A stretch of 37,202 nt of DNA, from positions 1 through 37,202 of the IMG/VR virus record IMGVR_UViG_3300027782_000178. One strand, 5' to 3'. The notes beneath the pieces were generated by a model, which was given only the letters and a program-made list of their open reading frames with translations, had not been told where the DNA came from and ran no database searches. The translations under genes were made by a program, and so were the position numbers. This document shows, piece by piece, positions 1 through 37,202 of this stretch; positions within the stretch are counted from its first letter, which is position 1, and the number at the start of each line of letters is the position of its first letter. Source of the stretch: a virus.

Positions 1-1141
1 TATCATTCACTTCTACCAATAACCAAGATTCATTGTATGCTTTTGCTAGTTCGTGAATAATCGCTGGAAACATCATTGGTTTAATTTCATTATTTTTATA
101 TTTTGCTACTGTTCTATATGGAAAATTGGTAATGTCAAAAACTATAAATGCCGAATAGTCACTCCCAACTCCTCTTGCCACATCAACAGTAATTAAATAA
201 TTGTGATCTTCCTTTGGATCTTCATATACATCAAGACCTTTATTTCTTTTTAGGGGATCCTCATAGATCAAGGTTCTTAACTTTGAAGGATTAATTAGTG
301 TATCTACTGAGCCCAAAAATTCACACTCAAACTCAACCTTGAACTGTTGTTCACTCGTGTTTGCAATCGTTGATGCCTTCCATTTGGCGTCTCTACCAGG
401 TACTTCAGACCAATGGACATCTGTAGGTACATATTCGTTTTTGCTCTTCTCAGCGTCATGCCACATGCGGTAGAAGTGATTCATACCGTGAGGTGTGGAT
501 ACAATAATTACCTTTGTTGATGTACCAGAAGAAATTGTGGGATAAACGGAAGCAAAGAACTGGTCTGCAATGTTATTTGGAATGAACGCAAATTCGTCCA
601 GGAATATGATGTTATAAGATCCTCCACGAACAGCGGATGCAGAAGTAGAAGCCGCTATAATTTTGGAACCATTTTCCAATTCTAATGATTGCTTGTTCCA
701 AGATAAAATACCTTGTTGCATCCACTTCGGAAGATTTTCATAGGCAAGTTGCAATCTACCTAACAAATCCTTTGCAGTGGATGCTTTGTTTGCAAGAATA
801 GCAATATTTACATTATCATTGAATACTGCATAGTGAAGAAGATAAGATACGCAGGTAGTAGATTTACCTGTCTGACGAGGCATCTTACAGATATTGAATC
901 TATGTTCGTGGAATCTTTGTACAAGTCTTTCCTGAAATGGATACATTTTAAAAGGAACAAGACCTTCATCAAGAGAAACAATCTTGATATAATTCTTTGC
1001 AAAATATACAGGATCTTCTTTACACTTCATAAATTCAATGATCTGCTCCTCAGTCCATTGAATAGTTGTGTTTGCTCTCTTTAGATTTGGATTGGAGAGG
1101 TAAGCGTCTGACTGCTTTAGTTGAATATCTTCGATTGCCAT
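1..1141 (-). CDS. terL: Terminase large subunit gp17 (DNA packaging ATPase/nuclease), C-terminus off the left edge
   Basis: This is the ATP-driven motor that pumps and cuts concatemeric phage DNA at the prohead portal. The visible 380 residues start with MAIEDIQLKQ at an ATG at 1141. Motifs seen are Walker A RQTGKST at about residues 89-95, Walker B IIFLDEF at 178-184 with the catalytic Glu next to the Asp, and the coupling motif VSTPHG at 214-219. The RNase H-type nuclease domain begins with TVDVARG near 318-324, and an acidic strand VEVND follows at about 376-380, just before the edge. T4 gp17 is 610 residues, so roughly 200 residues lie outside the window. It starts 5 nt after the stop of the upstream virion gene and is probably co-transcribed with it. 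Confidence 0.97.
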   Translation of the reverse strand, partial: MAIEDIQLKQSDAYLSNPNLKRANTTIQWTEEQIIEFMKCKEDPVYFAKNYIKIVSLDEGLVPFKMYPFQERLVQRFHEHRFNICKMPRQTGKSTTCVSYLLHYAVFNDNVNIAILANKASTAKDLLGRLQLAYENLPKWMQQGILSWNKQSLELENGSKIIAASTSASAVRGGSYNIIFLDEFAFIPNNIADQFFASVYPTISSGTSTKVIIVSTPHGMNHFYRMWHDAEKSKNEYVPTDVHWSEVPGRDAKWKASTIANTSEQQFKVEFECEFLGSVDTLINPSKLRTLIYEDPLKRNKGLDVYEDPKEDHNYLITVDVARGVGSDYSAFIVFDITNFPYRTVAKYKNNEIKPMMFPAIIHELAKAYNESWLLVEVND

Positions 1142-1146
1142 AATAG

Positions 1147-1932
1147 TTACGATAATTCTTTACAATTAAAAGCAAACCAAACATCTGATTTGGTTGAGTT
1201 GTCAACTCTTTTCATACAAAGTGTAAGCATATTTGGAGATGCTCCACCATGCATAGTTGATGGTCCTTCATCATCAGAAGTATTTTTTCCAATAATAACT
1301 CCACTATGTCTCATGACAGAACTATTTTGTGTGAAGGTATTTCCTGCATTACTACTATACTTATCTTGATATACTCTATATTGTAATTTTGTTCCTAATG
1401 AATTCCAAGCAGGAATTGCTGCTCCAGCAATATTAATATCACCCTCATACCACTCATAGATGATAGTACTTTGATTGGCATTATTATTTCCAATTTCATA
1501 TTCCGTAATTTCTGCCAAATCTGCTATAGTAGTTCCAGAACTATTCACTCTAATACTCATTACGGGTCTCATTGTATCATCCATAGTCCAACCACGATTT
1601 GTATTTGTTGCGTGATTGTTGAATGAATATAAACTGCCTTCAGATTGTTTGATAACTATAATATTATTAAAAGTTGATATACCTACTGGAAGATAAGGAA
1701 TACCCATATCCTGCAAAATACCACTTGAACCAACTTCTGTAATATGAGTATGTACTGGGTCTTGTGGAGTGCTTGTGACTGATACTGTTGTTCCTACATT
1801 TACATCACCAGTAATCGTAATATTAGAAGAACCTAATGATACTGGAAATGGATTGGAAAAACTTACTGCTGTATTTCCTGCACCAGTAAAAACTACTGAT
1901 TGTGATGGTTGGGGAAGTGGATTATAAGACAT
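1147..1932 (-). CDS. Putative virion structural protein, 261 aa
   Basis: The product is unrecognised beyond its location among virion genes. The first 60 residues are Ser/Thr/Val-rich beta-type sequence (GSSNITITGDVNVGTT). The rest looks like a compact beta domain with aromatic residues (IIYEWYEGDINIAGAAIPAW, WFAFNCKELS) and three cysteines or fewer. There is no signal peptide and no transmembrane segment. It sits between a coiled-coil structural gene (1-nt gap) and the large terminase, within the variable g15-g18 interval of cyanomyoviruses. The composition resembles short tail-fibre or head-decoration proteins of marine phages, but that is inference and no enzymatic motif is visible. Confidence 0.75.
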   Translation of the reverse strand: MSYNPLPQPSQSVVFTGAGNTAVSFSNPFPVSLGSSNITITGDVNVGTTVSVTSTPQDPVHTHITEVGSSGILQDMGIPYLPVGISTFNNIIVIKQSEGSLYSFNNHATNTNRGWTMDDTMRPVMSIRVNSSGTTIADLAEITEYEIGNNNANQSTIIYEWYEGDINIAGAAIPAWNSLGTKLQYRVYQDKYSSNAGNTFTQNSSVMRHSGVIIGKNTSDDEGPSTMHGGASPNMLTLCMKRVDNSTKSDVWFAFNCKELS

Positions 1933-1933
1933 A

Positions 1934-2929
1934 TTAGATTAAGAACCAATTTGAACCGTTATAAAAATATGTTAGTGATTGATGATTGATAGACATAATC
2001 ACAGAAGTATTGTTTTCAACACTTGTTCCAGCACCTGTTTGCACTGTGATATTGTATGTAGCAATCTTATTTCCTTCGTCTTTTACGATAAGTTTTTTAC
2101 CAGTAATTGGAGATGTTGGTAATCTAATTTCCACAGGAACATTTGCATTTACTCCAATATAATCATCAGTATTTGTTGCTTGATAATATGTGGTAATACC
2201 AGTAACAGATACTATTGTTATGGTTTCTGAGTCACTTGGGTCAGTAAATTCTGCTCTATTTGTTGTAGAGTTCCACTGCAAATACTTTCCATCATAAGCA
2301 CCAGAATTTGTTGCAATACCTACAACATCATCCAAATATCTTAATTTAGTTTCTCCACCCCCACCTAATGTGGAGAGTTGTTGTTGAATACGAGAAAGGA
2401 AAGTGCTGTAATGTTTTTGTAAATCATCAAGTGTTGCGAACTTTTGGTCTAATGGAGTTAATGGGTCTTGCTGAATTTTAGCATCTGATGGTTCGGCAAG
2501 AAGTCCTAATGATTTTTCAATCAGTTTTTCTTCAGGTTTTTCTTTGTGGTCTTGAAGAACCTCAAGAACTTCATCTAAAGATTCTTCAATTACATCTTCA
2601 ATAATTTGTTCCTGTTCTTTAGGTGTTTCAGAATACAACCATTTTTCAAATGCCTTAACTGTTTTTTCTTCTTGTACCTTTTTCTTTTTAGTTTCTTTCT
2701 TTAGATTAGCAACTTCCTCAAAAACAGAATCTAAAGTAATTTCACCTATAATAGATTCTTGTTCTTTTTGCTCTTCTACTTTCTTTTCTTTTTCTTTTTT
2801 CTTAAGTGTAGCAAATTCATTAAAAAGTGAATCCAATCCCAAGTCTCCGACTACAGAATCAAATTCTTCTTTTTTCTTTTTTTTATCTTCTGCTAATAAT
2901 TTAAAAAAATCATTCAAGTCTTGAGACAT
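1934..2929 (-). CDS. Coiled-coil virion-associated protein, 331 aa, with an internal repeat
   Basis: Residues 1-150 are extremely Lys/Glu-rich and predicted helical or coiled coil. They include two copies of a unit of about 35 residues, read as GDLGLDSLFNEFATLKKK and then GEITLDSVFEEVANLKKE. A segment AFEKWLYSE follows. The C-terminal 110 residues are a beta-rich, Thr/Asn-rich domain ending YFYNGSNWFLI, typical of phage fibre or decoration tips. The architecture of helical stalk plus beta head suggests a structural or scaffold-attached protein; the exact role is unknown. It begins 1 nt after the upstream 557-residue gene ends. Similar Lys/Glu-rich proteins near the terminase genes are, to my knowledge, common in T4-like cyanophages. 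Confidence 0.75.
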   Translation of the reverse strand: MSQDLNDFFKLLAEDKKKKKEEFDSVVGDLGLDSLFNEFATLKKKEKEKKVEEQKEQESIIGEITLDSVFEEVANLKKETKKKKVQEEKTVKAFEKWLYSETPKEQEQIIEDVIEESLDEVLEVLQDHKEKPEEKLIEKSLGLLAEPSDAKIQQDPLTPLDQKFATLDDLQKHYSTFLSRIQQQLSTLGGGGETKLRYLDDVVGIATNSGAYDGKYLQWNSTTNRAEFTDPSDSETITIVSVTGITTYYQATNTDDYIGVNANVPVEIRLPTSPITGKKLIVKDEGNKIATYNITVQTGAGTSVENNTSVIMSINHQSLTYFYNGSNWFLI

Positions 2930-2930
2930 A

Positions 2931-4604
2931 CTAACAATTCCACTTTCTTAATGATTTATTGATTCTTGAATTTGGATCATTTGCAGTTTTTGCTGATGTA
3001 AGTTTCTTTTTCATTCCACTCATACGGGAACAAAATGACTTTCTGCGATTTGCCGATTTTGATCCTTTTTTTAATTTGGATGGTTTTGTTGTAACCGCAA
3101 GTGAGAGGTTTGATCCAGGATTCTCTTTACGGTAAGAAGCGATTCCTTTTTTGTTTAGACCACCCTCAGGATTCTTTCCCTCTTTTCTTTGCCAAGCAGC
3201 GGATGCTTCAATCATAAAAGATTCAAGAGTTTTTACTTTTGTTGGATGAATCTCAGAAGCTGATTTTAGGATTTTTACTTTCAATGCAGGTGTTAATCCA
3301 GGTGCTTTTGCAGCATTAACTCTTCTATTAAATTTTTCCTGTGCTGTATCAGTATCTGATACTTGCTCTTCAATATAAGATCCTTCAGATTCGTAATGTG
3401 CTAATTGAACCTTTGGTCTTTTTGGTGCAGGAACATATGGATTTCTTGGATCCTCTTTTGGTGCCTTATATGGTTCATATGGAGATCCACCTTCTCCCTT
3501 TGCCAAAGGTAATTGTGGTTCTTTACCTTTTATGATTCTAATCTTCACATCATCCGGTTTTTCTTTTGGGAGAGATGGATTCTTCCATGGAGATTTTCCT
3601 CCAGGAATAGTTGGACTAATTCCTTCTCTAACAAGACGATCTGCTTTAATAATATCAATAATTCTGAGGAATGTATTGCCATTTGCATCTTCGATAGTAA
3701 TATCCTCATTTACTTTACTTTCTCTACTATCAACATAATCAGCTGCAGTATCAATATAATCTGCGGCCTTAGTAATCTTTGACTGAACCCATGCTTCAAT
3801 ATTACCTTCTCCTTTCATCTTTTTCTTTAATCTCTTTGTAGCATTCGCAATTGTGTTCAGTTCAGAACGCGCCATTGAATACTCATGATCCTTTTCTTCT
3901 GGCATATTTCCAGGATGTGGAGTATTTGGTGTATACTTCTTCAAAGTAATGGGCATTGAGAACATATCCCAATACTTTTGACCGTATTTACATTCATTAC
4001 GAGTCTCATTTTTTGCACATTTTGGACAATATCTTACACCCGATTCTTCTTTTACTGGCACACAATTTGGAACCATTTTCTTACCTTTCTTCTTTATACC
4101 TTCTTGCTTATAACCATCCCAACAATCTTCAGATTTTGTTCCCCAATTATCAGCACCAACTTTGCGACATTTGACAAGTGCTCCAGAAGCATATGCACTT
4201 GGCCAAACACTATATCTTGACTTTACTTTAGTATAACAAGCATCTTTTGTGCCACTTCCTTTACCTGGTTTATCTTTTACTTCTTGGAGATCCATTTCTT
4301 CCGTCCTTACATTTGTTGGTTTTGCAGCACCAGATTTTTCTTGTTGTCCAGGATCTGCTGCCTTTTTTCTATTTGATGCGGATAATCTTTCTGCTTTAGT
4401 CATATTTGCTCTTTTCTCAGAAGATACGCACTTTGGAACTCCTTCTCCAGGTTCATCACTTGCACAAGTTCCACCAGTTACAACATTTACCCAACCGGGT
4501 TTTTTATCTTTTGATTCAGATTTACCATACCAATCAAGAAGACCTTCATCCATGCGATGTTTCCTTGCAATCTGTTCAACTGTTCTATGAGATTTCAGTC
4601 GCAT
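2931..4604 (-). CDS. Cationic, cysteine-containing protein with C-terminal DUF6321-like domain, 557 aa
   Basis: A multi-domain protein of unknown function. The N-terminus (residues 1-80) carries WVNVVTGGTCASDEPGEG and AADPGQQEKSGAAKP. A middle part has YSVWPSAYASGALVKCRKVG at about 130-150 and a possible zinc-binding CPKC-x(7)-C cluster near 193-206. A Pro/Lys-rich linker follows. The C-terminal 110 residues match the widespread phage motif order AAWQRKEGKNPEGGLN, GSKSANRRKSFCSRM, LRKWNC, which I associate with DUF6321. The strongly basic composition fits nucleic-acid or capsid association, but this is inference. It lies between small and large terminase genes, 8 nt after gp16, so a packaging or capsid role is plausible. 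The Cys/His content gives no clear catalytic signature. Confidence 0.78.
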   Translation of the reverse strand: MRLKSHRTVEQIARKHRMDEGLLDWYGKSESKDKKPGWVNVVTGGTCASDEPGEGVPKCVSSEKRANMTKAERLSASNRKKAADPGQQEKSGAAKPTNVRTEEMDLQEVKDKPGKGSGTKDACYTKVKSRYSVWPSAYASGALVKCRKVGADNWGTKSEDCWDGYKQEGIKKKGKKMVPNCVPVKEESGVRYCPKCAKNETRNECKYGQKYWDMFSMPITLKKYTPNTPHPGNMPEEKDHEYSMARSELNTIANATKRLKKKMKGEGNIEAWVQSKITKAADYIDTAADYVDSRESKVNEDITIEDANGNTFLRIIDIIKADRLVREGISPTIPGGKSPWKNPSLPKEKPDDVKIRIIKGKEPQLPLAKGEGGSPYEPYKAPKEDPRNPYVPAPKRPKVQLAHYESEGSYIEEQVSDTDTAQEKFNRRVNAAKAPGLTPALKVKILKSASEIHPTKVKTLESFMIEASAAWQRKEGKNPEGGLNKKGIASYRKENPGSNLSLAVTTKPSKLKKGSKSANRRKSFCSRMSGMKKKLTSAKTANDPNSRINKSLRKWNC

Positions 4605-4612
4605 TTATATAC

Positions 4613-5041
4613 TTAAGGTTTATCTTTATTATTTAGAAAACCTTGTTTGAGTAACTTTTGCAATTCTGAAGTTGATCCAACAAATACTGCATTATTGGTC
4701 ACATTATTGGTAGTTTTAGCATTATCATCTTCAATTCCTCTCATTTTCTTTTGAAGATCAATTAATTTATCTGCAGTATCGCCAACACTTTTTAAAATTT
4801 GACCAGCAACCTCATATGCTCTTGGACTGGCAGTTTCTGCTGCCAGTTCCATAATTCCATTTAAAGTTTCTTGCCCCTTTTCAATAAGTGAGTACAATTG
4901 TGCTCTACTGTACTCATAATCCTTTTGAACATCATCAGGTGTTGTTTTTATTACTTTAATATCTGTTGTTTTCGATTCAACTTCGACAATATTACTTTCA
5001 GTATTCAGTGCTTTATCAATAGACTCAAAATCATTTACCAT
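4613..5041 (-). CDS. terS: Terminase small subunit gp16
   Basis: The packaging regulator that forms a ring, recognises phage DNA and stimulates the gp17 ATPase. At 142 residues it is slightly shorter than T4 gp16 (164). The central region is helical and coiled-coil-like (YEYSRAQLYSLIEKGQETLN, then SPRAYEVAGQILKSVGDTAD and LIDLQKKM), which is the typical gp16 core. It is followed by an Asn/Thr-rich linker and a C-terminal segment VGSTSELQKLLKQG, as in other cyanomyovirus gp16 proteins. It lies 12 nt after gp15, the T4 gene order, but three extra genes separate it from gp17. Those intervening genes mark a hyperplastic interval rather than a break in the operon. Confidence 0.9.
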   Translation of the reverse strand: MVNDFESIDKALNTESNIVEVESKTTDIKVIKTTPDDVQKDYEYSRAQLYSLIEKGQETLNGIMELAAETASPRAYEVAGQILKSVGDTADKLIDLQKKMRGIEDDNAKTTNNVTNNAVFVGSTSELQKLLKQGFLNNKDKP

Positions 5042-5053
5042 ATTAATTGACCA

Positions 5054-5851
5054 TTAAATATCTGTTTGTTGATTTGGACTATAAGACTTGGAATCGTTAA
5101 AGAACTCCCAATTTTCATTGAATCCAAAATCATCATCTGGACCTGCATCAATAGGGTCTGGAACAACAGTATATCTCATTTCTCTCTTCGCATTTACTGT
5201 ATCTGTACTGGTATATGTATCAACTTGTACCTTACGAATAAGTCCATCTGTAGTATTGGAAATAGGTCCAAATAGATATGTTTTTGCAGTGAAATTTAAA
5301 GTGTAAATTAAAGACCTTCTTTCTGAAAAATCTCCCTCATAATCATCTTTAAATGAGATATCATCCAAATTTAGGGGAATGTCTCTTTTTTCTCCGATTG
5401 AATCTACAAGATCTACTGTCAATGTAAATGCTGGTTGAAAATATGGCAAAATTTGTTCTATAATTTGCAATGCATCATCATTCAATTTACACATAATACT
5501 AAGTTGAAATCCAATGTTGTATGGAACAGGCATATAGACTTTTTTTAAATTTTGCCCATCAGATGCTTTAAATGATTGAGTTACACTTGCCTTCCTTGAA
5601 GAATCATATCTTATAGAAGTCATCTCAAATGACATTCTTGGTAAAGTAATTTGTACCGGTTTGTTTAAATCTGCTTGTTGAGTTAAACGCGCAAGAAATT
5701 TTTGTGTTGGACCATATGCCAATGGTACTCTTAGTTCACTATAAGTATTATCATTAGCATCTTGGTGCTTAATATAAATTTGATTAAAAACCGTACCGAA
5801 AGCAATAATTGTCTTTCGTATAATCTGATGATAATAGTAAGTTCCTAACAT
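5054..5851 (-). CDS. 15: Tail sheath stabiliser/completion protein gp15
   Basis: This protein caps the distal end of the tail tube and sheath and joins the tail to the neck. At 265 residues it is nearly the size of T4 gp15 (272). The N-terminus MLGTYYYHQIIRKTIIAFG aligns in style with T4 gp15 (short aromatic start, then a helix, then IYIKHQ and an RVPLAYGPTQKFLARL block that parallels RVPITYASKEHF). A central TLNFTAKTYLFGP block is typical of the family. Its start codon overlaps the gp14 stop by 1 nt (TAATG), so the two are translationally coupled. Position between gp14 and gp16 agrees with T4 order. Confidence 0.93.
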   Translation of the reverse strand: MLGTYYYHQIIRKTIIAFGTVFNQIYIKHQDANDNTYSELRVPLAYGPTQKFLARLTQQADLNKPVQITLPRMSFEMTSIRYDSSRKASVTQSFKASDGQNLKKVYMPVPYNIGFQLSIMCKLNDDALQIIEQILPYFQPAFTLTVDLVDSIGEKRDIPLNLDDISFKDDYEGDFSERRSLIYTLNFTAKTYLFGPISNTTDGLIRKVQVDTYTSTDTVNAKREMRYTVVPDPIDAGPDDDFGFNENWEFFNDSKSYSPNQQTDI

Positions 5852-7239
5852 TAATAGTTACCGAATGGATTTGATTCTGAAAAATCTACAATGAGATCTG
5901 CCTCATTTTCAATTTCATCATTTTGTTCATATTTATCTGCAGATTGACTTTTAGAAGTATTTTTAAGTGTATATCTTGCTGACGATGCAGATCCAACGAT
6001 TGCTTCTCCAGCAATAAATGCTCCATCAATAACTCCAACTTCAAGAACAGAAGAATTTTTATACCAGGATTTAACTCTTGCTGTAGTGCCAGAAATAGAT
6101 CCAGTTACAATCTCATTGAATGCATATGTACCAATTCCAGTTACCAATGGTGGTGGTGCTATAGTAACAGTGGGCACATTAGAATATCCTTTTCCTGCGT
6201 CTTCAATAAGAATTTGTGATATATTTCCAGAATTTCCAACAATTGCTCTAACTCTGGCGGTTATAATACCAACACCTGTAAAAGTAACAATAGGGGAATT
6301 TACATAACCAGAACCAACAGTGGCAATTCCCACAGAGGTTAACCCGTAAGGAGATGTGACTAATTCGGATACAGCTTCTGCTCCAGATCCAATACCAGTA
6401 ATTATAACTGAAGGTGCGATAGTATACCCAAATCCAGCATTTGATAATAATATTTCTTTAATTGAACAAACACCCCCTTTACAAGTCGTAATTGCGATTG
6501 CATCAGCAGTTTGACCACCAGCTGGTGCTGGTGTAAATGAAATGATTGGAGTTTGTGTGTATCCATAACCATCATTATTTAAAATAATTCTTCTGACATA
6601 TCCAGATGAAATTCCAACACTATCTACAGTTGCTGTTTGATTACTTACAAATAATTGAAGTGATGTAATATACCCCTGATTCTGTAAAGTTCCATCTATT
6701 TCTTCCACAACAGAATTTACATCACTAAATCCTCCTATTTCATCTTCATATTCGAAGAGCTCACATCTTAATTCATAAACATATGTTTTTCCCAATTGAT
6801 AGAATGGTTGCTCATGTTCTACAAATTTAACTTCAAATAATCTTTTACCCAATGGAAAATATATAATATCTCCTTCTCTTGGTCTTGTAGATAATATAAT
6901 TTCATCATTATCCATACTATCTAAAAATGGTGCTATAAAATCTTCAAATCTTTCTCTTGATATAATAATTGTCAGTTCATCTTTCAGACTCATTCCAAAT
7001 TTAGTTAAAATATCTCCAGATCCTGCATATCCATCGTAATTACTTACATATGCTTCTAAAGCAAAGTTATCATCAAACCTTGAAGCAGTAACTTCTCTTA
7101 TGATAGTTTCTTGCCTTACAAATTTTCTAGGGATGTATAATACTTCGACACCATAAATCTTCAGTTGCTCGTTAATCAATTCTTGAACGAGTCTTTGTTC
7201 TCCTGGAGATCCTTGTAGGAAAAAGGGATTGAGTGCCAT
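5851..7239 (-). CDS. 14: Neck protein gp14 with a large repeat-rich insertion
   Basis: A component of the head-tail neck. Residues 1-165 are the conserved gp14 core (NPFFLQGSPGEQRLVQELIN, EVLYIPRKFV, EGDIIYFPLGKRLFEVKFVEH, YQLGKTYVYELRCELFEYEDE). The C-terminus VDFSESNPFGNY is also family-like. Between them, about residues 205-430 are an insertion: four copies of a unit of about 40 residues with a GxGYxxxP signature (near 224, 269, 309 and 350), then a GTxxFxxxExVxGxxSGTxARV module (about 370-430). At 462 residues it is nearly twice T4 gp14 (256). It is coupled to gp13 through a 1-nt TAATG overlap. Similar modules occur in gp8 and the two giant baseplate proteins. Confidence 0.93.
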   Translation of the reverse strand: MALNPFFLQGSPGEQRLVQELINEQLKIYGVEVLYIPRKFVRQETIIREVTASRFDDNFALEAYVSNYDGYAGSGDILTKFGMSLKDELTIIISRERFEDFIAPFLDSMDNDEIILSTRPREGDIIYFPLGKRLFEVKFVEHEQPFYQLGKTYVYELRCELFEYEDEIGGFSDVNSVVEEIDGTLQNQGYITSLQLFVSNQTATVDSVGISSGYVRRIILNNDGYGYTQTPIISFTPAPAGGQTADAIAITTCKGGVCSIKEILLSNAGFGYTIAPSVIITGIGSGAEAVSELVTSPYGLTSVGIATVGSGYVNSPIVTFTGVGIITARVRAIVGNSGNISQILIEDAGKGYSNVPTVTIAPPPLVTGIGTYAFNEIVTGSISGTTARVKSWYKNSSVLEVGVIDGAFIAGEAIVGSASSARYTLKNTSKSQSADKYEQNDEIENEADLIVDFSESNPFGNY

Positions 7240-8081
7240 TATCCAATAAAATCGTAGGGTGGAAGTTCGTAATCCATTGACATTCTTTCTGATATTGCTG
7301 ATATCTCTCTTTCTGCATCATCATATATTTCTCTACCATTTAATTCAATTCCACCTGGTAATTTAACACCTCTAAATTTAATGAGATTTTGTCCCCATTG
7401 CCTTTTAATTAATGCTGTAAGATATTTTTTAAGAAAGCTGTCGTTATAAACTTTAGTAAAATCATTTGGGTCTAATATTCTATAGCAGTCAATCACAAAA
7501 AATGTATCTGCCTTCTGTGCTCCCCAATCAATGTCCAAATACATTCTATTTTGTCTTTTATTAAATCGGATCTGCTTATCAGTTTTTAATAGGAAATCAA
7601 TATCCTCCAAATATGACTTAACCATAGCATATTGGAGAAGTTCAACGGAATTGAAATAATAAAGATCATTTAAAAATAACTGATATTTAATACTAAACAT
7701 CCCTCCAGAAATGTCGCTAGTATCAAACTTATACACTTTTTCAATTCCAATTACTGAATCTGGAATTTGAATAAAATTAGAGGTCTCATAAAAATTGAAA
7801 GTAGTAGTACCAATACCACTAATATTTGCAGATCCTGTAGTGGTTACAATTCCAACTCCATTTGTCCCCTTACCCTGACCTCTATTCAAATCTTGTTGTG
7901 TTATTTTATATTTCAAATACATTCTCTCAACACCATCAAAGTGCCTCTCATGGAAGTACTGGAGGGCGTCATCAACTAGATCATCTATTTGATCCTCATC
8001 TACATTAATTTCCAATACAGGAGCACCTAGGCGTCTTAGACAATAATCTATCAGTTCTTGTCTAGTATTTGGTTTTGCCAT
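7239..8081 (-). CDS. 13: Neck protein gp13
   Basis: The head-completion neck protein, 280 residues against 309 in T4. The N-terminus (TRQELIDYCLRRLGAPVLEI, then DDLVDDALQYFHERHFDGVE) is the hallmark of cyanomyovirus gp13. A conserved region DIDWGAQKADTFFVIDCYRIL-D-P precedes a C-terminus with IKFRGVKLPGGIELNGREIY and a final PPYDFIG. A strong ribosome site GGAGG lies about 10 nt upstream of the ATG. Overlap with gp14 is 1 nt. The gene immediately upstream ends on the first base of this start codon, so the small virion genes and the neck genes form one polycistronic block. Confidence 0.94.
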   Translation of the reverse strand: MAKPNTRQELIDYCLRRLGAPVLEINVDEDQIDDLVDDALQYFHERHFDGVERMYLKYKITQQDLNRGQGKGTNGVGIVTTTGSANISGIGTTTFNFYETSNFIQIPDSVIGIEKVYKFDTSDISGGMFSIKYQLFLNDLYYFNSVELLQYAMVKSYLEDIDFLLKTDKQIRFNKRQNRMYLDIDWGAQKADTFFVIDCYRILDPNDFTKVYNDSFLKKYLTALIKRQWGQNLIKFRGVKLPGGIELNGREIYDDAEREISAISERMSMDYELPPYDFIG

Positions 8082-8404
8082 TAGTAAGATCCTCCATCTA
8101 TTGAAGTTAAATTTCCGATAATATTACCATTGAAGTATACATTACCACTAAAAGATGATATACCACTTACATAAAGTTGAGTGACAGATGCAATACCACC
8201 AGTTACCGATTGTGAAGAAACTGATAACCCGGATACATCTGCATAAGATGCTGAACCTGCAGTATTTGCATAATCTGCTATATCTGCAAATGTGGCAGCA
8301 CCACCAACAACGGCAGTATTGGATGCCAATACTTTTATGGCATCTTGCTGACCTACATTTACATGCAAATCTGGTTGTCCAACTCTTACTCTTATATCTG
8401 CCAT
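8081..8404 (-). CDS. Small virion structural protein with Ala/Ser repeats, 107 aa
   Basis: Begins MADIRVRVGQ and contains an Ala-rich stretch (ADIADYANTAGSASYAD) like the ATYADTAGTA-type repeats of Synechococcus phage fibres. It is followed by SVTGGIASVTQLYVSGISSF and a fibre-like NVYFNGNIIG segment, and ends GGSY. No enzymatic motif is seen, and no signal peptide or membrane segment. An AAGGAG ribosome site lies about 12 nt upstream. It overlaps its neighbours by 1 nt on each side (TAATG at the 8404 junction). Probably a short fibre, whisker or neck-attached protein; the function is inferred only from composition and position next to gp13. Confidence 0.8.
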   Translation of the reverse strand: MADIRVRVGQPDLHVNVGQQDAIKVLASNTAVVGGAATFADIADYANTAGSASYADVSGLSVSSQSVTGGIASVTQLYVSGISSFSGNVYFNGNIIGNLTSIDGGSY

Positions 8405-8748
8405 TATCTAGTTACTCCTTCCCTTACCAAAACCATCCCTTCAATAACTCTAGATGTAGTGCCATCAGAAGAATTATATGCGTTAATATCATAAATGTAT
8501 CTTCCTGGTTTTATATTTGTTGTGGTTGTACTAGTCAATCCAATTCGTATAGTGCCTTGAGATGCATTTAGTATGGTGGAAGTAAACGCAATTGAAGATG
8601 AACTAGCAGAATGCTTTCTCATCTGAGATGCAATAGTGTAAGTAGACAAATTCAAAACTGAATTTGTAGAGATACTTTCTAAGGTAAAAACTTGGCTAAA
8701 ATCTGCTCCAGCATTAATAACTAGATTACTAACATATACTGCAGCCAT
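8404..8748 (-). CDS. Small virion protein, 114 aa, behind a late promoter
   Basis: A beta-rich protein (AVYVSNLVINAGADFSQVFTL, then IASQMRKHSASSSSIAF, IRIGLTSTTTTNIKPGRYIYDI, RVIEGMVLVREGVTR). The pattern of GADFSQVFTLE and PGRYIYDINAY resembles small baseplate or upper-tail domains that recur in tailed phages, so a structural role is likely. It is the first gene after the TATAAATA late promoter at 8773-8780, with 24 nt between the motif and the start codon. It therefore probably opens the transcription unit that runs through gp13, gp14, gp15 and the terminase genes. Confidence 0.8.
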   Translation of the reverse strand: MAAVYVSNLVINAGADFSQVFTLESISTNSVLNLSTYTIASQMRKHSASSSSIAFTSTILNASQGTIRIGLTSTTTTNIKPGRYIYDINAYNSSDGTTSRVIEGMVLVREGVTR

Positions 8749-8772
8749 TTATACAATACCAGATCTCTTTTT

Positions 8773-8780
8773 TATTTATA
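8773..8780 (-). promoter_or_regulatory. T4-type late promoter TATAAATA
   Basis: A perfect TATAAATA on the minus strand, beginning directly after the stop of the upstream small gene (8781) and 24 nt before the start of the 114-residue virion gene. T4-like cyanophages use NATAAATA as the late promoter element read by the gp55-type sigma factor. It would drive the neck and terminase block. Confidence 0.8.
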
Positions 8781-8957
8781 TTATGTGTTAATATTCAAAC
8801 TCAATAAGCATTCTTGTTGAGCAAAATAAAGTTTGACATAAGATTTAGAAATATTTTTTAAAACTTCAACATCTTCACAATTTTCTATTTCTCTTGAAAT
8901 TTTTTCATATTCAAAAAGTTTTGATATTGAACTGAGTTCTATCTTAGATGGATCCAT
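8781..8957 (-). CDS. Small conserved cyanophage protein, 58 aa
   Basis: Encodes MDPSKIELSSISKLFEYEKI and continues with ENCEDVEVLKNISKSYVKLY and a short hydrophobic tail (CLLSLNINT). It is mostly helical. Proteins of this type (a KIELSS-SKLFEYEKISRE core) are found next to baseplate genes in T4-like cyanophages, but I know of no assigned role. I chose the ATG at 8957 over a TTG three codons earlier (8966), because the ATG matches the usual MD start. It overlaps the upstream gene by 14 nt, in another frame. A late promoter follows immediately after the stop. Confidence 0.72.
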   Translation of the reverse strand: MDPSKIELSSISKLFEYEKISREIENCEDVEVLKNISKSYVKLYFAQQECLLSLNINT

Positions 8958-9150
8958 TTTTTTCAAGTAATTGTTTCAGTAAAGATTTTATCTCATTTAT
9001 ATCACTTTTTATGTTATCAATTTCTCTTTTTTGAGAATCTCTAGCATTTAATGAGTTAACATACTGATTATATGCAACAGAGTCGCAGTTTATAATTGCC
9101 CCAGATCCTTCATCTCTATAAAGATTTGGATGTCCTTCTACTCTTATCAT
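8944..9150 (-). CDS. Small conserved cyanophage protein with C-terminal coiled coil, 68 aa
   Basis: Begins MIRVEGHPNLYRDEGSGAII, which I recognise as a recurring small protein in T4-like cyanophages. The second half (about residues 36-64) is a heptad-like helix, IDNIKSDINEIKSLLKQLLE, suggesting oligomerisation. The start overlaps the stop of the giant DUF4815 gene (ATGA), so it is translationally coupled to it and probably equimolar or assembly-linked. It is likely a minor virion or assembly factor; no catalytic residues are seen. Confidence 0.78.
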   Translation of the reverse strand: MIRVEGHPNLYRDEGSGAIINCDSVAYNQYVNSLNARDSQKREIDNIKSDINEIKSLLKQLLEKNGSI

Positions 9151-12100
9151 CTTACTGCAATTGCTCTAAGTTCTTTAATTCTTACTGGATATGCTTGATT
9201 TGTTCCTGACATTACAATTTTAATTGCGTAACCAGTAAATAAATCTAGATTATCTGCAGTAAATTGATATTCTAAAAATTCATTATTTAAACTTGGTCTA
9301 ACAAATAGATCTGACAATCCATCATTTTTTGATGCATCTACCACAGAGTATTCATTCGTATCAGTATATTTTAAATTATTATATCCTGGGAATAATTCAA
9401 ATGCCTGAGGAACTTCGCTAGAATCAGCTCTAACTAAACTATACAGAACTCTAAAATCCGAAGAAGAATGTCTATATGCTGATAAAATAACTTTTAATGA
9501 TGATGCAGGTTGAGTTAGTGATACGAGTCTTGAAACATATGAAGATGCATGAGGATCATTTAATATTGAATTGACTCTAGAATCTGTCACATAATCCAAT
9601 ATTGGACTATCTAAACGATTATTTCTAAACTCAGTAGATGAATCCCTCAAATATATTACTGGAGATAGATATTTGAGTGAACTATTTAAAGTTATTCCTG
9701 TAGTAAATGATTTATTTCTAGGTAAATTTCCTAGATATGCAGTCTCATTTTCTTTGGAGCATACCAATCTTACAGATTCTAAAACATTCAATGTATTCAA
9801 TTGAACTGGTTCAAATCCATTATCGAGGAATGAAGTTTCATTTCCACTAGCACTAGTACCGGTAGTAGTTCTAATTTTTGCAGTAACATTTGTATTTGCT
9901 GGAGTAATAACATCATAAACTGGTACTAGTGAAGTATAAGATATATTTGATGATGCATATACGTTGGATCCACCTACAGTTGATTCATTTGTGAATGATA
10001 ATTCTGGTAATCCTGATGCATCTGCCGTTCTATTAGTACCATTTGTTGATCTATCAATTTCAATATAATAGTTATCGATTCCAATTCCCGAATCGCTAAT
10101 ATCATGAGTTGTATTAATTCTTCTTAAAGAAACCCCATTCATTTCATACTTATATACAATACTATTAATTTCATAATCCAATGGTTTAGTTAAATCAATT
10201 CCTCTAACTACGCCAATTAAAGTTCCATTACCAACATCATTATATGAAATAATTTCATTTTCAATCTTTATATATCCTAAGTTATTTCCACTAACTCTAA
10301 CTCCTTCAAAAGTATTGAAGTTTGAAGTATTTGCCACACTGACAATGGAAACATCTGTACTTAATAGTTGTGTTGAAAGTGTTGTTGCTGGAACACTTGA
10401 TTCTGCGTCACTAATGATTAATTTATTTACATTTGAGTACATTCCATGATCGAAATGATCAACTTTAATATAATTTCCAGAATTTTGATTTCCAGATTCT
10501 GTAAAACTTCTAATTGTAGTGCTTGCAAGAGAGACAATTGTTCCAGCATCATTATAATAACTTAGTCCAGCACCAACATTAAATGTTTTTCCTTGAACAC
10601 CAGAGAGATATAAAGTATCTCTACTTTCACCATTTCCAGTAATAGTAATATTTGCTCCAATACCAGTATTGGAAACTACTGTGGATGTTACGATACCAAC
10701 AACATCACCAACATCATAACCATTACCTCTATTTACAATTGTTGGGGTTCCAGTAATGACACCATTATTTGCAGTAATGTTCAATTTAAGACCAGAACCT
10801 TTTCCAATAATATTAAAGGTGTCTACCTCTGTATCAGTAACATAATTACTTCCACCAGTTGTAAGTCCTACTGTTGAAACCGAACTTCCATAACCAATAA
10901 TATATCCATAAGTACCAGATACTGAACCTGCAATTTTTCTACCTTTTGTTAATATTGATGTAAGAGTAGTTGTTGTAGTAATACCAAGAGTTGCAGTTTT
11001 TGCTAAAGTTGTTAATGGATTATTGATTAATCTTTCAACATATCCATTACTCTTATCCAATGTTGGATTATAGAAAAATGCGGTTCCTGTAGGTGATGTA
11101 AACTCTGCTTTGTAAAGTTTAAATTTAAGATCCTGATACTGATTCGCTGTCCATATTGATCCATTCTGAGATTTAAACAAACTTCCCATAGAGAATTGCT
11201 TACTATATTTTACGCTGGAAGCATCTGGCAAGGACTTAGTATTTACAGTCTTCTCATTCATTGTTGCACACCATAATTCATATTGATCACTTGTTTCTGA
11301 AATAATTACTACCGCATATTCTCTTCCTGGTGCCAGATAAATTGGTTCAGGGAAAGTAACTTTGGTAGAAGTCTCGGCATCATCAGATATATTAACTTGA
11401 TCTGGTCTCAATGTAACGTCTCTTCCAATTCTAATCCTTGTTGGAGTTCCTAACTCAACAGTTCTTATTTCTACTTTTACTGGAGCATTTCCCTCATCCT
11501 TTGATGCAAAGTACAAATCAACTGCAGTTAAGAAAGCACCGTTCACATCATCATTTGTATTTGTTGGGGAAGGTGCCTCAACATTTCCTCCAACAACAAA
11601 TGATTGTGCAAGAGGATCTACATATCTAGTTACCGTTGTTGTAGTATCAGAATTTAAATTTACATTGCTTGTATTTGTAGTTGTATTTGTAGTTGTGTTT
11701 ATATCGGTCGTTCTTATAGTCGTTGTTACTAAATTTTCCCACTGTTCAAGCATACCATCAGAACTATAATTTGATTCCGCATAAGAAATTTTATTACTTC
11801 CTGGAAGACCAAGGGCATTGGTCGAACTTGAAGTCAATTTAAAGGTTTTAGTACCAGTTTGAATTCTAACTGAAGGTGGTGGAATTGTATTTGGATCTCT
11901 TAAGAAACTTGTACCGATTAAATCTCCGTAATTATCAGTAATTAATCTAAGATCTTTAACATATGCAACTGCACCACTTGTTTTTCCAACAAGTCTCATT
12001 CCTTTTAGCAAATATCCAGAATATTTACCTTGAGCTTCTTGTGACAATGAATAGGTATCAATATTCAAAACTTTTGAAGATGAACTGTATGATGATGGTA

Positions 12101-15100
12101 ATAATTCTCCCTTAATATAAGGATTTATCATATATGTTGAAGATGGTGAACTGAATGCACCATACTTATGATTTGCAGCTGCTACACGGAATGTAATTAA
12201 ATTCTGGCCATTACTAGTTCCAATAACCTCTTCACCAACAACAAATGATCCAGAAGATCCATAATTTTCTAACGTAGTATTATTGGAAATTTCTACTAAT
12301 TTTGGAACAAAATCAACCGCACTATTTGAATCAAAAAATAGATAGAATTGTGTTGATGGTTTTAGATTTGTTACCGAAAACTCAATATTTCTAGATCTTA
12401 TAAATTTTTCTTCTGCTGAAGATATTTTTATATTTTGAATTGTAGTATCATAATCTGATATGGTGCCGTTTTTTTCAGTACTTGATGAAGTTGAAGATGA
12501 AGATGTACTTGATAGTGAGTATATTGGGTCACTAGTAGTAGTATCCTGCCAATTTCCCATACCATAAATTACTCTTTCATTAACAGTATTGGTAGAACTC
12601 TCACTCGTAGTAGTTATATTATTTGAAACATTATTTGTCAGATTTATTGCAGGCATTGCTATCGTATTTGATACATGCTTATCTGGAAGTTGTATAGTTC
12701 TAATCCAATAATCTCTATCGGGATCTAATTTAATATCTCCAATATATACAATAACATTGAATGGATTAACATTCTCAACCGATGTTGCAAAAGGTTGTTC
12801 AATCCAATCTACAGATTTATATTTTAAAGTTACTGCATTTCCAGTTTTTTGTACATTTGGATCCAATAACTCATAGTTAACTGATAAATCCAATTCATTA
12901 TCATTAATTGCAATCGCTGGTGCAAGTTGTGATTTTAAAGAATTTCTACTAATAATGGGAATTAACTCATTAGATTCATTATTGATTTGGATTGATGATA
13001 ATCTTCTGTTAATTGAAGTATAATCTTTAAAGTCATCGACAAAAAATCCCGTTTTGAATCTATTTCTACCACTGGAATCTTGAACTTGAAGTGTCTGTGT
13101 GTTTACTTCAAGTAATGATAATGATGTAACTCTTTCCAAATTGGAAACTCTTTCTTCAATTATTCCAATATCCCTCATAGTATATCTTCTATTGTCAATT
13201 GGAGTAACAATGGCATTTGATGGGTGATACAAATATGGTGGTAGTGTAATGGTTGCAATATCCATTACATCACCTTTTTTATTTGGAACTTTAGGGTTTT
13301 TTGAAGATATACCTTTTTCTAAAATAAAAGTTCCAAATTTGTCGAGATATAATTTATCCACTCTTGGTAAATAATATTCATATCCAACTAATGAACTTTC
13401 ATTTGAAGATAGGAAAACTTGTGTACCAAAAGTTCTTGAATCAAAATCAAATGGAGATTTATCTGTAGATGAAAACACAGATACTCGTGGTCTAAAATCT
13501 AAAGTATCAGAAGCTCTTATTCCTCTAGGACCAATATTTGGAATATCATTCAAAAATCTTTCTTGATCATAACTCAAAATGGTAAATACATCTCCATTAT
13601 CATTTGCTGGTACAGAATAATAATCAAATACTATTAATAATTGTTTTGAAGGATCTGGTATATTTTTATTTCTAACAAGTCTCGAATAATCATAATATTG
13701 ATCTCTCTGCCCTTTATCTAATTGATATGTATACGTAATATCTTTATAATTACCTACGGTAATTGATTGGATATTAACAGTTATATTGGATTCTTCGAAT
13801 TTTACTGTTTCTCCATCAAAAAATCTTTCTGTATTTAAATAAACAATTCCTAAAACATGGTCAAAGGGTTTAGAAACAACTCTTGCAATTGCTTTACTAC
13901 TATTTCCAATTATATTTTCGCCAATTATTGCATTAGTACTAACATTCGCACTAGATGTAAATGTAATTGTATCTAGTGATGGAGATGATGAATCATATGA
14001 TTCATAAACTGCCAAGACCTTACATACATCTGGATAGTTTAAAGATATTTGTTCATCCTGAACTCTTAATCCATAGAATTGATTATAAGTTAATCCATCA
14101 TTAATAGATGTATTAGTTACTGTTCCTGATTGTGGATTTTTTGAATAAACAACATTTAATATTTCACTTCTATTATATACCTTTTTCTTACTTTCAATAC
14201 CATTTTTGATTAATGTTACATTTACTGTGACATTAGTATCATTGTTTAATCCACTAAGTGTAACTACATTTGAATTAAGACTAAATGAATCTGATGTTAC
14301 TGTACCAATTCCCCCTCCAGAATAATGAACCGAATATCTTTCCTCATCAAATGCTGTAAAAAATGCACTAGTAATTCCAATACTATTGATATCAGTGGCA
14401 GTAAGAACTACTTTATTACTGGATATTTCTTTTCCCGTAAACTGTGCGGAAATATTCAATAAAGAATCTGAAAGATTTACTAAAGATATATTTGAGTCTG
14501 GAAGTTCTGCATATAAGTATCCTGTGGATTCATTTCTTATAATTGGGGCACCAATTTGAATATTTGGTTCAATCGTACCTCCAGGTATATCACCATCAAA
14601 AACTCCAGGAACAGAAGTAATTGATGCAACAGTCATTGATAAACCGTCAGCAGAAACAGATGTTATTCTATTGAATGTTTCTACTGAAGAACCTTGTTTT
14701 TGATATCTGATAATAGTATTTTCTCTTACACCACTGAATACATTTCCGGCAGAAGTTACGTTACTACCAGAAATAGTTACTTTGCTTACATTATTTTGGA
14801 AATTAAATCTTTCAAGAAAAGCATTTGCATTAAATTCTACATAAAGTCCGGAAATCGCAGTTGTTTGTTTTACTGATTTTATATTCTGAGTTCCATATGA
14901 CGTAATTGTTTTAATAGATGTAGAAGAATCTACACCATTTATTACCAATTGCTCTCCTTGAGAAAATTTTCCAGAAGTTTGACTTAATTGGATCGTTGTA
15001 GACCCTCCACCTACCGCAACTGCATATCCAGTAGCGCCACTACTCTTACCTTTTACATAAGATGATTTTGGAAGTTCTGTAGTTGATATAGCTTTATTTA

Positions 15101-16487
15101 AAACTAATTTTGTATAAGTTTGTATGTCATATAGACATAAATCCCATTTTGATGCATTTCCAATATATGCTGCGTCAGTTAATTTGATACTGTATACTCT
15201 AGCATCTCCGATTTTATCTCCACTACCATTTAATCTATTATATAACGCTATCTTTTCTTTTTGTTTTGGTGCTCCGGACACAGTATTAACTCTTAAAATA
15301 TTACCCATTTCAAATGGAATATTTGTTGTAGAAACTTTTTCACTATCTCTTGGTTTTTCTACATCAATAATAGTAGTTGATGTTTTATCTACATCATATC
15401 CTTTTACATATGCTTTACCTGGAGATACTTTGATTCCCATCAAATCATCCGATGGTTTATTATTTTCATCCGTAGTTTCGTTATCAAAGAATAATCCATT
15501 ACTACCTAATCTATTATTCAATGAATTGTGTACAGATACGCTAAATGGTGTTACTGCATAATCCCCAGATTCGTCATATGTTCTATCTGCCATATAATCT
15601 CTAATTAGATTATAATTGGTCTTTTGCTCAATTTTTTTAATTTTCCCATCTTGAACTCTCAGTAATTCAACAAAATCAGTATCATTAAGGATGTCATTTA
15701 ATGTCTTTTTAGTTAAAGTTAATCTAATTTCTAGTCTATCAGCACCTGGTGCTGCATAGTTTGTAAATCCTTTTGCATTGTCATACAAGGAACCATCATC
15801 TTTTGCACTAACCAATAGTTCGTCAATCTTCAATCCAACTCTATATGATGGAGTATCTGTATAATTATCTAAAATTATAGTTTGCTTGGATACATTTACA
15901 AAATAACCTCTGATAAAATATACACCATTTCCAATAGAAGCCGCAGATCCTATTGAAGTTGCATTTAATGATATTAATGATGCGAAAGGTGTACCTGCAT
16001 TAATTGTAGTATTTCCATAAATTATATTTTCTTCTGCTATTAAAGATTCTCCATCTTGAAATTGATTAAATATGAAATTATTATCAGAATCTAAGTATTT
16101 CACATATATTGTCAAGTCGGTTACATTATTTTTATCCGGTAATGCAATATATTGAATAATTGCGGTTGTTCCTGAAGATTGTCCAATTATTTTTTTACCT
16201 AAGAAATAATTAATATATACTGAAATGTCAATACCAAAATTAGTAGAATTAAGTTTTGCTGAATAGAACTGTCCATCATATGCAATATTTCCTGGAATCA
16301 CCATCGATCCTTCTTTAAACATATGACTACCAAAAGATTCTATTTGATTTTGAAGAATCGATTGGGAAGTTGTTAATTCTCTAGCTTGAACTGGTCGCCC
16401 TGGATTAAATAAAACTTTATAATAATTCTTTTCAGAATTAAAATCGTCATAATATGGACTAACATTTAAATTTGTTTTTTGTGCCAT
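9147..16487 (-). CDS. Very large DUF4815 virion protein in the gp9/gp10 position, 2446 aa
   Basis: A baseplate-peripheral or fibre-connector protein. The N-terminus (NVSPYYDDFNSEKNYYKVLF, then NPGRPVQARELTTSQSILQNQIE) is the diagnostic start of DUF4815, seen in cyanomyovirus proteins that take the place of T4 gp9/gp10. The rest is a string of beta-rich modules. These include SG-A modules (for example around residue 480 and 850-900), GGSNY and GNGY repeats near 1880-1920, and an ENEIISY-x-VVRG module near 2085. The C-terminal domain (about 2310-2446) ends PVRIKELRAIAVR. T4 gp10 is only 602 residues, so the protein is four times larger. It follows gp8 by 6 nt and is coupled to the 68-residue gene by ATGA overlap. 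Confidence 0.9.
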   Translation of the reverse strand: MAQKTNLNVSPYYDDFNSEKNYYKVLFNPGRPVQARELTTSQSILQNQIESFGSHMFKEGSMVIPGNIAYDGQFYSAKLNSTNFGIDISVYINYFLGKKIIGQSSGTTAIIQYIALPDKNNVTDLTIYVKYLDSDNNFIFNQFQDGESLIAEENIIYGNTTINAGTPFASLISLNATSIGSAASIGNGVYFIRGYFVNVSKQTIILDNYTDTPSYRVGLKIDELLVSAKDDGSLYDNAKGFTNYAAPGADRLEIRLTLTKKTLNDILNDTDFVELLRVQDGKIKKIEQKTNYNLIRDYMADRTYDESGDYAVTPFSVSVHNSLNNRLGSNGLFFDNETTDENNKPSDDLMGIKVSPGKAYVKGYDVDKTSTTIIDVEKPRDSEKVSTTNIPFEMGNILRVNTVSGAPKQKEKIALYNRLNGSGDKIGDARVYSIKLTDAAYIGNASKWDLCLYDIQTYTKLVLNKAISTTELPKSSYVKGKSSGATGYAVAVGGGSTTIQLSQTSGKFSQGEQLVINGVDSSTSIKTITSYGTQNIKSVKQTTAISGLYVEFNANAFLERFNFQNNVSKVTISGSNVTSAGNVFSGVRENTIIRYQKQGSSVETFNRITSVSADGLSMTVASITSVPGVFDGDIPGGTIEPNIQIGAPIIRNESTGYLYAELPDSNISLVNLSDSLLNISAQFTGKEISSNKVVLTATDINSIGITSAFFTAFDEERYSVHYSGGGIGTVTSDSFSLNSNVVTLSGLNNDTNVTVNVTLIKNGIESKKKVYNRSEILNVVYSKNPQSGTVTNTSINDGLTYNQFYGLRVQDEQISLNYPDVCKVLAVYESYDSSSPSLDTITFTSSANVSTNAIIGENIIGNSSKAIARVVSKPFDHVLGIVYLNTERFFDGETVKFEESNITVNIQSITVGNYKDITYTYQLDKGQRDQYYDYSRLVRNKNIPDPSKQLLIVFDYYSVPANDNGDVFTILSYDQERFLNDIPNIGPRGIRASDTLDFRPRVSVFSSTDKSPFDFDSRTFGTQVFLSSNESSLVGYEYYLPRVDKLYLDKFGTFILEKGISSKNPKVPNKKGDVMDIATITLPPYLYHPSNAIVTPIDNRRYTMRDIGIIEERVSNLERVTSLSLLEVNTQTLQVQDSSGRNRFKTGFFVDDFKDYTSINRRLSSIQINNESNELIPIISRNSLKSQLAPAIAINDNELDLSVNYELLDPNVQKTGNAVTLKYKSVDWIEQPFATSVENVNPFNVIVYIGDIKLDPDRDYWIRTIQLPDKHVSNTIAMPAINLTNNVSNNITTTSESSTNTVNERVIYGMGNWQDTTTSDPIYSLSSTSSSSTSSSTEKNGTISDYDTTIQNIKISSAEEKFIRSRNIEFSVTNLKPSTQFYLFFDSNSAVDFVPKLVEISNNTTLENYGSSGSFVVGEEVIGTSNGQNLITFRVAAANHKYGAFSSPSSTYMINPYIKGELLPSSYSSSSKVLNIDTYSLSQEAQGKYSGYLLKGMRLVGKTSGAVAYVKDLRLITDNYGDLIGTSFLRDPNTIPPPSVRIQTGTKTFKLTSSSTNALGLPGSNKISYAESNYSSDGMLEQWENLVTTTIRTTDINTTTNTTTNTSNVNLNSDTTTTVTRYVDPLAQSFVVGGNVEAPSPTNTNDDVNGAFLTAVDLYFASKDEGNAPVKVEIRTVELGTPTRIRIGRDVTLRPDQVNISDDAETSTKVTFPEPIYLAPGREYAVVIISETSDQYELWCATMNEKTVNTKSLPDASSVKYSKQFSMGSLFKSQNGSIWTANQYQDLKFKLYKAEFTSPTGTAFFYNPTLDKSNGYVERLINNPLTTLAKTATLGITTTTTLTSILTKGRKIAGSVSGTYGYIIGYGSSVSTVGLTTGGSNYVTDTEVDTFNIIGKGSGLKLNITANNGVITGTPTIVNRGNGYDVGDVVGIVTSTVVSNTGIGANITITGNGESRDTLYLSGVQGKTFNVGAGLSYYNDAGTIVSLASTTIRSFTESGNQNSGNYIKVDHFDHGMYSNVNKLIISDAESSVPATTLSTQLLSTDVSIVSVANTSNFNTFEGVRVSGNNLGYIKIENEIISYNDVGNGTLIGVVRGIDLTKPLDYEINSIVYKYEMNGVSLRRINTTHDISDSGIGIDNYYIEIDRSTNGTNRTADASGLPELSFTNESTVGGSNVYASSNISYTSLVPVYDVITPANTNVTAKIRTTTGTSASGNETSFLDNGFEPVQLNTLNVLESVRLVCSKENETAYLGNLPRNKSFTTGITLNSSLKYLSPVIYLRDSSTEFRNNRLDSPILDYVTDSRVNSILNDPHASSYVSRLVSLTQPASSLKVILSAYRHSSSDFRVLYSLVRADSSEVPQAFELFPGYNNLKYTDTNEYSVVDASKNDGLSDLFVRPSLNNEFLEYQFTADNLDLFTGYAIKIVMSGTNQAYPVRIKELRAIAVR

Positions 16488-16493
16488 TTTTCT

Positions 16494-18056
16494 TTAAAAT
16501 TCCAGGATAATTTTAATGTCTTCTTTTTGTCGTGAACTTCTAGAAACTGAAGGTCTATTATCAATGTAAATAATATCTCCCGATGATTTATTTATCTCCG
16601 GATTTGCCAATCCATTTGTAAAAGTAACACCTAAATCTATGATTTTATTTCCCACAGTAACTTTATTTGTAGGAGTAGGATTTCCAAAAGATACATCAAT
16701 AGATCCGGAAAAATTTTTAATCTGGTCTCCGGATGAACTGAATGACAATACTTTCGAATCATTGCTTACAGTATTATAATCTCTCTGGTCTCTATTGCCA
16801 GTAAATCCAAAAAATAATGATCTATCTCTATAATATTTTAAAACCTTTGTTTCACTATCATAAGAAGCAACATATCCTCTTGCAGTTCCAATTCCAGGAA
16901 CTGATTGTGTGATTTCTTGTCCAATTGTAGGAGTACCAGAAGATAATTTCATTGAATATAATGATGAATATTGATTATCCTTAAAAATATCAGTACTACC
17001 ATATGTAGTTGGATTTTTTACTATACCAATTTGTGAAAAACTAGTATCTGTTGGAAAATCTTTTGTAGAATCATCAAATCGTGCATAAATCAAAACTTTA
17101 TCAGTACCCAATTCTGTATATAAATCATATCCATGCCCTTTAGAGGGAGGAATAATTGGTATAAGTTTTGCCGGATTGGTAAGAGATGAAGGCTGAATTG
17201 GACCCAAATTAACTATACCGTAAGTATATCCACTACCTCCACTAACGACAGTGGTTGAAACTATTACACCATCTTCTGTTTCAACATAAACCTTAGCTCC
17301 CGTACCATCACCAAGAATATCACAAGTGTCACTACTATATCCTTGACCTCCATTTTCAATATAAACTTTTTTAATTTGATTATTGTAGGTACTAGAATCG
17401 CCATTTTCTTTAACTCTAGCTATTTCATCTTCTCCAAGCGTCTCAAGATCCGAGATAGGTTTATCCCAGTTATTAGGGGCAATAATATACTCTGTGGAAT
17501 CAAATTTAATTACATCTGATGGTGAAATGGTAAAAAGATATTTCCATAAATACCCATCCCCACTTTCTCCTGCAGGTTGTGGTTCCAAACCTGTAAATTT
17601 TGGTTCGTCTAAAGATCCATTAAGCGATGGATTTATACCTGAAGATCCATTATCAATGCAAATATAAACTCTATAATCGCTATTAAGGACATAATAGTTT
17701 GTATCATAAAGTCTACTTAGTTGAGTTAATGGACTTAAATTTGAACTACTATAATCATGCCTATACATTTCATATTTTGTATTGGCAGTCCATTCAATTT
17801 TTCTTATAACTCTTCTAATATTTGAACTTGTAATTCTTTTTCCAAAAATTGAGGTATCATGATAATGTGATAGATAATCTAAATTATCAACTGGTGATGG
17901 TGGATTGGCCTCCCAAGTACTAGTTCTTCCAAATCCAACTTCTGTGGGATTTGTTAATCCAAGAAAAACATAATAGGCATTTGTGGAATCTGTTACAGAG
18001 TCCACAAAATTACTTGCATTTAAAATTCTAAATTGATCTGTTACAACTGCGGACAT
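16494..18056 (-). CDS. 8: Baseplate wedge protein gp8 with inserted repeats
   Basis: A wedge component that connects gp7 and gp10-type proteins in T4. Conserved gp8 landmarks are IRRVIRKIEWTANTKYEMYR near 80-100, GDGYLWKYLFTISPSDVIKF at about 167-186 (T4 has GDGYVWEYLFEI), EYIIAPNNW, and a C-terminus with YIDNRPSVSRS and IKIILEF (T4 has YMENRP and INILFTF). It is 520 residues against 334 in T4. Part of the difference is an insertion of GGxGY repeats near 228-286 (NGGQGYSSD, SGGSGYTYG). It is preceded by a TATAAATA late promoter, with 17 nt between the motif and the ATG. Confidence 0.94.
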   Translation of the reverse strand: MSAVVTDQFRILNASNFVDSVTDSTNAYYVFLGLTNPTEVGFGRTSTWEANPPSPVDNLDYLSHYHDTSIFGKRITSSNIRRVIRKIEWTANTKYEMYRHDYSSSNLSPLTQLSRLYDTNYYVLNSDYRVYICIDNGSSGINPSLNGSLDEPKFTGLEPQPAGESGDGYLWKYLFTISPSDVIKFDSTEYIIAPNNWDKPISDLETLGEDEIARVKENGDSSTYNNQIKKVYIENGGQGYSSDTCDILGDGTGAKVYVETEDGVIVSTTVVSGGSGYTYGIVNLGPIQPSSLTNPAKLIPIIPPSKGHGYDLYTELGTDKVLIYARFDDSTKDFPTDTSFSQIGIVKNPTTYGSTDIFKDNQYSSLYSMKLSSGTPTIGQEITQSVPGIGTARGYVASYDSETKVLKYYRDRSLFFGFTGNRDQRDYNTVSNDSKVLSFSSSGDQIKNFSGSIDVSFGNPTPTNKVTVGNKIIDLGVTFTNGLANPEINKSSGDIIYIDNRPSVSRSSRQKEDIKIILEF

Positions 18057-18073
18057 ATTATTAGTTTTTTCTA

Positions 18074-18081
18074 TATTTATA
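18074..18081 (-). promoter_or_regulatory. T4-type late promoter TATAAATA upstream of gp8
   Basis: A perfect TATAAATA on the minus strand inside the 30-nt gap between the giant structural gene and gp8. It would give gp8 and the DUF4815 gene a late start independent of the 11.7-kb giant gene upstream. Confidence 0.78.
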
Positions 18082-18086
18082 ATCTA

Positions 18087-21000
18087 TTATTCAATAGTTA
18101 TTTTTTTAGGTAATGATCCAGTACCTCTTAGACCAATACCTTGTTCTGGAGTACTTCTTCTTTGAATTGTTGAAAAAGTTGACAATCCAACATCAATTGT
18201 TTTTCCACTAACACCTATTGAAATTGGCGAACTAGATCTGGAAAATCCAGACATTCTACCCCAAGAGAAATTTCCAACCATAGATCCAGAAGTTGTAAGA
18301 CCTACTGTAGAAGTTGTTGATACTATATTGCAAGTAATAATTCCAACATTTGATGAAATGGAAGAATATGCACTAATATTATAAATGTTATCTAAGAAAG
18401 TATTTCCAACACCAACAACTGAAGGATCTGAAGTATAAATTGAAGTAACTCCTGTTCCAATACTTGTATTAAAAATATAAATTGGATAACCAGAAGTAAG
18501 AGTAAGTGCCATTCCAACAGAATTTAAATAAAATCTAAGTGCTAAAGAAGTGCCTATTCCAGATGTTGTAGTTATACCAGTAATGATTCCCGAAGAACCT
18601 TTGACTGAAGAGATATTCTTTATAACTTCTTTTTTGAAATTGGTAGTTAATCCAACAGTATTTACAGAATCTGGGTCAATAATTATAGCATCAAATTTTA
18701 TAGATGTTGCGTTCACATCTTCATAATTAAAGAATAGTGCATTATCAACAAAAATCTCTCCATCAGTAGTTGAAAAATCTTTAATTATTTTTGCAGTTGG
18801 ATAAACTAATGATTCAATAGAATCTCTAGATTTGTAGACTACTTCACCACTAATAAAAATATCTTTTTTTTGCTTAGTCCAACTTATGGGTTTATTATTA
18901 ATAGTATCTACACCTTGATCGGAATATAAATTAGTTTCAAATTTATCAGAATATGATAAATCAAATACTACCCTTTTATTTTGAGATAAAGTTCCCGCTA
19001 TGTCATTTCTTTTAAATATTTGAACAGTGTCACCCTTTTTTATAGTTTCAGGTATATTTAAAATAAGTTTACTATCAGATTCCTTAGTTCCTCTATAGAA
19101 GAATATTGCGACTTTATCTTCTGATCTTGGCGCAGTAGTAAATGCAAATGACGTTCCTCCCTCAAATAGGTATGAGACTCCAGGTTCTTGAATAACTCCA
19201 TTTATAACAATGAATAATAAATTGTTTAAATCTAAGGTAGAATCTTCTAATTTTTCAAAACTAAGTAACTGTGAATTATAATATAACGGAAATCTTTTTC
19301 TTACTCCATCTTGATAATCTTTTATTGTATCTATATAATCAAATTCACCAAATTGCCAAGCCGCAAAGGAATCTGAAAATGTATCAATAACTGTTAATTT
19401 AAATTCTGATATTGGAGATGTCAACCTTTTATCAGTAACCAATCCAACAGGTTTAAATACATCCCCACGATTGAATGAGTATCCTTGTCTAGAAATTTTA
19501 AATGACGATACTCCAAAATAAGTAGATCCAATTCCGATAGATGAAGTAATACCAGCATCAACATCAACTGTGAGTAATAATCCAATTCCAGTAGTGGTAG
19601 TTGCTCCAATTCCCAATCTAGATATGCCAATAACTTCCAGATTTTCGTAAGATGGTGGAGAAACTAATATTTTTGGATTTATATATCCAGTTCCACCAGA
19701 ACCAACAATTCTAAAGGATAATGTTCCCCCTGCTCCAACTGATGCAGTTATGATTGCAGTATCTCCAATATGACCACTTTGATATACAGATACTCCTATT
19801 GAAACAATACCATTATATCCAGAACCAAGATTATCAGTAGTTCCCAGTCCAACTGATACTATACTACCACCAGCACCAACTACGGCAGTTACTGCTGCTC
19901 CTACAAGAGGTGCATATCCCAATCCAAGTGATGATCCAAGAGAAACAATTATTCCTCCTCTTGGAGTTTGATTTTGATTCACATCAAATTGAGAAGTAAC
20001 AAAATCTCCAGTAAATGGATCTTGTATACCAGAAAATACGACACTAGTTATTCCAGAATTCTCAACAATTCTAAAATTATTTCCTGGATTATTATCTGTT
20101 GTTGGAGTTTGGAAAATACCATTTATAAAGAGAATTCCATTTCCTCCAGTAGATCCTAGTCCCACCGTATTAATTCCCTGACTAGTTAATGTAAATGTCC
20201 TCCCTATTCCTGTAAATTTATAGGATAAATCATCATAAATTTGATTTGTACTATAATCATTTCTCAAAAATACTCTTCCAGAAAAATCGGAAGTTTCATA
20301 CAGTAAATTGCCTTTATCGACGATTAATTGTGGATTTCCTCTTGGGGCTTCCACAAAGAAAATTTTGCTTCCAACAATATTATAAGACCCTTTATAAATT
20401 GTTGCAATTCCTGTGGTATCTGTATGAATAGTTGCAGATGAACCAACAGAACCTCTAGAAACCTCCACTAGTGAAAAGGACCCTGTATTAGTAATAGGAC
20501 CAACACTTGTAGTACCAAGTCCAACAGAGATAACTTTCATGTACTCATTACCAACTGAAAGTATATCTTTTGGTGCTATTGATGAAATTCCACTTAAAGA
20601 AAATACAGTAGAAGTAGCATTAATTTGTCCGCCATTATTATTAAGATTGTAATTTATTGGTGTGTATATTAACGGATACTGTACAATATTATCTACAGTA
20701 ATTACCGTTTTATCATTTTTGCGATACATTTCGAGTTGATGAGCATTCCCCAATCCATAAGAAGTAAAAGTTACACCTATTCCTAATAGAGCATAATCCT
20801 TTCTAGTTGATAATTTGAATGTATCTTCGGAAATTTTGATTGCATATACTTCTGATGGCAATCTATTAGTCACAATTCCAGCAGAATTTAATGTAGATCC
20901 TATTCCTACAGCACTTTGACCGACTCCAATAAATGTAGATTTTGGAGTATAAATCAATCTTTCGGCATTGCTAAAGAAATGATTCGGAATTGTAAATTTG

Positions 21001-24000
21001 CCAGTGGAAGGATTTAAAATACTAGTATCAGTGGGGTCGAAAGTTTTTGCAAATATTGATGTACCATTAGTTTTTAAATCAAAATCCAATCTTTTAATTC
21101 TGTCCCCATTAATTGCATTATAAGTAATAATTTCAAAAGATTCATCAACTTTTCCATAAGAAAGATTTGGTGGAATATTATTAGTATTTGTATCAGTATA
21201 TACGCATTGATTGAATGAAAGAACATCAATATTTGAATTTATATTTGGATCTTTATAGAATTTAAATTCAAAATTATTACCAGAATATTCTCCCCCAAAT
21301 GTTCCTATTCCTAATGTTCCTATTCCTAAAGATCCTTCAACTGAAAGAAATGCGGATTGCTGAACATAGAAATTTGTTCTGTCTTGAAGCAACAAAACTT
21401 TATGTAAAGCACTAGTAGATCCCATACTTACTTTAACAAAAGATTTAATCGCATTAAAATTAAATTTATTTAATGTTGTTATAGTTGTAGATCCTGAAGA
21501 AACATTTTTTACATACTTTGATTCATATATTGCAGTCTGCTCAAGACCATCTATTTCTCCAGGTAATTTAAATCTATAAGTTCCTACTCCAACTGCAGTT
21601 GTTCCAAATCCAACAATTTTTGAATTAATTTTAACTAAGTTTGATGAATTATTAGTGTAATTTAATGATATTACTCCAGCAGGGGAAATATTGGCACCAA
21701 AAGTTCCAATTAAATTACCAGAATAATTATTTGTTGAAGATTCTGAATCAAAGTAATATTCTGAAATATAAGTATTATCACTTCCATCATAGTTTAAATA
21801 AACATTGACAAAATTCATTTGATTGGTTAAATTGTCAATTATTTGCACATTTGCACATAGTGCTTCAAATTTATATGCTGGAATGGAAATAATTGAAGTT
21901 GTTATTCCTGATTGTGAAGTTGTCACTAAACCACTCAAATTTACAAATCCTATGGATGTAGTTCCAATTCCTGCAGTTGATGAATTAAATTTGCTACGAA
22001 TCAATTTAATATCATAATCAATATCATACGGATTTGTTGGAACAAACTGAATATAATTTTCACCAGTTTCATCCTCATAAATTGAAAATTCTCCAAGTTG
22101 TTCTCCAGAAATATGAGTAATCCCTGCTCCCACACCAGTTAATGTTGCTTGTTCGAATAATAAATTATCAATACCATTATTCAATAATATCAATTCCGTC
22201 AATTGAATTTGTGTATATGAAGTATTAGAAACCCTAAAAAGTAATTCATTGTACGAATTTGAAGGATTTAATTTAAAAATATTTAAAAATGTGGAGGGAT
22301 TTCCATCAGCATCGGAAAATCTTTTGCTTATATCATCTATTTTCAAAACCCTATTGCTGATACATTCAGTATAATTGGATAATCTTTTTTTGTTTAATTT
22401 TATAAATTTTGAAGAATTTGTTACTACATCAATATCTTTAACTAAATCAAAATTATAAATCGTATCTACTCTATTTTCTTCTATTATACTATTAACAATA
22501 TTTAAATACTGGGAAATTGATGTTATCCCAGATTTGCCTTTAGATGTAATTTGAGTATCTGCAAAATTTTTCAATCCACTAGTATGGACTAAATTATTTA
22601 CTGTTGTTTTTAAATTATTATATTCAATGGGACTTTTTATAGTATATGAAAGATTTTGATAATAATCATTGTCAGAAATTGACTGAGTATCTTCATTCAA
22701 TTTTCCAATATTGTTTGTCCAACCATTTTGTTTTTCTACTGCATAATCAATTTTAAATTTTCCCAAATTTAGTTCTATTTTAGATATTTTTGCAATATTT
22801 CCAGATTCTTTTCCTACAATAACTTCACCCAAAGATAAATTATAAGTACCATATACTTTAATAACATTATTTTCAGAATTTGATATAATCAAATCTCTTT
22901 CTGTTCCATTGGAAATAATTTTTTCCCCAATTATAAAATAAGATATTTTTTGTATAATTTCAAATTTTGGATAGTTATCATATTTTATAATATTTGGAAC
23001 TGAATCTTGAATAGATTTTGCTATTCCGGTATTTGTTGTTAAATCAGAAATATTAAATTCAACTCTATCAAGAAGTCCGGAAGAATTATCATAATTGCTA
23101 ACAGTAAAGAATTTATATCCATAATCTTTAGAATTAAATCCTGTTCCAGTAGAGCTTTGTTGTTGTATCCCTTCAACAAAGACTTTATCACCAATACTAA
23201 ATGGATTTATACTAAATCCTAACGCTGGTGTAGTTATTGCACATGTAAAAATTCCAGTAGATGATGATTCAACTTTTTGAATACTAATTCCATTTGTATT
23301 ATTAATTGCATATAATCTTACTGATGTTTCTGGAAGACCCTTAGGTTCTTGAATAATACTTACAGAATTGATGGAACTTCCAGATAGATTTGCTTCTAAA
23401 ATTCCATTATCTATCTGCTCTCCAGATTCTGTATCAACGACTATGATAGAAGGTGCGTTTACATAATTTTTTCCGCCATCTAAAATATTAATTTTTGAAA
23501 GTGTATTTGAATTTTTAATTGTAATTAATGGTGATATGTAAGCATCTGGATTTAAAGTTTTATCTGAAGAATATTCGAAACCTTCATTGACAATTCTAAC
23601 TTCTTTTGGATATCCTATTACCTTTGATTCTGGAATAATATAAGCATCTTTTCCATCTTCAGAATTAGATCCGGAAAGTGATGGAAGTTTCTTATATCCA
23701 GTTCCTCCAGAAATGATCTTAATTTTATCAATAGGACCTTTTGCAGATACAGAATTTGTGGAATACTCTAGAACATTACATTCATCCTGAGAATATGTTA
23801 ATTTTTCTGGAATCTTATTCAATGTAATATTGAAAGTCGTTGTCCCTACACCAAAAACAGAATAAGCACCAATATATTGACTATCAACAAATAATATTTC
23901 TGAATATTTATTTACATCTTTATCATAATTACTTATACGACCAGATTTTTCCAAATTGTAATACAATTTGGTTGGTAAGTTATCATCATATTTTACTGTT

Positions 24001-27000
24001 AATGATGCGGTAGATGAAATTCCTACAGTCCCAATACCAATTATTGTAAATCCAGTAGTTGTGGCAGTAGAAACAAATTCATTTTTAAATTCTTGGTCAT
24101 AATAAATTTTAAATTTATATCCAGATAAGGAAGAATCTGATAATTTGAATACTAAATTATTATTCTTAACTGACTTTATTTGTGGATTTATTAATGAAAT
24201 ATTCTGATATTTTCCACCAGTACCTGCAATACTTACTACTACTGGTGGATCAACTTTAGAATCAGTATACGTTGTGGAAAGTTTTATCTTATTGTTATCA
24301 ACCTTATATACAAAATATGATCCTGTAGATAATCCTGATGCAATTAAATCTGTTGATGAATAGTAGATTTTATCACCAGTATTTAAGTTGTGGGAATTAA
24401 TTGTGATAGTATTTGTTTGTGTACTAATACCAGTTGAGTTAAATCCGATGGGATTTATAAGAATCTTATTATCAATTAAATCTCTTTTAATATAAACTGA
24501 AGTTGAAGTACCAATACCAACTGATAGATTTGGACTAACAGTCAGATTAATTAAATCTCCGTTGATCAAATTATGGGAAGTTGAGACTGAAACGGTGGAT
24601 TTGATTTTTTCTACATTACCAATTACTTGATCATAAATGCTACTGAAAGAATATTTATCATTATCAGCATTACCAATAGTTGTGAAAAATACTTCTGCAG
24701 AATTTATACTTGTTTTGATTCCTATTGTATTTTTATTTTTGTTTACAACATATACTATTTGAGAATTTCCAGAATATGGAAAACTAACTTCATTTGCAGG
24801 ATTAGATGTAGTTGATATAGCAATATTATCAATATCAGGTCTTTCAAAAATGACTTTTTGGTTATCTTTAAATGGATGATTTTCAATATAAATTCCTTTT
24901 GTTGGAATTACTCTAGTTATTGAAGAAGCGCCAAAACTAAAAGTTATAGAACTTGTAACCCCAACATTTGTACCAACTCCAATACTTTCTTTTGGATTAA
25001 AAAAAACTTTATCAGTTGGATATGAATCAAAATAATCTGTATTTTTTACAAATGTAAAATAATCTGGTAAGAAATTTATTTGTGTTGTTGTAGTATGAGA
25101 TACTCCACTCAAACCTCTTTGAACTTTCAAAATATTTAAATTTTTAAATACTTCCAGAACTTTTAAGGTTTCATTGCCAATAACAATACTACTTCCAACT
25201 GATATTGGTTCTGAAGGTAATTGAGATACATAAATTTCTGTAGAGAATCCTGCGGTTGACGAAGTTATTGTAGAAATGCAAGAAGATAAATATGAAGTAA
25301 CTCCTATTTGATAAGATCCATTTAATTGACTTAGATTTGTAGAAAGTCCGGAAATTGTAATATAATCTCCATTTGAAAATGTATGGTATGGTTTGATAAA
25401 TGCCTTCACTTCTCTTTCATTTTTCCAACTAAAAACAACATTTTCATAAGTTTGTACTGAGGTGTTAAGATTTACAATTTCTTTTCCTTTCAAAAAAGAT
25501 ACTTTTGCAATTAATCCACCCCCAGATGTACCTGTATTATCAAATTCTAGAAAATCATTAACTTTGTAATTTGATCCAGAATTTAAAATGTCAAAATTTT
25601 CTACAGATCCTTCTTTTACTGATTCAATAACTGATTTTTGATTTGAAAACTCATTTGATTCAATTATAAAATCGTTAGTAGCATACTTATCTGAAATTTT
25701 ATATGGAAAAGTATTTCTAAGTAGTGATGAATTGTTAAAATCAAATGATTGATCAATATTAGAATTATCTGTTATGTAATTTGATCTGTACTTGTTTCCA
25801 ATAAAATATGGAAATGATGAAACTAGAGTTTGATTTTCTAGCGTGGACGTGGCAAAATATGCATAAACTCCATTTGGAAATTCTGGAGTTTTTCCAAATC
25901 TTCCATTATATTCATCTAAGTCGCCAGAATTAGTATATTCAAAATCTTCCAAAAATAATCCAGATTCAAATCTATTCGGTCTATCTTTAACATTAACAAC
26001 TTTTAATTCATAACCAGATTTTAATATTTTTGGTGAAGAAGAAGAATTTTCCTTATCTTCATATCCATAAGGTCCATATATTGGATTACCATCATAAGCC
26101 CATCCAATAATTGGTGAATGTTTTGATTCAACATCATTAAAAGAATTTCTAAGAATATTAAAGTATCCAGAAACAGAATACTTTAATTTATCACCTTCTT
26201 CAAGTAATAATTCATCTCCAAATTTCTTGTTATTATTGATAGTTAAATTTCTAACTTTGGGGTCAAGAAGTGCATTAATACCGGAAGGTTTTACTAAAAT
26301 TGATGTAGAAGTTGAATACCCTATTCCAGGATTAGTAATCTGTACCGAAGTTATTGTTCCATTTTCTATAATTGGTCTCAATTCTGCACCAACTCCAGAA
26401 TTAGTAGGATCTGTTACAATCAAATCTGGGACAGAATAGTATTCATATCCCCCATATTGAAGATTAACTGAATCAATTGTCCCATTAATAATAACTGGTT
26501 TTACCTGAGCCTCTTTTCCAGATTTTATTGTAATTAATGGTTTTTTGTGAAAATTTAATACAGTTGATCCATAACCTGTACCACTTTCATACAAATAAGC
26601 ATCAATAATACTTCCCCTAACCACAGGAGTTGCTACAATAGTAGTATAGTCACTAGAACTTTCTCTAGAGTAAGTTATTGAAACTGAAATATCTGGATAT
26701 TTGAAATATTGATATCCAGATCCTGTTGAAGAAAATTTAATATAATTTTTTCTATCATAATTTGAACGATTTGTACCTCCAATTCCAGCATTAAATAACC
26801 TAAAAGAATTATCATCAAGTTTTGAAATATAATATTGATATGATGAAGAAAGACCTATAATTGCTGTTGTTTGATAATTGTACTCAATAAGATCTCCCTC
26901 ATTAAATCCGTTATCAATAAAATTAATTGTATGATCTATAGTAGATATTCCTGTTGGGTTTACAATTAATTTTCTATTTTGATATCCTTGCCCACTATTA

Positions 27001-29825
27001 ATTACTTTAATTTCTGATATTGTTTTTTTATCAGACACTGTTGTAAATTTGTGAATTCCTGAATTATATACTTGAGTAAATCCTATTGTGTTTATTCCAC
27101 TGGAATAATCGGAAAGAGATGAATATAATTTGACAGTATTATTACTTTCTTTTTTTATATAATATTCAGAATTATTGGATAAAGTCTTATTTTGATCATT
27201 ATTTGATCCCCCAAAAGATCCAATACCAATTTCATTGTTTCCATTAGAATTGTAAATTACCCTATCACCACTATTTAAGTTGTGATTAGTTAAAAATAAT
27301 AAAGTATCACTGGTATAATTTATCCCGCCAATTGGAGTCAATCTTCCATCAAAGTAAATTTCACGATATCTTTTCTTTAAAATGGGATTTAATACTGCTC
27401 CTTTCCCATTACCACCTGTTACTGCGATTGATACGATGGTATTAATATCAAAATCTTGAGAATCTACAAATACTTTTTGAATACTTCCACTTAAAACTGG
27501 TTGAACTAATGCAGTTACTCCTAACCCAGTAGAGACTGTAATTGATGGTGGATTTATAACATCATAATTATTTCCACCATTTAAAACATTTATTGATGAT
27601 AAAGGCCCATAATAGACCTTATCAATTGATTTATAGTTTTCAATTTCAACACCATTAATTAATAATCCAATTGGACCTGGTTGAGTTGATTCTCCAGTTC
27701 CATTTTGAATATTTTGATTTAATGGAAATTTTTTAAGTAGTTTTTGAGTACCAATAGTTTCAGATTTTTGTGAGTATAATACAAATTTGTGAATATTTTC
27801 CGAATCAAAAGTTGAATTTAAATATTTTACATAATTGTTGCTACCAATAAAAGATCTTACTCCATATAATTTGATTTTTTTATTATTTTCTTGAACCTCG
27901 ACATAATAAGATCCAGTTTCTAATCCAGAAATAACAGATGAACTTGGTTGATAATAAACTTTGTCTCCAGAAATAAATGGAACGGAATCATTAAAATTTA
28001 TAGTGCTATAATAATTTTCATCAATCTTATCAGATAATCCAATTCCAATTTGAGATTTAGTGTTTGCAGTTATCTGATAAGTATAAGGTCTTGATAAATT
28101 TTTATTATTTGATGGAAAGGAGTTTGATGCAACATACATATAATCATCATTTTCATTATATACATTCAATATATCAGATAAAATAGTATCATTCCCATAT
28201 TCAATTGGAATTATTGAACTGCTTGCCTTATTTACCTTTCTTCTTAAATCATATTCTACATTATCATTATACCAATCAGATAATGAAAAATTGTTCAGTT
28301 GAAGTGTTTTTAGATCATTATCAATAGTTTTGACATATGGGGCGTTTGAACTTGTAATTGGATATCTTACTATATTACTATATCTTTCTACAATCTCAAT
28401 AAAATCTCCAACTTTTAAACTTGACTTATTAGTAGTACTTTTAAGTCTTGGATTGGATCCAATAAAAGTTTCTATCTCATATCTTGAACTTGTATTATAG
28501 ATCCATGAATTTGCAAAAATTTCTTTATAAGAATTGCCAGTATCTTCGATTATTTCTCCCAAACCTTTTATCGAGATTTCATCCCCAGCAGAAACTTTAA
28601 AATACTCAGATACTGGTACAAATTCTGATAGTACCCCAGTGATTCTAAATTCCACTTTTTTAGTAGTATCACCATTTTCATATCCAAAATAAATTTCATC
28701 AGATCTTATATTATCTGCAGAATTAATTTCTTTAGTTATACCTGTACAACCCAAAAATTGATTAATTGTTTTATTCGTAAAACTTATTGCATTATTACCA
28801 GATATAATAGTTCCAGACTCTTTAAATCCAATTGTAGAATCAACCGAAATAACAGAAGATCCTATAGAAACATTTTCTAAACATTTTGTATTCGGTGTAA
28901 TAGTAAAGTTTCCTTCAATTGCGGAGTTTTCATCATAACCAACAAAAAGAGAAATCTTATAATATTTTGTAGATTCTTTGGTAAATAGTTCTACTTCAGA
29001 TACTGATGCATTAGTAACAGGATCATTGTATTTGGAAATTGGTTGTCCAATTAACCTTGATGGATCTCCAGAAATTCTTTCTGCAGAAACAACTTTTCTT
29101 ATTATATATTGTGCAGCAGAAGGTTTTATTAAAAGATCTTCTAAATTTACTACTTTTGGAGTTACTCCATAAAGAACATTGAATAAAATTCTAAAAGATT
29201 CATTAGTACCTTTGGATTGATAAAAAGATCTTGCATTTTTAATAAAGTTTCCTACATTTAAATCGGAAACAAAATCTACATCCTCTAATCCTGGAGTTAA
29301 AGTATATTTTAATTTTTTGTAAAATTCTTTTAGAAATAAAGAACTTAAATTTTGTACGGAAGATCCTGAAGTATGTTGTGTGGATGTAGAGGTAGAAAAT
29401 ACCAATTCTTCTTGATTGGATTCTGCATGATATGAAGTAATACCACTAAATCCACGAATACATCCAGTAAAAGTATTAGTGGTAATTCCAGTATAAGTAA
29501 TAATTTCATTATCAATTTTAATCAGACCATATTTTTGAGGAAATCCTTTTGTTGAGGTAACTGTAATTGCGATTCCAGAGGAATTGGAAATACTAGTTGT
29601 TAATCTAGTTGAATCGACAACTACTTCTGAAGTTAAATTATCTAGTTTTAAATATTGATCTAAATTCTCTGCAATATCAACAGGACCACCTTGATACTCC
29701 TGAGAAATATAATATTGCTTCAAAAATTCCGAAGCTTTGGGACTTTCATCCAGTATAAATTCTGGAAGTTGATTGTCAATTATTTGCTGTATTTTGACTC
29801 TAGACTCAAATCCCGTCTGTATCAT
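18087..29825 (-). CDS. Giant baseplate/virion structural protein in the gp7 position, 3912 aa, with YHYH-like domain
   Basis: The largest gene in the window, about four times T4 gp7 (1032), lying exactly between gp6 and gp8. Its N-terminus (FESRVKIQQIIDNQLPEFIL, ASEFLKQYYISQEYQGG, then LKYTLTPGLEDVDF and FYQSKGTNESFRILF near 175-215) is conserved among cyanophage proteins at this locus. Downstream is a modular beta-rich body. It has GxGYxxxP repeats (about 750, 1085-1170, 2040-2120, 3335-3380), NGLNxGDxVxY modules (about 850 and 1810), and IDNEIITY-GCIRG modules near 110-140 and 3090. A YHYH-like domain lies at about 1235-1345 (IIGWAYDGNPIYGPYGYED, GRFGKTPEFPNGVYAYF, FPYFIGNKYRS). A conserved C-terminal NGVIQEPGVSY block lies near 3550. 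It starts 4 nt after gp6. Assignment as a gp7 equivalent is by position. Confidence 0.92.
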   Translation of the reverse strand: MIQTGFESRVKIQQIIDNQLPEFILDESPKASEFLKQYYISQEYQGGPVDIAENLDQYLKLDNLTSEVVVDSTRLTTSISNSSGIAITVTSTKGFPQKYGLIKIDNEIITYTGITTNTFTGCIRGFSGITSYHAESNQEELVFSTSTSTQHTSGSSVQNLSSLFLKEFYKKLKYTLTPGLEDVDFVSDLNVGNFIKNARSFYQSKGTNESFRILFNVLYGVTPKVVNLEDLLIKPSAAQYIIRKVVSAERISGDPSRLIGQPISKYNDPVTNASVSEVELFTKESTKYYKISLFVGYDENSAIEGNFTITPNTKCLENVSIGSSVISVDSTIGFKESGTIISGNNAISFTNKTINQFLGCTGITKEINSADNIRSDEIYFGYENGDTTKKVEFRITGVLSEFVPVSEYFKVSAGDEISIKGLGEIIEDTGNSYKEIFANSWIYNTSSRYEIETFIGSNPRLKSTTNKSSLKVGDFIEIVERYSNIVRYPITSSNAPYVKTIDNDLKTLQLNNFSLSDWYNDNVEYDLRRKVNKASSSIIPIEYGNDTILSDILNVYNENDDYMYVASNSFPSNNKNLSRPYTYQITANTKSQIGIGLSDKIDENYYSTINFNDSVPFISGDKVYYQPSSSVISGLETGSYYVEVQENNKKIKLYGVRSFIGSNNYVKYLNSTFDSENIHKFVLYSQKSETIGTQKLLKKFPLNQNIQNGTGESTQPGPIGLLINGVEIENYKSIDKVYYGPLSSINVLNGGNNYDVINPPSITVSTGLGVTALVQPVLSGSIQKVFVDSQDFDINTIVSIAVTGGNGKGAVLNPILKKRYREIYFDGRLTPIGGINYTSDTLLFLTNHNLNSGDRVIYNSNGNNEIGIGSFGGSNNDQNKTLSNNSEYYIKKESNNTVKLYSSLSDYSSGINTIGFTQVYNSGIHKFTTVSDKKTISEIKVINSGQGYQNRKLIVNPTGISTIDHTINFIDNGFNEGDLIEYNYQTTAIIGLSSSYQYYISKLDDNSFRLFNAGIGGTNRSNYDRKNYIKFSSTGSGYQYFKYPDISVSITYSRESSSDYTTIVATPVVRGSIIDAYLYESGTGYGSTVLNFHKKPLITIKSGKEAQVKPVIINGTIDSVNLQYGGYEYYSVPDLIVTDPTNSGVGAELRPIIENGTITSVQITNPGIGYSTSTSILVKPSGINALLDPKVRNLTINNNKKFGDELLLEEGDKLKYSVSGYFNILRNSFNDVESKHSPIIGWAYDGNPIYGPYGYEDKENSSSSPKILKSGYELKVVNVKDRPNRFESGLFLEDFEYTNSGDLDEYNGRFGKTPEFPNGVYAYFATSTLENQTLVSSFPYFIGNKYRSNYITDNSNIDQSFDFNNSSLLRNTFPYKISDKYATNDFIIESNEFSNQKSVIESVKEGSVENFDILNSGSNYKVNDFLEFDNTGTSGGGLIAKVSFLKGKEIVNLNTSVQTYENVVFSWKNEREVKAFIKPYHTFSNGDYITISGLSTNLSQLNGSYQIGVTSYLSSCISTITSSTAGFSTEIYVSQLPSEPISVGSSIVIGNETLKVLEVFKNLNILKVQRGLSGVSHTTTTQINFLPDYFTFVKNTDYFDSYPTDKVFFNPKESIGVGTNVGVTSSITFSFGASSITRVIPTKGIYIENHPFKDNQKVIFERPDIDNIAISTTSNPANEVSFPYSGNSQIVYVVNKNKNTIGIKTSINSAEVFFTTIGNADNDKYSFSSIYDQVIGNVEKIKSTVSVSTSHNLINGDLINLTVSPNLSVGIGTSTSVYIKRDLIDNKILINPIGFNSTGISTQTNTITINSHNLNTGDKIYYSSTDLIASGLSTGSYFVYKVDNNKIKLSTTYTDSKVDPPVVVSIAGTGGKYQNISLINPQIKSVKNNNLVFKLSDSSLSGYKFKIYYDQEFKNEFVSTATTTGFTIIGIGTVGISSTASLTVKYDDNLPTKLYYNLEKSGRISNYDKDVNKYSEILFVDSQYIGAYSVFGVGTTTFNITLNKIPEKLTYSQDECNVLEYSTNSVSAKGPIDKIKIISGGTGYKKLPSLSGSNSEDGKDAYIIPESKVIGYPKEVRIVNEGFEYSSDKTLNPDAYISPLITIKNSNTLSKINILDGGKNYVNAPSIIVVDTESGEQIDNGILEANLSGSSINSVSIIQEPKGLPETSVRLYAINNTNGISIQKVESSSTGIFTCAITTPALGFSINPFSIGDKVFVEGIQQQSSTGTGFNSKDYGYKFFTVSNYDNSSGLLDRVEFNISDLTTNTGIAKSIQDSVPNIIKYDNYPKFEIIQKISYFIIGEKIISNGTERDLIISNSENNVIKVYGTYNLSLGEVIVGKESGNIAKISKIELNLGKFKIDYAVEKQNGWTNNIGKLNEDTQSISDNDYYQNLSYTIKSPIEYNNLKTTVNNLVHTSGLKNFADTQITSKGKSGITSISQYLNIVNSIIEENRVDTIYNFDLVKDIDVVTNSSKFIKLNKKRLSNYTECISNRVLKIDDISKRFSDADGNPSTFLNIFKLNPSNSYNELLFRVSNTSYTQIQLTELILLNNGIDNLLFEQATLTGVGAGITHISGEQLGEFSIYEDETGENYIQFVPTNPYDIDYDIKLIRSKFNSSTAGIGTTSIGFVNLSGLVTTSQSGITTSIISIPAYKFEALCANVQIIDNLTNQMNFVNVYLNYDGSDNTYISEYYFDSESSTNNYSGNLIGTFGANISPAGVISLNYTNNSSNLVKINSKIVGFGTTAVGVGTYRFKLPGEIDGLEQTAIYESKYVKNVSSGSTTITTLNKFNFNAIKSFVKVSMGSTSALHKVLLLQDRTNFYVQQSAFLSVEGSLGIGTLGIGTFGGEYSGNNFEFKFYKDPNINSNIDVLSFNQCVYTDTNTNNIPPNLSYGKVDESFEIITYNAINGDRIKRLDFDLKTNGTSIFAKTFDPTDTSILNPSTGKFTIPNHFFSNAERLIYTPKSTFIGVGQSAVGIGSTLNSAGIVTNRLPSEVYAIKISEDTFKLSTRKDYALLGIGVTFTSYGLGNAHQLEMYRKNDKTVITVDNIVQYPLIYTPINYNLNNNGGQINATSTVFSLSGISSIAPKDILSVGNEYMKVISVGLGTTSVGPITNTGSFSLVEVSRGSVGSSATIHTDTTGIATIYKGSYNIVGSKIFFVEAPRGNPQLIVDKGNLLYETSDFSGRVFLRNDYSTNQIYDDLSYKFTGIGRTFTLTSQGINTVGLGSTGGNGILFINGIFQTPTTDNNPGNNFRIVENSGITSVVFSGIQDPFTGDFVTSQFDVNQNQTPRGGIIVSLGSSLGLGYAPLVGAAVTAVVGAGGSIVSVGLGTTDNLGSGYNGIVSIGVSVYQSGHIGDTAIITASVGAGGTLSFRIVGSGGTGYINPKILVSPPSYENLEVIGISRLGIGATTTTGIGLLLTVDVDAGITSSIGIGSTYFGVSSFKISRQGYSFNRGDVFKPVGLVTDKRLTSPISEFKLTVIDTFSDSFAAWQFGEFDYIDTIKDYQDGVRKRFPLYYNSQLLSFEKLEDSTLDLNNLLFIVINGVIQEPGVSYLFEGGTSFAFTTAPRSEDKVAIFFYRGTKESDSKLILNIPETIKKGDTVQIFKRNDIAGTLSQNKRVVFDLSYSDKFETNLYSDQGVDTINNKPISWTKQKKDIFISGEVVYKSRDSIESLVYPTAKIIKDFSTTDGEIFVDNALFFNYEDVNATSIKFDAIIIDPDSVNTVGLTTNFKKEVIKNISSVKGSSGIITGITTTSGIGTSLALRFYLNSVGMALTLTSGYPIYIFNTSIGTGVTSIYTSDPSVVGVGNTFLDNIYNISAYSSISSNVGIITCNIVSTTSTVGLTTSGSMVGNFSWGRMSGFSRSSSPISIGVSGKTIDVGLSTFSTIQRRSTPEQGIGLRGTGSLPKKITIE

Positions 29826-29829
29826 ATTA

Positions 29830-31764
29830 TTATCTTGTTAGGTTTCCGTTTGAGTAACTTGATGTATAATAATCTCTGGTAAATGTTGTTCCAGATATTT
29901 CATCTCCAGATGCAATTACATCTCTAACCATATTTATTGAACTTTTTGAAATGTCAAAACTTAAATATAGATCTTTCAATCCCACTACATCATTTGATTC
30001 TGGATATGCTTGAATTTCAATGATACCATTTTCCTTCTCAGTAGAAGTTACATTAATTGTTCCCAATTTAATTTCCCCTTTCACATAATCTACAGTTCCT
30101 GCAGATGGTACAATAATTTGAATTTTACCTTCGGAGGTTGGAGTTTTCTTTACAATTGATATAATTCCAGTTCCAGTTAGATTTCCATTTGAATCTTTAG
30201 ATGGGGTATCTGTAAAATATAACATTTCAGTTTCTGTAGCAATTTTAAATCCAGTAGATTTGATATTATATCCTTCGGCATTTATATGAAATTTATTACC
30301 AAAACATATTTCATATTGAGAAAACTGATTTATTAGTGCTTTAAGATCTCTTCTAATTTTGACTTTTGTGATATTGGATGTAATTGAAGTATCTGTATTA
30401 TCAATAATTTGCAAAACTTTGCTGTATTTAAATCTTCCACCAAACTTATTCAAATCTGTTGATTTGGAATATTCTGTAAGCGAATTAAATATCTTTGTCT
30501 TTAAAGATGCTTCTGAGGATACTTGATTTGAATTATAATAAACCGAGCTATCAATCTCAACATAAAGTATTTTAAGATCGATAATTTTTTGATTAATACC
30601 CGAAACACTATATTGCTTTAGTTTATTTAAAATTTGTTCTTTGTTGAATGGTGAAACATATGTACCACCCTTGGGTTTAATACTAATAGTAACCGTCCCA
30701 TACTCTGGTGGGACCATTTCCTCTCCACCAACAATTGCTACAGATTCTGTATCTGGATAAATTTTCTTGATAATTGCTTCATAGTCACGCGCAGTTACTG
30801 CTCTATACTGTGATGAATAGATTTTTGGGGCAAAATACTTAATCGAGTTAATTTCCTCTATTTCTGCACCATTCTGAGAAGATTGATTCGTTGTAACAGT
30901 TGCTCCGTTTAATGTAGTTGGTCCTCCAGAGGAAGTTTTTAATGTAGACTGAAATGTAAATTGAGAAGCCCCATTTCCTTCTTTTCCATCAGTTACAATA
31001 TAATGAACTGTTACAACGGCATTATTTTCTAATTTCTTTCCAAATCTACCATCACCAAAAATAATCTCATACTTTTCGTCTTGAACTTCCTGTATTAAAT
31101 AAATTTCCGATGTTGAATCAACATTTAAGATGTTATCAACTAATGAATATTTGATTCCCAATCCACTATCTTGAATACCTTTAACATAGATGGAAATTGT
31201 AGAAGTATCAATATCAGAATTATTTAAAATAAATCTTTGGTCAAGAGATCCATCTACTGTAAAAGTTTTTGTTAAAAATGTTCCTTGATAGATATCAATT
31301 CCAGTAATATTTCCAGAAGGATCAATTTTATTAAAGGTGACAGATCCATTATTTACTTTTGTTGTGATATTTTCTGGAACAGAAAAGATGTATGAAGTAT
31401 CATTTGCCGTCCCTACACACACTAAACCCGCTGGAAGAGTTACTGTTGAAGTATCTTCAGTCGTAGTACCAGTAATAGTTACCTGTGCCTTAGAGCAGGT
31501 TTTAGAGCGTGGTACATATCCAATATTTCTTGCGAGTGAAACTACATTTTCTCTAAGTGTTGCAGAATCCAAAAAGGATTCATTCACAATCATATTTGAG
31601 TTGAACGCAGTAATATAAGTGTTATATGCTAATGTATCAATCAGTACAGAGAAATTAGATCCTTCAAAGTCAAAATCCGTGAATGTAGAGTTGGCACGGA
31701 GATAATCCTTGATGGATGTTCTTATTTGATCAAAGTCTAGATTTGTAAATTTAGTAAAAGGCAT
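29830..31764 (-). CDS. 6: Baseplate wedge protein gp6 (baseplate J-like)
   Basis: The structural core of the baseplate wedge, forming the inner ring that holds the baseplate together. It is 644 residues against 660 in T4. The N-terminus (FTKFTNLDFDQIRTSIKDYL, then FEGSNFSVLIDTLAYNTYIT) is characteristic of gp6 and J-like proteins. RAVTARDYEAIIKKIYPDTE near 327-345 and GTVTISIKPKGG are the conserved J-family block. The C-terminus carries SFDISKSSINMVRDVIASGD. It starts 1 nt after gp25 ends, and the giant gene begins 4 nt after it, so 25-6-7-like form a tight operon as in T4-like cyanophages. Confidence 0.95.
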   Translation of the reverse strand: MPFTKFTNLDFDQIRTSIKDYLRANSTFTDFDFEGSNFSVLIDTLAYNTYITAFNSNMIVNESFLDSATLRENVVSLARNIGYVPRSKTCSKAQVTITGTTTEDTSTVTLPAGLVCVGTANDTSYIFSVPENITTKVNNGSVTFNKIDPSGNITGIDIYQGTFLTKTFTVDGSLDQRFILNNSDIDTSTISIYVKGIQDSGLGIKYSLVDNILNVDSTSEIYLIQEVQDEKYEIIFGDGRFGKKLENNAVVTVHYIVTDGKEGNGASQFTFQSTLKTSSGGPTTLNGATVTTNQSSQNGAEIEEINSIKYFAPKIYSSQYRAVTARDYEAIIKKIYPDTESVAIVGGEEMVPPEYGTVTISIKPKGGTYVSPFNKEQILNKLKQYSVSGINQKIIDLKILYVEIDSSVYYNSNQVSSEASLKTKIFNSLTEYSKSTDLNKFGGRFKYSKVLQIIDNTDTSITSNITKVKIRRDLKALINQFSQYEICFGNKFHINAEGYNIKSTGFKIATETEMLYFTDTPSKDSNGNLTGTGIISIVKKTPTSEGKIQIIVPSAGTVDYVKGEIKLGTINVTSTEKENGIIEIQAYPESNDVVGLKDLYLSFDISKSSINMVRDVIASGDEISGTTFTRDYYTSSYSNGNLTR

Positions 31765-31765
31765 T

Positions 31766-32167
31766 TTATCTGGTTGCCTCTAGTAGAAATGTAAATTGTT
31801 GCGTGGGAAATTGTTGACCAATGATATCAAATATAACAGTCACTTCAAATGAATTATCATCTGGTTGAGGATCTACTTCTACTTTTACATTATTCACTCT
31901 TGATTCATAATTTTGAATTGTAGTTTCAATTTGAGTTTGTATGACAGATGCAGTACCATAGTCTACAAATTCAAATAAACTTGAACGAACTTCAGATCCA
32001 AGTAAAGAATTAAAAAATCTTTCAGTTGGAATTGTTTCTACTAGATTGCGAATTGATCTAGTAATTGCTCTCTCATTCTTGAGTATTGGTAGATCCTTTG
32101 TCACCGGATGAGGATCAAAGGATAAACTAATATCTTTAAATGATCTAGATATCCTCTGTATTGCCAT
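31766..32167 (-). CDS. 25: Baseplate wedge/sheath initiator gp25
   Basis: A short baseplate protein that nucleates sheath polymerisation. At 133 residues it is the same size as T4 gp25 (132). It shows the family pattern: ISRSFKDISLSFDPHPVTKD, LKNERAITRSIRNLVETIPT, a SLFEFVD segment, then YESRVNNVKVEV and a hydrophobic C-terminus. The family's E-P-R motif is E-S-R here (residues 88-90), a substitution in a usually conserved position. A CATAAATA late promoter precedes it, with 23 nt between motif and start, and it leads the 25-6-giant operon. Confidence 0.94.
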   Translation of the reverse strand: MAIQRISRSFKDISLSFDPHPVTKDLPILKNERAITRSIRNLVETIPTERFFNSLLGSEVRSSLFEFVDYGTASVIQTQIETTIQNYESRVNNVKVEVDPQPDDNSFEVTVIFDIIGQQFPTQQFTFLLEATR

Positions 32168-32190
32168 TCGGGAATTAAATTTCTATCTTT

Positions 32191-32198
32191 TATTTATG
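32191..32198 (-). promoter_or_regulatory. T4-type late promoter CATAAATA upstream of gp25
   Basis: CATAAATA on the minus strand, overlapping the stop codon of the 60-residue gene and lying 23 nt before the gp25 ATG, the same spacing class as the other late promoters in the window (17-24 nt). It fits the cyanophage late consensus NATAAATA. Confidence 0.75.
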
Positions 32199-32376
32199 TC
32201 GATTTCCAGGAAGAACCATAAGTTGGTTCTGTTCCATAATCCCAATCATCATAGTCTTGATCATTGCGAATTTTTTCATGCAATTCAGTTTGCTTTTTAA
32301 GATCATGCTTTGGTGCATAATCGTGCATAACTTCTTGAATGACTCTTTTTTGAGAATCTTCGGATTTAATTAACAT
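32194..32376 (-). CDS. Small hypothetical protein, 60 aa
   Basis: A hydrophilic, acidic protein beginning MLIKSEDSQKRVIQEVMHDY and ending in an aromatic/Asp cluster DYDDWDYGTEPTYGSSWKST. No known domain, membrane segment or signal peptide is seen. A clear ribosome site AGGAG sits 5 nt before the ATG, which supports real translation. It lies between speD and gp25, and the gp25 late promoter overlaps its stop codon. I recall similar short proteins at the 25-speD border of other cyanomyoviruses, but no function is known. Confidence 0.75.
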   Translation of the reverse strand: MLIKSEDSQKRVIQEVMHDYAPKHDLKKQTELHEKIRNDQDYDDWDYGTEPTYGSSWKST

Positions 32377-32443
32377 TTTAGCTCCTGTTTTTTTAAAAAC
32401 AGAACTTTTTTTGGAAGGAGGTTGCTATCTCCCCTACTTTTAT

Positions 32444-32770
32444 TTAACGATTTACTTCTCTGAAAGAGTAATTATCTGAATTGAGGTATTTTAATAGTTC
32501 TAATGCAATTAATTTTGGATTTCCTTCACCACATGTATAAACATCTATTGCCAGACAACCTTCTTCTGGCCATGTATGGCACGATACATGACTTTCAGCA
32601 AGCGCAATTACGATTGTACATCCTTGTGGTATAAAACAGTGCTTGAAGATGTTCAGAATGGTCATTCCCGCCCGATTAATACCTTTGAGCATTACCTCTT
32701 CAAGAGCAATTCCATTGTTAATTAGGTCGTGATTAACATCGTACACCTCTAACAGGAGGTGTCTACCCAT
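32444..32770 (-). CDS. speD: S-adenosylmethionine decarboxylase (prokaryotic type)
   Basis: Pyruvoyl enzyme that decarboxylates AdoMet to supply aminopropyl groups for spermidine. It is a host-derived auxiliary metabolic gene seen in several cyanomyoviruses. It has all key elements of the class 1B family: the start MGRHLLLEVYDV, and ESHVSCHTWPEEG at residues 59-71. In that block Ser60 is the self-cleavage/pyruvoyl residue and His65 the general acid for processing; Cys80 is in DVYTCGEG. At 108 residues it is near the usual 110-130. I chose the ATG at 32770; a TTG at 32785 adds five residues but lacks a ribosome site. No speE or arginine decarboxylase is nearby, so the phage would use host polyamine enzymes. 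A late-type AATAAATA lies upstream. Confidence 0.95.
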   Translation of the reverse strand: MGRHLLLEVYDVNHDLINNGIALEEVMLKGINRAGMTILNIFKHCFIPQGCTIVIALAESHVSCHTWPEEGCLAIDVYTCGEGNPKLIALELLKYLNSDNYSFREVNR

Positions 32771-32808
32771 TGAAAAACGTTCCAAGGCATAAAAATCTAC
32801 TAAAAATT

Positions 32809-32816
32809 TATTTATT
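32809..32816 (-). promoter_or_regulatory. Possible late promoter AATAAATA upstream of speD
   Basis: AATAAATA on the minus strand matches the cyanophage late pattern NATAAATA, overlaps the stop of the phosphoribosyltransferase-like gene, and lies 38 nt before the chosen speD ATG (23 nt before the alternative TTG). It sits inside an A/T-rich run, so chance occurrence is more likely than for the other sites. Confidence 0.5.
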
Positions 32817-33310
32817 TAAGATTTCCAATGGTTATTTGGTTGCTCCCACCAAAAATGAAGGTCTTCTTGAGTATCATCATAGTATAAACTAACAAAATCA
32901 CTTTTAAAAGCACTATGAATGTTCTCGCATAATGCTATTGTATGAACATTTACATTCATTATCTGGGTAATCCAAGAATAATTACCTCCACGAATAACTC
33001 CCGCTTCAATTAAAACAAAATTATCCCATTTTGTCTTCCATTTCATAAAGTTTTGAGTAAATTCATCTTTATAAATGCTGACATCTTCGTCCGGAAATGG
33101 TACATTGACTGCCTCAATATGAAAAATCTCTCCATCCATTGATAATGAATGGGAGAGATGTTGTGTTACAATTGCAGAATAGTCGGGAGAGACCATAAGA
33201 AAGCATGTATTAGATGGATGAATATCCAAATTTGCCATTTTAATCTTATAGTTCATTTCCTGAATTAAAGATTTTTCTCTATCTTCAGAGATAAAGAGAA
33301 TTTTTTTCAT
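32816..33310 (-). CDS. Phosphoribosyltransferase-fold-like protein, 164 aa
   Basis: A soluble alpha/beta protein. The clearest feature is FVLIEAGVIRGGNYSWITQ at about residues 98-116. It resembles the PRPP-binding loop of type I phosphoribosyltransferases (hydrophobic strand, then acidic residue, then a G-G-N/T loop), although the canonical double-acidic pair is replaced by E-A. It starts MKKILFISEDREKSLIQEMN and ends in a Trp-rich tail (LHFWWEQPNNHWKS). Its ATG directly abuts the stop of the 46-residue gene, indicating co-transcription with the glycosyltransferase cluster. Similar proteins occur in cyanomyoviruses. Whether it is catalytic is uncertain because of the altered loop. Confidence 0.72.
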   Translation of the reverse strand: MKKILFISEDREKSLIQEMNYKIKMANLDIHPSNTCFLMVSPDYSAIVTQHLSHSLSMDGEIFHIEAVNVPFPDEDVSIYKDEFTQNFMKWKTKWDNFVLIEAGVIRGGNYSWITQIMNVNVHTIALCENIHSAFKSDFVSLYYDDTQEDLHFWWEQPNNHWKS

Positions 33311-33451
33311 TTATCTACCTTGACCTCTATATCTTTTCTTAGATTCATTACGAGAAGTAGCGGCATACTTAGTATGAGCACCAGTTCCTTGACGAGTCTT
33401 TTTAGGTTTTGACTCAATAATGTTACCAGACAGTGACGGACGCTTAGCCAT
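33311..33451 (-). CDS. Small basic conserved cyanophage protein, 46 aa
   Basis: Encodes MAKRPSLSGNIIESKPKKTR, then QGTGAHTKYAATSRNESKKR and YRGQGR. It is strongly basic and free of hydrophobic segments, so it probably binds nucleic acid or an acidic partner. The sequence looks like a recurring short protein of T4-like cyanophages. The start overlaps the end of the upstream 53-residue gene by 8 nt in another frame, and the next gene begins at the base after its stop. This tight packing supports it as a genuine gene despite its size. Confidence 0.78.
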   Translation of the reverse strand: MAKRPSLSGNIIESKPKKTRQGTGAHTKYAATSRNESKKRYRGQGR

Positions 33452-33605
33452 TTTTAATTACCTCAGTTTCAATTTCGTTTGGATTTGGAGAACCTGTCTG
33501 ATAAAAATCATATGCCAGATTTTCCATAATGTCGAAGTACTCTTCTTGTGTAAGTGAGGAGTATATTTTACGCCCTTTACAAAGTATGTTGTACTTGTCT
33601 GCCAT
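33444..33605 (-). CDS. Small conserved protein, 53 aa
   Basis: Encodes MADKYNILCKGRKIYSSLTQ, then EEYFDIMENLAYDFYQTGSP and a short acidic tail. It is probably helical, with an EEYFDIMENLAYDFY amphipathic segment; no known domain is seen. An earlier in-frame start exists but would run 150 nt into the glycosyltransferase gene, so I place the start at the ATG at 33605, 4 nt after that gene's stop. The downstream overlap with the 46-residue gene is 8 nt. Function unknown; the arrangement suggests an operon with the glycosyltransferase. Confidence 0.76.
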   Translation of the reverse strand: MADKYNILCKGRKIYSSLTQEEYFDIMENLAYDFYQTGSPNPNEIETEVIKNG

Positions 33606-33609
33606 CGTA

Positions 33610-34368
33610 TCAAAGAACTCTTGTTTTTTCGTGACCAACTCGTACCCGAGGATCACACCAGATTTCAAAGCCTGCTTCTTTTGCATCCAGGCAGAATGAT
33701 ACATCTTCTCCACACATATCCTGAACCTCTCCAGATTCAAAGACTTGCATCTTCGGAGCAAACCAAGGATACTTCATCTCAGAGTGTTCGAAGACTCCCT
33801 TCTTGATGAGCAACCATCCAAATCCGGCATAATCGACGGTGAATGGTTTACGACGCTTCGAGATACTATCAACAGTTTCATGATTCATGACTCCACCATT
33901 ATTGCGGAAATCATCTTCTTCCATCCAATGAGCAACTGAAGTCGTGTGTCCGTCCTCAGTTGCATACCATCCAGAGGCGATATCCTTTTCCATCAGAACC
34001 AATTGCCAAAACTTTTCACTATTGAAAACAATGTCACTATCGATCCAAAGTTGCCAATCATAATTTAGTTTGCCATCCCAGGGAATCTGATCAGGTCCAC
34101 GCAGTACATTTGCTCCTAAACATTTGCATCGGGCAAAGTTTACCATTGATGAATAATCCTGCGAGATTTGAATGCTCGCTCCAGACTGAACAAGGTCAAA
34201 ACAGAGTTGTACAAAACTTTTCAGGTAAGTATAAGAAACTCCGCGACCTGGAAGGCAAAATACAATCGACTTGCCCTTTACCATTTCTTTTGCAAGGTTA
34301 TAATCCCATTCTTCCTGAGATTGTCCTACAATAGGTGCTTTTGCTTTTACAGTAAATCCTTTAGCCAT
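33610..34368 (-). CDS. GT-A fold glycosyltransferase-like protein, 252 aa
   Basis: Likely transfers a sugar from a nucleotide-sugar donor, perhaps to a virion or host-surface target; the substrate is unknown. Visible features are an N-terminal strand KSIVFCLPGRGVSYTYLKSF, a metal-binding DSD at residues 110-112 within LWIDSDIVFN, GWYATEDGHT near 133-142, and AGFGWLLIKKGVF near 181-193. The acidic GEDVSFCLDAKEAGF block lies at 220-234 with His246 in RVGHEK. This is the order expected for a GT-A enzyme of the type common in T4-like cyanophages. It is the first gene after a consensus sigma70 promoter (34391-34419) and lacks a clear Shine-Dalgarno sequence. Confidence 0.85.
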   Translation of the reverse strand: MAKGFTVKAKAPIVGQSQEEWDYNLAKEMVKGKSIVFCLPGRGVSYTYLKSFVQLCFDLVQSGASIQISQDYSSMVNFARCKCLGANVLRGPDQIPWDGKLNYDWQLWIDSDIVFNSEKFWQLVLMEKDIASGWYATEDGHTTSVAHWMEEDDFRNNGGVMNHETVDSISKRRKPFTVDYAGFGWLLIKKGVFEHSEMKYPWFAPKMQVFESGEVQDMCGEDVSFCLDAKEAGFEIWCDPRVRVGHEKTRVL

Positions 34369-34390
34369 AATTTTATGCGGTTACTTCAGT

Positions 34391-34419
34391 ATCATAACTC
34401 ATTATATAGTGTTTGTCAA
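34391..34419 (-). promoter_or_regulatory. Consensus sigma70-type promoter for the glycosyltransferase cluster
   Basis: On the minus strand, TTGACA (34414-34419) and TATGAT (34391-34396) are separated by exactly 17 nt. A start site near 34384 would give a 16-nt leader before the glycosyltransferase ATG. Early/middle cyanophage genes use host sigma70. The -35 box overlaps the stop codon of the AbrB-like gene, and the spacer contains a 14-nt sequence repeated upstream of that gene. Confidence 0.8.
34401..34414. repeat. 14-nt repeat, copy 1 (in glycosyltransferase promoter spacer)
   Basis: The sequence AAACACTATATAAT (minus strand) lies between the -35 and -10 boxes of the promoter at 34391-34419. 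An identical copy is at 34619-34632. Its placement inside a promoter spacer fits an operator for a DNA-binding protein. Confidence 0.75.
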
Positions 34420-34589
34420 TCTTCGCGTTCGGTGAGAATAACATCATCTCCCTCAACTTTAAAACTAATCTCAGTATCTTCATACCATGAGAGTTCGTTG
34501 GCGATACTCTCTGGAATTATGATGTAGTAGTCTCCACTAATTGGATCGACCTGTACGGACTCAAAAATTTCTCCGGGATTTTTTTTCAT
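34416..34589 (-). CDS. Small AbrB/SpoVT-like protein, 57 aa
   Basis: Encodes MKKNPGEIFESVQVDPISGD, then YYIIIPESIANELSWYEDTE and ISFKVEGDDVILTERED. The pattern of a short strand, an IPESIANELSWYEDTEI segment, then FKVEGDDVILTE is that of the swapped-hairpin AbrB/SpoVT/MazE DNA-binding fold, at the right length for one such domain. The start lies at 34589; no good Shine-Dalgarno is visible. As it is encoded between a 14-nt repeat copy at each end, it could be an autoregulator acting on its own gene and the glycosyltransferase cluster. That regulatory role is inferred. No toxin partner is recognised next to it. Confidence 0.72.
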   Translation of the reverse strand: MKKNPGEIFESVQVDPISGDYYIIIPESIANELSWYEDTEISFKVEGDDVILTERED

Positions 34590-34618
34590 ATTAAGTATTG
34601 TATATTATCCTTTTCAAA

Positions 34619-34632
34619 ATTATATAGTGTTT
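34619..34632. repeat. 14-nt repeat, copy 2 (upstream of AbrB-like gene)
   Basis: An identical copy of AAACACTATATAAT, 29 nt upstream of the AbrB-like start codon. Here no -35 hexamer precedes it, so its TATAAT may act as a -10 element or the whole block as an operator. Confidence 0.7.
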
Positions 34633-34869
34633 TGAGGATTTGGAGAATCTTTGTGGGTTTTGGAAGATCTTTGTGGGGCGCGGAAATTTTTGAGTCTCGT
34701 GATATATACAGGTCGATCTGGGTCGTTTATAGATTGGAAGGGACCCATGGGCTTAAACCGCCGAACCCCCGCGACCCATAAGGACTGCAAATCACGAACG
34801 AACGAATGATTAGCACTGCTAATCACGAACGAATAGGGGCGCTAACTGCGCCCCACTAACTAACAACAA
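34633..34869. other. Gene-free stretch between the AbrB-like gene and the 42-aa gene
   Basis: About 240 nt with no convincing gene (the one open frame here is compositionally poor and unsupported). It contains a near-direct repeat of TCTTTGTGGG (around 34640-34680), two copies of a 13-nt block AATCACGAACGAA (34790-34802 and 34821-34833), and two stem-loops: TGATTAGC-ACT-GCTAATCA at 34807-34825 and GGGGCGC-TAACT-GCGCCCC at 34836-34854. Confidence 0.6.
34836..34854 (-). terminator. Stem-loop after the 42-aa gene
   Basis: GGGGCGC and GCGCCCC form a 7-bp perfect GC stem with a 5-nt loop, 15 nt past the stop of the 42-residue gene. On the minus strand it is followed by only a weak T-containing stretch, so termination is plausible but not certain. 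Confidence 0.5.
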
Positions 34870-34998
34870 TCAGGCGAAGTCTGCCGGACTCCCGCAACTA
34901 CGATAGAAGGCAATCATGCCCTCTGCTTCACACTTAGTGGCGAACGATTGTGTTCTCCATTCTTGTGCATAAGGCGTGAAATACTTGATTGTGAACAT
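34870..34998 (-). CDS. Small conserved cyanophage protein, 42 aa
   Basis: Encodes MFTIKYFTPYAQEWRTQSFA, then TKCEAEGMIAFYRSCGSPAD and FA. I recognise the style of a short cyanophage protein with the pattern FTIKYxTPYAxxWRTQSFAT, thought to be a compact alpha/beta unit, but its role is unknown. A longer frame begins at 35145 but would overlap the neighbouring gene; the ATG at 34998 gives the conserved form. The leader has no purine-rich ribosome site but carries CAAACCA 11 nt before the ATG. A GC stem-loop follows the stop. Confidence 0.75.
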   Translation of the reverse strand: MFTIKYFTPYAQEWRTQSFATKCEAEGMIAFYRSCGSPADFA

Positions 34999-35027
34999 TT
35001 TAGGTGCAATGGTTTGTGAGAATGAAG

Positions 35028-35047
35028 AGGGGGAATCGCTTCCCCCT
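35028..35047 (-). terminator. Stem-loop after the 83-aa gene
   Basis: AGGGGGAA and TTCCCCCT form an 8-bp perfect stem around a 4-nt loop (TCGC), starting 10 nt past the stop of the 83-residue gene. On the minus strand the following sequence is CTCTTCATT, only partly U-rich. It may be a terminator or an mRNA-stabilising end. Confidence 0.5.
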
Positions 35048-35056
35048 AAGTGTACC

Positions 35057-35308
35057 TTAGACTTGCTCAAATCCGATCGCCCGATCGGATCGGGCAGAAA
35101 AGTCGACCTGCCTCCCTGAACGCCGGAGCGCCCATGCAACGGCACCGCGCAAGGCGGGAGACTCTACGGGGACTCCATAGGTCTTGATGATGGACCCACC
35201 TTCCCCCACGGGAACAAATGTGTAGGCGAGCGCCCGCTCACCGCGCCAGTCGGCGTTGATGGCGTTGGTGATGGCGGCGGCGGCGGCAGCGGAGATAGCG
35301 GTGTTCAT
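35057..35308 (-). CDS. GC-rich small protein of unknown function, 83 aa
   Basis: Starts MNTAISAAAAAAITNAINAD with an Ala-rich helix and continues WRGERALAYTFVPVGEGGSI, ending IGFEQV. The codon usage and high GC content contrast sharply with the AT-rich virion genes, which suggests a different origin. No known domain is recognised, and there is no membrane segment. Near the 3' end the coding DNA holds a near-perfect palindrome GCCCGATC-G-GATCGGGC (about 35075-35095). The start lies in the first of three copies of a shared leader (see the repeats), with CAAACCA 7 nt before the ATG in place of a Shine-Dalgarno sequence. Confidence 0.72.
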   Translation of the reverse strand: MNTAISAAAAAAITNAINADWRGERALAYTFVPVGEGGSIIKTYGVPVESPALRGAVAWALRRSGRQVDFSARSDRAIGFEQV

Positions 35309-35347
35309 CGGTCAGTGGTTTGGGACTTGTTAATCCTACACCATCCG

Positions 35348-35357
35348 GAACCGGTTC
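35348..35357. promoter_or_regulatory. Perfect 10-bp palindrome GAACCGGTTC, copy 1
   Basis: GAACCGGTTC occurs here and again at 36327-36336, each time at the outer end of the shared leader. The middle leader lacks it (GAACCCATAA). A protein-binding site is possible, but a role is not shown by the sequence. Confidence 0.5.
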
Positions 35358-35418
35358 AGGGGGTCCAAACCTTAAGAAATCCTGGATCTGTGATAAGGAA
35401 TCCTGATGGGTCAGGGGG

Positions 35419-35449
35419 TTGACTTAGGGTCCGGGTCCCGTGCTAGAGT
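35419..35449 (+). promoter_or_regulatory. Plus-strand sigma70-like promoter, copy 1
   Basis: TTGACT (35419-35424) and TAGAGT (35444-35449), with 18-19 nt spacing depending on which -10 register is used. The pair is conserved in repeat unit B, where the -35 is a perfect TTGACA. It faces the minus-strand KTSC-type gene, so it would make an antisense transcript. Confidence 0.5.
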
Positions 35450-35483
35450 GAAGGTAGAACCTATTTTAGGTGGGGATAAAGTA

Positions 35484-35512
35484 TAAAAAAAGGGAGGCGG
35501 ATTGCCTCCCTT
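35484..35512 (-). terminator. Rho-independent terminator of the KTSC-type gene
   Basis: On the minus strand, a 9-bp perfect stem (AAGGGAGGC with GCCTCCCTT, loop of 5) is followed by a run of seven T, directly after the stop of the KTSC-type gene. This is the clearest intrinsic terminator in the window. Confidence 0.85.
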
Positions 35513-35527
35513 AAATATACCTTCAGA

Positions 35528-35839
35528 TCAGACTTCGATCTTTTCCAGATCACCGTGCTTCAGCGCACGATGTAGCATAGACCCCCAAGATGTGGCAGAC
35601 TTTGCTTCATCGTCGCTCAAAAGTTCATGCCAACGACGTGCAGCACCGCTGCTAAGATCGTCTTCGAAAATGTACCTATAAACTTTATTTTGGTTGGAGT
35701 TAAATATAACCAACAGGTGAGGCATATTGTCATTGTCGATGACAATACCTAACCTGGCAATTGCGCTAGAGTTGACTGCTACGGTCAGCAGCAGCGCCTG
35801 ATCGGCGCTAAAAGTTGGGTAAGCGGTGGCAGTGGTCAT
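35528..35839 (-). CDS. KTSC-domain-like small protein, 103 aa
   Basis: Starts MTTATAYPTFSADQALLLTV and contains VNSSAIARLGIVIDNDNM, LVIFNSNQNKVYRYIFEDD, then a helical tail with SATSWGSMLHRAL. The SSAIARLG start, the F-S/N-x-x-VYRY strand and the following helix match the KTSC fold (a domain also found at the C-terminus of lysyl-tRNA synthetase, whose role is unclear). Compared with standard KTSC domains, the linker before the last helix is longer. It lies in a leader/terminator cassette: CAAACCA 9 nt before the ATG, an intrinsic terminator after the stop. The first codons (MTTAT) match those of the next upstream gene. Confidence 0.78.
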   Translation of the reverse strand: MTTATAYPTFSADQALLLTVAVNSSAIARLGIVIDNDNMPHLLVIFNSNQNKVYRYIFEDDLSSGAARRWHELLSDDEAKSATSWGSMLHRALKHGDLEKIEV

Positions 35840-35951
35840 CGGGGTCAGTGGTTTGGGACTCCCTAATCCTACACCATCGGGAACCCATAAGACGGGTCCA
35901 AACCTTAAGAGAATCCGGATTTACCATAAGGAATCCTTATCGCCCAAAGGG

Positions 35952-35982
35952 TTGACAATGGGTCCGGGTCCCGTGCTAGATT
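35952..35982 (+). promoter_or_regulatory. Plus-strand sigma70-like promoter, copy 2
   Basis: A perfect TTGACA (35952-35957) and TAGATT (35977-35982), spacing 18-19 nt. Both boxes and the GGGTCCGGGTCCCGTGC spacer are conserved with copy 1. It would transcribe antisense to the 76-residue gene. Confidence 0.55.
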
Positions 35983-36015
35983 GAAGGTAGAATCTATTTT
36001 AGGTCAAGACAAAAT

Positions 36016-36045
36016 ATAAAAAAAGGGGGAGGATTAATCCCCCTT
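36016..36045 (-). terminator. Terminator of the 76-aa gene
   Basis: On the minus strand, an 8-bp stem (AAGGGGGA with TCCCCCTT, 7-nt loop) followed by a run of seven T just after the stop of the 76-residue gene. It is the counterpart of the terminator in unit A. Confidence 0.82.
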
Positions 36046-36054
36046 AAATATACT

Positions 36055-36285
36055 TTAAGGTTCCATAATGACCTGGGAGAATACCCCAGCGCCTAGATTG
36101 GCGTCTGCCCAATCTTCCGCCACGGCGGAGATTGTGCCGTAAAAGTCTTCCGCCAACTCTTCAGAGTCAACTTCTAAATCTACTTTAATGAATCCATTGG
36201 GAATCCAATGGCGAGCATCAGTGGGCAAATAGTACTCAATACCTGCTTCTACGGTGACGGTGGTGCTGGTGGTTGCAGTGGTCAT
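36055..36285 (-). CDS. Small acidic protein of unknown function, 76 aa
   Basis: Encodes MTTATTSTTVTVEAGIEYYL, then PTDARHWIPNGFIKVDLEVD and a strongly acidic helix SEELAEDFYGTISAVAEDW. It has no recognised domain. A longer frame starts at 36507, but its extra 74 residues are low in complexity and run through the repeat region; the ATG at 36285 sits in the shared leader (CAAACCA 9 nt before it) and gives the MTTAT start seen in the KTSC-type gene. An intrinsic terminator follows. Confidence 0.72.
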   Translation of the reverse strand: MTTATTSTTVTVEAGIEYYLPTDARHWIPNGFIKVDLEVDSEELAEDFYGTISAVAEDWADANLGAGVFSQVIMEP

Positions 36286-36336
36286 CGGGGTCAGTGGTTT
36301 GGGACTCCCTAATCCTACACCATCGGGAACCGGTTC
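36286..36336. repeat. Leader repeat C (third copy)
   Basis: Upstream of the 76-aa gene. It keeps the shared leader (GGTGTAGGATTAGGGAGTCC, then CAAACCACTGACC in transcription order) and the GAACCGGTTC palindrome, but the rest of the unit seen in A and B is replaced by unrelated sequence. Confidence 0.78.
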
Positions 36337-36607
36337 GGCGGGATCCTGCCAAAATCGGGACAGTTGCCCAACTGGCACAAGGGGGGGGGCAGTTAGTATA
36401 AAGAATAAAGAACTGATTAGAATTACAAAGTATAAAGAACTCAAACTCCACAAACTATAAAGAATTAGACAAGATTGAATGTAAAGAATAAACCACACCA
36501 CTGACAATACTTTACACTCAATCCTGTGTAATTCTTTATACTTAGGCCTGCGTATAAAGAATTAAGAACTACTTGTGATTCATTCTTAATTCTTTATATC
36601 TTACACT
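36337..36607. other. Gene-free region with TATAAAGAA repeats and inverted repeats
   Basis: About 270 nt without a supported gene. It holds a short inverted repeat CAGTTG-CC-CAACTG (36361-36374), nine consecutive G (36381-36389), and four direct copies of TATAAAGAA (36397, 36431, 36456, 36553). Two more copies are inverted (36532-36540, 36590-36598), and there is one degenerate copy (36480). A 12-bp perfect inverted repeat AATTCTTTATAC/GTATAAAGAATT lies at 36530-36563. Confidence 0.75.
36530..36563. repeat. 12-bp perfect inverted repeat
   Basis: AATTCTTTATAC and GTATAAAGAATT are separated by a 10-nt spacer. It lies about 45 nt past the stop of the 52-aa gene and could form a stem-loop, though the T-rich run expected of an intrinsic terminator is not well placed. 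Confidence 0.7.
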
Positions 36608-36766
36608 TCATACTTCATCTTGATTCATTGTGCAATGAATGTGCATCTTATCAATAATGCTATTACATGCCCGTACATCATCATCATTATCTGTGCATCC
36701 TAGGTGTGCAAATATGGCATCATAAATTACATCGAGTTCGCGTGAATTGAAGGTGGGAATGATCAT
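36608..36766 (-). CDS. Small helical protein, 52 aa
   Basis: Encodes MIIPTFNSRELDVIYDAIFA, then HLGCTDNDDDVRACNSIIDK and MHIHCTMNQDEV. The pattern (a short start, RELDVIYDAIxxHLxxxxDDDVxxxNSIIDKMH) resembles small helical proteins scattered through cyanophage genomes, but no function is known. The longer frame to 36847 is rejected because it runs through a palindrome. The leader has no Shine-Dalgarno site and is a CA-rich run with TGTGATTGTGTG repeated twice on the plus strand. Confidence 0.7.
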   Translation of the reverse strand: MIIPTFNSRELDVIYDAIFAHLGCTDNDDDVRACNSIIDKMHIHCTMNQDEV

Positions 36767-36773
36767 GATGATG

Positions 36774-36806
36774 TGTGATTGTGTGTGATCTAGATGTGAT
36801 TGTGTG
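36774..36806. repeat. Two direct copies of TGTGATTGTGTG upstream of the 52-aa gene
   Basis: Copies at 36774-36785 and 36795-36806 have starts exactly 21 nt apart, about two helical turns, which would place them on the same DNA face. They sit in a low-complexity TG-rich stretch, so a slippage origin is also possible. Confidence 0.55.
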
Positions 36807-36821
36807 ATGAATGTGTGCGCG

Positions 36822-36858
36822 TCTCGACTAGATTGTATGGGGCGCAATCTAGTCGAGA
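36822..36858. repeat. 14-bp perfect inverted repeat
   Basis: TCTCGACTAGATTG (36822-36835) and CAATCTAGTCGAGA (36845-36858) flank a 9-nt loop. It lies between the stop of the 55-aa gene and the 52-aa gene. No T-run follows on either strand, so it is not a classic terminator. Confidence 0.85.
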
Positions 36859-36864
36859 TTCTAT

Positions 36865-37032
36865 CTAATAATGATGCCTAGACATTGTGCAATTGGGATC
36901 ATTATACCAATCAGAATCCTCATAAGATTCTGATACTTTAGGGGTCATCCGAAGCATAAGATCATCGGATAATTTGCAGACTCCAGTTGTAACTAATTCA
37001 AGGATTTCGTCAGGTGTTAGAAAGGTTTCCAT
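36865..37032 (-). CDS. Small acidic protein, 55 aa
   Basis: Encodes METFLTPDEILELVTTGVCK, then LSDDLMLRMTPKVSESYEDS and DWYNDPNCTMSRHHY. The LTPDEILELVTTGVCKLSDDLM portion looks helical; the second half is acidic and aromatic. No domain is recognised. The start was chosen at the ATG at 37032; its leader carries two CAAACCA motifs, 2 and 12 nt before the ATG, instead of a purine-rich ribosome site. It is followed directly by the 14-bp inverted repeat. Confidence 0.68.
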   Translation of the reverse strand: METFLTPDEILELVTTGVCKLSDDLMLRMTPKVSESYEDSDWYNDPNCTMSRHHY

Positions 37033-37076
37033 TGTGGTTTGGTGTGGTTTGAACTGAGAGAATCATAGCATGGATT

Positions 37077-37096
37077 GGGGGGCATCTGCGCCCCCC
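37077..37096 (-). terminator. GC stem-loop after the right-edge gene
   Basis: GGGGGGC and GCCCCCC form a 7-bp perfect stem around the loop ATCTGC, 10 nt past the stop of the partial gene. No T-run follows on the minus strand, so it may be a weak or Rho-assisted terminator. Confidence 0.45.
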
Positions 37097-37105
37097 CTGG
37101 GAGAA

Positions 37106-37202
37106 TCAATAACCTAACCAGGTTAGCAGTTCGCCAGTATCGACGCGGAAGGGTTTGGTTCCGTATTCTGTGCAGAAGTCTTCCCAGACCCCATGATCCT
37201 TA
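37106..37202 (-). CDS. Partial small gene at the right edge
   Basis: Only the last 32 codons are visible, reading KDHGVWEDFCTEYGTKPFRV and DTGELLTWLGY then a TGA stop. No domain can be named. It continues the run of short genes in this part of the genome and is followed by a GC stem-loop. The start lies off the right edge, so its length is unknown. Confidence 0.55.
   Translation of the reverse strand, partial: KDHGVWEDFCTEYGTKPFRVDTGELLTWLGY

Follow-up and report, generated by a model that had tools for sequence, protein, structure and literature searches.

A stretch of cyanophage DNA in which three small, mutually dissimilar genes stand behind near-copies of the same non-coding sequence raises the question of what that sequence does and how several genes came to share it. 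The stretch analysed here (hereafter the window), 37,202 bases long, makes up an entire IMG/VR record and is a fragment of a T4-like cyanophage, with the baseplate wedge gene gp25 at 31766–32167 and mostly genes for giant structural proteins in the remainder. The repeated units lie in a variable block that adjoins gp25, with a G+C content of 52% at 35–36 kb compared with 25–41% elsewhere in the window. The analysis described below leads us to regard each unit as probably a composite terminator-plus-promoter cassette of a gene-variable (hyperplastic) block that would exchange its genes by recombination between units.

Repeated units and the genes between them

All genes and units discussed are encoded on the minus strand. 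Unit A (35309–35512) separates gene B, the KTSC-like gene, from gene A, and unit B (35840–36045) separates gene C from the KTSC-like gene. A repeat search recovered the two as a direct repeat of 217 nt (35310–35526 and 35843–36059) with 79% ungapped identity, and blastn gave 81% identity, that is, 79–81% over 217–230 nt across both methods. In blastn searches with unit A the E-values were 8e-53 for unit B and 2e-15 for unit C. The unit coordinates given in an earlier note on this DNA were correct, and on the repeat search and blastn a chance repeat was rejected. The note had also reported a 57-nt identity between B and C extending into the first codons, which was recovered as an exact match (35829–35885 = 36275–36331) that includes five codons. 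Of unit C, which the note describes as partial, the right part is present, with the predicted promoter box and the leader in front of gene C (36286–36333), and is shared with B. Unit C is no plain truncation of A or B, its upstream half being a different module with a palindrome designated P2 (36357–36378).

The three genes encode polypeptides of 83 (gene A, 35057–35308), 103 (gene B, 35528–35839) and 76 amino acids (gene C, 36055–36285). Protein A has an Ala-rich start and no family match; protein B has homologues in 12 contigs and belongs to phrog_4357, a PHROGs family without annotated function; protein C is acidic, with a homologue in contig L049 and others. Pairwise comparison of A, B and C gave no BLASTP alignment at E≤100, in agreement with the claim that the coding regions are unrelated, and the comparison of unit with coding identity suggested in the note set unit DNA of about 80% identity against cargo proteins without similarity. 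The identification of protein B as KTSC-like was not confirmed. The Pfam KTSC model matched none of nine gene B homologues and a PDB search with the AlphaFold model of the protein (pLDDT 76) gave no significant match; a KTSC fold found no support, and 'KTSC-like' is kept here purely as a label. A tblastn search of 50,697 phage records with gene B gave no match.

Around 35 related contigs were obtained by scanning IMG/VR with parts of the unit, with the KTSC-like protein and with the neighbouring DUF7227 gene. An initial scan for the pattern GGTCCAAAYCTTAAG had yielded 39 contigs, only a few of them relatives; an iterated nhmmer model identified units, complete or partial, in the majority of the related contigs tested. 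About 40 unit copies were recorded in some 35 IMG/VR contigs. At least two units each were present in L049, L086, L104, L116 and L119, and units occupied one site per genome in the records searched. Neither of the two findings that the earlier note named as refuting its reading, homologous cargo proteins or units that are single in every other genome, was obtained. Contig L041 had units 100% identical to those of the window, in a block reaching about 3.2 kb further upstream. The border of the variable block is also the location of a 57-amino-acid protein (34416–34589 in the window) with a weak match to MazE/AbrB-type proteins (phrog_661, E 4e-10; Pfam MazE below the cut-off), which is kept in 18 contigs.

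The closest isolates with matches to the window were the freshwater Synechococcus phages B23 and S-SRM01. B23 has five units that differ in sequence from those of the window (GTGCTAGACTGTATTCAACAAAC...CAGGACACTTCTCCTG), within about 4 kb (5034–9100), beside gp25 and in a genome position equivalent to that of the window's block, with small hypothetical genes separating them; the B23 unit had no match elsewhere in its 243-kb genome. A host origin of the unit was considered and rejected, as a search of 84,980 genomes of bacteria and archaea for its core (described below) turned up one exact match, which lies on a contig of 3.9 kb assigned to a Rhodobacteraceae bin. The contig RGAJ01000223.1 (L094), filed under a Rhodobacteraceae MAG, holds a unit together with genes of this cyanophage family and is probably stray phage DNA binned by mistake.

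Predicted terminators, promoters and palindromes within the units

Read in the direction of the genes, the stop codon is followed by a hairpin with a T-run, a 25-nt core (AGGTTCTACCTnCATCCTAGCACG), TGTCAA, 11 nt and the 15-bp palindrome P1 (ATNAGSATTSCTNAT); in a typical unit P1 is followed by another 11 nt, TTGACN, 17 nt, a −10 hexamer and, after about 25–30 nt, the ATG. Intrinsic terminators consisting of a hairpin and T7 were predicted for gene B at the start of unit A (35485–35512) and for gene C at the start of unit B (36018–36045). The region 34800–37202 contained 11 terminator-like sites compared with 2.0 in shuffles, all of them on the minus strand and including 35512–35490 and 36045–36023, and a hairpin with at least seven T was present in 14 of 14 full units.

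The core is located at 35439–35467 in unit A and at 35972–36000 in unit B. On the opposite strand, core and TGTCAA together read TTGACA-18/19-TGC-TAGGAT, a predicted extended −10 promoter aimed into the preceding gene and referred to here as leftward, antisense to the genes. In the window the corresponding plus-strand sequences are TTGACT-19-TGC/TAGAGT in unit A (35419–35449, extended −10 TGC-TAGAGT at 35441–35449) and TTGACA-19-TGC/TAGATT in unit B (35952–35982, extended −10 TGC-TAGATT at 35974–35982). The leftward −10 hexamers were TAGGAT (30), TAGATT (7), TAGAGT (2), TAAATT (1) and TAGAAT (1), conforming to TAnnnT throughout, with TA preset in the search pattern and the final T left free. 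The leftward TTGACA was matched at five or six of its six positions in 24 of 41 copies (0.4 expected).

A gene-facing promoter, TTGACN-17-CATACT/AATACT, was predicted in most units of a short class, defined by the distance from core to start codon. This distance was 128–132 nt in 20 units, 144–145 nt in five, 148–152 nt in 12 and 140 nt in two, counts that include doubtful instances inside other genes in L088 at 4568 (144 nt) and L102 at 6331 (140 nt). Units A and B of the window belong to the long class and keep the left side and P1 at the usual spacing. Their gene-facing side has only a −10, without a recognisable −35. The predicted hexamer, TAGGAT, was located through alignment of relatives at 35333–35338 for gene A, 35866–35871 for gene B and 36312–36317 for gene C. 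In A and B it is displaced outwards by about 20 bp, close to two turns of the helix, a shift suggesting that position on the face of the helix may be constrained. A plain promoter scan of the window gave no excess of promoters, and the top-scoring predicted promoter of units A and B pointed away from the gene (z 1.9 and 3.3, respectively).

P1 lies at 35393–35407 in unit A (ATCAGGATTCCTTAT) and 35926–35940 in unit B (ATAAGGATTCCTTAT), and was present with up to two mismatches in 26 of 39 units where about 0.15 would be expected. It was placed exactly 11 nt from the leftward TTGACA-like box in these 26 units and, in 17 of them, also from the rightward box. Measured from its centre, the distance to the end of the leftward box was exactly 19 nt in 26 of 26 cases, and that to the start of the rightward box was likewise exactly 19 nt in 17 of 17 short-class units. 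The search did not force this constancy, as it allowed windows of 18–20 positions for the boxes. Common descent accounts for part of it, although 43 of 136 unit pairs were below 60% ungapped identity, some through one-base register shifts. The bare box-P1-box pattern was also found in L126, L128 and L129, which have no core, although these matches show occurrence alone as the pattern search required the spacing. Outside the three units, the segment 34778–34833 contains a further P1-type palindrome (ATTAGCACTGCTAAT, 34809–34823) with a 25-nt imperfect direct repeat next to it, followed by a GC hairpin at 34836–34854, and another such palindrome was seen near one of the five B23 units.

Upstream of gene C, P2 (GTGCCAGTTGGGCAACTGTCCC) replaces both core and P1. 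Units with P2 (GTGGACAGTT-N4-AAGTGGCACA) mostly have neither P1 nor the two −35 boxes, and the palindrome of unit C in the window is P2-like. In S-SRM01, too, a Gp37/Gp68-like gene is followed by a terminator, a palindrome of the P2 type and a box resembling a promoter, and then by an unannotated ORF. This ORF, at about 7600–7797, probably represents a small gene (MFSATLTNPQSFGATYQWAIL...) that the annotation of the record does not include, and an ORF similar to it is found behind a core in L100. In the AT-rich gap upstream of gene C (36395–36600), TATAAAGAAT / ATTCTTTATA occurs six or more times, with copies in each orientation, together with long inverted repeats (36453–36489 / 36507–36543 and 36553–36568 / 36583–36598); the similar TATAAAGAATA is present in B23 units.

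P1 and P2 are probably operators. A typical unit would have two sigma70-like promoters diverging around the 15-bp palindrome, which is most likely the site of a regulator controlling the cassette genes together, and the leftward promoter may yield a short antisense RNA, cause supercoiling or do nothing. Only tentatively do we entertain the idea that the units form a dispersed phage regulon, in which mirror-symmetric divergent promoters around P1 or P2 would respond to one regulator, the small genes would be switched together and the leftward transcript would act as an antisense RNA or, for the gene-facing promoter, as a driver of supercoiling. A rather unlikely alternative is that the TGTCAA and TTGACA boxes form the two ends of a single large palindromic site for protein binding, in which case the leftward promoter would be no promoter. 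The boxes are indeed reverse complements, symmetric about P1, and L129 has both yet no leftward −10, but units with P1 have the leftward extended −10 at 18–19 nt from TGTCAA and the rightward −10 at 17 nt from TTGACN, and L126 has a leftward TTGACA-17-TAGAAT in other sequence.

We consider it improbable that the main product of the units is a short antisense RNA, with the leftward transcript running from the core across the preceding hairpin and regulating genes in cis or trans. The leftward promoter does score best in most units, A and B included, and no part of the unit is better conserved than its −10 with the first approximately 20 nt. However, the T-run of the hairpin faces the gene direction only, leaving a leftward RNA without a clear end, short-class genes have well-formed predicted promoters of their own, and some units, such as that of L129, have no core. 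An Rfam search of the unit gave sub-threshold matches alone (sraA, E 0.6; a frameshift element, E 0.61), which argues against such an RNA, and a known structured RNA was dropped as a candidate.

Gene content, gene order and chimaeric units in related phages

The gene content between fixed frame genes varied across 20 contigs, with genes in the variable blocks of relatives called by our own heuristic. The order of genes is C, KTSC-like and A in the window and KTSC-like then C in L049. The DUF7227 gene is followed by a unit and a gene whose product begins MATVLTG in L041, L058, L060 and L072, and by a unit and the KTSC-like gene in L035 and L048. The predicted ORFs downstream of 41 distinct core copies formed 20 clusters; since a few single ORF calls are doubtful, we set the number of unrelated small cargo genes behind one core at 15 or more.

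Comparison of the units by parts indicated that they are chimaeric. Left parts track the preceding gene, as in unit A of the window and the unit before gene C in L049 (93% identity), both of which follow the KTSC-like gene. Middle parts are common across contexts, with 100% identity between unit A and the MATVLTG unit of L041 and, likewise, between the gene C unit of L049 and the MATVLTG unit of L060. The right parts of the first pair were 55% identical despite their 100% middle, and those of the second pair were 92% identical with unrelated genes downstream. In the comparison of related phages, rearrangement breakpoints coincided with units. Homologous recombination between units would be expected to produce such chimaeras, and we infer it to be their cause; gene conversion or shared descent could account for part of the likeness of units. 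The varied cargo, the changed order at units and the chimaeric units in relatives support the earlier note's proposal that genes are swapped while the expression module in front of them stays constant.

In the proposed mechanism a unit would end the previous small gene by its intrinsic terminator and start the next from its own promoter. With both elements in each unit, every cargo gene would be transcribed independently and could be acquired, dropped or relocated on its own. The likeness of the units would favour homologous recombination between them, within and between phages, and such exchange would swap the enclosed genes and leave chimaeric units behind.

A duplication, in which one gene was copied with its control region and only the control regions remained similar as the coding sequences lost all recognisable likeness, is very unlikely. 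It would fit the tandem arrangement of the units and the first codons common to B and C, but not the complete dissimilarity of the cargo proteins next to unit DNA of 80% identity, nor the homologues of genes B and C found elsewhere in a different order and with other unit halves; the number of unrelated genes behind the core likewise spoke for its rejection. An integrase-driven, integron-like array, which the earlier note had brought up and which an array of small, promoterless-looking genes had seemed to favour, deserves practically no credence, since each gene has its own predicted promoter and terminator, the chimaeric units have no fixed crossover point and tyrosine integrase (PF00589) was absent from six records, two of them complete isolate genomes, with positive controls.

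Comparison with known gene cassettes

Cassette exchange by recombination between units, the reading preferred here, can be set beside three known systems. Integron cassettes are, like the present genes, arrays of interchangeable small genes without assigned function, and differ from them in the integrase, promoter, terminator and crossover features just discussed. Lambdoid morons are small genes with their own promoter and terminator and, as here, a G+C content unlike the rest of the genome; they are single insertions through non-homologous recombination (PMC1524935). The flanking elements of the present genes are, in contrast, repeated and common to several genes.

By analogy, the better comparison is with the PeSL (promoter-early stem-loop) cassettes of T4-type phages, reportedly described by Arbiol et al. 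in 2010 and Comeau et al. in 2014. The present units share with PeSLs a position at which the gene content of a T4-type genome varies, here beside gp25, the presence of several similar copies in one genome and the rearrangement breakpoints at the units. The succession of stem-loop terminator and predicted gene-facing promoter is clear in short-class relatives and reduced to a terminator and −10 alone in the window units. The present units differ in being longer (about 200 nt) and in having a conserved predicted leftward extended −10 promoter and a central palindrome at fixed spacing. To our knowledge PeSLs include neither a central palindrome nor a leftward promoter, and our literature searches gave no description of these features in cyanophages. 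PeSLs are repeated terminator-plus-promoter elements amid nonessential small genes in T4-type hyperplastic regions and act as places of exchange. One published account reports few PeSLs in the marine cyanophage S-PM2 and doubts PeSL-type shuffling there (PMC4503421). The cyanophages studied here, on the other hand, carry such elements densely.

Large blocks of small genes that have no known relatives are found in freshwater cyanophages, and the gain, loss and control of these genes are at stake. A dense PeSL-like system in cyanophages offers enough copies for exchange tracts and a fixed internal geometry to be seen. A shared regulator is predicted for the cassette genes, and the DNA signature TGTCAA-N11-ATNAGSATTSCTNAT-N11-TTGAC could serve as a search pattern for co-regulated genes, among them genes missing from the annotation of isolates. 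While the PeSL-type cassette itself was already known, the palindrome at a fixed 11-nt spacing and the mirror-image divergent predicted promoters around it appear to be new.
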